A stretch of 64,000 nt of DNA from assembly GCF_003999255.1 (NCBI RefSeq), contig NZ_CP034791.1:701001-765000 (forward strand), in the 5' to 3' direction. This DNA comes from Caldicellulosiruptor changbaiensis. GTDB taxonomy: Bacteria; Bacillota; Thermoanaerobacteria; Caldicellulosiruptorales; Caldicellulosiruptoraceae. The notes beneath the pieces are model-generated. The model did no database searches. It worked only from the letters and a program-made list of their open reading frames with translations, and was not told the DNA's origin. The first letter of the stretch is position 1. Each line of letters opens with the position of its first letter. Position numbers and translations under genes: made by a program. Shown here piece after piece: positions 1 through 64,000 of this stretch.

Positions 1-107
1 TTTGGTCCGACTATGGCAACAAACTCACCTTTTTGAATTTTGAGGTTTATGTCTTTTAGGATTCTTTTCTGGTCAATATAAAAGTTTACATCTATAAGTT
101 CAATCAT
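1..107 (-). CDS. znuC: Zinc/manganese ABC transporter ATP-binding protein, N-terminal fragment
   Basis: Only the first 35 or so codons are in the window; the gene continues past the left edge. The translation begins MIELIDVNFYID, then KGEFVAIVGP, which is the start of an ABC ATPase up to the first residues of the Walker A loop. It follows the binding-protein gene with a gap of 23 bases in the same direction. This is the usual order for a ZnuA-ZnuC uptake system, which powers import of the metal captured by the lipoprotein. The start ATG is preceded by an AGGAGAG ribosome site. Zinc rather than manganese is inferred from the linked Fur-family gene. Confidence 0.8.
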   Translation of the reverse strand, partial: MIELIDVNFYIDQKRILKDINLKIQKGEFVAIVGP

Positions 108-130
108 TCTGATTTTCTCTCCTGCAACAT

Positions 131-994
131 TTATTTTAAAACCATCTCAAATGCTTTTAAGTTCTTTTCCATAAGGCTGAGTATTGTCTCATTTCTTGCT
201 TGAGATGAATTTACAATTCCCATTCCATAGATATTTACAATTTTGATGCCAGTATCTTTTGCGATAGTCTTTACAGCAGGCAAATTTTCATTTGGGTCAA
301 CAAGAATGTACTTTATGTTCTTTTCCTTTATAAACTGAACAATCTCTTTCATTTTTTGAGCCGATGGCTCTTCTTCTTCGTTCACACCGGTAATTGAATA
401 CTGCTTGAGGCTGTAGTCTCTTGCTAAGTAGCCAAAAGAGGGATGAGCAATTAGAAATTCTTTTCTTTTTGAGTTTTTCACAACAGAAGAAAATTCCTTA
501 TCAAGCCTATCAAGACTTGCAATCAGTTTTGAAGCATTTTGTTGGTAATAACTTTTATTTTTTGGATCTAAGCTTGTCAAGGCATTTTCAATATTTCTTG
601 TTATTTTCTTTAAAAGCCTTGGTGATGTCCATATATGAGGGTCACTATCTATAAACTCTATACCTTCAGATGCTCTAAAGATTTTGACCTTTGTTCCCTC
701 AAGAGGTTTTTTAACCCACTCATCAACAAGCCCAAGATATATCACCGCTTTTGCTGATGTGAGCTTGGCAATGTCACGTGAAGATGGTTCAAATGAGTGA
801 ATTTCCGCACCGTCCTTTACAAGCTTTTCAACTGTTATCTTCTGTCCTGCTATAAGTTTTGTAATAGAATACAAAGGATAGATTGTAGTGTAGACTGTGC
901 CTTTGGTGGTAGTTAAAGCTTCATTTTTGCAGCTACTTAAGAAAACCATGAAGCTAATAAGAAGGGGTATAGTTAGCAGCTTTATCCTCTTCAT
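131..994 (-). CDS. znuA: Metal (zinc) ABC transporter substrate-binding lipoprotein
   Basis: This 287-residue cluster A-I binding protein should capture Zn(II) (possibly Mn) outside the membrane and deliver it to the ZnuBC permease. The N-terminus is a lipoprotein signal, with a hydrophobic stretch ending in the lipobox FLSSC. Candidate metal ligands are the histidines in IHSFEPS, DPHIW and AHPSFGY, plus the acid in LVDPNEN. The His-rich loop common in ZnuA is absent; an acidic EEEE segment follows TGVN. I chose ATG 994 (MKRIKLL) over an upstream in-frame start at 1015. It makes an ATGA overlap with the regulator's stop and has a GGGAGGG site in front. The gene is therefore translationally coupled to the regulator. 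Confidence 0.85.
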   Translation of the reverse strand: MKRIKLLTIPLLISFMVFLSSCKNEALTTTKGTVYTTIYPLYSITKLIAGQKITVEKLVKDGAEIHSFEPSSRDIAKLTSAKAVIYLGLVDEWVKKPLEGTKVKIFRASEGIEFIDSDPHIWTSPRLLKKITRNIENALTSLDPKNKSYYQQNASKLIASLDRLDKEFSSVVKNSKRKEFLIAHPSFGYLARDYSLKQYSITGVNEEEEPSAQKMKEIVQFIKEKNIKYILVDPNENLPAVKTIAKDTGIKIVNIYGMGIVNSSQARNETILSLMEKNLKAFEMVLK

Positions 995-1416
995 TGTTCT
1001 TCCCTCCCACAACATTTATCGCATATCCCATACACTTCCAAATTGTGGTCCAGAATTTTAAAGTTCATTTTGTTTAATTCCTCTTCAATTAGATTTATCT
1101 TACAGTCTACAATTTCGGCTTTTGCATTGCATTTTATACATACAAAATAGTGGTGATGCTCATTTTTCTTTATTTCAAAAAAATGTTTTCTATTTATAGT
1201 AGATTTCACTACAATTCCATTTTGAACAAAAAGTTCAAGGTTTCTATATACAGTTGCGAGGTTAATTTTGAAATTTTTGTTTTTTAGCATATTGAGTATT
1301 TCATCAGCTGATAAACATTGATTTGAACTATTTAAAACCTTGTATATTTCAATCCTTTGCCAGGTAGCTTTGATATTGTGTAAATTTAAAATAGACTTAA
1401 TGTCCTGGTTTATCAT
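991..1416 (-). CDS. zur: Fur-family metalloregulator, probably the zinc repressor Zur
   Basis: This 141-residue Fur-family repressor has an N-terminal winged helix (NIKATWQRIEIYKVL through INLATVYRNLELF) and a C-terminal dimerisation domain. That domain has the HHHYFVCIKC metal region and two structural CxxC pairs (CIKC, CDKC). It is the first gene of an operon with znuA and znuC, so Zur is more likely than Fur or PerR. A GTG at 1425 could also start the protein; ATG 1416 is preferred because the AGGTGG ribosome site then has normal spacing. A perfect palindrome lies just upstream, which suggests autoregulation. The metal assignment rests on context only. Confidence 0.82.
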   Translation of the reverse strand: MINQDIKSILNLHNIKATWQRIEIYKVLNSSNQCLSADEILNMLKNKNFKINLATVYRNLELFVQNGIVVKSTINRKHFFEIKKNEHHHYFVCIKCNAKAEIVDCKINLIEEELNKMNFKILDHNLEVYGICDKCCGREEQ

Positions 1417-1429
1417 TCCTTCCACCTAC

Positions 1430-1446
1430 TTGCAAATAGTTTGCAA
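1430..1446. promoter_or_regulatory. Perfect palindrome, putative Zur operator
   Basis: TTGCAAA-TAG-TTTGCAA is a perfect 7+7 inverted repeat with a 3-base centre. It lies between the -10 box of the zur promoter and the zur start codon, where bound repressor would block transcription. The sequence differs from the classical Bacillus Zur box, so the link to Zur is inferred from position and symmetry. Confidence 0.6.
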
Positions 1447-1454
1447 CTAAATAT

Positions 1455-1482
1455 ATTATACATAATATTTTAAGAAAAACAA
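1455..1482 (-). promoter_or_regulatory. Promoter of the zur-znuAC operon
   Basis: Read on the minus strand: TTGTTT (1482-1477), 16 bases, TATAAT (1460-1455). It matches the vegetative sigma-A pattern and sits directly upstream of the palindrome at 1430-1446. Confidence 0.55.
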
Positions 1483-1523
1483 GAGTTGACTAAGAAAAAG
1501 AAAGCAAAGTTTTAAAAACATAT

Positions 1524-1552
1524 TTGACAAATGAAGAACAAAAACTTATAAT
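1524..1552 (+). promoter_or_regulatory. Strong sigma-A promoter for the small secreted-protein gene
   Basis: TTGACA (1524-1529), a 17-base spacer and TATAAT (1547-1552) form a consensus vegetative promoter 35 bases upstream of the ATG at 1587. Confidence 0.75.
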
Positions 1553-1586
1553 ACTAATATCGCAAATATATCCAATAAGAGGTGAT

Positions 1587-2021
1587 ATGGTGCAAAAGAG
1601 GTGTTTATCAGTTATAATAATTTTGGTTGTATGTTGTGTATGTTTACTACTTTCATTTCCAAATACAAGTAGCTGGAGTTTTACAATGGATTATCGATAT
1701 GTTAATTGAGCTGAAAATGGTATATATTATAAAATGGATGCTGGAAAAATGAGCATAAGTGGTAAAATATGGATTTACTCAAAAGATAGCTGGTTTGGTG
1801 AAACTCCAAACAGAATTAAGTATGAAGTTTGGAAATCAAGTTTTGGACTTGATGAAAATGTTGGAAAGGGAGATGTTATACCACAATTACCTGAAGGAAC
1901 AGAAGTCGAGTTTTCAAAATCTTTTGGAGAACAAAAGTCAGGACAATATTATCTTGTATTTTACAAAATAGAAGATGATGGATACAATATAAAAGGTAGT
2001 GGAATTTTGAAGACAGAATAA
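1587..2021 (+). pseudogene. Small secreted protein interrupted by an in-frame TGA
   Basis: Reading from ATG 1587 (or GTG 1590) after a GAGGTG ribosome site gives a signal peptide (positive start, then LSVIIILVVCC) and a short mature start ending DYRYVN. Codon 41 is TGA (1707-1709). The same frame then stays open for 103 further codons to a TAA at 2019-2021. That second part (AENGIYYKMDAGKMSISGK...) has ordinary coding character: it is polar, rich in Tyr and Lys, and has an acidic middle. No ribosome site precedes the internal ATG at 1734. The simplest reading is one gene of about 144 codons disabled by a nonsense mutation, though a sequence error is possible. I do not recognise the family. 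A consensus promoter still drives it. Confidence 0.6.
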
Positions 2022-2050
2022 ACTATTGTTGGTGAAAGTGGTGGTGCAGG

Positions 2051-2632
2051 ATGTTAGACTTTGATATTTCTATATGGCTATTAGGAATACTCCTGTTGAT
2101 AATGTACTGTGTTTATTTGAGAAAAAAAAGAAATGAGGAGTTCATCTCTGTTTTTTTCAATGCTTTGTTCTTTATATATATCTTACAGGTATTAAGATTT
2201 ACTATATTCCCAATTCCTATCTTTTCACCAACCATTAGAGAAATATCTTCAAAGATAGATATTCTCTCAACAATGAATATAAAACCATTTGCTAATATTA
2301 CTTTAAATAGACAATTTTATTATAACATTTTGCTTACAATTCCTTTTGGTTTTTTATTGCCACTATTAAGAAATAAGTCAATAAAAAAGGTATTATTGAA
2401 AGGTATAGCTTTTTCAATAAGTATTGAATTACTTCAACTACTTATTTCTTTTTTGATAAAATTCCCGTACAGAACATGTGATATAAATGATATTATTTTA
2501 AATACCTTTGGTGTTTTTATGGGCTTTGTTTTATGGAAACTGTTTACCGTTATTTTAAAAGCAATTACAAAAAAATTGAATTTGAAAAATGACAAGTTTA
2601 TTAACTATATTTTGGGGCAAAATAATATTTAG
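2051..2632 (+). CDS. VanZ-family membrane protein
   Basis: This is a 193-residue integral membrane protein with about four or five hydrophobic segments. It has the VanZ-family pattern: N-x4-PFGFLLP in the middle, then IEL.Q, then a polar R-x-CDINDIILNTFG block before the last helix. VanZ homologues were first described beside vancomycin-resistance genes, where VanZ gives low teicoplanin resistance, but most chromosomal members have no known role. It lies 29 bases after the interrupted secreted-protein gene and probably shares its promoter. A terminator at 2702 closes this small unit. Confidence 0.75.
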   Translation: MLDFDISIWLLGILLLIMYCVYLRKKRNEEFISVFFNALFFIYILQVLRFTIFPIPIFSPTIREISSKIDILSTMNIKPFANITLNRQFYYNILLTIPFGFLLPLLRNKSIKKVLLKGIAFSISIELLQLLISFLIKFPYRTCDINDIILNTFGVFMGFVLWKLFTVILKAITKKLNLKNDKFINYILGQNNI

Positions 2633-2701
2633 AGAAAAGTGGCTGGCTAAAAATATTTTGAGTGCTTATTATTTAATCATGTTCAAACAAATATTATAAA
2701 G

Positions 2702-2746
2702 AAGGGACTACCCCAACATCTTATTGGACAGTCCCTTTTTCTTTTT
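2702..2746 (+). terminator. Rho-independent terminator
   Basis: An 8-bp perfect stem AAGGGACT/AGTCCCTT (2702-2709 with 2730-2737) has an inner CCAA/TTGG pairing and is followed by a T-rich run. It ends the vanZ transcript. Confidence 0.8.
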
Positions 2747-2782
2747 AATTTTAAAACTCGATTTTCAATAATAAATAAAAAA

Positions 2783-3100
2783 CTAAGTTGCAGAATAAAG
2801 TAACTTTAAATCATTTGCAAATATTTCAACCTTAGCAAGGTCACAAATAAGAGCTTTTAAAAATGGGTATTTTTCAAACACATCTGCTTTAATTGAATAA
2901 ATTCTTTTTTGTGCCTGGTTTCTTGCCTCTATAAGCCCCACATTTTTAAGATATGCAAGGTGGCGCGACACCTTTGGCTGACTTTCTTGGATTAACTTTA
3001 CTAAACTACTTACATTTTGCTCGCTGTGGGCTAATATATTTAATATCCTAAGCCTTGTTGTGTCTGATAATGCGTAGAGTATTTCATTTAACCTTGTCAT
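2783..3100 (-). CDS. ArsR-family winged-helix transcriptional regulator
   Basis: This 105-residue ArsR/SmtB-type repressor starts with the typical ALSDTTRLRILNIL helix. It has a recognition helix around SQPKVSRHLAYL and a wing at GLIEARNQAQKRIY. The CxC metal-binding motif of arsenic and cadmium sensors is absent from the recognition region and the protein has a single Cys near its end, so it may sense something other than a soft metal. It is divergent from the radical-SAM gene at 3261. The 160-base gap holds both promoters, and a GGGGAG ribosome site precedes the start. It could control itself and that neighbour. Confidence 0.82.
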   Translation of the reverse strand: MTRLNEILYALSDTTRLRILNILAHSEQNVSSLVKLIQESQPKVSRHLAYLKNVGLIEARNQAQKRIYSIKADVFEKYPFLKALICDLAKVEIFANDLKLLYSAT

Positions 3101-3137
3101 TTTCTCTCCCCTTCGTACAAAAGACTATGACAATTAA

Positions 3138-3145
3138 ATTATAGC
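3138..3145 (-). promoter_or_regulatory. Extended -10 element of the ArsR-family gene
   Basis: On the minus strand TATAAT (3143-3138) is preceded by TGC, an extended -10 form. No convincing -35 box is seen. It lies 38 bases before the start codon. Confidence 0.4.
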
Positions 3146-3181
3146 ACGTTTTTGAACAAAAATAAACATACTTATATACAC

Positions 3182-3191
3182 ATATGCATAT
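3182..3191. promoter_or_regulatory. Palindrome in the divergent arsR/radical-SAM promoter region, possible operator
   Basis: ATATGCATAT is a perfect 10-bp palindrome inside a longer alternating AT tract. It lies 7 bases before the -35 box of the gene at 3261. ArsR-type proteins bind short AT-rich inverted repeats, so this is a candidate site. In AT-rich DNA it could also be chance. Confidence 0.3.
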
Positions 3192-3198
3192 ATAAATA

Positions 3199-3228
3199 TT
3201 GACACATCTTACGAAAAAGAGTTATAAT
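3199..3228 (+). promoter_or_regulatory. Sigma-A promoter of the radical-SAM gene
   Basis: TTGACA (3199-3204), an 18-base spacer and TATAAT (3223-3228) lie 32 bases before the start codon. Both boxes match consensus exactly, so the gene is likely to be strongly expressed unless repressed. Confidence 0.8.
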
Positions 3229-3260
3229 AAGAGCGAATAAAAAAGAGGGAGTGGGAGGAA

Positions 3261-4658
3261 ATGGAACTTCCAAAAAGAGTGATAGGCGAAGCAGTATTAA
3301 AACAGGTGATTAGGTATCTTTCGAATAACCCCGAAGAGAATATGGGCAAGATTTTGGACCTTACAGAAAAGATAGTAAGGCGTGAGAGGGATAAGTGGTA
3401 TATACAGAGTGCAAAGAAGTATTTGCTTGACCCCAATAGTTCTTGGCATCACTATGCAATGAGAATTATAAAAGAGACAAATCCAAAGGTAAGAGAGAGA
3501 ATTCTTATCAATTTCTTCTTAAATGCAGGCTTTATTGGTGTACCAAAGCAATTAGAGCTCATTAAGAAATACGATATAAACATTCCATACGCTATTTTGA
3601 TTGACCCGACAGCTGCTTGCAACTTGCACTGCAAAGGCTGCTGGGCAGGAGAATATCAAAAGGCTGCTAAACTTGATTATGAAATCTTAGACAGAGTAGT
3701 AAAAGAAGCTCAAGAGATAGGAGTATACTTTATAATCTTCTCAGGTGGAGAACCGCTTCTGAGAAAAGACGACATATTAAAGCTATGCGAAAAGTACGAA
3801 GACACAGTGTTCTTGTCATTTACAAATGCCACACTAATGGATGATGAATTCATTGAAAAGGTTGCAAAAGTAGGTAACTTAGCATTTGCAATCAGTATTG
3901 ATGGCTTTGAAAAATCAACAGATGAAAGACGCGGTCAGGGTGTATTCAAAAAGGTTGTCACAGCAATGGAAAAACTAAAAGAAGCAGGTGTTGTATTTGG
4001 ATTTTCAACAACATATCACAGGTACAATGTAGAAGAGGTATCGTCTGATGAGTATATAGATTTCTTGATAGAGAAAGGTGCCAAGTTTGGCTGGTACTTC
4101 ACATATGTTCCTGTTGGCAAGGATGCGGATATATCATACATGGCAACACCAGAGCAAAGAGCGTACATGTACAAGAGGATAGAAGAGATAAGATGGTCAA
4201 AACCAATATTTGTTCTTGATTTCTGGAACGATGGAGAACCTGCTGGTGGATGCATTGCAGGTGGAAGAAGATACCTTCACATAAACGCAAACGGTGATGT
4301 TGAGCCTTGTGCATTTATCCATTTCTCAAATGTCAACATAAAAGAATGTTCACTGCTTGATGCGCTAAAATCACCGCTGTTTATGGCATACAGAAAAAAT
4401 ATTCCGTTTAATGAGAATCATTTGAGGCCTTGTCCAATGATTGACAATCCGCTCAAACTCAAAAAGATTGTTGAAGAATCAGGTGCACATCCAACCCAAA
4501 TTGGTGGTGAGACAGAAACTGCTGAAGAGCTTGCAAACAAGCTACTTGAATACTCAGAAAAATGGGGCAAGGTTGCAGATAAGCTGTGGGAGCAGAGAAA
4601 ACAAGGTATTCCTCAGAACAAGGTTGATTTGTCTGTAATAGAAGAAGTAAAGAGCTAA
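3261..4658 (+). CDS. Radical-SAM/SPASM-type enzyme, substrate unknown
   Basis: This 465-residue protein has a helical N-terminal region of about 105 residues, then a radical-SAM barrel with the cluster motif C120-x3-C124-x2-C127 (ACNLHCKGC). The SAM-binding FSGGEPLL follows. The C-terminal segment has Cys residues in GGCIAGG, DVEPCAF, IKECSL and LRPCPM, which resembles a SPASM or twitch auxiliary-cluster domain. It has a consensus promoter and stands alone, divergent from an ArsR regulator and convergent with plsY. I cannot name the substrate. One candidate role is tail-to-tail coupling of membrane lipids, which some thermophilic Clostridia carry out with radical-SAM enzymes. That is inference from family type and the lipid-gene neighbour only. 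A peptide-maturase role is less likely because no precursor peptide is seen. Confidence 0.75.
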   Translation: MELPKRVIGEAVLKQVIRYLSNNPEENMGKILDLTEKIVRRERDKWYIQSAKKYLLDPNSSWHHYAMRIIKETNPKVRERILINFFLNAGFIGVPKQLELIKKYDINIPYAILIDPTAACNLHCKGCWAGEYQKAAKLDYEILDRVVKEAQEIGVYFIIFSGGEPLLRKDDILKLCEKYEDTVFLSFTNATLMDDEFIEKVAKVGNLAFAISIDGFEKSTDERRGQGVFKKVVTAMEKLKEAGVVFGFSTTYHRYNVEEVSSDEYIDFLIEKGAKFGWYFTYVPVGKDADISYMATPEQRAYMYKRIEEIRWSKPIFVLDFWNDGEPAGGCIAGGRRYLHINANGDVEPCAFIHFSNVNIKECSLLDALKSPLFMAYRKNIPFNENHLRPCPMIDNPLKLKKIVEESGAHPTQIGGETETAEELANKLLEYSEKWGKVADKLWEQRKQGIPQNKVDLSVIEEVKS

Positions 4659-4695
4659 AAAAGGTAAGCTTTACATTTTTAAAGGATATAACAAG

Positions 4696-4734
4696 AAAGG
4701 GCAAGCTATTGGTCAAAAAAGGCTTGCCCTTTTT
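4696..4734. terminator. Bidirectional terminator between the radical-SAM gene and plsY
   Basis: An 11-bp perfect stem AAAGGGCAAGC/GCTTGCCCTTT (4696-4706 with 4722-4732) is flanked by A- and T-rich runs. It lies between two convergent genes, so it can serve both. Confidence 0.85.
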
Positions 4735-4737
4735 GAA

Positions 4738-5334
4738 TTATGCTTTAAGCATACCTTTTGCTACTTTCAGTAGGTCCATTTCAATAGGTAAGGTTCTCAA
4801 CTGTCTATATGTCAAGAATGCGCATAACAATACCAAAAACACCAATTCTTCAATTGGTAAGTAAATACATCTTGCCCAAATCATCAATGACCATATTCCA
4901 AGAACAGTCCCGAGGTTGTCTTTCTTATACATCAAAAGCCCTAAAAATGATCCGAGAGCAAAAAATATTATTGGAGCTATCCCATAGAGTGAAAATAACA
5001 CTCCTAAGCTCGTAGCAATTGACTTTCCACCTTTGAGATGAAGAAAAACAGAATATGCATGACCTAATATAACCATAAAAACAACAATGTAAAGATCTGG
5101 TCCTTTCAAAAAAAGCACGTATTTGGCTATGTAAGCTACAAAATATCCTTTTGAAATGTCCAAAATAAGTGAAGGCACACCTGCTTTCACTCCAGCCATT
5201 CTAAATGCATTGGTTGCACCTGGATTTTTGTCTGGAGCATTTGTTATATCTTTATTGAAAAACTTCTTTGTGATAATATACGAAAAGGGTATGCTTCCAA
5301 TCAAAAATGAAATAAAAGCAAATACAATAATCAT
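4738..5334 (-). CDS. plsY: Acyl-phosphate:glycerol-3-phosphate acyltransferase
   Basis: PlsY transfers the acyl group of acyl-phosphate to sn-glycerol-3-phosphate to make lysophosphatidate, the first step of membrane phospholipid synthesis. The 198-residue polytopic protein has the three PlsY signatures: GSIPFSY near the start, NPGATNAFR with the following glycines around residue 40, and GHAYSVFLHLKGGKSIATSLG around residue 100. Length is normal for the family. It has its own promoter (5397-5369). The ribosome site is weak (AAGAGA). It sits tail to tail with the radical-SAM gene. Confidence 0.93.
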   Translation of the reverse strand: MIIVFAFISFLIGSIPFSYIITKKFFNKDITNAPDKNPGATNAFRMAGVKAGVPSLILDISKGYFVAYIAKYVLFLKGPDLYIVVFMVILGHAYSVFLHLKGGKSIATSLGVLFSLYGIAPIIFFALGSFLGLLMYKKDNLGTVLGIWSLMIWARCIYLPIEELVFLVLLCAFLTYRQLRTLPIEMDLLKVAKGMLKA

Positions 5335-5368
5335 TGTTGATAATCTCTTGATTGAGTTGTTTATAGAA

Positions 5369-5397
5369 ATTTTAACTCATCTTATCAAATAGTTCAA
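5369..5397 (-). promoter_or_regulatory. Promoter of plsY
   Basis: On the minus strand: TTGAAC (5397-5392), 17 bases, TAAAAT (5374-5369). The -10 box lies 35 bases upstream of the plsY ATG. Confidence 0.6.
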
Positions 5398-5410
5398 ACC
5401 ATTGGAGAAA

Positions 5411-5425
5411 AATTTTCAGAAAGTG
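5411..5425. promoter_or_regulatory. CodY-box-like sequence before rtcB
   Basis: AATTTTCAGAAAGTG matches the published CodY consensus AATTTTCWGAAAATT at 13 of 15 positions. It lies 12 bases before the rtcB start and about 14 bases upstream of the plsY -35 box. A codY gene is present at 13352. In AT-rich DNA a near match can be chance, so this is tentative. Confidence 0.3.
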
Positions 5426-5437
5426 GTGATTTGGTTT

Positions 5438-6793
5438 ATGAAAAAGATAAGGGACGGAGTGTACACCAATGACTATGCAATTTTCTTCATGACAGAAGAA
5501 ATACTAAAAGAGCTGGATGAAGGTGTTTTGCAGCAAGCAAAAAACGCATCCCAGATTCCAAACGTAGAGTTTTTGGGCTATACACCTGATGCGCACATTG
5601 GCAAGGGTACATCAATTGGGACAATAATTGTGTGGGATATGTCAAAGGCTTGGATTTCGCCAACAATTGTGGGTGTTGACATAGGTTGTGGTATGAGGCT
5701 TGTTCTGACAAAATCATATGCAGATGATGTAGACAAAAATCTTCTAAAAAAGATGATGAGTGAGATAGAAGAGCTGATTCCAACGGGGGTCGGGAAGAAG
5801 AACAAAAAAATTTCACTATCTTACGCAAAGTATGAGGAGTACTTGCAGAACACGGAAATTGACAAAGACATATCAGACAAAATGATTTTGATTCATGAGT
5901 TTGACCTTGACACAATTCCCGATGAAGCGTATGAAATTGGCAAAGAGCAGTTTGCAACACTTGGTGGCGGTAATCATTTTATTGAGTTTCAAAAGCTTCA
6001 CGTAATAGATGAGGTGGTTGCAAAAGAGTGGGGACTTTTTGAGGGCCAGCTTGTTGTGATGATCCACTCAGGTTCAAGAAGGTTTGGATCAGTTATTGGG
6101 GATTACTATCAAAGAAAATTTAAAGATGTGATGAAATCAAAAGGTATCACAACTCCAGACCCACAGCTTACCTTTTTGCCAATTGACAACAAAGTTGCAA
6201 AGGATTATATTAAAGCTATGCAGTCAGCAGCAATTTATGCAAAAGTCAATCGCCATTATATGAGCAATTTCATAATATCCATTTTGGACAAACACGGGAT
6301 TGATGCTTGGGTACTTTATGATGTTGCACACAATATAGCGTATATGGAAAGATTTGCAAACAGAGAAAAGCTTGTAATAAGAAAGGGTGCGACAAGGGCT
6401 TTGCCACAGAATCACTATTTAATTTCAAATCCAAAGTTTTTAAAAACAGGGCATCCTGTGATTTTGCCGGGAAGCATGGGTTCAAGTTCATATCTTATGA
6501 GAGGAATTGAAGACAATATAATTAGCTATCACACAGTCAACCATGGAGCAGGAAGGGTACTTTCTCGAAACAAGGCAAAAAAGACAATTTCGGTAGAAGA
6601 ATTTTCAAAGGCCCTAAGACAAGGCCAGGAGAATGAGATACTGATAAATACAAAGAATCTAAAGGATTTTTTAGATGAAAGTCCGCAAAGTTATAAGGAC
6701 ATCGATACTGTTATAAATTCGGTTATTACCTCAAGGCTTGCCGTGCCTGTTGCTAAGATGACACCACTTGGTGTTATCAAAGGAAAAGATTAA
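5438..6793 (+). CDS. rtcB: RtcB-family RNA-splicing ligase
   Basis: RtcB joins RNA 2',3'-cyclic phosphate (or 3'-phosphate) ends to 5'-OH ends using GTP and Mn2+. Family motifs are all present: GVDIGCGM (metal-binding D81 and C84), GGGNHFIEF, HSGSRRFG, YDVAHNIAY, RKGATRALP, LPGSMGSSSY and NHGAGRVLSR, which holds the His that is guanylylated. The protein has 451 residues from ATG 5438, which has a GGTGAT ribosome site; an in-frame TTG at 5402 lacks one. The archease cofactor gene is not adjacent. dprA follows after 30 bases and is probably co-transcribed. Bacterial members are thought to act in RNA repair, including tRNA or rRNA cut by toxins. Confidence 0.9.
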   Translation: MKKIRDGVYTNDYAIFFMTEEILKELDEGVLQQAKNASQIPNVEFLGYTPDAHIGKGTSIGTIIVWDMSKAWISPTIVGVDIGCGMRLVLTKSYADDVDKNLLKKMMSEIEELIPTGVGKKNKKISLSYAKYEEYLQNTEIDKDISDKMILIHEFDLDTIPDEAYEIGKEQFATLGGGNHFIEFQKLHVIDEVVAKEWGLFEGQLVVMIHSGSRRFGSVIGDYYQRKFKDVMKSKGITTPDPQLTFLPIDNKVAKDYIKAMQSAAIYAKVNRHYMSNFIISILDKHGIDAWVLYDVAHNIAYMERFANREKLVIRKGATRALPQNHYLISNPKFLKTGHPVILPGSMGSSSYLMRGIEDNIISYHTVNHGAGRVLSRNKAKKTISVEEFSKALRQGQENEILINTKNLKDFLDESPQSYKDIDTVINSVITSRLAVPVAKMTPLGVIKGKD

Positions 6794-6823
6794 TTATTAA
6801 AAAAAGGGATGAGATTTTAAAAC

Positions 6824-7915
6824 ATGAGTGATGAGAGAAAACTTTACTGGCTTTGGCTTTATACAATAAAAGGAATAGGTCCCAAAAAGTTCCGGCAAAT
6901 AAAACAAGAGTTTGGAAGTTTAGAGGATGCGTATTTGAATAGGAGAGAATTTAATTTAGATGGCTTTTCTCAAACCATCACACAGCTAATTAGAAATTCT
7001 GATTTGAATGAGGCAGAAAAAGTCCTTGAATTTTGTATCAAGAATAGTATAAATATAATTCTTGAAGATGATGAATTTTACCCAACAGAGTTTAGAAACT
7101 TTGATCACTCACCTGTAATACTCTTTGCAAAAGGCAATGTAAACGTTCTAAAGGCTCAATATAAAATATCAATGGTTGGGACAAGAGAGCCAACATATTA
7201 TGGAAAAAGAGTTGCAAAAGATCTTGCAGGTTTGGTTGCACAGCAAAATATAGTTGTTGTAAGTGGTATGGCGCGTGGAATTGATACGTTTTGTCACATG
7301 GGAGCTTTGGAAAATGGCACCACAATTGCTGTTTTAGGCTGTGGTGTTGACATTGTCTATCCTAAGGAAAATTACAAGCTGTACAACCAGATTGTAGAAA
7401 AAGGATGTGTGATTTCTGAATTCTTGCCAAAGACGCTGCCAGATAGGATGAATTTTCCACAAAGAAACAGGATTGTTGCGATGCTTTCGCCTTGCTTGGT
7501 TGTGATTGAGGCAGCAGAAAAGAGTGGTACATTTTCAACTGTTGACTTTGCACTTGAGATGGGCAAAGAGGTTTTTGCTGTGCCAGGGAATATTCTTTCA
7601 CAAAAGAGTAGTGGTACAAACAGGCTAATAAAAGAAGGTGCAAGGATTGTATGTTCATATCAGGATTTTTTAGAGGATTTAAAGCAGATTTATAACCTTT
7701 ACCCAAGACAACTTAGTATATTTGATACTGAGGAAGAACTCTCTGAGGAAGAGAATACTATTTTAAAACTCTTAGATGCTATAGGAGAGGCTCATATTGA
7801 GAATTTGATTTCTTTGACAAACTGGTCAGCAGGAAAGGTTGCAAGTGTGATAACCTCGCTTGAGATAAAAGGCAAAGTTATAAGAGAAAGAGGAAATGTG
7901 ATTATTAAGATGTAA
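6824..7915 (+). CDS. dprA: DNA-processing protein DprA (Smf)
   Basis: DprA binds incoming single-stranded DNA and loads RecA during natural transformation. The 363-residue protein has an N-terminal helix-hairpin-helix/SAM-like part (TIKGIGPKKFRQI). The Rossmann-like core follows with VGTREPTYYG, VVSGMARGIDTFCHMGAL, AVLGCGVDIVYP, FPQRNRIVA and SGTFSTVDFAL. The C-terminal winged helix (around GEAHIENLISLTNW) is also complete. It starts a block (dprA, topA, trmFO, hslV, hslU, codY) in the same order as Bacillus subtilis. Confidence 0.93.
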   Translation: MSDERKLYWLWLYTIKGIGPKKFRQIKQEFGSLEDAYLNRREFNLDGFSQTITQLIRNSDLNEAEKVLEFCIKNSINIILEDDEFYPTEFRNFDHSPVILFAKGNVNVLKAQYKISMVGTREPTYYGKRVAKDLAGLVAQQNIVVVSGMARGIDTFCHMGALENGTTIAVLGCGVDIVYPKENYKLYNQIVEKGCVISEFLPKTLPDRMNFPQRNRIVAMLSPCLVVIEAAEKSGTFSTVDFALEMGKEVFAVPGNILSQKSSGTNRLIKEGARIVCSYQDFLEDLKQIYNLYPRQLSIFDTEEELSEEENTILKLLDAIGEAHIENLISLTNWSAGKVASVITSLEIKGKVIRERGNVIIKM

Positions 7916-7947
7916 AAAAATTCCACGATATAGGGGGTAAACACTCA

Positions 7948-10029
7948 TTGAAAAAGCTTGTCATAGTTGAGTCACCTGCAAAGGCAAAGACAATTGCAAA
8001 GTATCTTGGCAAAGAATTTATGGTAGAAGCCTCAATGGGACACATAAGAGACCTGCCAAAGAGTGATTTGGGTGTTGATATAGAAAACAACTTTGCACCA
8101 AAGTATATAAACATTCGCCGAAAGGCAGATGTGATAAACAGGCTCAAAAAATCCGCACAAGAAGCAGAAAAGGTGTACTTAGCCACAGACCCTGACAGGG
8201 AAGGTGAAGCAATTTCATGGCATTTGGCCATAATCTTAGGTCTTGACCAGAACGATAAGGTGAGGATCACTTTTAATGAGATAACAAAAAAGGCTGTGCA
8301 AGAGTCCCTGAAAAATGCAAGGCCTATTGACCAAAACCTTGTAAATGCCCAGCAGGCAAGAAGGGTACTTGATAGGCTTGTTGGGTATAAGCTCAGCCCT
8401 TTTTTGTGGGAAAAGGTAAAAGGCGGGCTTTCTGCAGGCCGTGTCCAGTCTGTTGCAACACGGCTTGTTGTTGAACGCGAAGAGGAGATAGAAAAATTCA
8501 AACCGGAAGAGTACTGGACTTTAGAGGCGGTATTCAAAAAAGATAATCAAGAGTTTAAGGCAAAGTTTTACGGTAGCAAAAAAGGTAAGCTTGAGCTTAA
8601 AAATCAAGAACAAGTAGATAAAATTATAAATCAAATCAAAGATAAAGACTTCAAAGTAACAAAACTCAAAATCTCTGAAAAGAAGAAAAACCCGCCCCCG
8701 CCTTTTATAACAAGTACTTTACAGCAGGAAGCATCAAGAAAGCTAAGATTTACACCTGCTAAAACCATGATGATTGCCCAGATGCTCTACGAAGGCGTTG
8801 AGATAAAAGGTGAGGGAAGCGTAGGTTTAATTACGTACATGAGAACAGACTCAACGAGGGTTGCTGAAGAGGCACAAGAGGCTGCAAGAAGAATAATTTT
8901 GCAGAGGTTTGGTAAAGAATATGTTCCTGAAAAACCAAGAGTGTACAAGACAAAAAAGGATGCTCAAGATGCGCATGAAGCGATAAGACCAACGTATATC
9001 GAAAAAGACCCGGAGAGCATAAAAGACTCTTTGACGCCTGACCAATACAGGCTGTACAAGCTCATCTATGACAGATTTTTAGCATCACAGATGGAAAGTA
9101 GCATATACGACTCTTTGTCAGCAGAGCTGGAAGTTGAAGGTTATGTTTTTAAACTCACAGGCTCAAAGCTAAAGTTTGCAGGATTTATGGAAGTATATGT
9201 TGAAGGAAAGGATACAGACGAAGAAGAGGAAGAAAATCAGCTTCCAGAGATTTTTGAGGGCGAGATGTTAAAGCCAATCAAGCTTGAGAAAAAGCAGCAC
9301 TTTACACAGCCGCCTTCGCGCTACACAGAAGCAACGCTTATAAAAGCATTAGAAGAAAAAGGAATAGGAAGACCAAGCACCTATGCTCCCACCATTCAGA
9401 CAATTTTAGAGCGAGGTTATGTTGTTAAAGAGGATCGCTTTTTAAAACCAACCGAGCTTGGAAAGGTTGTCACAAATATTTTAAAAGAGTACTTCAAGGA
9501 CATAATAGACATTGAGTTTACAGCAGAGCTGGAAGAAAATCTTGATAGAATAGAAGAAGGCAAAGCTGATTGGGTGGAGATTGTAAGAAAATTTTATCTG
9601 CCGCTTGAAAAAGAGCTTGAAACAGCTCGAAATACCATGCAGCAGATTAAGGTTGACGATGAGGAGACAGATGTTGTCTGTGAAAACTGTGGGAGAAAGA
9701 TGGTTATAAAGAAAGGACGATATGGTAAGTTTTTAGCATGCCCAGGCTATCCGGAATGCAAAAACACAAAGCCCTATTTTGACTATTTGGATGTTTTATG
9801 TCCGAAATGTGGTAAAAAACTTATTGAGAAAAAGTCAAAAAAGGGTAAGAAGTATTACACATGCGAAAGCTACCCTGAGTGTAACTTTATAGTATGGGAA
9901 AGGCCAGCCAAAAACTGTCCAAAATGCAATCAGTTGATGTTTGAAAAAGGCAAAAAGGGAAGCAAAAAACTTGTATGTTCAAATGAATCTTGTGGGTATG
10001 AAGAAAAGATAGTTGAAAAAGGTGAGTGA
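7948..10029 (+). CDS. topA: DNA topoisomerase I
   Basis: This type IA topoisomerase relaxes negative supercoils during replication and transcription. Its 693 residues start at TTG 7948 after AGGGGGT. Seen in order are the TOPRIM domain ([12 protein letters not shown] at the start, [13 protein letters not shown] near residue 80), the catalytic tyrosine Y297 in [17 protein letters not shown] in the distal core, and three C-terminal four-Cys zinc elements. Those zinc elements start at [16 protein letters not shown] and CPKCNQLM. The length and zinc-finger count are typical for Firmicutes. Confidence 0.96.
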
Positions 10030-10033
10030 AGAT

Positions 10034-11344
10034 ATGAGAATAACAGTAATCGGAGCTGGACTTGCAGGTGTCGAAGCTGCAAATGCCATCACTAAGTTTG
10101 GCATCAAAGTAAGACTATATGAAATGAAACCGAAGAAATTTTCACCTGCACACAAACAGGAAGGGTTTGCAGAGCTTGTTTGTAGCAATTCTCTAAAATC
10201 AAAGCTTTTGACAAACGCATCAGGGCTTTTAAAAGAGGAGATGAAACTCTTTGGTTCAATTGTGATGGAGGCAGCTTACAATACTCAAGTTGAGGCAGGT
10301 CAGGCTTTGGCAGTTGACAGGTACTTATTTTCTGAGTATATAACAAAGAAGATAAAACAAAATCCTCTAATTGAAGTTATACACGAAGAAGTAACAGAAG
10401 TCCCAAGAGACGAGGTTGTAGTTGTTAGCACAGGTCCTTTGACCACAGAAAGTCTTCTTGAGGATATATCAAAGCTTTGCAATAGCAAAAATCTCTATTT
10501 TTTTGATGCAGCAGCGCCAATAGTGCTTAAAGACTCTATTGACTTTTCGAAAGCTTTTTTTGCATCGCGTTACAACAAAGGTACAGATGATTATATAAAC
10601 TGTCCTATGACAAAAGAAGAGTATGAAAGGTTTTACTATGAACTTGTAAATGCTGAAGTCATCGAAGTAAAAGACTTTGAAAGAGATTTGTTGTTTGAAG
10701 GCTGTATGCCAATTGAAGAAATGGCAAGAAGAGGAATTGACACAATCAGATTTGGGCCGCTAAAGCCGGTTGGTATAATTGATCCAAAAACCGGTAAGAT
10801 ACCGTATGCAGTTGTGCAGCTTAGAAAAGATACTCAAGATGGAAGGCTTTATAACATGGTTGGGTTTCAGACAAGGCTCAAATGGGGTGAGCAAAAAAGG
10901 GTTTTCAGGCTCATTCCAGGCTTGGAAAATGCAGAGTTTGTAAGGTATGGTGTTATGCACAAAAACTCTTATATAAACTCACCACAGGTTCTAACAAAGT
11001 TTCTTTCGCTTAAGAAATATCCAAATATCTTCTTTGCAGGGCAGATAACAGGTGTGGAAGGATATTTAGAGTCTGCTGCAACTGGGATTGTGGCAGGGAT
11101 AAGCGCTGCAAGATATGTTCTTGGCAGAGCTCAAATTACTTTTCCTCCGAGTACCTGTATTGGTGCTCTAATTGAGTATATAACAACACCCAAAAAAGAT
11201 TTTCAGCCCATGAATGCAAACTATGGTATAATATCAATTGATGAGGAGATTGCAAGAATAAAAGACAAGGAAAAGAAAAAACTTTTGATTGCTGAAAAGT
11301 CTTTAAGTATATGTAGGGAGATAGCTAATCAGATTTTTGAATAA
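10034..11344 (+). CDS. trmFO: tRNA (uracil-54-C5) methyltransferase, folate/FAD-dependent
   Basis: TrmFO makes ribothymidine at position 54 of tRNA using methylene-tetrahydrofolate as carbon donor and FADH2. The 436-residue protein opens with the FAD-binding fold [12 protein letters not shown]. It carries [10 protein letters not shown] (one conserved Cys) and [13 protein letters not shown], and closes with a second FAD motif around [19 protein letters not shown] 10034 is chosen because a GGTGAG site precedes it and only four bases separate it from the topA stop. In Bacillus the recombinase gene codV lies between trmFO and hslV; here hslV follows directly after 23 bases. Confidence 0.95.
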
Positions 11345-11367
11345 TTTAAAATTTATGGAGGTTTGCT

Positions 11368-11898
11368 ATGTTTCATGCAACAACAATTGTGGCTGTGAAA
11401 AAAGGTGAAAAGGTTGCTATAGCTGGTGATGGCCAGGTCACATTTTCACAGAACATGATAATGAAACAGAATGCTAAAAAGGTGCGAAAGGTTTACAATG
11501 GCAAGGTTTTGGTTGGTTTTGCTGGGTCTGTTGCAGATGCAATAACCCTTTGTGAAAAGTTTGAAGAAAAGCTTGAACAAAATAGTGGTAATCTGCAAAA
11601 GAGCGTTGTTGAGCTTGCAAAAGAGTGGAGACAGGACAAAATTCTACGACGGCTTGAGGCGCTCATGATTGTTGCAAACTCTGAGCATTTGTTTGTAGTC
11701 TCTGGAAGTGGCGAGGTTGTTGAGCCTGATGACAACATTGCAGCAATTGGCTCTGGCGGGCCGTATGCACTGGCTGCAGCAAGGGCACTTGTTCAGAACA
11801 CTAACCTTGAGCCGGCTGAGATTGCTAAAAAAGCTTTAGAGATTGCAGCGTCTATTTGTATATACACAAATAACAATATTACAGTTTTAGAATTGTAG
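11368..11898 (+). CDS. hslV: HslV peptidase subunit of the HslUV (ClpQY) protease
   Basis: HslV forms a double hexamer proteolytic chamber fed by the HslU ATPase. The 176-residue protein starts [10 protein letters not shown]. Removal of MFHA would expose Thr5 as the N-terminal nucleophile, unlike the Ser-type CodW of Bacillus. GDGQVTF and GFAGSVADA are the usual family blocks, and [15 protein letters not shown] is near the end. A GGAGG ribosome site precedes the ATG. hslU follows after 11 bases. Confidence 0.95.
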
Positions 11899-11909
11899 GT
11901 GATAATGAG

Positions 11910-13307
11910 ATGAATGAATTAACACCTCAAGAGATAGTAAGAGAACTTGACAAGTATATAGTTGGTCAAGAGAGGGCAAAAAGGTGTGTGGCCATTGCCC
12001 TGAGAAATAGGTACAGGCGTGCAAAGCTCCCAAAAGAGCTTCAAGATGAAATAACACCCAAGAATATTTTGATGGTGGGACCAACAGGTGTTGGTAAGAC
12101 AGAGATTGCAAGACGGCTTGCAAAGCTTGTAAATGCTCCCTTTGTAAAGGTTGAGGCAACTAAATTCACCGAAGTTGGATATGTTGGAAGAGATGTTGAT
12201 TCAATGGTTCGAGACCTTGTGGAAAATGCGATTTCTCTTGTCAAGAGCGAGTACATGGAGAAGATGAAGGAAAGAGCAAAGGCACTTGTTGAAGATAGAA
12301 TTCTGGAGATATTAGTCCCTGAACCTCATGCGAGAAAGGCAGGGTTTAAAAATCCTTTTGAGGCGCTTTTTGGTGCTCCATCGCAAGAACCCGAACAGAC
12401 TTACCAGACAACAGATGACTATATCAGAACACAAAGAGAAATTTTAAGAGAAAAGCTTAGGTCTGGTGAGCTTGAGGACAAGGTAATAGAGGTTGAGGTA
12501 GAGGACACTGTAAAACCTCCATTTGAGATGATAATGGGCACAATCTCTGATGAGATGGGAATATCGTTTCAGGATGTGTTTGGGTCTCTGTTTCCTAAAA
12601 AGAAAAAAAAGAAGAAGATGACAATAAGAGAAGCGCGAGAGGTTTTGGAGCAAGAAGAGTACAATAAACTGATTGACATGGATGAGGTTATAAAAGAAGC
12701 AATCCATCGTGCAGAACAGCATGGAATAATATTTATTGATGAGATTGACAAGATAGCTGGCAGGGGTTCAGGTGTAGGTCCGGATGTGTCAAGAGAAGGT
12801 GTGCAAAGAGACATCTTACCTATTGTTGAGGGTAGCACTGTCATGACAAAGTACGGGCCTGTCAAGACAGACCATATTTTGTTTATTGCAGCAGGAGCTT
12901 TTCATGTTGCAAAGGTCTCGGATTTAATACCAGAGTTGCAGGGAAGGTTTCCTGTTGTTGTTGAGCTACATCCTTTGACGGAAGAGGACTTTAAAAAGAT
13001 TTTGACACAGCCAAAAAATGCTATTACAAAACAGTATATTGAGCTTATGAAGACAGAGGGTGTGAACATCACGTTTACTGATGATGCAATAGAGGCTATT
13101 GCAAAGGTTGCTGTGAAGATAAATGAGCAAAGTGAAAATATTGGTGCGCGAAGACTTCATACTGTTGTTGAGAAGATAATGGAGGATATATCGTTTGAGT
13201 ATGCGAATGTCGAAAAGCCAATTGATGTTGTGATTGACAAAGACTATGTATATTCTAAGGTTTCAGACATGATAAAGGACAAGGACCTGAATAGATTTAT
13301 CATCTAA
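11910..13307 (+). CDS. hslU: HslU (ClpY) AAA+ unfoldase of the HslUV protease
   Basis: HslU unfolds substrates with ATP and passes them into HslV. The 465-residue protein has Walker [14 protein letters not shown] near residue 60, the pore motif [12 protein letters not shown], and an inserted I-domain of about 130 residues. That insert carries a run of lysines (KKKKKKK near residue 230). Walker B is [11 protein letters not shown], the sensor region is [11 protein letters not shown], and the conserved C-terminal tail ends RFII, which docks into HslV. It is in an operon with hslV and codY. Confidence 0.96.
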
Positions 13308-13351
13308 AGTTCTTTACTTTTTAGCAACTTGTGAAGGGAGCAAAAATATTC

Positions 13352-14146
13352 ATGCAGCAAAGTCTTCTCGAAAAGGTCAGAAAGATAAACAGGATTGTTC
13401 AAAGCAAAGAAAAAGAAATTCTGGATTTTCAAAAGCTCTGCTGTGTTTTAGGTGATGTCACAGATTCAAGTGTATTTTTCATTGACGCAAATGGTAAAGT
13501 GTTTAGCAAGTATCTTATGCCATTTGTAAATGTTGATCTAAAACTTTCTGAAAACGAAAGGCTAAGTTCAGAGATTCAAAAGTTTTTGTGGTCATTTGTT
13601 GACACAAGGGTAAATTTAACACTTTCTGAAATAGCAAGGGTTGTCGAGATTGAAAGTACAAAGGTTGATATAAAAGATGTGGTTTGCGCAATAATACCTA
13701 TAATAGGTGGCACAAGGCGATTTGGGACAGTATTTTCTCTTAAAAGCTATGCTAATTTTACAGAAGATGATGTAATTCTTTTAGAGTATGTTGCTACTAT
13801 TATTGGGTTTGACCTTTTGAACTTGACAAAAGAAGAGGATGAAGAAGAAAAGAAGAAAAGAGAAATGATAAGATCTGCAATTGACACACTTTCAATTTCA
13901 GAACTTGAAGCTCTAATTCACATATTTGAGGAGCTGAAGACAAACGAAGGGCTTTTGGTGGCAAGTAAGATAGCAGATAAGGTAGGAATTACAAGATCTG
14001 TAATTGTAAATGCCCTCAGAAAGTTTGAAAGTGCAGGACTTATTGAAACAAGGTCTTTGGGACTAAAAGGCACTTATATTAAGGTGTTAAATGACATGGT
14101 AAGAAGTGAGATTGAAAAGTATAAGGATAAACTAAAGGTAAAGTGA
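13352..14146 (+). CDS. codY: Global transcriptional regulator CodY
   Basis: CodY represses stationary-phase, amino-acid and often motility genes when GTP and branched-chain amino acids are plentiful. The 264-residue protein has the N-terminal GAF-type sensor domain (about residues 1-155) and a C-terminal winged helix with SKIADKVGITRSVIVNALRK. Family length is about 260, supporting ATG 13352; an in-frame GTG at 13331 lacks a ribosome site. It ends the dprA-codY block, and a terminator separates it from the flagellar operon. In Bacillus CodY represses that operon, so the adjacency may be functional. Confidence 0.93.
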   Translation: MQQSLLEKVRKINRIVQSKEKEILDFQKLCCVLGDVTDSSVFFIDANGKVFSKYLMPFVNVDLKLSENERLSSEIQKFLWSFVDTRVNLTLSEIARVVEIESTKVDIKDVVCAIIPIIGGTRRFGTVFSLKSYANFTEDDVILLEYVATIIGFDLLNLTKEEDEEEKKKREMIRSAIDTLSISELEALIHIFEELKTNEGLLVASKIADKVGITRSVIVNALRKFESAGLIETRSLGLKGTYIKVLNDMVRSEIEKYKDKLKVK

Positions 14147-14179
14147 TTTTGACAGAGGCCGTAGATTTCAAGGGGTTAA

Positions 14180-14220
14180 AGAGGATAGTAGGGTAAAAAC
14201 CTGCTATCCTCTTGTCTTTT
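14180..14220 (+). terminator. Rho-independent terminator after codY
   Basis: A 9-bp perfect stem AGAGGATAG/CTATCCTCT (14180-14188 with 14204-14212) has further GG/CC pairing in the loop and is followed by TTGTCTTTTTT. It separates codY from the flagellar operon. Confidence 0.85.
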
Positions 14221-14237
14221 TTAATCTTGTTCTGACA

Positions 14238-14266
14238 TTGCCTTAAAAAATTTTGTATGGTATTTT
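14238..14266 (+). promoter_or_regulatory. Possible promoter of the flagellar operon
   Basis: TTGCCT (14238-14243), a 17-base spacer and TATTTT (14261-14266) lie 61 bases before flgB. An alternative -10, TGTAAAAT ending at 14286, has no good -35. No sigma-28 type sequence was seen. The region between the codY terminator and flgB must contain the operon's start. Confidence 0.35.
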
Positions 14267-14327
14267 TATCAAAAATTTTGTAAAATAGAATAAAAGATTG
14301 TCGAGAAATAGAAGGAGAAAGAAAAAA

Positions 14328-14741
14328 ATGATTAATATGTTTGACAAGATAGACTTTTATAAAAAAGCTTTGGATTATGCGTGGAAAAGGAACGAAGTTA
14401 TCTCAAACAATATTGCCAATGCCGACACCCCCGGATATAAAGCTAAGGATTTAAATTTCAAAGCGTTTTTGCAAGCATATTTAAATGACCAAAATAACTT
14501 GGAGCTCATAACAACAGACAAAAGACATATAAAAGCAGAGCAAAGTTCTGGTACCAGTACTAAAGATAGGGCGATTGAGATTTTAGACAGTAGCTTTCAG
14601 ATGAGACTTGATGGAAATACAGTCGACATTGAGCAAGAGATGGGAAAACTTTTGCAAAACTCTCTGTACTTTGACGGTGTAAGCCTTCAGCTTTCCAGAG
14701 AGATAAACAAATGGAAAACAGTTATAAAAGAAGGTAGGTGA
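14328..14741 (+). CDS. flgB: Flagellar proximal rod protein FlgB
   Basis: FlgB forms part of the proximal rod of the basal body and is exported by the flagellar type III system. The 137-residue protein has the rod-protein N-terminal signature RNEVISNNIANADTPGYK and the matching amphipathic C-terminus. ATG 14328 is preceded by AAGGAG with normal spacing; an upstream in-frame start would add a highly basic, unlike-family extension. It is the first gene of the flagellar operon. Confidence 0.93.
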   Translation: MINMFDKIDFYKKALDYAWKRNEVISNNIANADTPGYKAKDLNFKAFLQAYLNDQNNLELITTDKRHIKAEQSSGTSTKDRAIEILDSSFQMRLDGNTVDIEQEMGKLLQNSLYFDGVSLQLSREINKWKTVIKEGR

Positions 14742-14750
14742 GATTAAAAA

Positions 14751-15191
14751 ATGGGAATGTTCGATGCTATAAATATCTCGGCCTCAGCTTTGCATGCCCA
14801 AAGAGTAAGAATGGATGTAATTGCCCAGAACATTGCAAATGCTAACACAACGCGCACGGAAGATGGCACTCCTTACAGGAGGAAGATTGTTGTGTTTGAA
14901 GAAAGAAAACGAAGTTTTGGTGATATATTGAATGAGAAATTAAATGCAAGCAGTGATACATACGCTGGTGTTAGAGTAAAAGCAATTATTGAAGATACAA
15001 GCCCGTTTAAAAAGGTCTATGACCCCACTCATCCAGATAGCGACCAAAATGGCTATGTGAACTACCCTAATGTTGACATTGTTACTGAAATGGTCAATAT
15101 GATTGAGGCCTCTCGCGCATATGAAGCAAATGTCACTGCTATGAATATTACGAAATCTATGATAACAAGGATATTTGAGATAGGAAAGTAA
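14751..15191 (+). CDS. flgC: Flagellar proximal rod protein FlgC
   Basis: The 146-residue rod protein has the ISASALHAQRVRMDVIAQNIANANTT signature (key residues SA, QNIANA) at its start. The paired C-terminal motif VDIVTEMVNMIEASRAYEANVTAMN is at its end. It assembles with FlgB and FliE between the MS ring and the distal rod. It starts 9 bases after flgB. Confidence 0.95.
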   Translation: MGMFDAINISASALHAQRVRMDVIAQNIANANTTRTEDGTPYRRKIVVFEERKRSFGDILNEKLNASSDTYAGVRVKAIIEDTSPFKKVYDPTHPDSDQNGYVNYPNVDIVTEMVNMIEASRAYEANVTAMNITKSMITRIFEIGK

Positions 15192-15237
15192 AGGTAGAAA
15201 GGCTTGGTAATTAATTAAAAGGAGGGTATTAATTAAA

Positions 15238-15546
15238 ATGATAGGAAGTATTAATTTTGATAGTATATCAAAACTTTTTGAAAAGCAATTTTCAGATGTA
15301 GGTAAAAATGAAAAATCAAACTCTTCCACATCGTTTATAGACTTTCTTTACAAAGCGTTAGAAGGCGTTGATAATCTTCAAAAAGAAGCAGATTATCAAA
15401 ATCAGCTCTTTACTCTTGGTCTTACGTCAAATCCCCAAGATGCAATTGTTGCGTCTGAAAAGGCGTCAATGGCACTGCAGCTTACTTTACAGATTCGAAA
15501 CAAGATTTTAGATGCTTACAATGAGATTATGCGTATGCAGGTGTAG
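15238..15546 (+). CDS. fliE: Flagellar hook-basal body protein FliE
   Basis: FliE links the FliF ring to the rod. The protein is 102 residues, the usual length. Its C-terminal half carries the family pattern, with SNPQDAIVASEKASMALQLTLQIRNKILDAYNEI as an amphipathic helix. A strong AAGGAGGG site precedes the ATG. Confidence 0.93.
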   Translation: MIGSINFDSISKLFEKQFSDVGKNEKSNSSTSFIDFLYKALEGVDNLQKEADYQNQLFTLGLTSNPQDAIVASEKASMALQLTLQIRNKILDAYNEIMRMQV

Positions 15547-15579
15547 CTGTGTGCATATCTTTGCGGGGAGGTATTGTAG

Positions 15580-17268
15580 TTGCCTCAATTTTTAAATGAT
15601 TTTTTAAAGAGTATAAAAGAGAGGTTAGACAAACTTTCTAAATCGCAGAAAATAATGCTTATTGTATCATCTTCTATAATCATATTATCGGTAATAATTG
15701 CTCTTTACGTTACTACACGACCTCATTATGTAGTTCTTTTTTCAGGCCTTGACCCAAAGGATGCAGCGCAGATACAACAAACTCTTCTTGAGCAAAAGAT
15801 TGATTCAAAGGTGACAAATGGTGGTACAACTATTTTAGTAAAAGATACTGATATTGATAAAGCTAAAATGGCAGCAGCACTTTCTGGTTATCCTAAAAGT
15901 AGTGAGATTACATTTGAAGATGCTCTAAAGCTTTCAAGCTCAATGACAGCGACAGAGTCGGACAAGAGGAGAACGTTTATAAAACTAAAAGAGAGCGAAA
16001 TTCAAAGGGCTTTAAAGGAGATGACTGATTACATAGACGATGCAGTTGTGAACTTGAGTGTGCCTGAAGACTATACATTTGCCTTAAAGGATGAGACTAC
16101 AAAACCCACTGCAAGTGTGAAACTCACACTCAAAAAAAGTTTGTCAAGCGACCAGATAGAAGGCATTCAAAGATTTGTTGCTGCATCGGTAGAAGGACTT
16201 TTACCTGAGAATGTGGTAATAATTGATAATAAAGGAAATTACCTTTCTGATAACTCATTTGATGGTAGCGAAGGAATTTCAAGCAAACAACTCCAGATAA
16301 AGATTGCAACCAAGAATGAAATAGAAAGAAAGGTAAAAGAACTTCTTGGAAACTATGTAAGCTCACCTGAGGATGTAAAGGTTTCCGTAAATTTAGATAT
16401 GAATTTTGATATGCAAAAGGTAAGCGAAACAAAGTATAGCCCTGTTTTAGAGGACAGTGGGATAGTTGTCTCAAGAAAGACAACTAAGGAAGAGGCACAA
16501 AGTACGAATGCAGGGGCAAGTGGTATACCAGGTACTGATACAAACCCCACTCAAAATAATCCCCAATACCCACTTGGCAGTCAAGGTGGGCAGTCTTCAT
16601 ATTCAAAGACTGATGAGACAGTAAATTACCAAAATAATGAAAAAAAGATTGAGACAATTAAAGCACCTGGTACAATCAACTATGACAAGTCATCAATTGC
16701 AGTTGTGCTCTATAGATATGTTACTTACAGACAGGAAGACTATGAAAAGACTAATCAGGCGAAAACAATGAGCTGGGATGAGTTTAAGCTTCAAAACCAG
16801 AACAACAAAAGGTCATTTTTAACAGACCAAAAAGAGGTTGAGAATATTGTAAACCTTGTAAAAAGCGCAACAGGGATTCAAAATGTCACAGTTGAAGGAT
16901 ATGAAATTCCAACATTTGTTGACAAACCACAAAGGCAGATTCCACTTGATTATATCTATGTTGCGTTTGCATTTTTACTTTTGATGGCGTTTGCTATTAG
17001 TCTTTTGATAAAATCTCTCAAGGTCAAGCCTGCAAAACAGGTTGAACTTGCAGGGGTGGGTGGAGTAAGTATACCTTCAGAGCAAGAGAAGGTTGAAGAG
17101 ATTTTACAAGAGGCACAGAAGAAGAAAGAAGAGCAGCCAATTGAAGAGATAAATATAGAGGAATTTGGTGTAAGCCAATATGAAAAGCAGATAGATAAGC
17201 TTCTTCGCGAAAAGCCGGAGGTTGTTGCTCAGCTTCTTAGAAACTGGCTTAATGAAGATTGGGAGTGA
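15580..17268 (+). CDS. fliF: Flagellar MS-ring protein FliF
   Basis: FliF forms the membrane MS ring that houses the export gate and carries the switch. The 562-residue protein starts at TTG 15580 (GGGGAGG site). It has a first transmembrane helix (IMLIVSSSIIILSVIIALYV), the ring-building YscJ/FliF domain with VLFSGLDPKDAAQI, and a low-complexity Ser/Gly/Pro/Asn-rich linker around residues 305-345. A second helix (YIYVAFAFLLLMAFAISLL) comes before a cytoplasmic tail that would bind FliG. Confidence 0.95.
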   Translation: MPQFLNDFLKSIKERLDKLSKSQKIMLIVSSSIIILSVIIALYVTTRPHYVVLFSGLDPKDAAQIQQTLLEQKIDSKVTNGGTTILVKDTDIDKAKMAAALSGYPKSSEITFEDALKLSSSMTATESDKRRTFIKLKESEIQRALKEMTDYIDDAVVNLSVPEDYTFALKDETTKPTASVKLTLKKSLSSDQIEGIQRFVAASVEGLLPENVVIIDNKGNYLSDNSFDGSEGISSKQLQIKIATKNEIERKVKELLGNYVSSPEDVKVSVNLDMNFDMQKVSETKYSPVLEDSGIVVSRKTTKEEAQSTNAGASGIPGTDTNPTQNNPQYPLGSQGGQSSYSKTDETVNYQNNEKKIETIKAPGTINYDKSSIAVVLYRYVTYRQEDYEKTNQAKTMSWDEFKLQNQNNKRSFLTDQKEVENIVNLVKSATGIQNVTVEGYEIPTFVDKPQRQIPLDYIYVAFAFLLLMAFAISLLIKSLKVKPAKQVELAGVGGVSIPSEQEKVEEILQEAQKKKEEQPIEEINIEEFGVSQYEKQIDKLLREKPEVVAQLLRNWLNEDWE

Positions 17269-17276
17269 TATAAAAG

Positions 17277-18287
17277 ATGCCAAGAGCGGGGGAGATTTCC
17301 GGCAAGCAAAAAGCTGCAATGCTTTTGATAGCATTGGGGCCTGAACGATCTGCTCGAATCTTTAAACATTTAAAAGAAGAGGAAATAGAAGAGCTTACCT
17401 TAGAGATAGCAAATATAAGGACTGTTTCGCCTGAACAAAAACAGGCTATATTAGAAGAGTTTTATAACCTCTGCCTTGCCCAAGAGTATATTGCAGAGGG
17501 CGGTATTGACTATGCAAAAGAGGTCTTAGAAAAGGCGCTTGGCCCTGAAAAGGCAAGAGAGGTTATTGAGAAGTTGACCGTGTCTTTGCAGGTCAGGCCT
17601 TTTGATTTTATTCGCAAGGCTGATGCATCACAGATTCTCAACTTTATCCAAAATGAGCATCCACAGACAATTGCACTTGTTATATCTTATTTAAAACCAC
17701 AGCAGGCAGCACAAGTTTTAGCATCGCTTCCACAAGAGAAGCAAGCTGAAGTTGCAAGGCGAATTGCACTTATGGACAGGACTTCTCCAGATGTCATTCG
17801 TGAGGTTGAAAAGGTGCTTGAGAAAAAGCTGTCTTCTGTTGTGATGCAGGACTATACTGTTGTTGGCGGTATTCAAGCAATTGTTGATATTTTGAATGCA
17901 GTTGACAGAGGTACAGAAAAAAGGATATTAGAAGCTTTAGAGCTTGAGGATGTTGAGCTTGTTGAAGAGATTAGAAAACGCATGTTTGTATTTGAAGACA
18001 TTGTCAAGCTTGACAACAGGTCCATTCAAAGAGTTCTGCGTGAGGTTGAGAACAATACACTTGCAATTGCTCTCAAAGGCACAACTGAAGAGGTCAGACG
18101 TGTCATATTTAGCAATATGTCAAAGCGTATGGCTGAGATGATTCAAGAAGACATGGAATACATGGGTCCTGTTAGAATACGCGATGTTGAAGAGGCGCAG
18201 CAAAAGATTGTCAATATAATAAGAAAGCTTGAAGATGCTGGCGAGATTGTTATATCTCGTGGCGGGGGAGATGAGATAATTGTCTAA
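17277..18287 (+). CDS. fliG: Flagellar motor switch protein FliG
   Basis: FliG couples ion flow through the stator to rotation. The 336-residue protein has the N-terminal FliF-binding domain (GKQKAAMLLIALGPERSARIFKHL). The middle domain carries the EHPQTIALVISYLKP motif for FliM binding. The C-terminal torque helix region has conserved charges (LDNRSIQRVLREVENNTLAIALKG). It overlaps fliH by 8 bases. Confidence 0.96.
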   Translation: MPRAGEISGKQKAAMLLIALGPERSARIFKHLKEEEIEELTLEIANIRTVSPEQKQAILEEFYNLCLAQEYIAEGGIDYAKEVLEKALGPEKAREVIEKLTVSLQVRPFDFIRKADASQILNFIQNEHPQTIALVISYLKPQQAAQVLASLPQEKQAEVARRIALMDRTSPDVIREVEKVLEKKLSSVVMQDYTVVGGIQAIVDILNAVDRGTEKRILEALELEDVELVEEIRKRMFVFEDIVKLDNRSIQRVLREVENNTLAIALKGTTEEVRRVIFSNMSKRMAEMIQEDMEYMGPVRIRDVEEAQQKIVNIIRKLEDAGEIVISRGGGDEIIV

Positions 18288-19035
18288 TGTGATTAGAAGT
18301 AATCAAGTGCTAATCCAAAATCCTGTTGAGACAAACTACAAGGTAATTTTAGAAAAGCTTATAAAGGCGAAAGCAGAGATTGAACACTATGAGCAAAAAT
18401 TAAAGGAACAGCAAGAGGAATTCAAACGGCAGCAAGAGCAGAATGAAGCGTTTAGAAAAGAAGCAGAAGAAGTCTTAGAAAAGGCAAAAGAAGAAGCAAA
18501 GAGGATTGTAAGAGAAGCAGAAACTCAGGCAGAACAAATTAAAAAGGAGGCTTTTGAAAAAGGGTTTAATGATGGTTTGAGCCAGGGATTGGCAGCAGCT
18601 GAGGCAGAATATCAAAAAAGGCTGCAAGAGATAGAAATACTGAAAATGCAGGTTTTGGCCGAGCGTGAAAGAATACTAAAAGATGCTCAAAATGAATTAA
18701 TGATTCTTGTACCCAAAATTGTAGGAAAGGTTGTGGAAAAGGAAGCACGGGATAAGGAGTTTTTGAAAGATTTTATTAAAAATGCCATTTCTCAGCTTTC
18801 AATAAAAAATGGTTTAGTTATAAGGACAAGTGAAGAAGATTTTGAGTATGTGAAGCAAAACTTAGATGAGATTTTAAGAGGAGTTGAAGGTGTTGACAAA
18901 GTAGAAATAAAAGTTGACAAGGCACTTTCATTTGGTGACATTGTGATTGAAACACCTTATGGATTTGTTGAGACAGGGATAAAAACAAGGCTTGAAAAGC
19001 TTCAAGAGATAGTCTTTTCAATAATTGGTGATTGA
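18280..19035 (+). CDS. fliH: Flagellar export ATPase regulator FliH
   Basis: FliH is the stalk-like regulator of the FliI export ATPase. The 251-residue protein begins at TTG 18280 inside the end of fliG, with GGGGGAG in front; a GTG at 18289 is an alternative. Residues about 25-125 are a long charged Glu/Lys/Gln coiled coil. The C-terminal globular part (LIPKIVGKVVEKEARDK-like region, ending SFGDIVIETPYGFVETGIKTRLEKL) matches FliH and V-type ATPase subunit E. Confidence 0.9.
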   Translation: MSNVIRSNQVLIQNPVETNYKVILEKLIKAKAEIEHYEQKLKEQQEEFKRQQEQNEAFRKEAEEVLEKAKEEAKRIVREAETQAEQIKKEAFEKGFNDGLSQGLAAAEAEYQKRLQEIEILKMQVLAERERILKDAQNELMILVPKIVGKVVEKEARDKEFLKDFIKNAISQLSIKNGLVIRTSEEDFEYVKQNLDEILRGVEGVDKVEIKVDKALSFGDIVIETPYGFVETGIKTRLEKLQEIVFSIIGD

Positions 19036-19036
19036 T

Positions 19037-20330
19037 ATGTTTGAAAGATTGAAAACAAAAATAGAGAGTACGAATTTTTACCAGTTTACTGGTTTTGTGA
19101 ATCAGGTTATAGGGCTGACAATCGAGTCTATAGGTCCTGCTGTCAGTATTGGCACGCTTTGCAAAATAAAAACAGCAAAGTCAGAGACATTGGCAGAGGT
19201 TGTAGGGTTTAAAGAAAACAAGGTGCTTTTGATGCCGTATTCTGACCTTGTAGGTATCTTTCCAGGTTGCAAAGTCATTGCACAAGACAGTATTTTTGAG
19301 GTCAAAGTAGGAGAGGAGCTTTTGGGCAGAATTTTAGATGGGCTTGGACAGCCAATTGACGGCAAAGGTGAAATAAAATCTAAAATAAAATATCCTGTTG
19401 AAAACAGGGCCAAACCCTCTTGAAAGGCCGAGGATAGATTCAGTAATGCCACTTGGGATAAAGGCGATAGACGCTCTGATCACAATTGGCAAAGGCCAAA
19501 GAGTGGGAATATTTGCAGGAAGTGGCGTTGGCAAAAGTACACTTCTGGGCATGATAGCAAGAAATGCAAAGGCTGACGTGAATGTTTTGGCTCTAATTGG
19601 TGAGAGAGGGAGAGAGCTTAAAGAGTTTTTGGAAAAGGATTTAAAAGAAGAGGGGTTGAAGAAGTCTGTTGTGGTTGTTGCAACTTCTGATGAGTCAGCG
19701 CTAAAGAGGGTTAAGGCTGCTTATGTTGCAATGGCAATTGCCGAGTACTTTCGCGACCAGGGCATGGATGTTCTGTTTATGATGGACTCACTTACACGAT
19801 TTGCGATGGCACAAAGGGAGATTGGTCTTGCTATTGGTGAGCCACCTGTTTCAAGAGGTTATACTCCCTCTGTCTTTAGTATAATGCCAAAGCTTTTAGA
19901 GCGAGCAGGCAAGAACCAAAAAGGGTCTATTACAGCTCTTTACACAGTACTTGTCGACGGAGATGATTTTAATGAGCCAATTACTGATACAGCAAGGGGT
20001 ATTTTGGACGGGCATATAGTTTTGTCGAGGTCGATTGCGAACAAAAATCACTATCCTGCAATAGATGTACTTGCAAGTATCAGCAGGGTAATGAATGACA
20101 TAGTAAGTCCTGAGCACAGGATATTGGCGAATGAGATAAAGCGGATTTTGGCAACTTATAAAGAAGCTGAGGATTTGATTACAATTGGTGCTTACACAAA
20201 AGGTACAAACAGCGAGATAGACAGGGCGATTGATCTTATGCCGCAGATAAATGAGTTTTTAAGACAAGATGTTGACGAGAGTTTTGAATTTGAACAGGAA
20301 CTTGAGATGTTAAAGAGTATTATTTCTTAA
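19037..20330 (+). pseudogene. fliI: Flagellar export ATPase FliI, reading frame broken by one frameshift
   Basis: FliI is the hexameric ATPase of flagellar type III export. The first frame (ATG 19037 to TGA 19421-19423) encodes the N-terminal beta domain through IKYPVEN. The rest is in the next frame from about 19398: GPNPLERPRI, Walker A GSGVGKST, and Walker B VLFMMDSLTRFA with REIGLAIGEPP. It continues to a normal C-terminus at 20330. The two parts join cleanly at a family-conserved point, so a single event near AAAACAGGG (19401-19409) accounts for it: one extra base or two missing. No ribosome site precedes the second frame. It may be a real mutation, a sequence error or, less likely, programmed shifting. 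Confidence 0.85.
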
Positions 20331-20364
20331 AATGTAGACTTCTAAAAAAGGACTGGGGTTAAAA

Positions 20365-20820
20365 ATGAAAAAATTCAGGTTTGAGCAGATTCTAAAGATT
20401 AAACAGCAGTTAGAGGAGATAAAGAAGAGCGAACTTGCGCACCAGAATGAGATTTTAAAAGGGTATGTAGAAAAAAAGCTTGAGTTTGAGGAGAGGTTAA
20501 ATGAGGCAAAGGAAGAGCTAAAAGGCCTTTACATGGGTGTATTTTTCCCAAACGAGGTGAGGTCCTACTCTCAGTTTATGGGAAATCTAAAGAAGAGGAT
20601 AGATATTCAAAATCAGCTTATATATTATCAGCAAATGAAGGTTGAAGAGAAGAAGAGGGAACTTATACATAGCATGATAGAAAAGAAAAAGTATGAGAAG
20701 CTAAAAGAAAAGCATCTTATAAATCTTGTCAATGAGCTGAAACAGCTTGAAAACAAGGAACTGGATGGGATTATTTCATACAAAATCTACAAGAGCTTGG
20801 GTGATGATAGTGGCAGATAA
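20365..20820 (+). CDS. fliJ: Flagellar export chaperone FliJ
   Basis: The 151-residue protein is almost entirely a Lys/Glu-rich coiled coil, starting MKKFRFEQILKIKQQLEE, which is the FliJ family pattern. FliJ acts as the central stalk in the FliI hexamer and escorts export substrates. It follows fliI and overlaps the next gene, as expected. Confidence 0.88.
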   Translation: MKKFRFEQILKIKQQLEEIKKSELAHQNEILKGYVEKKLEFEERLNEAKEELKGLYMGVFFPNEVRSYSQFMGNLKKRIDIQNQLIYYQQMKVEEKKRELIHSMIEKKKYEKLKEKHLINLVNELKQLENKELDGIISYKIYKSLGDDSGR

Positions 20821-21631
20821 AGTAAATGTTCAAGAGGTAAAGGCTGAAAAAAAGCAAGAAATTAAAAAAAAGAAAAGAGGAAAACGTTTTTTAATAATTA
20901 TATTAGTTTTGTTGCTATTAGGTGGAGCTTCTTTTGCGACTGTATACCTTAACCTATTTGGAGCAAAAACAGCTATTGAGACCTTGCTCAAAAAAATACC
21001 TTTTGCCAAAAAAACTGTCCAAACACAAAAAGTGGATTTTGAAAAGGTCTACAAACAGCAGATAGCTGGGCTTGAAAAACAGAACAAGGATTTACAGAAC
21101 AAGCTAAACCAGCTTCAGAAAGAGAATTCGAATTTGCAAAAGCAGATACAAGACCTCTCAACAAGGCTAAATGACATGGTGGCAAAACAAACAGATACTT
21201 CAAATAAAGCCAAAGATTTTTCAGGTTATCTTCAAAACATGGACTCAAAGAAGGCCGCAAAAATATTGGAAAATCTTTTAGACACCAATGTTGAGGTAGC
21301 AGCCTTGGTTTTACAAAATATTCCTTCTGAAACTGCCTCTGAGATACTATCAAATATTCCGCCTGAAAAGACGATAAAATTATTAGGAATTTCAAATTCC
21401 TCAAGCTCTTCAGCAACTCAAGATATTTCGAGCCTTGTTGATATTTACAAAAACATTGATTCAAAGATCGCAGCCTCTATTTTTGAAAGTATGATGAACG
21501 ACAAGGCAAAATACCGGCTTGTATTGAATATTCTAAAACGCCTTGATACGAAAACCTCTTCACAGATAATTAGTAATATGAAGCCAGAAAATGCTGCAAA
21601 GGTGACAGCCGACCTTTCAGCATTGAAATAA
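20804..21631 (+). CDS. MotE/YlxF-like flagellar protein with MgtE-type N domain
   Basis: The predicted protein of about 275 residues has a basic cytoplasmic start and one transmembrane helix (FLIIILVLLLLGGASFA). A coiled coil of Lys/Gln/Asn repeats (residues about 85-150) follows. The C-terminal region has repeated MDSKKAAKILENL, NIPSETASEILSNIPPEK and MKPENAAKV units like the MgtE intracellular N domain. This is the architecture of Bacillus YlxF and rhizobial MotE, periplasmic or extracytoplasmic chaperones near MotB. The start is uncertain: ATG 20804 and GTG 20810 are in frame and overlap fliJ, and the GGGTGAT site fits GTG 20810 better. Confidence 0.78.
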   Translation: MIVADKVNVQEVKAEKKQEIKKKKRGKRFLIIILVLLLLGGASFATVYLNLFGAKTAIETLLKKIPFAKKTVQTQKVDFEKVYKQQIAGLEKQNKDLQNKLNQLQKENSNLQKQIQDLSTRLNDMVAKQTDTSNKAKDFSGYLQNMDSKKAAKILENLLDTNVEVAALVLQNIPSETASEILSNIPPEKTIKLLGISNSSSSSATQDISSLVDIYKNIDSKIAASIFESMMNDKAKYRLVLNILKRLDTKTSSQIISNMKPENAAKVTADLSALK

Positions 21632-21677
21632 AAATCTAAAATTAATCTTTGTCAAACGAAAGGGGGGAAAAGGAAGC

Positions 21678-23228
21678 TTGAATACAGCTTTGATAAAATT
21701 AAATAATCTACTTTTTGCAGCTTCAAGTAAAAAGGTTGCAAACACTGAACAAAATCTACAGAACAGTAGCCCGTCGTCTTTTAGGAAAATTTTTAATAGT
21801 GTAACAAAGAAGATTGATGAGGTAAAAGACAATAGTCCAAAAACCGAAGAAAACAATGACAGTAAGAATTTTATCACAGTGTCAAATTTTAGGTTACCCA
21901 GAGTAATAGTTCATGGTGATAAGAGAAGTGAGAATGTTCAAAACCAAGATGGATTTGAAACTTTGCAAGGTGCTCAAAAAATAGACTCAAAAGGAGATGG
22001 GCAGCTTTCAGGTATAATACTCAATCTAATCTTGAGTTTATTACAAAATGTGCCAAACCAACAAAGTAGATTGTTCCAAGAAGTTATAGACAGTATCAAT
22101 TACCAGGATTTTACCTCTATTAAAGACATAAAAGAAAGTTTAAACCTTTTAGAAGCTTTAGAGTCAGATGCAATAGGTCATGATAAAGTTTTAGATGAGC
22201 TTTTTAATTTTACTAATCAAATAGGTAAAGATGAGAATCCTAAGAGCACCGCTGTAAAAAATCTTCTTACACATCTGATTTTTGGGAGTGATAATACTTT
22301 AACTTTATCACTTGAAGGTGCTGACAATCTTGGTGACAAAGTTGGTGCTAAAGATAGCCTTTTTGAGATTTTGAAAAGCATCTTTCAGAAAATTGATGAA
22401 AAAACAAATACTTTTGACCATTTTGTCGTGGCAAGTGGGAATCCAGCCTCTGACTTTATTAAAGATGTGATACAGTTTCTTTCTAAAAGTATCAAAAATT
22501 CTAAGCAGTTTATAAACGCAACTGAAGATTCAGTTAATCTAAAGGATGTACTTTTAAAATCTGAAGAAGTGCTTAAAAATCTTGTATCTAAAGGTGCAGA
22601 CAATAGCGAAAGCCTACAGAGGATATTGTTAAATAATATCTACACAGACTCAGACATCCAAAGCAACGGAAAGGTTGGGCTGAAGATAGACAACAAGCTT
22701 GAAAATAAAGACCCAGGTCAAGATGTTAACCAGTTATTTTACAGAGCTTCTTTCCAGCATAACAGTAATGCCATTTCTACTATAGATGTAAGGGACAATA
22801 ACAATGCTGTAAAGGCTTTGAAGTTTTCAATAATTGAGCAGATTGCTGAAAAGATTTCGTTTATCCACAAGCAAAACCTGACAACTTTGACAGTAGCTAT
22901 AAAGCCAGAGTGGCTTGGCAATGTTGTAATTGAGTTAAATAAGGATTTGCATGGTAATATTACAGGAAATATTTTTGTAAGCTCACCACATGTTAAAGAG
23001 ATTGTGGAGAGTTCACTTGGGAATCTTCTTACAATCTTAAAAGACCAGGGAATAAATATTTCACAACTGAATGTAAGCCTTGGCAACAGCAGTGGCAATC
23101 AGCAATTCCAAAATCAGCAAAGATTTTCGCAAAAACAGTATTCGTTTGTTCACACAGATGATGCTGTAGATACCATAGAAAGTTTGGTATATGAGATTAG
23201 TGAAAATGTGTTAAACTTAAGAGCATGA
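21678..23228 (+). CDS. fliK: Flagellar hook-length control protein FliK
   Basis: FliK measures hook length and switches export specificity through FlhB. The 516-residue protein starts at TTG 21678. It is mostly low-complexity and rich in Asn, Ser, Asp and Lys, as usual for the ruler part. The C-terminal hook-control domain is recognisable (TLTVAIKPEWLGNVVIEL, ILKDQGINISQLNVSLG) and a Gln-rich tail follows. flgD begins 10 bases after. Confidence 0.85.
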   Translation: MNTALIKLNNLLFAASSKKVANTEQNLQNSSPSSFRKIFNSVTKKIDEVKDNSPKTEENNDSKNFITVSNFRLPRVIVHGDKRSENVQNQDGFETLQGAQKIDSKGDGQLSGIILNLILSLLQNVPNQQSRLFQEVIDSINYQDFTSIKDIKESLNLLEALESDAIGHDKVLDELFNFTNQIGKDENPKSTAVKNLLTHLIFGSDNTLTLSLEGADNLGDKVGAKDSLFEILKSIFQKIDEKTNTFDHFVVASGNPASDFIKDVIQFLSKSIKNSKQFINATEDSVNLKDVLLKSEEVLKNLVSKGADNSESLQRILLNNIYTDSDIQSNGKVGLKIDNKLENKDPGQDVNQLFYRASFQHNSNAISTIDVRDNNNAVKALKFSIIEQIAEKISFIHKQNLTTLTVAIKPEWLGNVVIELNKDLHGNITGNIFVSSPHVKEIVESSLGNLLTILKDQGINISQLNVSLGNSSGNQQFQNQQRFSQKQYSFVHTDDAVDTIESLVYEISENVLNLRA

Positions 23229-23238
23229 GGTGAAAAGA

Positions 23239-23748
23239 ATGGCCGATACAAGTATTAATAATTTAACAGGGGTTTTGTCACAAAGCTCAAGCATATCTTC
23301 TTCTCAGTCTTCATCAAAGAATACACTTGGCAAACAGGAGTTTTTAAACCTTTTGGTGACACAGCTAAGATACCAAGACCCGTTAAAACCAATGGAAGAT
23401 AAAGAATTTGTTGCCCAGCTTGCCCAGTTTTCCGCACTTGAACAGATGCAAAATCTAAATGAGTCGTTTGAACTTATAAAAGCTCAGAATATGATAGGAA
23501 GGTATGTTGTTGCTACAAACCCCTCTGATACTTCAAAAACAGTAGAAGGAAGGGTTGACAGTATCAGAGTAGATGGGAGCAAGATATATCTTAAAGTAAA
23601 TGGAGTTGAGGTAACTACAGAAAATATCAAGCAGATTTATCACACATATGCTGAAGAGGTTTTGTCAGATATAATGACCAAGGTTCCAACAAAAGATGAT
23701 CTTCTGAACATCTTAGACTCCTTGCAAAAAGGAGAAGGCTCAAAATGA
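23239..23748 (+). CDS. flgD: Flagellar hook-capping protein FlgD
   Basis: FlgD caps the growing hook and guides FlgE assembly. The 169-residue protein has the diagnostic GKQEFLNLLVTQLRYQDPLKPMEDKEFVAQLAQFSALEQM pattern (key residues LLV.QL..QDPL). A short C-terminal beta part follows. ATG 23239 has GAGGTG at good spacing. It is shorter than proteobacterial FlgD, which is common in Clostridia. Its stop overlaps the next start as ATGA. Confidence 0.93.
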   Translation: MADTSINNLTGVLSQSSSISSSQSSSKNTLGKQEFLNLLVTQLRYQDPLKPMEDKEFVAQLAQFSALEQMQNLNESFELIKAQNMIGRYVVATNPSDTSKTVEGRVDSIRVDGSKIYLKVNGVEVTTENIKQIYHTYAEEVLSDIMTKVPTKDDLLNILDSLQKGEGSK

Positions 23749-24101
23749 CAATAAACAGGATTGGGAATATAAATTCCAATGGATTAAACAATACAAAGAT
23801 TGAAAGAAAAGAAAATGCTCAAGGTTTCAGTGGCTTGCTTTCTCAAAGTCTTAAAATCTCCAAGCATGCAAACGAGAGACTTCAAACGCAGAATATCAAT
23901 ATTGATTCAAGTACTTTAACAAAGCTTGAGGAAGCTATTAAAAAGGCTGAACAAAAAGGGCTAAAGAACGATGTATTAGTTCTAAATGGTGATGTTGCAT
24001 ACATTGTGAATGTTAAAAACAGAGTAGTTGTAACTGTAAAAGATGTAAATAGCTTAAAAGATAATATCTTTACAAACATAGATGGGGTTTTGATGATATA
24101 A
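23745..24101 (+). CDS. Conserved flagellar operon protein (TIGR02530 type)
   Basis: The 118-residue protein lies between flgD and flgE, where Firmicutes carry a conserved protein of unknown role (TIGR02530). Typical features are the GFSGLLSQSLKISKHANERLQ segment and a C-terminal beta-rich part VLNGDVAYIVNVKNRVVVTV. It is translationally coupled to flgD by ATGA. No signal peptide is seen. A link to hook assembly is inferred from its constant position. Confidence 0.85.
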   Translation: MTINRIGNINSNGLNNTKIERKENAQGFSGLLSQSLKISKHANERLQTQNINIDSSTLTKLEEAIKKAEQKGLKNDVLVLNGDVAYIVNVKNRVVVTVKDVNSLKDNIFTNIDGVLMI

Positions 24102-24109
24102 ACAAAGGT

Positions 24110-24182
24110 GCAAGGGGGATGGACCCGCAAGATGGGAGGTCCCCCTGCGAAAAAGACCTTTCTGACTGACAGAGGAAAGGTC
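24110..24182 (+). other. Two stable RNA hairpins upstream of flgE
   Basis: Hairpin 1: GGGGGA (24114-24118 plus 24119) pairs with TCCCCC (24140-24145). It has an inner CCC/GGG pairing and an outer GCA/TGC extension (24110-24112 with 24146-24148). Hairpin 2: GACCTTTC pairs with GAAAGGTC (24155-24162 with 24175-24182), with TCTG/CAGA able to pair inside. No T run follows either stem, so neither is a standard terminator. The stretch is clearly more GC-rich than its surroundings. It also lies in a frame open from GTG 24108 to a TGA overlapping the flgE ATG, so a 42-codon basic ORF is a second possibility. Confidence 0.55.
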
Positions 24183-24232
24183 AGAAGTAAAAAAGATTTT
24201 AATTTCAAGACAAAAGGGGGAATTTTACCAAG

Positions 24233-25699
24233 ATGATGAGGTCAATGTTTTCGTCAATTTCAGCACTTCGTGCTCACCAGACCAGAATGGATGTGATAGG
24301 TGATAATATAGCAAATGTCAATACAGTGGGGTTTAAATCAAGCAGGGTGACATTTGCATCTGTTTTTGCGTCAGTCATAAAGGCAGCTTCTGCACCTGAC
24401 ACAACTTCTGGCAGGGGCGGTTCAAACCCTATGCAGATAGGGCTTGGTGTTTCGGTGGCCTCTGTTGATATGAATATGACAAGAGGAAGCCTTCAGCGCA
24501 CTGACAATCCAACCGATTTGGCAATCGAGGGAGATGGATTTTTTGTGGTTGGTGGTGATGGGAAGGCACCACGTTTTACAAGAGCAGGAAACTTTAGTTT
24601 GGATAAAATGGGGAATTTAGTTACAGCAAATGGGCTTAATGTGCTTGGGTGGATGTATGACCCTGTTAATAATCAGATTGATACAACAAAAAGTCCTTCA
24701 AAGATAAACATATTAGCTTATCCTACTTTGCCCCCAAAAGCAACTGACAAGATTAGTTTTGATGGTAATTTGAGTGCTGACACAAAAGCCTATAATGGGA
24801 CAATTGATAAATATGAAGACTTGCTCAATGTTCCAGCCGAGAGTAAATATTCGATGAGCTTTAAAGTTTATGATTCTCAAGGGAAAGAGCATACTCTTCA
24901 ACTGACATTTGTCAAAAAGGATAACAATCAATGGGAATGGTTTGTTGATGCACCACGTGAAAAGAAGAATATTGGCACTGCCCAAGCCCCCCAAGAGGTA
25001 TATGTTTACGTTGACGATATGATAGATGCAAACAACAATTATGATGCCTTTATAGCAAGAGGGACTATAACATTTGGTCAAGCAGGAAAGGTATTTGATG
25101 ATGAAAATACCCCCAATGTTGAGGGAATACAAATTACAGGCGGGAGAATATACGATAGTGCAAATGGAACGTTTACAATCAACTTTGTAGGAAGTGCAGT
25201 CAACCCAATTACTTTCAAAGTGAATAGCTCACAATTTGATGTAAATGATAATACAAACATAGCATTCTTTCTAAAGAATCTCACCCAGTTTGGGAACATG
25301 GACAGTTCAATCAGAGTTGCTCAGATGACAGGATATTCAGCAGGAAGCTTGCAAGGTTTTAATATTGATGCCACGGGCAAGATAACTGGAATTTATTCAA
25401 ACGGTTTAAATCAGCTAATTGGTCAGATTGCAATTGCCACGTTTGCAAATCCTGCAGGGCTTCAGAGGATAGGTGATAATCTTTATATAAACACTGTAAA
25501 CTCAGGGGACCCTGAGATAGGGACGCCTGGGTCAGGTTCACGTGGAACAATTTCACAGGGTACCTTAGAGATGTCAAATGTTGATTTGGCAAAAGAGTTT
25601 ACTGACATGATTGTCACACAAAGAGGCTATCAGGCAAATGCGAGAGTAATCACTGCTTCTGATGAGCTGTTGCAGGATTTGGTCAATATTAAGAGGTAA
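24233..25699 (+). CDS. flgE: Flagellar hook protein FlgE
   Basis: FlgE polymerises into the hook, the universal joint of the flagellum. The 488-residue protein has the N-terminal axial-protein motif (MFSSISALRAHQTRMDVIGDNIANVNTVGFK). The DLAIEGDGFFVV segment follows, then a variable hook domain. The paired C-terminal motif is MSNVDLAKEFTDMIVTQRGYQANARVI. It is flanked by non-terminator RNA hairpins on both sides. The ribosome site GGGGG lies 12 bases before ATG 24233; ATG 24236 is also possible. Confidence 0.95.
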   Translation: MMRSMFSSISALRAHQTRMDVIGDNIANVNTVGFKSSRVTFASVFASVIKAASAPDTTSGRGGSNPMQIGLGVSVASVDMNMTRGSLQRTDNPTDLAIEGDGFFVVGGDGKAPRFTRAGNFSLDKMGNLVTANGLNVLGWMYDPVNNQIDTTKSPSKINILAYPTLPPKATDKISFDGNLSADTKAYNGTIDKYEDLLNVPAESKYSMSFKVYDSQGKEHTLQLTFVKKDNNQWEWFVDAPREKKNIGTAQAPQEVYVYVDDMIDANNNYDAFIARGTITFGQAGKVFDDENTPNVEGIQITGGRIYDSANGTFTINFVGSAVNPITFKVNSSQFDVNDNTNIAFFLKNLTQFGNMDSSIRVAQMTGYSAGSLQGFNIDATGKITGIYSNGLNQLIGQIAIATFANPAGLQRIGDNLYINTVNSGDPEIGTPGSGSRGTISQGTLEMSNVDLAKEFTDMIVTQRGYQANARVITASDELLQDLVNIKR

Positions 25700-25716
25700 A
25701 AGAATAGGTAACCAGT

Positions 25717-25765
25717 AAGGGAAGGAGAAAAAGTAAGCAACCAAAAGTCTTCTTCTCCTTCCCTT
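25717..25765 (+). other. Long perfect hairpin between flgE and flbD
   Basis: AAGGGAAGGAGAA (25717-25729) pairs perfectly over 13 bp with TTCTCCTTCCCTT (25753-25765), with a 23-base loop. No T run follows the stem (TCAAAGAAG), so it is not a canonical terminator. It could stabilise the 3' end of a processed flgE message or reduce read-through. Confidence 0.6.
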
Positions 25766-25820
25766 TCAAAGAAGAATATGTATCTTTTTCATTTCAATAT
25801 CTTCAAGAGGTTGATTATAT

Positions 25821-26048
25821 ATGATAAAATTGAGAAGGATAAACAACAAAGAGTTTGTGGTAAATGCCGATTTTATAGAGTTTGTGGAATCTACACCGGA
25901 CACTGTTATAACTCTCACTAATGGAGTGAAGCTTGTTGTGAAAGAGTCTGTAGATGAGGTAATTGAAAAGGTTATTGAATATAAAAAGAAGATTTTTGAG
26001 GGCGTTATATTCAATATACAACCTATGCAAAAGGAGTATGAAGAATGA
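25821..26048 (+). CDS. flbD: FlbD-family flagellar protein (SwrD-like)
   Basis: This 75-residue acidic protein has the family pattern MIKLRRINNKEFVVNADFIEFVESTPDTVITLTNG (key residues NADLIE, PDT.ITL.NG). In Bacillus the homologue SwrD raises flagellar motor power. It sits between flgE and fliL; motA and motB, often next to it in Clostridia, are absent here. Its stop overlaps fliL as ATGA. Confidence 0.9.
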   Translation: MIKLRRINNKEFVVNADFIEFVESTPDTVITLTNGVKLVVKESVDEVIEKVIEYKKKIFEGVIFNIQPMQKEYEE

Positions 26049-26518
26049 AAGGCGAAAAGTTAAACTCTATAATTCTAATCTTGCTTGTTGTTCTACTTCT
26101 CATGATGATTGGAATGGGTATTGGTTTTTTGAGTGTTATGAAAAACTTATCACCAACATCAACCACAGGGAAGGCTGCAGCTACAGTTGAGAAGAAACCT
26201 GAGAAAACGTATACATATGATGTCAATGATGGAAAGGCAATAATGAGCAATCTCCAAGACACTCAAAACAATGCAGGAAGAATAATTAGAGTCACTGTTC
26301 AGATTGAGGTTACCGACAAAAAGCTTCCTGAAGAGATGAAGAATAAAAACATTGTTATTGCAGACATAATTGACAGTGTTTTAAGGAGTAAGACAGCTGA
26401 TGAGCTATTAAAACCTGAGGGAAAAGAAAAGGTCAGGAAAGAGATAAAGGATAGGTTAAATGAGATATTTGATAACAAAGTATATAATGTTAACTTCGGT
26501 GAGTTTATTATCCAGTAA
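26045..26518 (+). CDS. fliL: Flagellar basal-body-associated protein FliL
   Basis: FliL is a single-pass membrane protein that rings the stator and aids torque. The 157-residue protein has one N-terminal transmembrane helix (ILILLVVLLLMMIGMGIGFL). An extracytoplasmic stomatin-like domain ends VYNVNFGEFIIQ, the usual FliL terminus. It overlaps flbD by four bases. Confidence 0.88.
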   Translation: MKGEKLNSIILILLVVLLLMMIGMGIGFLSVMKNLSPTSTTGKAAATVEKKPEKTYTYDVNDGKAIMSNLQDTQNNAGRIIRVTVQIEVTDKKLPEEMKNKNIVIADIIDSVLRSKTADELLKPEGKEKVRKEIKDRLNEIFDNKVYNVNFGEFIIQ

Positions 26519-26543
26519 GAAAAAGGTGGTGTAGTTACTCAAA

Positions 26544-27533
26544 ATGGGTGATATACTTTCACAAAGTGAAATAGATGAACTTTTGCGTTCACTTACCACT
26601 GGTGAGCTTTCGCTTGAAGAGATACAAAAACCAAAACAAGAGAGAAATATCAGGGTATACGATTTTAAAAGACCCAGCAAGTTTGCAAAAGACCATTTGC
26701 GAACACTTCAAATAATCTTTGAGAATTATTCAAGAATAGTCACCACCTTTTTATCTGGATACTTAAGGACAGTTGTCCAGATGGATGTAATTTCTGTTGA
26801 GCAGCTGACTTATTACGAGTTTAGCAATTCGCTTTCCAACCCGGTTGTGATGGGGATTGTCAACTTTGCACCACTTAAAGGTAGTATTGTATTTGAAATG
26901 TCTCCAGAAATAGCATTTGCAATGATAGATAGAGTGCTTGGCGGATTTGGGAAAGGTATTGACAAGATAAGAACGTTTACAGAGATTGAACTTGCTCTGA
27001 TTGAGAGACTTTTGCAGCAGCTTATAAACTATTTCCAGGAAGCATGGGAGAATATCGTAGATTTGCACCCAAGACTTGAAAAAATTGAGACAAATCCTCA
27101 GTTTACGCAAATTGTCTCACCAAATGAGACTGTTGCGCTTGTGACAATTGATATGAAGGTTGGAGAGGTAGAGGGAATGGTGAATATCTGTCTTCCACAC
27201 ATGGTGATAGAGCCTATTATGCCAAGGCTGAGTACAAAATACTGGTTTTCAACATCTGCAAAGGAGACATCAGAAGAGACAAAAGAGTACCTGCAAAGAA
27301 AGATTGAAAAGACAAAGGTTACAATCAGAGCAATTTTGGGAAGGACAAAGATTACAGTGAGAGAATTTTTAGAGCTTCAAGTAGGTGATGTAATTAGGCT
27401 CGATAGAAGAAAAAATCAGGAGATTGAGGTACTTGTTGGAGATAAATTAAAATTCTATGGTGTGCCTGGTCGCAAAGAAGGAAGATTTGCAATCAAAGTC
27501 ACAAGGGTAGAAAAGGAGGATGAAAGCAGATGA
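26544..27533 (+). CDS. fliM: Flagellar motor switch protein FliM
   Basis: FliM is the C-ring subunit that binds CheY-P and sets rotation direction. The 329-residue protein opens with the CheY-binding peptide LSQSEIDELLRSL. Its central CheC-like domain contains GSIVFEMSPEIAFAMIDRVLGG. It ends with the SpoA/FliN-like domain (LQVGDVIRLDRRKNQEIEVLVGDKLKF). Its stop overlaps the next start as ATGA. Confidence 0.96.
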   Translation: MGDILSQSEIDELLRSLTTGELSLEEIQKPKQERNIRVYDFKRPSKFAKDHLRTLQIIFENYSRIVTTFLSGYLRTVVQMDVISVEQLTYYEFSNSLSNPVVMGIVNFAPLKGSIVFEMSPEIAFAMIDRVLGGFGKGIDKIRTFTEIELALIERLLQQLINYFQEAWENIVDLHPRLEKIETNPQFTQIVSPNETVALVTIDMKVGEVEGMVNICLPHMVIEPIMPRLSTKYWFSTSAKETSEETKEYLQRKIEKTKVTIRAILGRTKITVREFLELQVGDVIRLDRRKNQEIEVLVGDKLKFYGVPGRKEGRFAIKVTRVEKEDESR

Positions 27534-28663
27534 GCGATTTGCTATCGCAAGATGAAATAGACGCTCTTTTGCGGGGAATGAGCGAATCATCATTGCATGA
27601 GGCTATTTCTGACCAGGACAAAGATGTGCTGGGTGAGATAGGAAATATCTCAATGGGCACAGCTGCTACTACTTTGAGTATTCTTTTAAATCAAAAGGTG
27701 AGTATAACAACACCTATAGTTAGTGTTTTGAAATGGGATGAGCTTCCTAAAGAATTTCCTGTACCGTATGTTGCTATAAAGGTTGTGTACAAAGAAGGAC
27801 TTGATGGGGTTAACCTGCTTGTTTTAAAGAAAGAAGATGTTGAGATAATAGCTGACCTTATGATGGGCGGCAGTGGGAGTATTGAATTTTCAGAGGAGCT
27901 TTCTGAGCTTCAACTTTCTGCAATACAAGAAGCAATGAACCAGATGGTAGGTTCTGCCTCAACATCGCTTTCCTCCATGTTGAATCTAAAGATTGATATA
28001 AGTCCACCAGAGGCGTTTGTAATAGACTTTGCCCAGAACGCTGAGGAGATGATTCCTGAGTTAAAAAGAGCTGATGAAATAGTCAAAGTTGCATTTAGAA
28101 TGACAATTGGAGATTTGATTGACAGTCAGATAATGCAGTTAATTCCTGTTGACTTTGCAAAGCAGCTTGTAAATGCAATGTTAAATAGCACACTTAGCAC
28201 ATCTTCTGTGCAGGAGAAGAGTGAGCCAAAAACATCTGCGCAAGAATCTGCAAAGACCATTGAGAAAACTGTAAAAAGTGAGCAGTCTAAAAAGCAGCAA
28301 ACAGGGGCTTCTTTACAAAGTTTTCAGCCAAAAAAAGAGGAGAAAAGCGAAAGAGTATACAATGTGTCACCTGTTCAGTTTGAGAGCTTTGATGAGGAAG
28401 AAGAGAGAAGGTACCCAGAGAATATTGAGCTAATTTTAGATGTTCCGCTTGAGATTACTGTGGAGCTTGGTAGAACACAAAAGCTTGTAAGGGAGATTTT
28501 GGAGTTTTCAACAGGGTCTATTATTGAGCTTGATAAACTTGCTGGCGAGCCAGTTGATATTCTGGTAAATGGCAAGGTGATTGCAAAAGGTGAGGTTGTT
28601 GTCATTGATGAGAGTTTTGGTGTTCGCATAACTGATATTGTCAACCCGTCAAATAGATTATAA
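27530..28663 (+). CDS. fliY: Flagellar switch protein and CheY-P phosphatase FliY
   Basis: This 377-residue FliN-type switch protein is fused to a CheC-like phosphatase. The N-terminal peptide LLSQDEIDALLRGM can bind CheY-P. Two CheC-type E-x2-N active motifs are visible, EIGNISMG near residue 38 and EAMNQMVG near residue 140. A Lys/Ser/Gln-rich linker (about residues 220-280) and a C-terminal SpoA domain (VPLEITVELGRTQKLVREILEF) follow. FliY both builds the C ring and removes phosphate from CheY-P at the switch. Confidence 0.94.
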   Translation: MSDLLSQDEIDALLRGMSESSLHEAISDQDKDVLGEIGNISMGTAATTLSILLNQKVSITTPIVSVLKWDELPKEFPVPYVAIKVVYKEGLDGVNLLVLKKEDVEIIADLMMGGSGSIEFSEELSELQLSAIQEAMNQMVGSASTSLSSMLNLKIDISPPEAFVIDFAQNAEEMIPELKRADEIVKVAFRMTIGDLIDSQIMQLIPVDFAKQLVNAMLNSTLSTSSVQEKSEPKTSAQESAKTIEKTVKSEQSKKQQTGASLQSFQPKKEEKSERVYNVSPVQFESFDEEEERRYPENIELILDVPLEITVELGRTQKLVREILEFSTGSIIELDKLAGEPVDILVNGKVIAKGEVVVIDESFGVRITDIVNPSNRL

Positions 28664-28732
28664 AATATAAGTAAGCCTTTTTTTCAAAAACCAAACTTTA
28701 CATTAAAGAACATTAGAAAAGGAGAGAGATTC

Positions 28733-29095
28733 ATGTCGAAAAGGATTTTGATAGTTGATGATGCAGCATTTATGAGAATGATGCTCAAAGACATTATAAC
28801 AAAGAATGGATATGAAGTAGCAGGCGAGGCTGAGAACGGACTTAAGGCTGTTGAATTGTACAAAGAACTAAAACCAGATTTGGTGATGATGGACATTACA
28901 ATGCCAGAAATGGACGGGATACAAGCAGTAAGGGAGATAAAAAAGATTGACCCACAGGCAAAGATTATAATGTGCTCTGCTATGGGTCAGCAAGCAATGG
29001 TTATAGAATCTATTCAAGCGGGTGCGCGCGACTTTATTGTAAAACCCTTCCAGGCAGAAAGAATTGTTGAGGCTATCAAGAAGGTGCTAGGCTGA
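28733..29095 (+). CDS. cheY: Chemotaxis response regulator CheY
   Basis: The 120-residue single receiver domain has the acidic pair D9-D10 (LIVDDAAFM), phosphoacceptor D54 (VMMDITMPEMDG), Ser82 in the switch position (CSAMGQQ) and K104 (FIVKPF). CheA phosphorylates it, and CheY-P binds FliM and FliY. An AAAGGAGAG site precedes the ATG. It lies inside the switch genes, as in other Clostridia and Bacillus. Confidence 0.96.
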   Translation: MSKRILIVDDAAFMRMMLKDIITKNGYEVAGEAENGLKAVELYKELKPDLVMMDITMPEMDGIQAVREIKKIDPQAKIIMCSAMGQQAMVIESIQAGARDFIVKPFQAERIVEAIKKVLG

Positions 29096-29140
29096 TGTAC
29101 TGGTTTTTTACTTTAAGGTATTGAAGGAGAAAAATTAGTA

Positions 29141-29533
29141 ATGGAACTGGTTTTGAGAATAATTGTTTCTTTGTTTGCAATTAGTGTATTGATATATCTT
29201 ACTTACTTTGTTCTGAAGATTTTTAGCAAAAAGACACTATTTAAGAAAGGGGAGTTTATAAGAATAGTTGATGTACTTCCCCTTTCTTCTGATAGTATGC
29301 TTATATTAATAAAAGTTGGGCAAAAGTACATACTTCTTGGTAAGACCCAAAAGAGCATCACATTTTTGAAAGAGTTTGAAAAGTCAGAATTTCCTGAAAC
29401 GGAAGAAATTTCTGAGGAAGCAAGTTTTAAAAAAGTCTTTAATTCGAAGTTTGAGTCTTCGTTTGGACTAAAAGACAAAGTTTTAAGTCTTTACAATGTG
29501 ATAAAAGACAAGGGCGATGAAGATAAAAGATGA
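29141..29533 (+). CDS. fliO: Flagellar export component FliO (FliZ)
   Basis: The 130-residue protein has one N-terminal transmembrane helix (LRIIVSLFAISVLIYLTYFVL) and a small cytoplasmic domain with FIRIVDVLPLSSDSMLILIKVGQKYILLG, the FliO pattern. FliO helps assemble the FliPQR export gate. Its stop overlaps fliP as ATGA. Confidence 0.88.
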   Translation: MELVLRIIVSLFAISVLIYLTYFVLKIFSKKTLFKKGEFIRIVDVLPLSSDSMLILIKVGQKYILLGKTQKSITFLKEFEKSEFPETEEISEEASFKKVFNSKFESSFGLKDKVLSLYNVIKDKGDEDKR

Positions 29534-30285
29534 AAAAGAGGTTTCTTTATATTTTATCGACAGGTTTGATTATTTTGATAATAACTTTTTTCAAAAATGA
29601 GATAGCGCTTGCCTCAGCAAGTTTTAGTCTCAATTTAGGCGATATGAACAATCCAAGAGATGTGTCTTCAGCCATACAACTTATAATATTCCTCACAATA
29701 CTCACTTTAGCACCTTCAATTCTCATTATGATGACATCGTTTACCAGAATATTGATTGTGCTGGGATTTGTAAGAAATGCGTTAGGGACTCAGCAAATGC
29801 CTCCAAACCAGATTTTAATTGGTCTTGCACTCTTTTTGACATTCTTTATAATGGCGCCTGTAGGAGAGAAGATTTATACACAGAGTTATCTGCCATACAT
29901 AAAAGGTCAGATTACGTCCCAAGAAGCGCTAAAAAGAGCAGAGGCACCAATTAAAGAGTTCATGCTCAAAAATACGCGAAAAAAAGATTTAGATCTTTTT
30001 ATAAAGCTCAGCAATACAAATCCAACCACAAACGTTAGGAATTTACCTTTAAGAGTTGTGATTCCAGCCTTTATTATAAGTGAGCTCAAAAGTGCATTTG
30101 AAATGGGGTTTATAATTTATGTGCCATTTTTGATTATTGACATGGTTGTTGCAAGTATTTTGATGTCTATGGGAATGCTCATGATTCCCCCTGTTATGAT
30201 TTCTCTGCCGTTCAAGATTTTGCTTTTTATACTCGTTGATGGTTGGGGACTTGTTGTTGAGTCACTTATTAAAAGTTTCAAATAA
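29530..30285 (+). CDS. fliP: Flagellar export gate protein FliP
   Basis: FliP pentamers form most of the export gate. The 251-residue protein has an N-terminal signal-like segment. It then shows LAPSILIMMTSFTRILIVLGFVRNALGTQQMPPNQ, LALFLTFFIMAP, ISELKSAFEMGFIIYVPFLIIDMVVASILMSMGM and PFKILLFILVDGW, all standard FliP blocks. Confidence 0.96.
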   Translation: MKKRFLYILSTGLIILIITFFKNEIALASASFSLNLGDMNNPRDVSSAIQLIIFLTILTLAPSILIMMTSFTRILIVLGFVRNALGTQQMPPNQILIGLALFLTFFIMAPVGEKIYTQSYLPYIKGQITSQEALKRAEAPIKEFMLKNTRKKDLDLFIKLSNTNPTTNVRNLPLRVVIPAFIISELKSAFEMGFIIYVPFLIIDMVVASILMSMGMLMIPPVMISLPFKILLFILVDGWGLVVESLIKSFK

Positions 30286-30308
30286 GAAAAAAGGTGTTGA
30301 AAACTGCC

Positions 30309-30578
30309 ATGGATATAGCGGTTGCTTTGGAGATTGCAAGGCAGGCTATTTTGACAGCATTTTACATTGCGGGGCCAATTTTGATTGTGTCTATGATTGT
30401 TGGAATTGTTATATCAATTCTGCAGGCAACAACACAGATTAATGAGCAGACTCTTACTTTTGTTCCAAAACTTATTGCAATTGCAGTTTCGCTTTTAATA
30501 TTCGGTCACTGGATGCTCACAAAGGCAGTAGAGTTCACAAAATATCTTTTGACCAATATGAACCAGTTTGTAAAGTAA
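30309..30578 (+). CDS. fliQ: Flagellar export gate protein FliQ
   Basis: The 89-residue protein has two transmembrane hairpin helices with the FliQ motifs ARQAILTAFYIAGPILIVSM, LQATTQINEQTLTFVPKL and FGHWML. ATG 30309 gives the family length and the usual MD start. The only ribosome site, AAGGTG, lies 12 bases upstream, so GTG 30294 remains possible. Confidence 0.92.
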   Translation: MDIAVALEIARQAILTAFYIAGPILIVSMIVGIVISILQATTQINEQTLTFVPKLIAIAVSLLIFGHWMLTKAVEFTKYLLTNMNQFVK

Positions 30579-30590
30579 AAGGGAAGAAAA

Positions 30591-31373
30591 ATGGAAGAAA
30601 TTTTTGGCTATTTTTTAAATGGTTCATACATATTTTTTTTAGTATTAGCAAGGATGAGTGGAATTTTCATTGCATCGCCTATATTTGGTAGGAGAAACAT
30701 TCCCACATATTTCAAGATAGGTTTTGCATTTTTCTTAAGCATTATTGTAGTGCTTCTGTACCATTTTAACTATACTGTACCCCAGAACCTTTTAGAATTT
30801 ATTTTTGTGGTAACAAAGGAGTTTATTGTAGGACTTATAATAGGTTTTATATCGTATATGATATTTTCTACAATCCTTCTTGCAGGTCAGATTATTGACA
30901 ATGCAATAGGTTTTGGTATGGCAAATGTAATTGATCCAATGAGTGAGATTCAGGTGCCTCTTTTAGGGAATTTTCTGTATTTGTACATGCTTGTGATATT
31001 CTTTGCAACAGATGCTCACCACACGTTGATAAGGGCAGTTGTATATAGTTACAAAGTAGTGCCATTAGGATATTCAAATATTTTACCTAAACTATCACAA
31101 AAATTTATAACATTTTTCATAGAGCTTTTTGTAATTGGGATAGAGATAAGCTTGCCAATTTTGATGAGTATGCTAATAGTTGACATAATACTTGGAATAT
31201 TGTCGAGAGCAGTGCCTCAGATGAATGTATTTATGGTAGGGATACCGATTAAAATTGTAATTGGGTTTGTAGTACTTGTTATAGTCCTTCCTATTATGAA
31301 CAAGATGATATTTGTCTTGCTTGATAAACTGAGTTATTATACCTTTGATGCCTTGAGAGGGGGCTTTAAGTGA
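30591..31373 (+). CDS. fliR: Flagellar export gate protein FliR
   Basis: The 260-residue polytopic protein has typical FliR segments: ARMSGIFIASPIFGRRNIPTYFKIG, KEFIVGLIIGFI, and GQIIDNAIGFGMANVIDPMSEIQVPLLG. It assembles with FliP and FliQ into the gate. It overlaps flhB by four bases (GTGA). Confidence 0.95.
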   Translation: MEEIFGYFLNGSYIFFLVLARMSGIFIASPIFGRRNIPTYFKIGFAFFLSIIVVLLYHFNYTVPQNLLEFIFVVTKEFIVGLIIGFISYMIFSTILLAGQIIDNAIGFGMANVIDPMSEIQVPLLGNFLYLYMLVIFFATDAHHTLIRAVVYSYKVVPLGYSNILPKLSQKFITFFIELFVIGIEISLPILMSMLIVDIILGILSRAVPQMNVFMVGIPIKIVIGFVVLVIVLPIMNKMIFVLLDKLSYYTFDALRGGFK

Positions 31374-32470
31374 GGTTAGTATTTAATATCCAGCTGTTTG
31401 CAGACACCGCTACCAAGACAGAAAAGGCAACTCCTCGTAAAAGACAAGAGGCAAGAAAGCGTGGAATGGTAGCAAAGAGCAGAGAAGTTACCTCTGCTTT
31501 TGCTTTACTTATAAGCGTACTTTTTTTGAAATTTGGATATTCTCTATTTGTCCATCCTTTGCAGAGCTATAGCAAATACTTTTTTGGCAATTTGAATTAT
31601 AATATTGAAGACATAGCTGATGCAAGTAGATTATTTTCAGCCATAATTACCATTACATTGAAATTGGTTCTTCCTTTTTGTATTGTCATAATGGTTGTGG
31701 CAGCTTTGGTTGAGTGGGCACAAAGTGGATTTTTAATTACGTCTGAGTCTTTGAAAGTAAGCTTTCAAAAGATAAATCCAATTGAGGGGTTTAAAAGGAT
31801 ATTTTCAATTAACTCAGTGGTTGAACTAATAAAATCAATCCTTAAGATACTCATAATAGGTTACACAGGTTATTTATGCACAAAGACATTTGCAGGAAAA
31901 CTACTTGAAATGTATGATATGAGCTTAATTTCAATAGTGAAGTTTTCTTTTGATTCAACTATAAATCTCATTCTGTGGATGTCGGTTATGTTCTTTGGTA
32001 TTGCAGTTATTGATTTTATTTTCCAAAGACAGCAATATGAGAAAAAACTCATGATGACTAAGGAAGAGGTCAAGGAAGAGTTTAAGCAAACTGAGGGAAA
32101 TCCCCAGATAAAGTCAAGAATAAGGGAGAGACAAAGGAGAATTTCTCTTCAGAGGATGTTCCAGCAGCTTCCCAAAGCAGATGTTGTTATAACAAACCCT
32201 ACACACTATGCAGTAGCACTCTTGTATGAACCAGAAAAGTTTGATGCACCACGGGTTATTGCAAAAGGTAAAGATTACATAGCCCAAAAGATTAAAGAGG
32301 AGGCTAAAAAGTACAAGATTGAGATAGTGGAAAACAAAGAACTTGCACAAAGCCTTTATAATTTGTGTGAAGTTGGTGATTTTATTCCGCCTGAGCTTTA
32401 TCAGGCGGTGGCAGAAGTATTAGCATATGTTTACAGTTTAAAGAACTATCAGAAGGTGAATATGAGATGA
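31370..32470 (+). CDS. flhB: Flagellar export switch protein FlhB
   Basis: FlhB switches export from rod/hook to filament substrates after self-cleavage. The 366-residue protein begins at GTG 31370 and has a basic KTEKATPRKRQEARKRG segment followed by four transmembrane helices. The cytoplasmic domain carries the autocleavage motif N276-P-T-H (TNPTHYAVAL). FliK, its partner in the switch, is in the same operon. Confidence 0.96.
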   Translation: MRLVFNIQLFADTATKTEKATPRKRQEARKRGMVAKSREVTSAFALLISVLFLKFGYSLFVHPLQSYSKYFFGNLNYNIEDIADASRLFSAIITITLKLVLPFCIVIMVVAALVEWAQSGFLITSESLKVSFQKINPIEGFKRIFSINSVVELIKSILKILIIGYTGYLCTKTFAGKLLEMYDMSLISIVKFSFDSTINLILWMSVMFFGIAVIDFIFQRQQYEKKLMMTKEEVKEEFKQTEGNPQIKSRIRERQRRISLQRMFQQLPKADVVITNPTHYAVALLYEPEKFDAPRVIAKGKDYIAQKIKEEAKKYKIEIVENKELAQSLYNLCEVGDFIPPELYQAVAEVLAYVYSLKNYQKVNMR

Positions 32471-34503
32471 ATTTTAAAGGTGCTACACTTTCAATATTTG
32501 CAATAGTAATAATCTTAGCTATGATACTTCCTATTCCGCCAAGCTTGCTGGATGTACTCATAGCTGTAAACCTTGCACTTGCACTTGTTATATTCCTAAA
32601 CAGCATAAACATAAAGGAGGCGTTAGATTTTTCTGTATTTCCCTCACTTCTATTGTTCACAACACTGCTGCGACTTTCTCTAAATATCTCAACAACACGG
32701 CAAATCCTGACTGGACAAGGCGAAAATGTGAGAATTGTCTACACGTTCGGGAACTTTGTTATTGGTGGGAACATTGTTGTTGGTGTTATTATATTTTTCA
32801 TAATTATCATCATCCAATTCATTGTAATAACCAGAGGAGCTGAAAGAGTCTCAGAGGTTGCAGCAAGGTTTACACTTGATGCGATGCCAGGAAAACAGAT
32901 GGCAGTTGATGCTGATTTGAATGCAGGAATTATAACTGAGGAAGAAGCAAAAATTCGAAGAAGTAAAATACAAAAAGAAGCTGATTTTTATGGAGCGATG
33001 GACGGTGCGAGCAAGTTTGTCAAAGGTGATGCGATTGCTGCCATTTTGATTACATTTATAAACGCACTTGGTGGGCTTATAATTGGTGTTGCAATGAGAG
33101 GAGAGGATGTCACAGAAGCTATACAAAAGTACCTTCTACTTTCTGTCGGCGATGGAATTGCTGCTCAAATACCGGCCCTTTTGATATCAACTGCAACAGG
33201 TATTGTGGTTACAAAGGCAGCTGATGAGAGCAAGCTTTCTGATAATTTGATCCGTCAGCTTTTTGAGTATCATCCAAGAGTGCTTTACACAGTTGGAGCT
33301 ATTTTGGCAGTCTTGGCACTTATTCCTACTATGCCAAAGCTCTCTTTGTTTGTTTTATCTGGCACAATGATATCAATGGGGGTTAGAATGAATTCCAGTT
33401 TGAGAAAGATGGAGACAATAGAAGAGGAAAAGAGTGAACAAAAAGAAGTTGAAGAGTTAAGAAAACCTGAAAATGTGATGAACCTTTTATATGTTGACCC
33501 TATTGAGGTTGAGTTTGGGTATGGTATAATTCCTCTTGCAGACAAAGAACAAGGTGGAGACCTTTTAGAGCGTGTTGTGATGATAAGAAGACAGCTTGCA
33601 CTTGAGCTTGGAATAATTGTTCCGACAATTAGACTCAGAGATAATATTTCACTAAAGCCATATGAGTACAGAATAAACATCAAAGGTGTTGAGGTTGCAA
33701 GGGCAGAGCTTATGAGCGATAGTCTTCTTGCTATAAACCCAGGATTTGTAACAGAAGAAATTCAGGGTATTCCCACAAAAGAGCCTGCGTTTGGATTAGA
33801 TAGTATTTGGATACCTTCTTCTATGAAGGAAAAGGCTGAGATGGCAGGGTATACAGTTGTTGATCTTCCGTCTGTCATAGCAACCCATCTTACCGAAATA
33901 GTCAGGCGTTATGCTCATGAACTTTTGACAAGGCAGGATGTGCAAAAACTCATTGACAATGTCAAAGAGACAAACCCGGTGCTTGTAGATGAACTGATTC
34001 CAAAACTGATGACAGTAGGTGAGGTACAGAAAGTTTTAGCAAATCTTTTGAAAGAGCGGATTAGCATAAGAGACATGGTGACAATTTTAGAGACGCTCGC
34101 TGACTATGCTCCAACTACAAAAGATGTAGACATCCTGACAGAATATGTCAGACAGGCAATGGCAAGGTATATCACAAAAAAATATGTCTCAGGTAATACA
34201 TTAGAAGCTGTGGCACTTTCTCCTGAGGTAGAAGAGACTATTATGAATTCTATTCAGAAAACCGAGCAAGGAAGTTTTATAAATCTTGCGCCAGATTATA
34301 TTCAAAGGCTTATTAACAATCTTAGCAATATACTTGAAAAGCTTTTGGGCACATCGTCACAGCCCATTGTAGTTTGTTCGCCAATAGTAAGGATTTATTT
34401 TAGAAGGCTCATTGAGAATATCTTTCCAGATGTTATTGTGCTTTCATATAACGAGATTTTACCGAATGTGCAAATAAAAACTGTTGGGATGGTGGAAGTC
34501 TAA
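32467..34503 (+). CDS. flhA: Flagellar export protein FlhA
   Basis: FlhA forms the nonameric export ring that uses the proton motive force and docks chaperone-substrate complexes. The 678-residue protein has eight N-terminal transmembrane helices and the conserved cytoplasmic FHIPEP loop (ARFTLDAMPGKQMAVDADLNAG, RRSKIQKEADFYGAMDGASKFVKGD). Its C-terminal cytoplasmic domain of about 330 residues is complete. The start overlaps flhB by four bases. Confidence 0.97.
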   Translation: MNFKGATLSIFAIVIILAMILPIPPSLLDVLIAVNLALALVIFLNSINIKEALDFSVFPSLLLFTTLLRLSLNISTTRQILTGQGENVRIVYTFGNFVIGGNIVVGVIIFFIIIIIQFIVITRGAERVSEVAARFTLDAMPGKQMAVDADLNAGIITEEEAKIRRSKIQKEADFYGAMDGASKFVKGDAIAAILITFINALGGLIIGVAMRGEDVTEAIQKYLLLSVGDGIAAQIPALLISTATGIVVTKAADESKLSDNLIRQLFEYHPRVLYTVGAILAVLALIPTMPKLSLFVLSGTMISMGVRMNSSLRKMETIEEEKSEQKEVEELRKPENVMNLLYVDPIEVEFGYGIIPLADKEQGGDLLERVVMIRRQLALELGIIVPTIRLRDNISLKPYEYRINIKGVEVARAELMSDSLLAINPGFVTEEIQGIPTKEPAFGLDSIWIPSSMKEKAEMAGYTVVDLPSVIATHLTEIVRRYAHELLTRQDVQKLIDNVKETNPVLVDELIPKLMTVGEVQKVLANLLKERISIRDMVTILETLADYAPTTKDVDILTEYVRQAMARYITKKYVSGNTLEAVALSPEVEETIMNSIQKTEQGSFINLAPDYIQRLINNLSNILEKLLGTSSQPIVVCSPIVRIYFRRLIENIFPDVIVLSYNEILPNVQIKTVGMVEV

Positions 34504-34505
34504 AG

Positions 34506-35618
34506 ATGAAGATAAAAAGGTATTTGGCCCATGATATGCAGGAAGCTCTAATTAGGATAAAGGCAGATTTGGGCAAGGATGCTGTGATTCTTTCTACCAA
34601 AAAGGTTAGGCAAAAGGGACTATTTGGCTTTTTTAAAAAACCACTTATAGAAGTGACAGCTGCGTGCGAAGAGGAAAAGGTTATAAGAAGAGAAGAAGGG
34701 ATGCCAAAGCCTGAGAATTTGACTTTGAGTCTTCAACTTAGCCAAATTAAAGAGCTTGAAAAAAAGATAGACTCTTTAGAAAAGACCATAAAAGAGGTGA
34801 TAAAGGATACAAATGTAATACCTGAAGTGAAAGAGGTCTCTAAAAAGAACTTTTTAGATGTCATGCGTGAAAACCTGAAGAAAAACGGCGTAGAAGAGGA
34901 GATTGTAGAAGGACTTTTGGCAAAAGTCAACTGGGACGGGTCTATAAACAATATGGTAAATAATATGTACAAAGAGATAAAAAACATTCTTGGTACACCA
35001 GTTACTTTAAGTCTTGACTCGAAGCAGCCTCAGGTTGTGTTTTTTGTGGGGCCAACTGGCGTTGGCAAGACAACCACAATTGCTAAAATTGCTGCAAAGC
35101 TAATGTTTGAAGAAGGCAAAAAAGTGGGTTTTATCACAGCCGACACATATAGAATTGCTGCTGTTGAGCAACTAAAGACATATGCTGAGATTATGAACAT
35201 AAAGACAAAGGTGTGGTACGAGGTAGATGAATATGACCAGATTATAAAGAGTTTTGACGACTCTGATGTGGTACTTGTAGACACAGCAGGAAGGAGTCAT
35301 AAAAACCAAGAGCATATGGATGAGCTCAGGGCATTTGTAGAAAAAGCAAGTCCTGATGAGGTATTTTTGCTTTTAAGTGCTACTACTCAACCGAGTGTAT
35401 TTAAAGAAATTGTAAATACTTATTCGTTTATTGACAATTACAAGGTTATAATAACCAAGGTTGATGAGGTATCAACCTATGGGAATATTTTAAATATTAA
35501 ACATTATACGCAAAAACCCATTGCCTATGTTACAACTGGACAGAATGTTCCAGATGACATACAACAGTTCAATCCAGAGCATTTTGCAAAACTCATAATA
35601 GGGAGTAAGGTTTTATGA
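34506..35618 (+). CDS. flhF: Flagellar placement SRP-type GTPase FlhF
   Basis: FlhF sets flagellar site and number with FlhG. The 370-residue protein has the N-terminal B domain (AHDMQEALIRIKADLGKDAVILSTKKV), a charged N domain and the SRP-type G domain. G-domain motifs are [19 protein letters not shown] (P loop), DTYRIAAVEQLKTYA, VDTAGRSHKN and ITKVDE. It overlaps flhG by four bases. Confidence 0.95.
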   Translation: MKIKRYLAHDMQEALIRIKADLGKDAVILSTKKVRQKGLFGFFKKPLIEVTAACEEEKVIRREEGMPKPENLTLSLQLSQIKELEKKIDSLEKTIKEVIKDTNVIPEVKEVSKKNFLDVMRENLKKNGVEEEIVEGLLAKVNWDGSINNMVNNMYKEIKNILGTPVTLSLDSKQPQVVFFVGPTGVGKTTTIAKIAAKLMFEEGKKVGFITADTYRIAAVEQLKTYAEIMNIKTKVWYEVDEYDQIIKSFDDSDVVLVDTAGRSHKNQEHMDELRAFVEKASPDEVFLLLSATTQPSVFKEIVNTYSFIDNYKVIITKVDEVSTYGNILNIKHYTQKPIAYVTTGQNVPDDIQQFNPEHFAKLIIGSKVL

Positions 35619-36514
35619 GAGACCAGGCTCAAGGCTTGAGGAATCTTGTCAAAAAGTCAAATACTTTTGACAGACAGGGCGAAAGATTTAATGACATTAC
35701 TTCAAAAGTTATCACAATTACAAGTGGAAAGGGTGGAGTTGGAAAGACAAACCTGACTGTAAATTTAGCTATTGCACTCAAGAAGATGGGCATTAATGTA
35801 TTAATAATAGATGCTGATTTGGGACTTTCAAATGTTGAGGTACTTCTTGGTACATCGCCAAAGTACACTGTAAAGGATGTATTAGAAGGCAAAAAAGAGA
35901 TAATGTCAATAGTTGAAGAAGGACCGTTTGGAGTAAAGTTCATCTCTGGTGGCTCTGGTATGGTTGACCTTGCAAACTTGGATGAGGAGAGGCTTTTTAG
36001 ACTTATAGAGAGTGCAGAAACTATTAATAAATACTTTGATATTGTGCTGATTGACACTGGTGCTGGTATATCCAAAAATGTAATGGAATTTGTAATGATG
36101 TCAGATGAGGTAATTGTAATCACAACGCCTGAACCAACCTCAATCACTGATGCATATGCAATAATCAAGGCTATAATTACAAGAAATTTTGATCATAAGA
36201 TAAACATTTTAGTGAACAGGGTACAAAATAACAAAGAAGCTGACGAAATTTTTTACAGACTAAGTGGGGTTATAAAAAGGTTTTTGCAAAGAGAAGTAGA
36301 ATATATAGGTTATATAGAGGAAAATGGAATTGTCTCAAAATCTGTTATCAAACAGGTGCCGTTTATGATATCATATGAAAAGAGTAGTATTTCAAAACAG
36401 GTTGAAGACATTGCAAAAAAGCTTGTCCAAAATAAAGATGTCTCAGAAAAAGATATGCCAAAAGGTTTTGCAAGGTTCATAGAAAGTATCATCAAAAAGT
36501 TTAAAGAGCAATAA
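35615..36514 (+). CDS. flhG: MinD-like ATPase FlhG (FleN/YlxH)
   Basis: FlhG activates the FlhF GTPase and limits flagellar number. The 299-residue protein has a basic N-terminal segment preceded by the DQAQGLRNLV activator helix. It has the deviant Walker A SGKGGVGKTNLTVNLA and the MinD signature DADLGLSNVEVLLG, and ends in a basic amphipathic tail that could bind membrane. Confidence 0.94.
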   Translation: MRDQAQGLRNLVKKSNTFDRQGERFNDITSKVITITSGKGGVGKTNLTVNLAIALKKMGINVLIIDADLGLSNVEVLLGTSPKYTVKDVLEGKKEIMSIVEEGPFGVKFISGGSGMVDLANLDEERLFRLIESAETINKYFDIVLIDTGAGISKNVMEFVMMSDEVIVITTPEPTSITDAYAIIKAIITRNFDHKINILVNRVQNNKEADEIFYRLSGVIKRFLQREVEYIGYIEENGIVSKSVIKQVPFMISYEKSSISKQVEDIAKKLVQNKDVSEKDMPKGFARFIESIIKKFKEQ

Positions 36515-36529
36515 AAGAGGGGGCTTTTT

Positions 36530-37219
36530 ATGCGCAAAATTTTTAAGGTAGGAGATAAGATTGAGATTGTTAGAATAGACAGGCGTACATGGGAAGAAAA
36601 GGGTGTGCAGTATGTTTCCAAAATTGCCGATATAAAAGATGAGTATTTTTATGTATTTACACCCATAAGAGAAGGTGTATATGTAACTTTCTTCATTGAG
36701 GAAATTGTGAGAATATATAAAGTAATGCCAGACGGTGTGTGGGTATTTGACGCAGTAGTTGAAGATAGGTTCAAAGAGCCAGAGTATATGATAAAAATTA
36801 GACAGATATCTGACATTCGCAAAATTCAAAGGCGCATGTTTTTCAGACTTCCTATAAACTTAGATATATTTGTAAAATTATTAAATCCTCAAGAAGGTGA
36901 GATAAGTGAAAATCTCCAAAATGGTTTTTCAGAGGGAAAAATAGTAAAGGCATTGACAAAGGACATCAGTGGTGGAGGTGTTTGTTTTTTAACTCAAGAA
37001 GAGTTTAATATACATGACATTATACTGACGAAAATTCCTATTGAAGGTGAAGAGCTTATACTTAAGGCCCAAATTTTAAGGAAAGAAAGAGTAGACCATC
37101 ATATTTATAGATTTATGTACGGTTCTAAATTCATAGAGGCGAAACAAAATGAGATAGACAAGATTGTCCGGTATATATTCAAAGAGCAGCAAAAAATGAG
37201 ACAAAAAGGGCTTTTGTAA
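36530..37219 (+). CDS. YcgR-like c-di-GMP effector with PilZ domain
   Basis: The 229-residue protein has an N-terminal YcgR-type beta domain (about residues 1-95) and a C-terminal PilZ domain. The PilZ motifs are RRMFFR (R-x3-R) and, about 45 residues later, DISGGG (D/N-x-S-x2-G), which bind cyclic di-GMP. Such proteins act as a motor brake (YpfA/DgrA in Bacillus, YcgR in Escherichia). Its place in the flagellar operon supports that role. It occupies a position often held by cheB. Confidence 0.85.
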   Translation: MRKIFKVGDKIEIVRIDRRTWEEKGVQYVSKIADIKDEYFYVFTPIREGVYVTFFIEEIVRIYKVMPDGVWVFDAVVEDRFKEPEYMIKIRQISDIRKIQRRMFFRLPINLDIFVKLLNPQEGEISENLQNGFSEGKIVKALTKDISGGGVCFLTQEEFNIHDIILTKIPIEGEELILKAQILRKERVDHHIYRFMYGSKFIEAKQNEIDKIVRYIFKEQQKMRQKGLL

Positions 37220-37255
37220 ATAAGCCTTATTGCTAAAGAAGGAGTGATGAAGGTT

Positions 37256-39250
37256 ATGGATATGTCTCAGTACTTAGGTATGTTCATAGAAGAAGCAAAA
37301 GACCATATTCAGAGCTTGAATGACAACATGCTAAAGTTAGAAGAAAACCCTGAAGATTTGCAGCTTATTAATGAGATTTTCAGGTCTGCACATACCTTAA
37401 AAGGCATGGCTGGCACAATGGGCTTTGTGAATATGCAAAAGCTCACACATGCTATGGAAAATGTTTTGGCTGCTGCACGAGATGGCAAACTCAGAATAAA
37501 TAGCAATATAATGGATGTGCTTTTCAAAACTGTTGACGCCTTAGAAGAATATTTGGATGTCATTGTGGCAACAGGTACAGAAGGGTCGGAACAGAATCTT
37601 CAGCTTGTAAATAGCTTAAATGGCATTTTGGGTAGGCCGCAAGAAGAAATGGTTGCAAGTGCAAAGAAAGCAACTGCCCAGTTAGAGTATGATGAGTTTG
37701 TGATAAGAGCAATTGAGAGGGCTTATTCGCAGGGGTTTAATGTTTATAAATTTGATGTTGAGCTTGATCCAAACTGTCTTTTAAAGTCTGCAAGGGCGTA
37801 TCTTGTTTTCAAGGCGGTTGAGGAGCTGGGTGAGATAATAAATTCAAAACCACCTGTTCAGGATATTGAAGATGAAAAATTTGACTTTGAGTTTAGTATT
37901 ACAATTGTTAGCAAAGAGCCTCTTGAGAAAATAAGAGAAAGGATTTTGTCTATTTCAGAGATAAGAGAGGCAAAAGGTATAGAGGTAAAGGTTGGAGATG
38001 TCAAGGTAGAGGGAACTCAACAGGAGGTAAGCAGAACTGAAGAGGTTCAAAGTACAGAAGCTGTGAAGGTTGTGCGTGAACAAAAACAAGAAGGGCTTCA
38101 AAGAACAAGTAAAACTGTTAGAGTTGATATAGAGAGATTGGATGTTTTGATGAACTTAGTAAGCGAGCTTATAATAATCAAGAGCAGAATTGAAGGATTT
38201 GCAAAGAAGTACAATGATAGACAATACGAAGAGTCCATTGAGTACTTAGAAAGGATTACAACAAGCCTTCATGATGCTGTAATGAAGGTAAGAATGGTAC
38301 CTGTTGAGAGGGTATTTTCCAGATTTCCAAGAATGATGAGAGATTTGGCAAGAGAGCTTGGAAAAGAGTTTGAACTTGTAATGTCTGGTGAGGACACAGA
38401 GGTTGACAGAACTATTGTGGATGAGCTTGGAGACCCGCTTATACACCTTTTGAGAAATGCAGCAGACCATGGCATAGAAGAACCAGAAGAGAGAGTAAAA
38501 AATGGAAAGCCAAGAAGCGGGCTTATAAAGCTTTCTGCTTATCATGATGGTAATAATGTTGTGATTGAGGTTGAAGATGATGGCAAGGGAATTGACATAG
38601 AAAAGGTTAAGAAAAAGGCAATTGAAAAAGGACTTTTAAAAGAAGACCAATTAGATTTATCTGAACAAGAAATTATAGATTTTCTATTTCTACCAAGTTT
38701 TTCAACGAAAGACAAGGTTACAAACCTGTCAGGAAGAGGTGTAGGTCTTGATGTTGTTAAGACAAAGATTGAACAGCTTGGTGGTATGATTGAGGTAAAA
38801 ACAGAGAAAGGCAAAGGTACAAAGTTTGTAATAAGATTGCCTTTGACATTAGCAATAATCCAAGCGCTTTTGGTAACTGTTAAAGATGAGATTTATGCAA
38901 TTCCTATTGCCTCAATAAAAGAGATAATTGATGTTGCAAGAGATGATATTAAAGTTGTCCAAAAGGGCAAAGAGATAATTATGCTCAGAAATCAGGTCAT
39001 TCCTATAAAATACCTCCACAAGATTGTAGGGCTTGAGGCAGATTTGGACAAGAAGAAGTACACAGTTGTTATAGTAAAGCGCGGAGAAAAGTTGACTGGA
39101 ATCGTGGTGGATAAGCTTTTAGGTCAGCAGGACATAGTTATTAAATCACTTGGGAAATATTTAGAGGGAATTAGGCTTGTTTCTGGTGCAACAATACTTG
39201 GGGATGGGTCTGTTGCCATGATACTTGACCCTAACATGCTCAGTGTATAA
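37256..39250 (+). CDS. cheA: Chemotaxis histidine kinase CheA
   Basis: CheA senses receptor state through CheW and phosphorylates CheY. The 664-residue protein starts at ATG 37256 (AAGGAG 11 bases upstream). The P1 domain holds phospho-His46 in FRSAHTLKG. A P2-like middle and Glu/Gln-rich linker follow. P3 is the VDIERLDVLMNLVSELIIIKSR helices, and the P4 kinase has HLLRNAADHGIE (N box), DDGKGID and GRGVGLDVV. The last part is a P5 CheW-like domain (PIASIKEIIDV). All parts are intact. Confidence 0.96.
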   Translation: MDMSQYLGMFIEEAKDHIQSLNDNMLKLEENPEDLQLINEIFRSAHTLKGMAGTMGFVNMQKLTHAMENVLAAARDGKLRINSNIMDVLFKTVDALEEYLDVIVATGTEGSEQNLQLVNSLNGILGRPQEEMVASAKKATAQLEYDEFVIRAIERAYSQGFNVYKFDVELDPNCLLKSARAYLVFKAVEELGEIINSKPPVQDIEDEKFDFEFSITIVSKEPLEKIRERILSISEIREAKGIEVKVGDVKVEGTQQEVSRTEEVQSTEAVKVVREQKQEGLQRTSKTVRVDIERLDVLMNLVSELIIIKSRIEGFAKKYNDRQYEESIEYLERITTSLHDAVMKVRMVPVERVFSRFPRMMRDLARELGKEFELVMSGEDTEVDRTIVDELGDPLIHLLRNAADHGIEEPEERVKNGKPRSGLIKLSAYHDGNNVVIEVEDDGKGIDIEKVKKKAIEKGLLKEDQLDLSEQEIIDFLFLPSFSTKDKVTNLSGRGVGLDVVKTKIEQLGGMIEVKTEKGKGTKFVIRLPLTLAIIQALLVTVKDEIYAIPIASIKEIIDVARDDIKVVQKGKEIIMLRNQVIPIKYLHKIVGLEADLDKKKYTVVIVKRGEKLTGIVVDKLLGQQDIVIKSLGKYLEGIRLVSGATILGDGSVAMILDPNMLSV

Positions 39251-39276
39251 AAGAAAAATAGAGGTGAGGTGTAAGT

Positions 39277-39699
39277 ATGGAACAGTATCTTATTTTCAGG
39301 TTAGCAGATGAATACTATGGACTTTTGGTGAGCTTTATAGAAAACATTGAAAAAATGATGCCAATTACACGTGTACCGAATACCAAAGAGTATATAAAGG
39401 GTGTTGTGAACCTACGTGGTGAGATTGTACCTGTGATTGACCTTAGAGAAAAAATAGGAGTCAGAAAAGAAGAGTTTGGGGAAGAGACAAGGATTTTAAT
39501 TGTCAACTGGAAGAATGAGTTCAAAGTGGGTTTAATTATTGATGAGGTTTTAGATGTTGTCTACCTCACCAAAGAGGATTTTGATTCTGCTACAAGAGAT
39601 AGAAATGAGTTTACTTTTTCAATAGCAAAGTATAATGACATGCTTATAAACATAATAAATTTGGAAGATGTTTTGTTTGAAAAGGTTGAGGAGGTTTAA
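39277..39699 (+). CDS. cheW: Chemotaxis coupling protein CheW
   Basis: The 140-residue adaptor has the CheW fold with EYYGLLVSFIENIEKMMPITRVPNTKEYIKGVVNLRGEIVPVIDLREKIG, where the NLRG.I.PV.DL core is diagnostic. It links receptors to CheA. It lies between cheA and cheC. Confidence 0.95.
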   Translation: MEQYLIFRLADEYYGLLVSFIENIEKMMPITRVPNTKEYIKGVVNLRGEIVPVIDLREKIGVRKEEFGEETRILIVNWKNEFKVGLIIDEVLDVVYLTKEDFDSATRDRNEFTFSIAKYNDMLINIINLEDVLFEKVEEV

Positions 39700-39704
39700 A
39701 TTTT

Positions 39705-40322
39705 ATGAATTTTTCAAGTAATGAAATAAATGAGATGTATTTAGATGTCCTGAGAGAGCTTGGGAACATTGGGACAGGAAATGCAATCTCTGCCCTTGCC
39801 ATGATGATTGGAAGGCGCATTGATATGAAGGTGCCTGTTGTTAAAATGGTAGATTTGAAAGAAGTACCCGAGATTTTAGGTGGGGCAGAGATACCTGTTG
39901 TTGGTATACTTTTAAATGTTGAGGGTGATATAGACGGATTTATTATGCTTGTGATGTCGCAAGCATCAGCACACATTTTAGTAAATATGCTCCTTGGCAC
40001 ATCATTGAACGGCTATAGTGAATTTACAGATATTGAAAAATCTGCCCTCACTGAGATAGGAAACATCTTAGCTGGGGCATACCTGACAGCTTTGGCTTCA
40101 TTAACAGGTTTTAAGATGATTCAGTCTGTTCCACAGCTTGCAGAAGACATGGCAGGAGCGATATTGAGCTTTCCTGCAATTCAATTTGGTGAGACAGGTG
40201 ATAATGCTCTTTATATTGAAACAGAGATTTTTGAGTCAAGTAGCAGGATTGTTGCTGATTTCTTTTTAATACCAACAATAGAATCATATCAAAAAATGCT
40301 AAAAGCATTGGGAGTAGCGTAG
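39705..40322 (+). CDS. cheC: CheY-P phosphatase CheC
   Basis: The 205-residue CheC family protein has two E-x2-N active motifs, ELGNIGTGNA near residue 17 and EIGNILAGAY near residue 118, which mark the two-site CheC class. With CheD it removes phosphate from CheY-P and takes part in adaptation. cheD starts 3 bases after its stop. Confidence 0.94.
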   Translation: MNFSSNEINEMYLDVLRELGNIGTGNAISALAMMIGRRIDMKVPVVKMVDLKEVPEILGGAEIPVVGILLNVEGDIDGFIMLVMSQASAHILVNMLLGTSLNGYSEFTDIEKSALTEIGNILAGAYLTALASLTGFKMIQSVPQLAEDMAGAILSFPAIQFGETGDNALYIETEIFESSSRIVADFFLIPTIESYQKMLKALGVA

Positions 40323-40325
40323 AAG

Positions 40326-40808
40326 ATGATAGAAACAATTAAAGTAGGAATGGCAGACTTAAATGTAACCAAGTATCCAAACATTCTTACAACACTTGGT
40401 CTTGGTTCATGTGTTGGGGTTTGTGTATATGATAGTAAAAACAAGATAATCGGTATGATACATATAATGCTTCCTTATAGCTGGGGTGTAAAAAACAACA
40501 GTAACCCTGCAAAGTTTGCTGATACAGGTATTCCACTCTTGATAGAGAAGATGGAAAGTCTTGGCTCTCAAAAGAAAGACATGGTTGCTAAGCTTGCGGG
40601 CGGTGCGCAAATGTTTGAAGTGACAAGAAGCGAGTTTATGAACATAGGAAAGCGCAATGTAGAAGCTGCCAAGAAGATTTTGGATGAGCTAAAAATACCA
40701 ATTGTTGCTGAAGATACAGGCGGTAATTATGGTAGGACAATAATATTCTACTCTGAAGATGGTAGGTTAGAAATAAAGACAATCGGGAAGGGAACAAAAA
40801 CTATCTAA
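40326..40808 (+). CDS. cheD: Chemoreceptor glutamine deamidase CheD
   Basis: CheD deamidates receptor glutamines and is held by CheC. The 160-residue protein has the catalytic Cys in TLGLGSCVGVCVYD, the His in IGMIHIMLP, and the AKLAGGAQMF block. The C-terminus (EDTGGNYGRTIIF) is typical. Confidence 0.94.
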   Translation: MIETIKVGMADLNVTKYPNILTTLGLGSCVGVCVYDSKNKIIGMIHIMLPYSWGVKNNSNPAKFADTGIPLLIEKMESLGSQKKDMVAKLAGGAQMFEVTRSEFMNIGKRNVEAAKKILDELKIPIVAEDTGGNYGRTIIFYSEDGRLEIKTIGKGTKTI

Positions 40809-40824
40809 AGGAGAAGACAAAGCT

Positions 40825-41004
40825 TTGAAATGGGAGCAAATATTACCTGAAATTTTGGCATTGATAGGAGGAAGCATTGTTTTTTTGGCATGTCTTGTGA
40901 CAAGAAAGTCAGGTGAATATACATTTTTTTCCACATTTATTGTATCTGCAGTAGGATATCTTTGTGGACATTTTATAAAAGGATTAATTGAAAATGACAG
41001 CTAA
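40825..41004 (+). CDS. Small two-helix membrane protein between cheD and fliA
   Basis: A 59-residue ORF starts at TTG 40825, with AAGGAG ending 11 bases upstream, and stops at TAA 41002-41004. It has two predicted transmembrane helices: ILALIGGSIVFLACLVT, then after the charged turn RKSGEY the segment FFSTFIVSAVGYLCGHFI. The tail is polar (IENDS). It fills the gap between two operon genes exactly, and the fliA ribosome site follows its stop. I do not recognise the family. The position suggests a membrane partner in chemotaxis or sigma-factor control, but nothing in the sequence shows which. Confidence 0.65.
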   Translation: MKWEQILPEILALIGGSIVFLACLVTRKSGEYTFFSTFIVSAVGYLCGHFIKGLIENDS

Positions 41005-41026
41005 ATTTTTGAGGGGAATTTATACA

Positions 41027-41764
41027 ATGGATGAGGCATTTTTGTGGGAAAAGTACTCAAAGACAAAAGATCCAAAAATAAAAGAACAGCTTACACTCAG
41101 ATATATGCCACTTGTAAAACTCATTGCAGGCAGAATGGCAATGTATTTTGGTGGAAATGTTGAGTATGATGATTTAGTCAGTTACGGCTCACTTGGCCTT
41201 TTAGATGCAATTGAAAAGTACGACAGTCAAAAAGGTGTTAAATTTGAAACATATGCATATACACGCATAAGGGGTGCTATTATTGACTGTGTCAGAAGCC
41301 AGGATTGGGTGCCGAGAAGCATCAGACAAAAAGCAAAGGAAGTAGAAAAAGCGTATATTGAAATAGAAAAAGAAGGTAAAATACCAACAGATGAAGAAGT
41401 AGCAAAAAGAACAGGCCTCACTTTATCAGAGTTTCAAAAACTTAAAGAAAAAATAAGTAGCGGGATGATTCTTTCACTTGAAGGTTTTCTTGAACAAAAC
41501 TATGAGATAAAAATAGGCGGGCTTGAGGACTTTGTTTCTCATCCAGAAGTATTTATTGAAAATGAGGAGCTAAAGGAGGTGCTCAGACAAGAAATAGAAA
41601 GTCTTTCTGAAAACGAGAAAATGGTTATTCTTCTTTATTATTTTGAAGAACTTAGCATAAAAGAGATAGCCAAGATTTTAGGTGTTTCTGAGTCAAGAGT
41701 AAGTCAGCTTCACACACGAGCCTTGCTTAAACTGCGAGCAAAATTGGAAAAGCATCTTGGCTGA
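41027..41764 (+). CDS. fliA: Flagellar sigma factor FliA/SigD (sigma-28)
   Basis: The 245-residue sigma-70 family factor directs late flagellar and chemotaxis genes. Region 2 is clear (RYMPLVKLIAGRMA, YDDLVSYGSLGLLDAIEKYD, FETYAYTRIRGAIIDCVR). Region 3 follows, and region 4 is LYYFEELSIKEIAKILGVSESRVSQLHTRAL. ATG 41027 is preferred because GAGGGG precedes it. A longer in-frame start at TTG 40988 would overlap the small gene upstream. No FlgM gene is in the window. Confidence 0.93.
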   Translation: MDEAFLWEKYSKTKDPKIKEQLTLRYMPLVKLIAGRMAMYFGGNVEYDDLVSYGSLGLLDAIEKYDSQKGVKFETYAYTRIRGAIIDCVRSQDWVPRSIRQKAKEVEKAYIEIEKEGKIPTDEEVAKRTGLTLSEFQKLKEKISSGMILSLEGFLEQNYEIKIGGLEDFVSHPEVFIENEELKEVLRQEIESLSENEKMVILLYYFEELSIKEIAKILGVSESRVSQLHTRALLKLRAKLEKHLG

Positions 41765-41795
41765 AGAAATCTTGTGTCGAAAGGAGAGCCTTTTT

Positions 41796-43184
41796 ATGCC
41801 TGAGGAAAATCTTAAGGTTGACATCAAGGTAATGGTAACATCTGATAAATTAAAAGCAAGTGTAATTTTGATGCTCAATCAAAATGGTGTAGACTTGACA
41901 TTTGAAAATATATTGAATGCCTTGAGAGCAAATAAGATTAGTTATGGAATTGATGAAAATGCAGTAAAGAAGCTTGTTGAAGCTCCTGTGTTTGGATCAC
42001 CAGTTGTGGTTGCGCAAGGAAAACCGCCTGGGAAGCCTGTTGATGGCAAGCTCATATATCATTTTGATATAAAACGTGAAATAAAGCCAAAAGAGCTTCC
42101 TGATGGTAGAGTTGACTACAAAGATTTAGGAATTGTTCAAAATGTCAGAAAAGACGATGTTCTTGTTACAATGATTGACCCTGTTGATGGAGAAAACGGG
42201 ATTGATGTTTTTGGAGGGGTGATCAGAGGACAGAAGGGCAAAAAGGTAAATCTTCCTCGAGGGAAAAATACATACATTGATGCTGACGGACATACACTGA
42301 GGGCTGCATGTGACGGGCAGGTTTCCATCATAGAAGGTAAGGTTGTTGTTCTAAACACATTGGAGATATCTTCTGATATTGATAATTCCACAGGAAATAT
42401 AAACTTGGTTGGTAATGTTCATATAAAGGGAAGTGTTTTGTCTGGGTTTAAGGTTGTTGCTGAGGGAAATGTTGAGGTTGAGGGGATTGTTGAAGCAGCC
42501 GAGATTGAAGCAAAAGGAAGTGTGATTTTGCACAAAGGTATAACTGGAATGGGAAAAGGCAGAATAATCTCTCAAAAGAGTGTCGTTGCAAAGTTTATTG
42601 AAAATGCGACCGTGATAGCTGCAGATGATATCCAAGCTGAGGCAATTGTCCACAGCGACATCAAGTGCGGAGGAAAATTAACTTTAATTGGCAAAAAAGC
42701 TTCGATTGTAGGTGGTACTTGTAAAGTTGGTAAAGAAGTTGAAGCAAAAGTTATAGGTTCATATCTGTCTACAACCACAGAGATTGAGGTCGGTGTTGAC
42801 CCGATTATGATTGAAAGGTATAGAGATATTAAAAAAGAAATTGCTGAGCTGAAGGAAAATATAAAAAAGTGTGAACAGGGAATTGAGGTTCTCAGAAAGA
42901 TTGAAGCAACTGGTGGGCTTACGGATGAGAAAAGGGAAATGCTCCAAAAGTTTACACGCTCAAAAATTGTATCAGCTGAGAGGTTAAAGTCACTTCAACT
43001 TGAGCTTGAAGAGATAGAAAAAAGGCTTGAGGAGCGAAATGAAGGTGTGGTAAAGGTCCAGGATGTGATTTATCCAGGCGTGAAGATTACAATAGGAAAT
43101 GTGTGCAAGCTTATAAAAGAGCCTGTAAAGTACTGTAAGATTTACAGAGAGGATGCTGACATAAAGATAGCTCCGTATAGTTAA
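41796..43184 (+). CDS. FapA-type flagellar assembly protein (DUF342)
   Basis: The 462-residue DUF342 protein has an N-terminal region ending GKPPGKPVDGKLIYHFD. A glycine-rich beta-helical core of repeating short strands follows (for example GNINLVGNVHIKGSVLSG, AKGSVILHKGI, DIQAEAIVHSDIKCGG). A long coiled coil (about residues 350-430) precedes a small C-terminal beta part. The family is commonly encoded after fliA in Clostridia, and FapA in Vibrio affects polar flagellar regulation. ATG 41796 has AAAGGAG at 9 bases. The biochemical role is unknown. Confidence 0.83.
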   Translation: MPEENLKVDIKVMVTSDKLKASVILMLNQNGVDLTFENILNALRANKISYGIDENAVKKLVEAPVFGSPVVVAQGKPPGKPVDGKLIYHFDIKREIKPKELPDGRVDYKDLGIVQNVRKDDVLVTMIDPVDGENGIDVFGGVIRGQKGKKVNLPRGKNTYIDADGHTLRAACDGQVSIIEGKVVVLNTLEISSDIDNSTGNINLVGNVHIKGSVLSGFKVVAEGNVEVEGIVEAAEIEAKGSVILHKGITGMGKGRIISQKSVVAKFIENATVIAADDIQAEAIVHSDIKCGGKLTLIGKKASIVGGTCKVGKEVEAKVIGSYLSTTTEIEVGVDPIMIERYRDIKKEIAELKENIKKCEQGIEVLRKIEATGGLTDEKREMLQKFTRSKIVSAERLKSLQLELEEIEKRLEERNEGVVKVQDVIYPGVKITIGNVCKLIKEPVKYCKIYREDADIKIAPYS

Positions 43185-43207
43185 GAAAAAAGGAGATGAT
43201 TTTTATT

Positions 43208-43471
43208 ATGCACATCCGGCCAATTGATGTTAAGATTTTGTATCCAAAATCTACAGAGGTCTCCCAAATTGTGTTTGGTGAACAGCAAAAAGAAAATATG
43301 CTAAAGCATATAAATGCCCAAAAAAATCAGTCAAAGGTGGATGAGGATTTAAAAAGAGTTAGGGGGAAGGACAACGTTTCAGAAATAAGGCTAACCCAAA
43401 AACAAGAAAGAGAAAGGCAAAGGGCAAAAAAAGAGAAAAAACCAAATAAGGGTTTAGATATCAGAGTTTGA
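43208..43471 (+). CDS. Small basic conserved protein of the flagellar operon
   Basis: The 87-residue protein starts MHIRPIDVKILYPKSTEVSQI and then becomes a highly charged Lys/Glu/Arg/Gln helix (KQERERQRAKKEKKP). Proteins with this N-terminal IRP.D....P...EV pattern are often found at this place in clostridial flagellar operons. No function is known to me. ATG 43208 fits the AAGGAG site better than ATG 43196, which would sit directly on it. Confidence 0.7.
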   Translation: MHIRPIDVKILYPKSTEVSQIVFGEQQKENMLKHINAQKNQSKVDEDLKRVRGKDNVSEIRLTQKQERERQRAKKEKKPNKGLDIRV

Positions 43472-43484
43472 CAGAGGGAGAAAA

Positions 43485-44018
43485 ATGATGGATGCTTATG
43501 TTGTGCTTTTTATCTTTTTTGGGCTTATTGTAGTATTTATTTCCTTAAAGTCAATAAAGAAAGATATAGAAAAGGGTGAAAAGGTTCTAATTGAATCTGC
43601 GAAGACTGCTCAAAAGCTTTCTCAGCTTTTAAATGAAGCAATTGAAACAATTGAAGAGCTCGATAATTTTGGTGAGTATATAATCGAGAGAATAGAAAAC
43701 AAGGTAAAATGGGCAGAAGAAGAGACTTCTCAAATAAGAGACAGGAAAAATGAAAATTTTAAGGAATCACAAAAGGGTTATGAGAGTTTGTCAGGAAATG
43801 AGGAAATAGATATCAAAGACACGCGAAATGCAAATGATATGAAGAATCTTGAGAACCTCGAGCTTATTTCTGAGAAACAATCAAAGGAGGAGATTTATCG
43901 AAGAGCTGTTGAGCTATACAGGCAGGGCTTTAGCATTGAAGAGATTGCTTCAACCCTTCAGATAGGCAAAGGTGAGACAAAACTTGCACTGAAGATTGTA
44001 GGGAGGGAAAAGGTCTGA
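43485..44018 (+). CDS. DUF6115-type membrane-anchored protein with C-terminal helix-turn-helix
   Basis: The 177-residue protein has an N-terminal transmembrane anchor (VVLFIFFGLIVVFISL), a Glu/Lys-rich helical middle, and a C-terminal segment (IYRRAVELYRQGFSIEEIASTLQIGKGETKLAL). That segment looks like a helix-turn-helix of the resolvase or sigma-factor kind. This architecture fits the DUF6115 family. It is the second last gene of the flagellar operon and its stop overlaps the next start as CTGA. Confidence 0.7.
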   Translation: MMDAYVVLFIFFGLIVVFISLKSIKKDIEKGEKVLIESAKTAQKLSQLLNEAIETIEELDNFGEYIIERIENKVKWAEEETSQIRDRKNENFKESQKGYESLSGNEEIDIKDTRNANDMKNLENLELISEKQSKEEIYRRAVELYRQGFSIEEIASTLQIGKGETKLALKIVGREKV

Positions 44019-44335
44019 AGTGGTATAAATTTGTTTTATTTGGAATTGGTATTGGATGGATTTTAGGAATCTGCTCAATGTATTTTTTATTTAGTGCAAA
44101 TTATAATTCAAATAAAGGGAATTTAGAGGACAAAGTGGACATTTATATAAACAGCATGGATAATTTGAGCAATGTGCTTTATCAAAATGGCGTAATACAA
44201 GACAAAAACTCATTTGACCGTTTTTTAAAATTTATAAATGCAGATAAAAAACATTTTAAGATAGGCAAAAAGGTTACTTTTAAAAAAGCTATGACATATG
44301 AAGAGATTTTTGAGACTATTTACCAAAATAAGTAA
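44015..44335 (+). CDS. YceG/MltG-like membrane protein lacking the catalytic domain
   Basis: The frame is open from CTG 44015, which overlaps the previous stop as CTGA and has GGGAGGG nine bases upstream, giving 106 residues. One N-terminal transmembrane helix (FVLFGIGIGWILGICSMYFLF) is followed by an extracytoplasmic part. That part has the YceG/MltG LysM-like subdomain pattern (VIQDKNSFDRFLKF, then KVTFKKAMTYEEIFETI). The transglycosylase catalytic domain is absent. If CTG is not used, ATG 44078 would remove the membrane helix, so the longer form is preferred. Its role is unknown; cell-wall passage of the rod is a guess. Confidence 0.6.
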   Translation: MKWYKFVLFGIGIGWILGICSMYFLFSANYNSNKGNLEDKVDIYINSMDNLSNVLYQNGVIQDKNSFDRFLKFINADKKHFKIGKKVTFKKAMTYEEIFETIYQNK

Positions 44336-44383
44336 ATTTTGGGATAACTTTTGAAGAAAATATCAAAGCTGTGGGGTTAGAAA

Positions 44384-45235
44384 ATGATAGAAATGCTTAA
44401 CAACATAATGCCAGTGATTGTAAAGACCTTAGAGCGTGTACATGATAGCTCTTGGAAGATGGATTATAATGTACACGATAGCTACGAATTGATATTTGTT
44501 AAAAAAGGTAATATTGACTTTTGGGTTGAAGATGAAAAGATAGAGCTAAGAGCAGGTGACCTTCTCATAATAAAGCCACACACAAGACACAAATTTGAGG
44601 TTGTGGGAAATTTTAAAGCAGAGTTTATAGTAATGGGTTTTTATTTAAAACCTGAGAGCAAATCTAAGATAGAGGCATTAAGAGAGATATATGGTTTTTT
44701 AGAGAGTTTAGAAAACATTTCCTCACCGTTTTATTTTATTCACATCAGAAAAAGAAGCAATGTCTTTTTTTGTTTAGAATCAATCTTGCAAGAGGCAAAG
44801 GAAAATAAAAAAGGACTACTTCTTTATATAAAGTCCATAGAGCTTTTTGTATATATCACACGTGAAATGAATAATTTGGAAATCAAAAAAGGTTTTGATT
44901 ATTCTAAGATTGCAAAGTTTATCAAAGATTATATAGACCAAAACTACATGGAAGATATAAAAATAGGAGATATTGCCAAGAAACTTTTTATGTCAGAAAG
45001 TAGTATCTCTCGCCTTTTTAAAAGCCAGTTTGGGATTTTGCCAAAAGAGTATTTACTTTCAAAAAGGATAGAGAAGGCAAAAGAATACCTTTCTGTATCT
45101 AATTTGAAGATTAGTGAAATAGCAATCATGTGTGGTTTTTCATCGTTGCAAAGATTTAATGACATTTTTAAAAAGTACACAGGCTATTCTCCAACTCATT
45201 ATAGGAAACTCACATTTGGCAATTCAAAGGGATGA
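44384..45235 (+). CDS. AraC-family regulator with cupin sensor domain
   Basis: The 283-residue protein has an N-terminal AraC-type cupin (SYELIFVKKGNIDFWVEDEKIELRAGDLLIIKPHTRHKFEV). The C-terminal double helix-turn-helix has MSESSISRLFKSQFGILPKEYLLSKRI and ISEIAIMCGFSSLQRFNDIFKKYTGYSPTHYRK, the AraC/XylS signature. Such regulators often sense sugars or related ligands. It lies 48 bases after the flagellar operon with no clear terminator between, so some read-through is possible. Its targets are unknown. Confidence 0.88.
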   Translation: MIEMLNNIMPVIVKTLERVHDSSWKMDYNVHDSYELIFVKKGNIDFWVEDEKIELRAGDLLIIKPHTRHKFEVVGNFKAEFIVMGFYLKPESKSKIEALREIYGFLESLENISSPFYFIHIRKRSNVFFCLESILQEAKENKKGLLLYIKSIELFVYITREMNNLEIKKGFDYSKIAKFIKDYIDQNYMEDIKIGDIAKKLFMSESSISRLFKSQFGILPKEYLLSKRIEKAKEYLSVSNLKISEIAIMCGFSSLQRFNDIFKKYTGYSPTHYRKLTFGNSKG

Positions 45236-45351
45236 TAATGACAAAATAAAGAATTTTGCGCAAGGTGAAGTTTTTTGAAGATAAATTGATCTTTTCTTAA
45301 GATTTTCAGCGAAAATTGAATATCTTGTGCCTATTTTGGGTAAAATCAAAC

Positions 45352-45381
45352 TTGATTAGAAAAGGAAGAATATACTATAGT
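45352..45381 (+). promoter_or_regulatory. Promoter of groESL
   Basis: TTGATT (45352-45357), an 18-base spacer and TATAGT (45376-45381). The CIRCE repeat starts 11 bases downstream of the -10 box, the standard layout for HrcA control. Confidence 0.65.
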
Positions 45382-45392
45382 ATTTAATGTGA

Positions 45393-45419
45393 TTAGCACT
45401 CACTCTCAATGAGTGCTAA
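45393..45419. promoter_or_regulatory. CIRCE operator (HrcA binding site)
   Basis: TTAGCACTC, nine bases, GAGTGCTAA is an exact CIRCE element. HrcA bound here represses groESL until heat shock. hrcA itself is not in the window. Confidence 0.97.
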
Positions 45420-45447
45420 CAAAATTAAAAAAGGAGGTCGGGAAAAG

Positions 45448-45735
45448 ATGAAAATAAGACCAATTGGCGACAGGATTTTGATTAAGTTCAAAGAAAGAGA
45501 AGAGGTAACAAAGAGCGGAATAGTTTTGCCAGATACTGTTAAGGAAAAACCACAGATTGCAGAGGTTATTGAGGTAGGGCCTGGTGGAATTGTTGATGGC
45601 GAAAAGGTAGAAATGGTTGTCAAAAAAGGTGACAAGGTAATTGTTAGCAAGTACGCAGGAACAGAAATCAAGATTGACGGTGAAGAATATACAATAATCA
45701 GACAAGATGATGTCTTAGCAATCATAGAAGACTAA
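45448..45735 (+). CDS. groES: Co-chaperonin GroES
   Basis: The 95-residue lid of the GroEL chamber has the family start MKIRPIGDRILIKF, a mobile loop (TKSGIVLPDTVKEKPQ) and the C-terminal DDVLAIIE. ATG 45448 has AAGGAGG; the longer in-frame start at 45409 would fall inside the CIRCE element. It is co-transcribed with groEL. Confidence 0.97.
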   Translation: MKIRPIGDRILIKFKEREEVTKSGIVLPDTVKEKPQIAEVIEVGPGGIVDGEKVEMVVKKGDKVIVSKYAGTEIKIDGEEYTIIRQDDVLAIIED

Positions 45736-45758
45736 AAACAAAAAAAGGAGGTAGATGA

Positions 45759-47381
<1,623 letters not shown>

Positions 47382-47400
47382 TAAAATGAGTTTTTGAAAT

Positions 47401-47437
47401 AAAGGCTACCGTGAATGGTAGCCTTTATTTTTTTTTG
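47401..47437 (+). terminator. Rho-independent terminator after groEL
   Basis: A 10-bp perfect stem AAAGGCTACC/GGTAGCCTTT (47401-47410 with 47417-47426) has a 6-base loop and a following T run. Confidence 0.92.
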
Positions 47438-47494
47438 ATATAATATTTTTAAGTAATAAACCAAAAACTTTTTGAAAAAAGGTGAAAGAAGAAG

Positions 47495-48334
47495 ATGTAT
47501 AAACTCCTTGCAATTGACCTTGACATGACACTTTTAGACCGCGAAAAGAAAATCTCTCAAAAAAACAAAATGGCGATCAAGCTTGCAAAACAAAAAGGAT
47601 TGCACGTGGTGCTTTGTTCAGGACGAATTCTAAAAGGTGTTATGCACTTTGCAAAGGTTTTAGGGCTTTCCGATGAGGTTGTTGTAGCTTGCAATGGTGC
47701 AATAGTAAGAGACCTTAAGACAAATAAGGATGTATATTACATTGGGCTTGACAATGAGAGTAGCATAGAGATTGCCAAGATATGTAAAGCCAACAATATT
47801 TATTATCACTATTACTACAAGGATATCATGATAGCGCAAAGGCTTGACTATTCATCAAGGTTCTATTATGAAAAAAACAAAGAACTTCCTGATGATGAAA
47901 AAATAGAGATTGTTGTTGATGATTCATTGGAGACAATAAAAAGCTGCGACAATCTAATAACCAAGTTTGTAATTATTGACAAAGACATCGAAAAGGTAGA
48001 TTATGTAAGAAGGCAAATAGAAGAAAATGTTTACAATATTGAAACTACAAAATCAGATGTCAACATTTTAGAGATTATGAAAAAAGGGGTTAACAAGAGA
48101 AATGCGCTTGAGTATGTCTGCTCTTATCTTAAAATAGATAAAAAAGAGGTGATTGCAATAGGTGATAATGAAAATGACTTAGAGATGATTGGGTTTGCCG
48201 GCTTAGGAATTGCAATGGAAAACGCTATAGATAGCCTAAAAGAGATTGCCGACTACATAACAGATTCGTATGAAAATGATGGTGTTGCAAAGGCTATTGA
48301 AAAGTTTGTTTTGGGGGAAATGGTAAATGCATAG
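47495..48334 (+). CDS. Cof-type HAD-superfamily phosphatase
   Basis: The 279-residue Cof/IIB HAD hydrolase has the nucleophile motif LAIDLDMTLLDR. Motif II is in LCSGR, and motifs III and IV are GVNKRNALEYV and AIGDNENDLEMI. A large cap domain lies in the middle. These enzymes dephosphorylate small sugar or cofactor phosphates; the substrate cannot be told. A TATAAT sequence at 47439-47444 may be its -10 box. It overlaps the next gene by 8 bases, implying coupling. Confidence 0.88.
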   Translation: MYKLLAIDLDMTLLDREKKISQKNKMAIKLAKQKGLHVVLCSGRILKGVMHFAKVLGLSDEVVVACNGAIVRDLKTNKDVYYIGLDNESSIEIAKICKANNIYYHYYYKDIMIAQRLDYSSRFYYEKNKELPDDEKIEIVVDDSLETIKSCDNLITKFVIIDKDIEKVDYVRRQIEENVYNIETTKSDVNILEIMKKGVNKRNALEYVCSYLKIDKKEVIAIGDNENDLEMIGFAGLGIAMENAIDSLKEIADYITDSYENDGVAKAIEKFVLGEMVNA

Positions 48335-49454
48335 GGTTGCTATTGTAAGATGTAAGACGTATAATGTGGAGGATGTCAAAGAGGCGCTTGAAAAGGGTAT
48401 AAATCTCTTACAGTTTAAATTTCCAAAATTAAATAAAGTTTTACTAAAACCAAATTTGCTTATGAAAAAAAGGCCTGATGAGGCTGTTACAACCCATCCG
48501 TCTGTGGTTGAAGCAACTGTAAAAATTGCTCAAGAAAAAGTAGATAGAATTGTGATAGCAGATAGTCCCGGTGGACCGTATACAAAACGAAGATTAGAGG
48601 CAATATATCAAACATCAGGGCTAAAAGAGCTTGAAAAATATGAAAAGGTAAGTCTAAATTACGATGTTTCATTTAAGGAGGCTCAGTTAGAAAAGAGTAT
48701 TTTAAAGAAGATTTCATTTATATCACCATATTTTGAATCAGATGCCTTGATTAATCTTTCTAAACTGAAAACTCACAGGATGGCGGTCTATACAGGTGCT
48801 GTAAAAAATCTATTTGGTCTTGTGCCAGGTGGACAAAAGGCAGAACTACATTTTAGGCTTCAAGAAGTTGACAAGTTTATGGAGATGTTACTTGACATCT
48901 ATTCTGCTACAAAGCCCATTTTAAATATCATGGATGCAATTGTTGGGATGGAAGGGGAAGGACCGTCAGCTGGGAAACCACGGAATTTGGGACTACTTTT
49001 GATTTCTCAGGATGCAATTGCACTTGATTATGTTGCATGCAGAATTATTGGGCTTGAAATAAAAGACGTTCCTCTTTTGAATGTAGCAAAGAGCAAAGGA
49101 CTTCTAAACCCTGATGATATTGAGATTGTAGGAGAGCAAATTGATGATGTAAATGTGAAAGATTTTAAAGTGCCACTTCGGCCTGAAATTTCATTTGTAA
49201 GAGGAAGAGCTCCATCGTTTATAGCTAATGTGATAAATGAACTTCTCACTCCAAAGCCGATTTTTGACAGGAAAATTTGTATTGGCTGTGCAGAGTGTTT
49301 TAATGCTTGTCCTGCACAAGCAATTGAAATGAAGAGCAGGAAAGCATATGTTGATTTAAAAAAGTGTATTAGGTGTTACTGCTGTCATGAGCTCTGTCCT
49401 GCAAAAGCTATTATGATAAAGCGGTCATTTTTATTTGAGAAAATACTAAAATAA
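48327..49454 (+). CDS. DUF362 protein fused to a two-cluster ferredoxin domain
   Basis: The 375-residue protein has a DUF362 region with HRVAIVRC, LKPNLLMKKRPDEAVTTHPSVV, VIADSPGG and LSKLKTHRMAVYTGAVKNLFG. Two 4Fe-4S motifs are at the C-terminus (CIGCAECFNAC and CIRCYCCHELC). It is probably a cytoplasmic iron-sulfur protein whose reaction is unknown. It starts inside the end of the HAD phosphatase gene. Confidence 0.85.
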   Translation: MHRVAIVRCKTYNVEDVKEALEKGINLLQFKFPKLNKVLLKPNLLMKKRPDEAVTTHPSVVEATVKIAQEKVDRIVIADSPGGPYTKRRLEAIYQTSGLKELEKYEKVSLNYDVSFKEAQLEKSILKKISFISPYFESDALINLSKLKTHRMAVYTGAVKNLFGLVPGGQKAELHFRLQEVDKFMEMLLDIYSATKPILNIMDAIVGMEGEGPSAGKPRNLGLLLISQDAIALDYVACRIIGLEIKDVPLLNVAKSKGLLNPDDIEIVGEQIDDVNVKDFKVPLRPEISFVRGRAPSFIANVINELLTPKPIFDRKICIGCAECFNACPAQAIEMKSRKAYVDLKKCIRCYCCHELCPAKAIMIKRSFLFEKILK

Positions 49455-49468
49455 GAGAAGGGAGGAAA

Positions 49469-49512
49469 GTCTTGCTTGCTGTCTTAAAAAATTTTGATGA
49501 CAGTGGCAAGAC
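49469..49512 (+). promoter_or_regulatory. Hairpin between the ribosome site and the cheX start
   Basis: GTCTTGC pairs with GCAAGAC (49469-49475 with 49506-49512). After a small internal loop, CTGTC pairs with GACAG (49479-49483 with 49499-49503), closing on an AT-rich 15-base loop. The strong GGGAGG site lies 5' of this stem while cheX begins 10 bases 3' of it. No T run follows. Confidence 0.6.
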
Positions 49513-49525
49513 AGAATTGTTATGA
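49472..49525 (+). CDS. Candidate 17-codon leader peptide of cheX
   Basis: GGGAGG is followed six bases later by TTG 49472. That frame runs 17 codons (LAVLKNFDDSGKTELL after the start) and its stop TGA 49523-49525 overlaps the cheX ATG as ATGA. The cheX ATG has no good ribosome site of its own. This is the layout of translational coupling. The ORF spans both arms of the hairpin at 49469-49512, so ribosomes translating it would melt the stem. The peptide sequence shows no run of a regulatory amino acid. Confidence 0.5.
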   Translation: MLAVLKNFDDSGKTELL

Positions 49526-50001
49526 GTGCAAAGGTGAATGTAGAGTATATCAATCCATTTATTCAAGCAAGCCAGCAAGTACTAAAACAGGTTGCAAACA
49601 TTGATTTTAAACTTGGTAAAGTGTATATTAAAGAACCTACTTACAGGGTGGACCAGGTAGTTGTTATAATTGGAATGACAGGGAATATAAAAGGACAAGT
49701 TAACTTTTGCATGTCTTTAAGTACTGCAAAAAATATTGCTTCACTGATGATGGGTGGGTATCCTGTAAATGAGTTTGATGAGCTTGCCAAAAGTGCAATT
49801 GGTGAGATGGCAAACATGATAATGGGAAACACATCGACACTTTTTTCACAAAAAGGTCTCAAGGTTGAGATAACACCGCCTTCAATACTCATTGGTGAGA
49901 ACATGACTTTAAGTACATCAAAGGTGATAAATATATGTGTACCGCTTTTGCTTGACAATGGTGATAAGATTGATATGGATGTGGCATTTATGGAAAACTA
50001 A
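49522..50001 (+). CDS. cheX: CheY-P phosphatase CheX
   Basis: The 159-residue CheX family protein has one E-x2-N active motif in SAIGEMANMIMGN, the one-site arrangement of CheX. It also has the family blocks VIIGMTGNIKGQVNFCMS and AKNIASLMMGG. It dephosphorylates CheY-P as a dimer. It lies about 5 kb outside the main chemotaxis operon and gives the genome a third CheC-type phosphatase beside FliY and CheC. Translation probably depends on the short leader ORF upstream. Confidence 0.9.
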   Translation: MSAKVNVEYINPFIQASQQVLKQVANIDFKLGKVYIKEPTYRVDQVVVIIGMTGNIKGQVNFCMSLSTAKNIASLMMGGYPVNEFDELAKSAIGEMANMIMGNTSTLFSQKGLKVEITPPSILIGENMTLSTSKVINICVPLLLDNGDKIDMDVAFMEN

Positions 50002-50030
50002 AAGAGGGAGGAGGCTTTTGAAAAACCAAT

Positions 50031-50495
50031 ATGCCAATCAACATTGTACTTCATGAACCAGAAATTCCATACAATACAGGAAATATTGCAAGAACATGTG
50101 CTTGTACGGGAAGTAAGCTTCATTTGATAGAACCGCTTGGATTTTCTTTAGAGGACAAATATTTAAAAAGAGCAGGGCTTGACTATTGGCAATACTTAGA
50201 TGTAAAAATATATAAGGATTTGAACGACTTTTTTGAGAAAAACCGTGATGCCAATGTTTTTTACTTTTCAACCAAAGGCAAGCAGTACTATACTCAAGCA
50301 CCATATACAGATAATTGCTATTTGATGTTTGGAAAAGAGACAGCAGGTCTTCCCCAGTGGCTCATTGAACAGAATATCCACAAGACCTATAGAATACCAA
50401 TGATAAGCGATGTGAGATCTTTGAATCTCTCAAATGCAGTAGCAATTGTCCTTTATGAAGCACTAAGACAGCTTGGGTTTCCTAATTTGGTGTGA
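50031..50495 (+). CDS. trmL: tRNA (cytidine/uridine-34 2'-O) methyltransferase TrmL
   Basis: The 154-residue SpoU/TrmH-class (knotted) methyltransferase modifies the wobble ribose of leucine tRNAs. Motifs are EIPYNTGNIARTCACTG, LMFGKETAGLP and RSLNLSNAVAIVLYEALRQ. An in-frame TGA at 50019-50021 forces the start to ATG 50031. The ribosome site GGAGGAGG then lies 16 bases away, unusually far. A 12-codon out-of-frame ORF from TTG 50018 has a closer site. Confidence 0.92.
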   Translation: MPINIVLHEPEIPYNTGNIARTCACTGSKLHLIEPLGFSLEDKYLKRAGLDYWQYLDVKIYKDLNDFFEKNRDANVFYFSTKGKQYYTQAPYTDNCYLMFGKETAGLPQWLIEQNIHKTYRIPMISDVRSLNLSNAVAIVLYEALRQLGFPNLV

Positions 50496-50525
50496 TGATG
50501 GAAAACAGATAAGGGGGATTTTTTA

Positions 50526-51368
50526 ATGGGTGTTACAATTGTTACAGACTCAACTGCTGATTTGAGTCCTGAGATGTATGAAAAGTTTGGAATCAAAATG
50601 GTACCACTTACAGTTTATTTTAAAGACGAAGCATATAAAGACTGGGTGGACATTGATCCAGTTAGCTTTTACCAAAAACTACAAAGCAGCCTTGATCTTC
50701 CCAGAACTTCGCAGCCAAGCCCTGAGCAGTTTTTAAAGGTTTTCAAAGAAGAGCTTGAAAAAGGAAATGAGGTTGTGTCAATACATCTTTCATCGAAGCT
50801 ATCTGGAACATATAATTCTGCCTGCATTGCTAAGGAGATGATAGGAAGTGAAAAAATCTACCCCATTGATGGTAGAACTGCCTCGATTGGCACAGGAATT
50901 TTAGCAATACTTGCAAAAAGATTAGCAGATGAAGGGAAAAGTGGCAAAGAGATAGTAGATATCATTGAGAAAAAGAAAAAAACTATCCGACATCTATTTG
51001 CTGTTGAGACCTTAGAGTATCTCAAAAAAGGTGGGAGAATCTCACCTGCAAAAGCAACACTTGGAAATGTACTCAATATAAAACCTATATTACACATTGT
51101 AGATGGAGTTGTTGAGCCATTTGACAAGGTAAGAGGTATGAAAAGAGCTATACCCCGGATAATTGATGAGATAAAACAAAAAGGGCTCGATCTAACAAAG
51201 CAGCTTTGTGGGCTTTCGTATGCAGGAAGTTTGGATGAGGCAAAAGAGTATGTAGAGCTTATAAAAAAGGAGCTATCACCAGGTGAGCTTATTGTAACAC
51301 AGATTGGAAGTGTGATTGGCACATATGTTGGACCTGGTACGGTTGCTTTTATATTCTTTGAGGAATAA
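50526..51368 (+). CDS. DegV-family fatty-acid-binding protein
   Basis: The 280-residue protein has the DegV/FakB pattern: VTDSTADLSPE at the start, TSQPSPEQFLKVF, SSKLSGTYNSA, and LKKGGRISPAKATLGNVLNIKPIL. Members carry a fatty acid for the FakA kinase in exogenous lipid use. No fakA homologue is in the window. A terminator follows. Confidence 0.92.
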   Translation: MGVTIVTDSTADLSPEMYEKFGIKMVPLTVYFKDEAYKDWVDIDPVSFYQKLQSSLDLPRTSQPSPEQFLKVFKEELEKGNEVVSIHLSSKLSGTYNSACIAKEMIGSEKIYPIDGRTASIGTGILAILAKRLADEGKSGKEIVDIIEKKKKTIRHLFAVETLEYLKKGGRISPAKATLGNVLNIKPILHIVDGVVEPFDKVRGMKRAIPRIIDEIKQKGLDLTKQLCGLSYAGSLDEAKEYVELIKKELSPGELIVTQIGSVIGTYVGPGTVAFIFFEE

Positions 51369-51400
51369 TAAAAAGTAAAAGTGCTCCAATGGATTTGTTA

Positions 51401-51433
51401 GCTACAGGGAAGCCTGTAGCTTATTATTTATTT
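51401..51433 (+). terminator. Rho-independent terminator after the degV-family gene
   Basis: An 8-bp stem GCTACAGG/CCTGTAGC (51401-51408 with 51413-51420) has a GAAG loop and is followed by a T-rich tract. Confidence 0.8.
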
Positions 51434-51461
51434 ACTTTTAAAGAAAGGGTGTGAGAAGAAA

Positions 51462-53309
51462 GTGATTGTTAAAGACAAGGTGTTCAAACTATTGTATAAC
51501 GTCGAGAAGCCAGGAAGGTATATCGGAAATGAAATAAATATGGTGGAAAAAGACCCTAAAAAGGTTGATATAAGATTTGCATTTTGTTTTCCTGACATTT
51601 ATGAGATTGGCATGTCACATTTAGGACTTAAAATTTTGTACCATCTTTTGAACGAAAGAGAAGATGTCTATTGTGAGCGTGCTTTTATGCCATGGGTGGA
51701 CATGCAAGAAAAGATGCAAAAAGATGGGGTAAAACTATTTACTCTTGAGACTTTCACAACCTTAGATGAATTTGACATTATAGGCTTTTCACTTTCATAT
51801 GAGATGAGCTACACAAATGTTTTAAAGATGCTAAAGTTATCAGGGATTCCTCTTGAGAGCAAAAACAGGCCCAAGGGTATGCCAATTGTCATTGCAGGAG
51901 GCCCTTGTACTTATAATCCTGAACCGCTTTGGGAGTTTATAGATGTGTTTGTAATTGGTGAGGGCGAAGAGGTTATTTTAGAATTTGTTGATCTTTTCGA
52001 AAGGTATAAATTCTCAGATATGTCAAAAGAGGAATTTTTGCTTGAATGTAGCAACATTCCAGGTTGTTATGTTCCATCGCTTTATGATGTGAGATATAAG
52101 GGAGATGGAACTATAGAGGCTATTTTACCAAAAACAAGCCAAGTACCCAAGAAAGTGAAAAAGAGAATTGTAAAAGACATGGACAATGTTTACTTTCCAA
52201 CAAGGATGATTACATCCTTGATTGAGGTGGTTCATGACAGATCATATGTTGAGGTTTCCAGAGGTTGTGGCCGAGGATGCAGGTTTTGCCAAGCAGGTGT
52301 GATTTACAGACCAGTACGGTTCAGAAGCAAGGAAAAGGTGATAGAGTATTCAAAGAGGCTTCTTGAAAGTTCAGGTTGCAATGAGATTTCGCTTGTTTCT
52401 TTCTCTACAAGCGACTATCCTAATGTAGAGGTTCTTGCAAAAGAGATTTTACAGTTTACAGAGGACAAAAAGGTGAATATATCTTTGCCATCACTCAGGC
52501 TTGATTCAACTTCTTTAGAACTTTTAAAGCAAATAGAAAAAGTAAGAAAACCTACCTTGACATTTGCACCAGAGGCAGGAACACAGAGACTCAGGGATGT
52601 TATAAACAAAAACATCAAAGAAGAAGACATATACTCTACAGTCAAACTTGCTTTTGAAAGAGGATTTCAAAATGTAAAACTTTATTTCATGTTAGGTCTT
52701 CCGACAGAGACAGACGAGGATATTATAGGAATATATGAGATTGCAAAAAATATAAGACAGATTTATTCAGACTTGGGATTGAAAAAGAGAGTTAGGATTA
52801 CAGTTTCAACATCATTTTTTGTACCAAAACCACACACACCATTCCAGTGGGAAGCACAGGATAGCATTGATGAGATGAAAAGAAAGATGAAGATGCTAAA
52901 AGAAAAGCTGTCAAAGATAAAGGATGTTGAATACAAGTGGCACGACTTTTATTTGAGCAAGTTAGAAGGCGTACTATCAAGAGGGGATAGGAGAATATCA
53001 AGAGTTTTGAAAAACGCGGTAGAACTTGGCTGTCAGTTTGATGACTGGGGTGAATTTTTTGACTTTTCAAAGTGGCAGTTAGCTTTTGAAAGAGCAAATC
53101 TTGACTACAAGTTCTATTCAGACAGGAAAAGGAGTTTTGATGAGATTCTGCCATGGGATATGATAGATACTGGTGTGTCAAAAGAGTTTTTGATGAAAGA
53201 GTGCAGACTTGCATATGAGGCAAAACCAACACCATCATGTTTTGAAAGATGTGTTGGATGTGGAGTAGCTACTTTTAAAGGAGGAATCTGTGTTGGTAAA
53301 AAGGTATAG
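51462..53309 (+). CDS. Radical-SAM protein of the TIGR03960 type
   Basis: The 615-residue protein has an N-terminal B12-binding-like region (FAFCFPDIYEIGMSHLGLKILYHLL, VIAGGPCTYNPEPL). A radical-SAM domain with C-x3-C-x2-C in RGCGRGCRFCQAG follows, then a C-terminal part with Cys residues in CFERCVGCGV. This family is regularly followed by a DUF2344 gene, or fused to it, as here. Its reaction is not established. It may act on RNA, since RNase G is the third gene of the unit. It starts at GTG 51462. Confidence 0.85.
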   Translation: MIVKDKVFKLLYNVEKPGRYIGNEINMVEKDPKKVDIRFAFCFPDIYEIGMSHLGLKILYHLLNEREDVYCERAFMPWVDMQEKMQKDGVKLFTLETFTTLDEFDIIGFSLSYEMSYTNVLKMLKLSGIPLESKNRPKGMPIVIAGGPCTYNPEPLWEFIDVFVIGEGEEVILEFVDLFERYKFSDMSKEEFLLECSNIPGCYVPSLYDVRYKGDGTIEAILPKTSQVPKKVKKRIVKDMDNVYFPTRMITSLIEVVHDRSYVEVSRGCGRGCRFCQAGVIYRPVRFRSKEKVIEYSKRLLESSGCNEISLVSFSTSDYPNVEVLAKEILQFTEDKKVNISLPSLRLDSTSLELLKQIEKVRKPTLTFAPEAGTQRLRDVINKNIKEEDIYSTVKLAFERGFQNVKLYFMLGLPTETDEDIIGIYEIAKNIRQIYSDLGLKKRVRITVSTSFFVPKPHTPFQWEAQDSIDEMKRKMKMLKEKLSKIKDVEYKWHDFYLSKLEGVLSRGDRRISRVLKNAVELGCQFDDWGEFFDFSKWQLAFERANLDYKFYSDRKRSFDEILPWDMIDTGVSKEFLMKECRLAYEAKPTPSCFERCVGCGVATFKGGICVGKKV

Positions 53310-53925
53310 ATTTTACTTTTCACGGGATCTGCCTTCTTGCTTTATCTCACATCTTGACATGGTAAGACTGTTTGAAAGAGCATTTAGAAGACTGGGTATT
53401 AAACTTAAATTTACTGAAGGATTTAACCCACATCCGAAAATCACCTTTATCTTGCCAATGGCAGTCGGGCTTTGCTCGCCTGAAGAGATGTTTGAGGTTG
53501 ATGTTGAAGAGGAGTTAGATGAAAAGGTAATAGAAAGACTAAACTTAATTTTACCAAAAGGACTAAAAGTGTTGAAAATTGAAGAAACAATTGATAAAAT
53601 ACAAGTAAGCGATATGTATTATAAATGTTTTATTGAAGCTAAGGAAGATTTTTGTAAACTTTTTGAAGATTTTATGAAAGAAAATCCAAAGATAAGACGT
53701 GAAAAAGAGGGAAAAGTGACATTCCGAAATGTCTGGGACTATCTTTTGAGCTATGAATGCAATAAAAAGGAAAATAGTATAGAGCTTGTGTTTCATATCA
53801 ATGTCATAAATGGAAGTTATATCAAGCCAGAGGATATAATAAAGTCGTTTTCAGAGGAATATAATTTTGAATATAAAATTTTAAAGATAGAAAGGGAAAA
53901 AGTAAATTATCAAAGGGTGATATAA
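53290..53925 (+). CDS. DUF2344 (TIGR03936) protein
   Basis: The 211-residue protein has the family start RYRFYFSRDLPSCFISHLDMVRLFERAFRR followed by FTEGFNPHPKITF and LPMAVGLCSPEEMFEVD. It begins at GTG 53290 inside the end of the radical-SAM gene (20-base overlap, AAAGGAGG site). It ends by sharing one base with the RNase G start. This tight packing supports a shared role with both neighbours. The function is unknown. Confidence 0.85.
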   Translation: MLVKRYRFYFSRDLPSCFISHLDMVRLFERAFRRLGIKLKFTEGFNPHPKITFILPMAVGLCSPEEMFEVDVEEELDEKVIERLNLILPKGLKVLKIEETIDKIQVSDMYYKCFIEAKEDFCKLFEDFMKENPKIRREKEGKVTFRNVWDYLLSYECNKKENSIELVFHINVINGSYIKPEDIIKSFSEEYNFEYKILKIEREKVNYQRVI

Positions 53926-55640
53926 TGCAAAGTGAAATTATAGTAGATGTTAGTTTTGGTGAGACCCGAGTTGCAGTTTTAGAAGACAAAGAACTTGTTG
54001 AGATTTACATCGAAAGGAATGACCAGCAGAGCATAGTTGGAAATATCTACAAAGGGGTTGTTGAAAACATCCTACCCGGCATGGACGCAGCATTTGTAAA
54101 CATCGGCCAGGACAAGAATGCTTTTTTGTACTTAGGAGATATAAATAGGCTTGAGTTTGGCGATACAGATGAATACTATGAGATAAAGACAAATCCGCTT
54201 GCCCTGCGGTGTGGGCAAGAAATAGTTGTTCAGGTAATAAAAGAGGCATATGACCAAAAAGGACCAAGGGTAACAACCAATATAACACTTCCGGGCAGGT
54301 ATTTGGTTCTTTTACCAAACACAGAGTATATTGGAATTTCAAAAAGAATAGAGTTTGAAGAAGAGAGAACAAGGCTAAAAGAGATTGCGTGCAAAATCAA
54401 ACCAGATGGAATGGGGCTTATTGTCAGAACTGCAGCAGAAGGCAAGAGCGAAGAGGTTTTGAGAAACGAGCTTGAGTTTTTGAAAAACCTCTGGCAGAAG
54501 ATAAGGCAAAAGAGCAAAGAAAGTGCGCCTGTTCTTTTGTACAAGGATTATGACCTTGTCTTTAAAGCTGTAAGAGATATGTTCACAAATCAGGTGGACA
54601 GGTTTGTAATAAATGACAGGAAAAAGTATAACAAAATAATAGAGTTTTTATCTACTTATGCGCCAAGTCTTAAAAGCAAGGTTGAGTATTTTAATCTTGC
54701 AACAAACATTTTTGAATATTTTCAGATAGAGCAAAAGTTGTCAAAGGCTTTGTCAAAGCGTGTATGGTTGAAGAGCGGTGGGTATATAGTAATAGATGAG
54801 ACAGAGGCTTTGACTGTGATAGATGTCAATACAGGAAAGTTTGTTGGGAAAAATGATGTTTCAGAGACAATTCTAAAAACAAATCTTGAAGCGGCAGTTG
54901 AGATTGCAAGACAGATTAGGCTCCGTGACATAGGTGGAATTATAATAATTGACTTTATTGATATGAAGAATCCTGAGCACCAAAAACTTGTATTAGATGC
55001 TTTAAAAGAAGCTTTGAAACGCGACAAGACCAAAACAGTTGTTGTTGGTATAACTCCTTTGGGCCTTGTTGAGATGACAAGAAAAAAGGTCAGGCAACGA
55101 CTTAGCTGTATCATGCAGTCGTGCTGTCCTTACTGTGAAGGTAGTGGGAAAATCTTGTCACCCGAGACAGTGGCTTTAAAAGTCTTAAAGGAGATTGAAT
55201 GGTATTTTAAAAATAGAGTTGAGGAAAAGTTCTTTGTTGAGATAAATACCAAGGTATGCGAGGTTTTAAGGAAGGGTGAGGTAGATAGAATAAAAGAGCT
55301 TCAAGAAAAGTACAAGAAAAAAATATATCTAAAAGCTTCTTCTAATATCCATATTAACAAGTTCACAATATGTCCTGTAAAAGATGAAGACCATTACATG
55401 GCACTGTGTGGAGCTCTTTCTGAGGGCGATGAGGTTTTGGCATTTGTTGAGGAAGAAGATAAATTCAATCCCAAAAATGCAGTTGGGTATGTCAACCAGA
55501 ACAGAATAGAATTTGACGATGCTTCTGACCTTATTGGTAAATACATTTATGCGAAGGTTGAAAAGGTATACGGGACTTTGTCAAAAGGCAAGATTTTAGA
55601 GGTGTGTGAAGAGAATAAGGAGGATGTAAGAGAGTTTTAA
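53925..55640 (+). CDS. rng: Ribonuclease G (RNase E/G family)
   Basis: The 571-residue endoribonuclease cuts single-stranded AU-rich RNA and matures rRNA ends. It has the N-terminal S1 domain (VGNIYKGVVENILPGMDAAFVNIGQDKNAFLYLGD). Catalytic acids are in TVIDVNTGKFVGK and GGIIIIDFIDM, and the Cys pair for zinc-linked dimerisation is in SCCPYCEGSGK. In many Firmicutes rplU and rpmA follow; here efp follows with its own promoter. Confidence 0.93.
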   Translation: MQSEIIVDVSFGETRVAVLEDKELVEIYIERNDQQSIVGNIYKGVVENILPGMDAAFVNIGQDKNAFLYLGDINRLEFGDTDEYYEIKTNPLALRCGQEIVVQVIKEAYDQKGPRVTTNITLPGRYLVLLPNTEYIGISKRIEFEEERTRLKEIACKIKPDGMGLIVRTAAEGKSEEVLRNELEFLKNLWQKIRQKSKESAPVLLYKDYDLVFKAVRDMFTNQVDRFVINDRKKYNKIIEFLSTYAPSLKSKVEYFNLATNIFEYFQIEQKLSKALSKRVWLKSGGYIVIDETEALTVIDVNTGKFVGKNDVSETILKTNLEAAVEIARQIRLRDIGGIIIIDFIDMKNPEHQKLVLDALKEALKRDKTKTVVVGITPLGLVEMTRKKVRQRLSCIMQSCCPYCEGSGKILSPETVALKVLKEIEWYFKNRVEEKFFVEINTKVCEVLRKGEVDRIKELQEKYKKKIYLKASSNIHINKFTICPVKDEDHYMALCGALSEGDEVLAFVEEEDKFNPKNAVGYVNQNRIEFDDASDLIGKYIYAKVEKVYGTLSKGKILEVCEENKEDVREF

Positions 55641-55645
55641 TTTGG

Positions 55646-55675
55646 TTGAAAAAAGTATAAATTTTTTGATAAAAT
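55646..55675 (+). promoter_or_regulatory. Promoter of efp
   Basis: TTGAAA (55646-55651), an 18-base spacer and TAAAAT (55670-55675) lie 33 bases before the efp ATG. Confidence 0.6.
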
Positions 55676-55708
55676 AGAAGAGCAAAATTTTATAGCGGAG
55701 GGAAGCCG

Positions 55709-56266
55709 ATGGTTGAAGCAGGCGATTTTCGAAGAGGATTGACAATAGAGTACGATGGTCAAATCTTTCAGGTTATTGAGTTTTTGCATGTAAAACCTGG
55801 TAAGGGTGCAGCGTTTGTAAGAACAAAATTAAAAAATATAAAAACTGGAGCTGTAATTGAAAAGACATTCAGACCTGATGAGAGAATGCCGCTTGCACAC
55901 ATTGAAAGAAGGGAAATGCAGTATCTTTACAATGACGGGGAACTTTATTATTTCATGGATACACAAACATATGAACAGATAGCGTTAAACCAAGAAATGG
56001 TTGGTGATGCACTAAAGTTTGTAAAGGAGAACATGACAGTTACAATTCTTTCTCACAATGGTAGCGTATTTGGAGTTGAGCCGCCAAGGTTTGTTGAGCT
56101 TGAAGTCATTGACACAGAACCAGGCTTCAAAGGCGATACTCAAACAGGTGCAACAAAACCTGCTAAGGTTGAGACAGGTGCTGTCATTCAGGTGCCATTG
56201 TTTATAAACGTTGGTGACAAGATAAAGATTGACACATCAACAGAAGAGTATTTGTCAAGAGTGTAA
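55709..56266 (+). CDS. efp: Translation elongation factor P
   Basis: EF-P rescues ribosomes stalled at polyproline. The 185-residue protein has three beta-barrel domains. Domain I shows [17 protein letters not shown] and the tip lysine K32 ([15 protein letters not shown]). The C-terminal signature is [24 protein letters not shown]. The modification enzyme genes are not nearby. Confidence 0.97.
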
Positions 56267-56277
56267 TTTATTAAATG

Positions 56278-56306
56278 TTGTAATTTTGTATGTTAGTGTG
56301 TATAAA
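56278..56306 (+). promoter_or_regulatory. Promoter of the CD1247-type gene
   Basis: TTGTAA (56278-56283), a 17-base spacer and TATAAA (56301-56306) lie 64 bases before the next ATG. A short CCATT/AATGG hairpin overlaps the region downstream. Confidence 0.45.
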
Positions 56307-56369
56307 CCATTTTTAATGGGTAAATATTAAGTATAGAGAGGTTATCTTGTTTTTTAGGAGGACAATCGA

Positions 56370-56858
56370 ATGGAAAATTTATATGAAAAGGTAGCGTATT
56401 TAAGAGGCCTGGCAGACGGGCTTGGGGTTAGCGAAGAGTCTAAGGAAGGAAAGCTTATAAGAAGTATTATTGATGTGCTGGACGAGTTTGCAGACGCTAT
56501 AAATGAGTTAGATACCAGATATAGCGAGCTTGAAGATGTTGTTGAGTCTCTTGATGAGGATTTAGAGAAGTTAGAAGATGAAGTGTATGAAGATTATGAT
56601 GATGAAGAGTATGATGACTACTATGATGAAGAAGATGAGGATGAAGACTTGATTGAAATAACATGCCCAAATTGCAAGGTGACATTCTACTTAGAAGAAG
56701 ACGAGTACTTAAATGAAGACGAGATTGAATGTCCAAATTGCAATGAGGTCATTTACCTTGATGAGTTAGAAGAAGAGTATGACGATGGAGAGTATGATGA
56801 AGATTACGAGGATAATGAAAAAGATGAAGAAAGTGAAGAAAACGACCAGAAGAAATAA
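56370..56858 (+). CDS. Acidic zinc-ribbon protein (CD1247 N-terminal domain type)
   Basis: The 162-residue protein starts with a helical domain (NLYEKVAYLRGLADGLGV and DVLDEFADAINELDTRYSELEDVVESL). A very acidic Asp/Glu/Tyr tract follows, then a zinc ribbon with CPNC twice (TCPNCKVTFYL, ECPNCNEVIYL) and a second acidic tail. The N-terminal domain is conserved in Clostridia as the CD1247 type. Its role is not known; the ribbon and acidic tail suggest a nucleic-acid or transcription-linked protein. A terminator follows. Confidence 0.8.
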   Translation: MENLYEKVAYLRGLADGLGVSEESKEGKLIRSIIDVLDEFADAINELDTRYSELEDVVESLDEDLEKLEDEVYEDYDDEEYDDYYDEEDEDEDLIEITCPNCKVTFYLEEDEYLNEDEIECPNCNEVIYLDELEEEYDDGEYDEDYEDNEKDEESEENDQKK

Positions 56859-56879
56859 TTATATTTGAAATTTATAAAG

Positions 56880-56907
56880 GCCGGTGAGCTAATTGCCGGC
56901 TTTTTGT
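56880..56907 (+). terminator. Rho-independent terminator
   Basis: The stem GCCGG/CCGGC (56880-56884 with 56896-56900) is extended by flanking A/T pairs around a bulged G, and is followed by TTTTTGTTT. Confidence 0.75.
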
Positions 56908-56999
56908 TTCTTCATGTTTTGTTTGTCACAGCAGTGCAATTGTTTTAGATTGACAAAAAAATATGCTTTGGTTGTGTTGAAAATGTATAATAATAAGAT

Positions 57000-57038
57000 T
57001 GTCAAATTATTGACATTGCTAAGTAGTTTAGATATAAT
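57000..57038 (+). promoter_or_regulatory. Promoter of the serine operon with an overlapping inverted repeat
   Basis: TTGACA (57010-57015), a 17-base spacer and TATAAT (57033-57038) match consensus exactly. The -35 box is the right arm of an inverted repeat TGTCAA-ATTA-TTGACA (57000-57015), a possible repressor site. The leader to the ATG is only 49 bases, too short for a T-box. Confidence 0.7.
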
Positions 57039-57087
57039 CAAACTTAAATAATCATTCAGTTTTGTTGAAAGGGGTAGAAAATTAACC

Positions 57088-58248
57088 ATGAGAAAACCAA
57101 AACTGCTAATGACACCTGGTCCAACTCCACTTCCACCAGAGGTAATTGCTGCCATGTCACAGCAGATTATTCATCATCGAACAAAAGAATTTGGTGAAAT
57201 TTTCTCAAGAGTAAATGAAAACCTAAAAAAGGTTTTTCAGACAAAGAACAACGTACTCACCTTTGCAGCATCGGGTACTGGTGCAATGGAAGCAAGTGCT
57301 GTCAATTTCTTTTCTGAAGGCGATACCGTTTTAGTTGTATCAGTGGGGGTTTTTGGTGATAGGTTTATAAATATATGCAAAACATTTGGTTTGAATGTTA
57401 TTGAGAAGAAATATAACTATGGGGATGTTGCAAATATAGATGAAGTAATTGAAATAATTGAAAGCAACAGAGATATAAAAGGTGTGTTTATAACTCACAA
57501 CGAAACATCAACAGGTGTTACAAACCCCATAGAAAAGCTTGCGAGGTATCTAAAAAATACAGACAAAATTTTGATTGTTGATGCTGTAAGTTCACTTGGC
57601 GCAATTGATTTGAAGACAGATGAGTGGGGAGTTGACGTTGTTGTTACAGGTTCTCAAAAAGCTTTGATGTCACCACCAGGTCTTGCGTTTGTCTCTGTGT
57701 CTGACAAGGCATGGGAGTTTTACAAGACATCTAAACTAAGAAAATTTTACTGGGACTTTAAAAAGTATCAAGACAATCTCCTAAAAGAAAGCCAAGACAC
57801 CCCTTTCACGCCTGCTGTTACATTAATAAGAGCAGTTGATGTAGGATTGAAACTTCTATTGGACTATGGGCTTGAGAACAACTTCAAGAGACATACAAGG
57901 CTTGCAAAACTCACACAGCTTGCTGCTGATAAACTCAATTTAGAGCTTCTACCAAAGAAAGAGTACTCATCTGCTGTAATTACTGCTATTAAGGCACCTG
58001 AGGGCGTTGACATTGAAAAGGTAAGAAAGATAATGAATCAAAAGTATGATATAATGGTAACAGGAGGACAAGCATCACTTAAAGGAAAGATTATAAGAAT
58101 TGGACACATGGGATACGTTGACGAGTTTGATCTTTTAAAAACAATTGAATGTTTTGAGCTTGCACTTTTGGAGTGCGGTTATAAGAATTTTGAAGTTGGA
58201 GAAGCAACTAAAGCAGTGCTTCAAGAAATTGCCAAGGAGGTAAGATAA
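57088..58248 (+). CDS. Class V aminotransferase (serine/alanine-glyoxylate or phosphoserine type)
   Basis: The 386-residue PLP enzyme has LMTPGPTPLPPEV at the start, ASGTGAMEASAVNF for cofactor phosphate, and the Schiff-base lysine K191 in VTGSQKALMSPPGLAF. The sequence belongs to the small serine-pyruvate/alanine-glyoxylate group, not the classical SerC group. Because serA follows after only 4 bases, it most likely supplies the transamination step of serine synthesis in this organism. Glyoxylate or alanine transamination is the alternative. Confidence 0.9.
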   Translation: MRKPKLLMTPGPTPLPPEVIAAMSQQIIHHRTKEFGEIFSRVNENLKKVFQTKNNVLTFAASGTGAMEASAVNFFSEGDTVLVVSVGVFGDRFINICKTFGLNVIEKKYNYGDVANIDEVIEIIESNRDIKGVFITHNETSTGVTNPIEKLARYLKNTDKILIVDAVSSLGAIDLKTDEWGVDVVVTGSQKALMSPPGLAFVSVSDKAWEFYKTSKLRKFYWDFKKYQDNLLKESQDTPFTPAVTLIRAVDVGLKLLLDYGLENNFKRHTRLAKLTQLAADKLNLELLPKKEYSSAVITAIKAPEGVDIEKVRKIMNQKYDIMVTGGQASLKGKIIRIGHMGYVDEFDLLKTIECFELALLECGYKNFEVGEATKAVLQEIAKEVR

Positions 58249-58252
58249 GTAA

Positions 58253-59869
58253 ATGAAAGTATTGGTTACAGAAAGGATTGCAAAAGAAGGTATAGAGATT
58301 TTAAAAAATGAAGGAATTGAAGTTGACGAAAAAATAGGGCTTTCGCACGAAGAGATTTGCAACATTATAGGCGGCTACGATGCTTTAATTGTCAGAAGTG
58401 CTACAAAAGTAAATGAAGAGATGATTAAGTGCGGGAAGAACTTAAAAGTGATTGCAAGGGCAGGCGTTGGAATTGATAATGTGGATGTAGAAGCTGCAAC
58501 AAAACAAGGTATAATTGTGGTCAATGCTCCAGATGGCAATATTATGGCGGCTGCAGAGCTCACACTCGGACTTATATTCAGCATATTCAGGTACATTCCA
58601 CAGGCGTATATGTCCTGCAAACAGGGAGATTTTAGAAGAAATAAGTTCAAAGGTGTAGAGCTTTACGAAAAAACAGCAGGGATAATTGGTTTTGGCAAGA
58701 TTGGAGCGTTGGTGGCTGAAAGACTAAAAGCGTGCGGAATGAGAGTTATTGCGTATGACCCATATGTCTCTGATGAGAAGTTCAAAAAATATGGCGTAGA
58801 AAAGGTAGATTTTGAAACTCTCTTGAAAGAATCTGATCTTATAACAATTCACACACCCAAGACACCGGAGACTTATAATTTAATTTCTGAGAAAGAATTC
58901 AAAAAAATGAAAAAAGGTGTTAGGATAGTAAACTGTGCACGCGGTGGAGTTATCAATGAAAAAGACCTTTACAATGCGATAAAAGAAGGTATTGTTGCAG
59001 CAGCAGCGCTTGATGTTTTGGAGAAAGAGCCAAACTTTGAGCTTGAGAAACAGGACTATTACAACCCACTTTTGGAGCTTGACAATGTTGTAATTACACC
59101 TCACTTAGGAGCATCAACTCAAGAAGCGCAGGTGAATGTTGCTGTATCTGTTGCAAAAGAGGTTGCAGCAGTGCTAAAAGGTGGCATTGCAAAAAATGCT
59201 GTCAATCTTCCTGCATTTGAGAAAGAAAAACTTGATGAGATTTTGCCATACTTAGAACTTGCTGAAGCAATGGGCAAGATTTTCATCCAAGCAGAAAGAG
59301 CCTTTGCGAAGAAAATAGAGATTATCTATAGCGGACAGATAGATGAAAAGATGACAACATGGCTCACACGTGCACTTTTGAAAGGCTATCTTGAGTTTTC
59401 TGTTCAGGACACTGTAAATTATGTAAATTCTCAAGTTTTAGCACAAGAACAAGGCATTGAGGTAATTGAGAGCAAAACACACGAAGGCGGAAAGTTCAAG
59501 AATATGATAACTGCAAGGTTTACAACAGATGAAAAGGTATTAGAACTTGCTGGTACAGTTTACAACAATGAAGGAAGAATTATAGATTTCTTTGGATACA
59601 AAGTTGACTTCAAGCCAGAAAAGTACATGCTCCTTATTCAAAATATTGACAAGCCTGGTATGATAGGTAAAATTGGTACAATTGTTGGGGAGTACGGAAT
59701 TAACATTGCTACAATGCAGGTTTCGCGCAACAAAAAAGGTGAAAAAGCTGTTATGGTATGTGAGATTGATGGGGCTTTGCCAGATGAAGCGGTTGAAAAG
59801 CTCAAAAATACAGATGGTATCTTGAGAGTCACAATGGCAAAACTACAAAAAGTTGCTATCAAAAAGTAA
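58253..59869 (+). CDS. serA: D-3-phosphoglycerate dehydrogenase
   Basis: SerA oxidises 3-phosphoglycerate to phosphohydroxypyruvate, the first step of serine synthesis. The 538-residue protein is the long type. It has an NAD fold with IGFGKIGALVAERLK, the substrate Arg in NCARGGVI, and the catalytic His in TPHLGAST. An allosteric substrate-binding domain follows, and the C-terminal ACT domain (LLIQNIDKPGMIGKIGTIVGEYGINIATMQVSR) could bind serine as feedback inhibitor. Confidence 0.95.
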   Translation: MKVLVTERIAKEGIEILKNEGIEVDEKIGLSHEEICNIIGGYDALIVRSATKVNEEMIKCGKNLKVIARAGVGIDNVDVEAATKQGIIVVNAPDGNIMAAAELTLGLIFSIFRYIPQAYMSCKQGDFRRNKFKGVELYEKTAGIIGFGKIGALVAERLKACGMRVIAYDPYVSDEKFKKYGVEKVDFETLLKESDLITIHTPKTPETYNLISEKEFKKMKKGVRIVNCARGGVINEKDLYNAIKEGIVAAAALDVLEKEPNFELEKQDYYNPLLELDNVVITPHLGASTQEAQVNVAVSVAKEVAAVLKGGIAKNAVNLPAFEKEKLDEILPYLELAEAMGKIFIQAERAFAKKIEIIYSGQIDEKMTTWLTRALLKGYLEFSVQDTVNYVNSQVLAQEQGIEVIESKTHEGGKFKNMITARFTTDEKVLELAGTVYNNEGRIIDFFGYKVDFKPEKYMLLIQNIDKPGMIGKIGTIVGEYGINIATMQVSRNKKGEKAVMVCEIDGALPDEAVEKLKNTDGILRVTMAKLQKVAIKK

Positions 59870-59898
59870 AAACTGAAAAAGAAAGGGTTTTGCAAAAG

Positions 59899-61173
59899 AT
59901 GGCAAATATCAGAGCTTTTAGGGGTTTGAGATATTCACCTGAAGTCAAGTTAGATGACTGTATTTGTCCGCCTTATGATATAATCTCAGAAAGCGAGCGT
60001 GAGGAACTTTATAAAAAGAGTGAATACAACATTATAAGGGTTGAATTTGGGAAAGAATTTGAAGGTGACAATGAACAAAACAACAAGTTCACACGTGCAA
60101 AAAAGTATTTAGATGAGTGGATTCAAAAGGGAATTTTGAAATTTGATGAAAAAGAGAGTGTATATGTAATTGAGCAGGAATTTGAAGTAGAAGGCAGGCG
60201 ATACAAAAGGACAGGTTTAATAGTTTTGCTTGAGCTTGTTAGCTTTGAAGAAGGGATTGTCATTCCTCACGAGTTTACACTTTCCAAACCAAAGCAAGAA
60301 AGACTTAATCTTCTTAAACACACACGCGCAAATATAAGCAGCATTTTTGGACTTTATGAAGACAAGGAGTTCAATGTAAAACAAGTACTTGACAGTATCA
60401 AGGCAAAAAAGGAAGATATAAGTTACAATGGAATTGGTACATTTGAAAGAATGTGGATTGTATCAGATGATGATATAATAGATAAGCTCAAGAAGCTATT
60501 TTCTGACAAGAAAATCTTCATAGCAGATGGTCATCACAGGTATGAGACTGCTTTGGAGTATAAAAAAGAGATGATGCAAAAAGAAGATTATAGCAAGGAT
60601 GCGGATTATAACTACATTATGATAACATTGACAGCGTTAGAGGATGAAGGTATAGTAATCCTTCCAACCCACAGAATTGTTCTTTCAACAGATGTTGAAG
60701 AGGATATTTTTATTGAAAGGTTAAAGGAAAACTTTGATATAGAGGAAGGTAAGTATGAGCCTTTAAAGGAAAAGCTTGCAGCATATAGAAAGTATGCGTT
60801 CTTAGTGTATACTTACAATAGAAACTACTACTTAATAAAGCTAAAAGATCCTGAAAAAGCCTTGAAAAATGTTGAGGGAAGCAAAGCGTATAAAAACCTT
60901 GACGTTGTTGTTTTGCAAAAACTTGTATTAAATGATGTATTAAATATCACTGATGAGGATATATTACACCAAAGAAATCTGAAGTACACAAAGTCAGATA
61001 AAGAGTTAATTGATGTAGTTGACAGTGGAGCGAAATACGGATTTATATTAAATCCAACACTTGCTGAGGAGTTAAAAGAGGTGTCATTGAGTGGCGAAAA
61101 AATGCCCCAAAAATCCACCTACTTTTATCCAAAGCTTATGACGGGAAATGTAATATTTGTACATCAGAAATAA
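59899..61173 (+). CDS. DUF1015 family protein
   Basis: The 424-residue protein starts at ATG 59899, with a longer TTG 59890 as alternative. It has the DUF1015 blocks IRAFRGLRYSPE, CPPYDIISESERE, NIIRVEFGKE, IFIADGHHRYETALEY and ILPTHRIV. It is the third gene of the serA operon, an association common in Clostridia. A metal-dependent or kinase-like role in serine metabolism has been suggested by linkage for this family; the sequence alone does not show the reaction. A terminator follows. Confidence 0.88.
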   Translation: MANIRAFRGLRYSPEVKLDDCICPPYDIISESEREELYKKSEYNIIRVEFGKEFEGDNEQNNKFTRAKKYLDEWIQKGILKFDEKESVYVIEQEFEVEGRRYKRTGLIVLLELVSFEEGIVIPHEFTLSKPKQERLNLLKHTRANISSIFGLYEDKEFNVKQVLDSIKAKKEDISYNGIGTFERMWIVSDDDIIDKLKKLFSDKKIFIADGHHRYETALEYKKEMMQKEDYSKDADYNYIMITLTALEDEGIVILPTHRIVLSTDVEEDIFIERLKENFDIEEGKYEPLKEKLAAYRKYAFLVYTYNRNYYLIKLKDPEKALKNVEGSKAYKNLDVVVLQKLVLNDVLNITDEDILHQRNLKYTKSDKELIDVVDSGAKYGFILNPTLAEELKEVSLSGEKMPQKSTYFYPKLMTGNVIFVHQK

Positions 61174-61218
61174 GTTAAAAATGGTTGTGATATTTTAGGG
61201 CAAGACTGAAATTATGAA

Positions 61219-61268
61219 GGTTTGGATATTGATGCCCGATGTGGTATGATATCCAAACCGTTTTTTAT
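61219..61268 (+). terminator. Rho-independent terminator of the serine operon
   Basis: An 11-bp perfect stem GGTTTGGATAT/ATATCCAAACC (61219-61229 with 61249-61259) is followed by GTTTTTTATT. Confidence 0.9.
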
Positions 61269-61311
61269 TAGGTTTGCAAAAGACAATAAGGAAGGGAGAA
61301 GTGCTTGTAAG

Positions 61312-62112
61312 ATGATAAAGCTTGTTGCAACAGACCTTGACGATAGTCTCCTTTCAAAAGACCTGAAGATAACTCCCAAAAATCTAAAGGCTATTGAATT
61401 TTTGAAGAAAAACAATGTAATTTTGATATTGGCATCAGGTCGGCCTTATCCTTCTGTGAAAAAGATTGCCTATGACCTTGAAAATTTTTATCCCATGATA
61501 ACTTATCAAGGTGCTTTAGTTTACGACCCAAAAGACGATAAAAAGTTATATGGATGTGAGATTCAGCCAAATGATGCAAAAGAGCTTATAAGGCTTGCCA
61601 AAGAAGAGAATATACATGTTCACATATACATTGACAATGTCTGGTATGTTGAGGTATTTAATGAGAAGGTAGAGTATTACAAAAACCTGACGGGTCTTGA
61701 GCCTGTGAAGGTGGACAATTTTTTAGAGTTTGTAGACAGACCTGTTACAAAGGTTTTGTTTTTTGATGAGCATGAAAGGCTTCAAAAGTTAAAAGAGAGC
61801 TTACCTCTTGAGTTTTCAAAAAAGTTTAACATTATGTTTTCTAAGCCTTTTTTCTTGGAGTTCACTGATATTAATGTTTCTAAGGGAAATGCTTTGAAAT
61901 TTTTAGCGCAATATTATAACCTCAAAAGAGATGAAATAATGGCAATAGGTGATGGTGACAATGACATTTCAATGATTGAATATGCAGGGATTGGGGTTGC
62001 AGTCGAAAATGCAACAGAGAAGTTAAAAGAGGTAGCAAGCTTTATAACTTTGAGCTGTGACAATAATGGCTTTGCACATGCTGTTGAAAAAGTATTCAAT
62101 GTTGAGTTTTAA
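61312..62112 (+). CDS. Cof-type HAD-superfamily phosphatase
   Basis: The 266-residue HAD hydrolase has the nucleophile motif VATDLDDSLLSKD, LASGRPYP, NVSKGNALKFL and AIGDGDNDISMIEYAGIGVAVENA, with a IIB cap. It is a paralogue of the protein at 47495. The start is ATG 61312; a longer open frame begins inside the preceding terminator and is not credible. The substrate is unknown. Confidence 0.88.
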   Translation: MIKLVATDLDDSLLSKDLKITPKNLKAIEFLKKNNVILILASGRPYPSVKKIAYDLENFYPMITYQGALVYDPKDDKKLYGCEIQPNDAKELIRLAKEENIHVHIYIDNVWYVEVFNEKVEYYKNLTGLEPVKVDNFLEFVDRPVTKVLFFDEHERLQKLKESLPLEFSKKFNIMFSKPFFLEFTDINVSKGNALKFLAQYYNLKRDEIMAIGDGDNDISMIEYAGIGVAVENATEKLKEVASFITLSCDNNGFAHAVEKVFNVEF

Positions 62113-62221
62113 AAATTTCATGCATATAATAGCATAAAAAAAAGAAAATCTTATAAGTTAATAAGAAAACGAGGGCTAATTTAAAAATTTAAAGGAAAAT
62201 GATATTTTTTTAAAAAATATA

Positions 62222-62249
62222 TTGACTTTTGAAAAAATTTTGCTAAAAT
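62222..62249 (+). promoter_or_regulatory. Promoter of speD
   Basis: TTGACT (62222-62227), a 16-base spacer and TAAAAT (62244-62249) with TGC directly before the -10 box. It lies 48 bases before the speD ATG. Confidence 0.65.
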
Positions 62250-62297
62250 AAATTCTGTTACTTGAAAATAGCAAATTCCAAGAAGGAGGTAGAGAAG

Positions 62298-62672
62298 ATG
62301 CACGCATTGGGCAGGCACATTATTGCGGAGCTGTACGGTTGTGACAAGGAAGTACTCAACAACCGCGAGTTAATTGAAAAGATAATGGTAGAGTCAGCAC
62401 TCAAGGCAGGTGCAGAAGTAAGAGAGGTAGCGTTCCACAAGTTCTCACCACAGGGTGTGAGCGGGGTTGTAGTAATTTCAGAGTCACATTTGACAATTCA
62501 TACATGGCCAGAACTTGGGTATGCAGCTGTAGATGTGTTTACATGTGGTGAGAGGGTTGACCCATGGCAGGCTTGCAACTACATCACAGAGATGCTCAAA
62601 GCAAGCCACATGACAACTACAGAGGTAAAAAGAGGTTTGTTCGAACAACCTGTCAAGGTAGCAAACCTGTAA
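62298..62672 (+). CDS. speD: S-adenosylmethionine decarboxylase proenzyme
   Basis: SpeD makes decarboxylated SAM, the aminopropyl donor for spermidine and longer polyamines. The 124-residue protein is the short bacterial class seen in Thermotoga. Self-cleavage between Glu62 and Ser63 ([14 protein letters not shown]) makes the pyruvoyl group. His68 and Cys83 (VFTCGE) are the other processing and catalytic residues. ATG 62298 has AAGGAGG. The usual partner speE is not adjacent; only a possible small peptide gene and a terminator follow. Confidence 0.96.
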
Positions 62673-62762
62673 TAATACCTCCTTTTTGTTGATGGTATAA
62701 ATAGGTTTTCGTTAAAGTTTTGAAGGGATGTGGAACTGGGAATTCTATAAGGAGGATATACC

Positions 62763-62831
62763 TTGTTTAAATTGTATTACATTTTGAGGTTTTTGATGTA
62801 TGAAAGAATACAAAAAGGGAAAAATATTTAA
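62763..62831 (+). CDS. Possible 22-residue peptide downstream of speD
   Basis: AAGGAGG (62749-62755), seven bases, then TTG 62763 opens a 22-codon frame (MFKLYYILRFLMYERIQKGKNI) ending at TAA 62829-62831. A terminator follows at 62868. The peptide is basic and hydrophobic, like a small membrane-associated peptide. The ribosome site is as good as any in the window, but so short a frame can arise by chance. Confidence 0.4.
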   Translation: MFKLYYILRFLMYERIQKGKNI

Positions 62832-62867
62832 CTGAAAGACCCCCTTTACTTAAATAAAAATATTTTC

Positions 62868-62906
62868 GGTGCACAGATAAGACTTTCTGTGCACCAATTT
62901 TTTTGG
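62868..62906 (+). terminator. Rho-independent terminator of the speD unit
   Basis: A 10-bp perfect stem GGTGCACAGA/TCTGTGCACC (62868-62877 with 62886-62895) has an 8-base loop and is followed by AATTTTTTTT. Confidence 0.92.
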
Positions 62907-63154
62907 ATTTACTAAACTTGGAATTCTGAAAACTTAAAATGTCGAAAGTGAAAAAACATGACATCAACAGCAAACTACTTTTCGAGAAACAGAGGTATTG
63001 TCCAAAGTTTTTAATTTCGTTTAACGATTAACACCTGTCAATTTCCTCTAATTGCCAAAACAAAATGGCCTTTAACAATATTAAATTTTATAAAAAAGTT
63101 AAATTTAGGACATTAGAATATTAATACTTCGAAAAGCAAATAATTTTCTTATTC
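62907..63154. other. Gene-poor AT-rich gap
   Basis: About 250 bases between the speD terminator and the end of the minus-strand gene. No frame of useful length, ribosome site, tRNA-like fold or clear repeat is seen. A short frame from ATG 62958 gives 18 codons and lacks a good ribosome site. It may be decayed DNA at the edge of an accessory region. Confidence 0.5.
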
Positions 63155-64000
63155 TCAATTTTTATGTTTCCTTTTTTCAACTTCATAAAGACTGTGTGAC
63201 AAAACTTTGATATAGTGCAAAGTGGAAGCTTTTCGTATTAACATAAATACAAAATAAAGATATTTACTGTCTTTCACTTCTTCACTATTTAAGTCTACTC
63301 TTGCTCTCGCATAACAGAAACTATCATATTTAACCTTGTTAAATATCTCAATTGGAAGTTGAAAATAAAGAGCAATCGAAGCAGGGTCGATAATTAAATA
63401 ACCGTTCTTTTTATCAATAATAAATCCTTCATCTTGCCATTTAAACATGTTTTCACCCAGATAAGAACGAGCAAACTCTTTAAGTAACATATTCAAATAA
63501 GAAATTTCAAAGGTCATTGGGGATTCTTTCAAAACTTTGTTAATTTCTTTACAAGCAAGTAAAAAGACTTCATTAGGGCTCCATATTTCTATTCGTTTTC
63601 TTCTCATACCAGCGCATAAACCATAAAAGGAATCAGGGAAGAATAAATTAACTGCCACTGTTTTTGCATGCGGATTGTCACTATATATATAATTTCTGAA
63701 AGCACTGTCAAAAGTATTTTTGTTAGTATATCCATACCAGTCGTAATTGCTTTCTACAGGTCTGTAATTGAACAGCTTGTCAATCAAAAATTCAAAAAGA
63801 TTTTTGTTCATTCTTTTCAGAAATTTAATACTCTTTTTCTCTTCAATAATCAAATTATAAGAATAAGCAATAGCAAAAGCTTCTTCTTTCTGCCATATTC
63901 GACTACAGTTATTTATTCTAGCAAAAACATCGCAGAAGTGGTAAAATTCGAAGCGAGAATAAATAGTTTGTAAAATAATATAAACAACTTGGGCAAGTTC
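63155..64000 (-). CDS. Unknown protein, C-terminal part (runs off the right edge)
   Basis: The frame is open from the right edge of the window to TGA at 63157-63155, at least 281 codons, with no credible start, so the N-terminus lies outside. A TTG at 63853 is in frame but has no good ribosome site and the reading continues upstream without a stop. The protein is rich in Tyr, Phe, Lys and Asn (for example NYDWYGYTNKNTFDSAF, FFPDSFYGLCAGMRRKR, DEGFIIDKKNGYLII) with no transmembrane segment or motif I recognise. It is more AT-rich than most genes here, as in many accessory genes. Confidence 0.6.
   Translation of the reverse strand, partial: ELAQVVYIILQTIYSRFEFYHFCDVFARINNCSRIWQKEEAFAIAYSYNLIIEEKKSIKFLKRMNKNLFEFLIDKLFNYRPVESNYDWYGYTNKNTFDSAFRNYIYSDNPHAKTVAVNLFFPDSFYGLCAGMRRKRIEIWSPNEVFLLACKEINKVLKESPMTFEISYLNMLLKEFARSYLGENMFKWQDEGFIIDKKNGYLIIDPASIALYFQLPIEIFNKVKYDSFCYARARVDLNSEEVKDSKYLYFVFMLIRKASTLHYIKVLSHSLYEVEKRKHKN

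Follow-up and report, generated by a model that had tools for sequence, protein, structure and literature searches.

A hairpin between a distant SD sequence and the start codon probably forms a split ribosome-binding site for cheX in Caldicellulosiruptor and a sister genus

The ribosome-binding site of cheX in Caldicellulosiruptor changbaiensis is probably split by a hairpin that brings the SD sequence and the start codon together. The arrangement was found in a window of 64,000 nucleotides from this 2.9 Mb genome (contig NZ_CP034791.1, positions 701,001–765,000 of the forward strand), and coordinates below are those of the window. Its anatomy, its conservation, its spacing and its confinement to one family are described here.

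The cheX gene (49522–50001, + strand) begins with ATG and encodes 159 amino acids, as judged from the open reading frame and from profile matches. A profile search places the product in the CheX family (PF13690, E=7.6e-20), and it also matches the NCBIfam model CheX_Thtogales with E=4.4e-35, yet under that model's cut-off. By profile, then, the gene is a putative CheX-family phosphatase gene. Upstream lies a gene for a DUF362 / 4Fe-4S protein (48327–49454, + strand), the stop codon of which ends 5 nt 5' of the sequence GGGAGG; across the family, 12 of 13 genomes have this stop 5–15 nt 5' of the SD core. The genes 3' of cheX are trmL and degV-like genes. The SD-to-ATG spacer of trmL (50010–50033) is long, with 16 nt here and a similar length in most relatives, and a check of this spacer for a hairpin found none.

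The region between the DUF362-type gene and cheX consists of an SD core, a hairpin with an interrupted stem and two short flanks, all on the + strand. The SD core GGGAGG (49460–49465) is followed by 3 nt (49466–49468) and then by the 5' arm of the outer stem, GTCTTGC (49469–49475), which pairs with GCAAGAC (49506–49512). Within it, CTGTC (49479–49483) pairs with GACAG (49499–49503), and the two inner arms enclose an A/T-rich apical loop (49484–49498) that is variable in both length and sequence. The complete hairpin thus spans 44 nt (49469–49512) with an interrupted stem of 7+5 bp, and 9 nt (49513–49521) separate it from the ATG. The outer 5' arm contains a TTG codon (49472–49474) that opens a frame of 17 codons (49472–49525) with the translation MLAVLKNFDDSGKTELL and a terminal stop. 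This frame is unconserved and probably does not represent a functional gene.

On the linear mRNA the SD core lies 56 nt from the ATG and would be too distant to act, and the cheX start in the window lacks any linear SD of at least 4 nt. Once folded, the 44-nt hairpin would leave 12 unpaired nucleotides (3 + 9) between SD and ATG. A 30S subunit bound at the SD would thereby have the cheX ATG within reach, and the TTG at 49472, which lies at the ideal linear distance from the SD, would stay paired inside the stem. Folding likely gives cheX its SD, and opening would remove that SD. We infer in vivo folding of the hairpin, a ribosome able to accommodate it, and dependence of cheX translation on it. 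The earlier note had stated that cheX has no good site of its own; this is correct for the linear sequence, but not for the folded one, in which GGGAGG is 12 nt from the ATG.

The comparison set consists of 12 genomes of the genus and one of a sister genus, and an orthologue of cheX was found in all 13. The order SD, hairpin, start is kept in every one of them, in agreement with the earlier suggestion that the hairpin is linked to the initiation site of cheX. The SD core is present throughout as AAGGAGG, AAGGGAGG or AAAGGGGG. The hairpin varies in length from 20 to 44 nt and the linear SD-to-start distance from 30 to 56 nt, but the flanks measure only 2–4 nt on the SD side and 7–9 nt up to the in-frame start, so that the effective distance with the hairpin removed is 10–12 nt in 13/13 genomes. 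Two of these (G001 and G003) have an additional in-frame ATG 2 nt past the stem, for a total of 5 nt (45–47 nt on the linear sequence); their second in-frame ATG gives an effective distance of 11 nt. An effective distance of 10–12 nt is within the working range for SD spacing, given that ordinary genes of this genome most often have 10 nt between GGAGG and ATG, and mostly 6–16 nt. In the sister genus and in G026, a genome of the survey described below, the mode of ordinary GGAGG spacing is 7, shorter than the 10 found here (survey stretches G000, G012 and G026).

Within the genus, the stem shows both compensatory and G-U changes. Among the 12 congeners, 143 of the 144 cells formed by the 12 stem pairs are standard pairs. 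Two pairs are altered on both sides: at outer pair 7, four genomes have C-G, seven have U-A and one has U-G, while at inner pair 4 there are four genomes with U-A and eight with C-G. Additional U-A/U-G and C-G/U-G variants occur, with U-G arising in outer pair 2 and inner pair 5, pointing to pairing at the RNA level. With the sequences aligned by MAFFT, 98.8% of the outer stem is paired, compared with 29.8–70.2% when it is slid by 1–3 columns. The shuffle control for covariation is modest, 8 of 500 shuffles attaining the score. The 12 congeners represent few lineages, and the two-sided changes may amount to just two events plus G-U steps; because of this relatedness their weight is limited. 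The sister genus carries an unrelated hairpin of 20 nt at the same position, GCTGTGTT AAAA AACACAGC.

One congener (G005) differs in its genomic context. The DUF362 gene upstream of cheX is almost wholly replaced by a transposase-like gene (L004:3-1286, minus strand), and the SD, the hairpin and the start codon of cheX, here GTG, are intact despite this. Retention of the layout therefore does not need translational coupling to the DUF362 gene, unless the insertion is recent.

All 13 genomes are predicted to form a hairpin between SD and cheX start. The SD-to-start spacer of the window has a folding energy of -21.2 kcal/mol, as against -9.1 +/- 2.4 kcal/mol for dinucleotide shuffles, none of 1000 being equally low; across the 13 genomes the spacer lies 4.5–6.4 standard deviations under its shuffles, with 0–1 of 1000 as low. 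The fold of a longer segment of 106 nt gives z=-2.2. In the predicted ensemble the pairing probability of the cheX start codon is at most 0.05, and that of the SD does not exceed about 0.31 at 25 C or 0.19 at 37 C. The stem is mostly folded in predictions at 70–75 C, its stability weakening to between -4 and -8 kcal/mol at 70 C. Since the start codon is unpaired and the stem folded at these temperatures, the stem would bring the SD to the start and not hide it. The earlier proposal that the stem conceals the cheX start is at odds with these predictions and with the position of the stem, which ends 7–9 nt 5' of the start codon. A hairpin that sequesters the start codon was ruled out as a candidate, start codon and SD being predicted as mostly unpaired.

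The earlier note also read the locus as control by a leader peptide, in which ribosomes would start at TTG 49472, read 17 codons, unfold the stem and then reinitiate at the ATG that overlaps the leader stop. The elements of this reading are all in the sequence: GGGAGG, the TTG 6 nt from this strong SD, the 17-codon frame, the 7+5 bp interrupted stem, and a leader TGA that overlaps the cheX ATG at 49522 as ATGA. In addition, TTG (GTG in the sister genus) sits 5–6 nt past the SD in 13/13 genomes, so that initiation there is possible. The alignment of relatives, however, bears out the stem and not the leader frame, whose length, stop position and phase to cheX vary; an unconserved frame was a condition that the note itself had named as refuting its reading. 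The frame is 17 codons long in this genome and 43 in its nearest relative, which is one base shorter ahead of cheX. Seven genomes have 5 codons and one has 10, two have the frame fused to that of cheX, and in the sister genus it is a GTG frame of 6 codons. The ATGA overlap is confined to one of the 13 genomes, and the cheX start codon lies outside the stem. One precedent is the axe-txe minigene, the translation of which raises expression of the txe gene downstream (PMC8708949). Like that minigene, the frame at cheX is short, has its own SD and lies just 5' of the gene; unlike it, the frame is unconserved, whereas start and stop codons of the minigene were shown to matter (PMC8708949). Leader-peptide translational coupling was rejected as improbable, given that neither the leader frame nor its stop is conserved relative to the cheX start. 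Literature searches on translational control of cheX, the coverage of which largely excluded subscription journals, gave no report among the hits listed.

A different use of the same codon is also unlikely, if slightly less so. The folded RNA would yield CheX from the ATG, and on opening by temperature, a helicase or a bound protein the TTG or GTG would be used and cheX turned off. The TTG/GTG is at ideal linear spacing and buried in the stem in 13/13 genomes, and the predicted stability falls at 70 C. The TTG products, however, share nothing across lineages, the TTG position is a consequence of the conservation of the stem arm, and the hairpin matches no known RNA family (Rfam covariance models gave zero matches with E <= 1 over 49200–49800). 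A regulated switch with an SD common to ATG and TTG rests on little; if true, it would be a start-site selector in which a single RNA fold determines how much CheY-P phosphatase a heat-loving bacterium makes. It is quite improbable that the hairpin is instead a processing or stability element for the mRNA of a DUF362-cheX-trmL operon, its position between SD and start being incidental. It does lie within an intergenic stretch of a likely operon, and a search near it for an intrinsic terminator revealed nothing terminator-like, but near-constant flanks of 2–4 and 7–9 nt in 13 genomes, the unrelated hairpin of the sister genus included, would be unexpected. The hairpin sequence is an inverted repeat in DNA as well, and could in principle be an operator or an insertion remnant. 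This is very improbable, as the stems of these genomes often contain T-G mismatches, which in RNA are G-U pairs, and the 13 genomes hold no second good copy of the cheX hairpin; the one weak extra match, in G005, lacks the SD-hairpin-start layout.

The SD-hairpin-start layout of cheX appears, on sequence comparison, to be a trait of the Caldicellulosiruptor-type family. The outgroup sample comprised 26 more distant CheX loci (23 from a phylum search and L031-L033), 15 of which could be scored; in these 15 a bridging hairpin was found in none, and an SD-like sequence at ordinary distance in all. The layout was also sought in genome stretches from three genomes, the share of this genome being 865 kb with 807 ORFs. 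The survey selected genes that lack a good linear SD at every start and combine a distal SD with a bridging hairpin, a case being strong at dG <= -14 kcal/mol. This genome has two strong cases among the 807 ORFs, a small number, versus 0.25 expected from shuffled spacers; at weaker thresholds the observed count of 6 is close to the 3.3 of the shuffles. The layout as a genome-wide habit was rejected, there being only two strong cases in 865 kb.

The second strong case (G000:C1:527863, L050:7863) is a gene for an MFS-type transporter, a label assigned from the sequence without a profile search. Its elements are, in order, AAGGAGG, a 12-bp stem GGCTTAGTTTAT/ATAAACTAAGCC, ACAAAAA and ATG. At the corresponding place, the sister genus's orthologue carries a 9-bp hairpin of unrelated sequence. 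The MFS-type layout is listed for L060 and L061 as well. In another family, a 15-bp hairpin separates GGGGG and ATG of a PIN-domain-like gene (L146, G026:C1:394096; L147, G033:C1:2413116). The 20-nt loop in G033 is the reverse complement of that in G026 but for one base, as would result from an inversion of the loop between its two arms. The hairpin is absent from this gene in two other relatives.

Few ribosome-binding sites are known in which a hairpin joins two separated parts, and these are chiefly from phage T4. A hairpin shortens the SD-AUG distance from 22 to 5 nt in T4 gene 38 and from 27 to 11 nt in gene 25, at the gene 26-25 junction (PMC3014915, refs 108 and 109 therein). Mutations that destabilise the hairpin reduce initiation at these split sites, and the gene 25 arrangement is limited to close T-even phages and missing from more distant relatives (PMC3014915). 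The cheX site resembles both genes in that the SD is too far away on the linear sequence, a hairpin lies between, and the folded spacing is workable (5 and 11 nt in T4, 10–12 nt at cheX). As with gene 25, it is located at an intergenic junction and restricted to one clade. Unlike the T4 sites, the cheX site occurs in bacterial chromosomes and is predicted from sequence, it is longer (hairpin 20–44 nt and linear distance 30–56 nt, versus 22 and 27 nt in T4), and the hairpin sequences of the two genera are unrelated. A further comparison is thrS of E. coli, which is repressed by its own product and in which the hairpin precedes the SD and does not separate it from the start. The cheX site shows no sign of repression by its own product, unlike thrS, but its binding site is likewise interrupted by a hairpin. 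In thrS the ribosome binds the mRNA although a hairpin interrupts its binding site, and this hairpin does not have to unfold (PMC3936740). Literature searches for a hairpin between SD and start gave no other clear case beyond T4 within their coverage, which left out most subscription journals.

The cheX site is most likely a further example of this already known type of split ribosome-binding site, with its function deduced from the features described above. Gene finders and models of ribosome-binding sites use linear spacing; where a site is split in this way, they may predict a decoy TTG or a 'leader peptide'. Retention of the arrangement in chromosomes throughout a bacterial family, the unrelated hairpins of its two genera and another gene arranged alike together amount to a set of natural variants that allow tests of how the ribosome accommodates a structured spacer.
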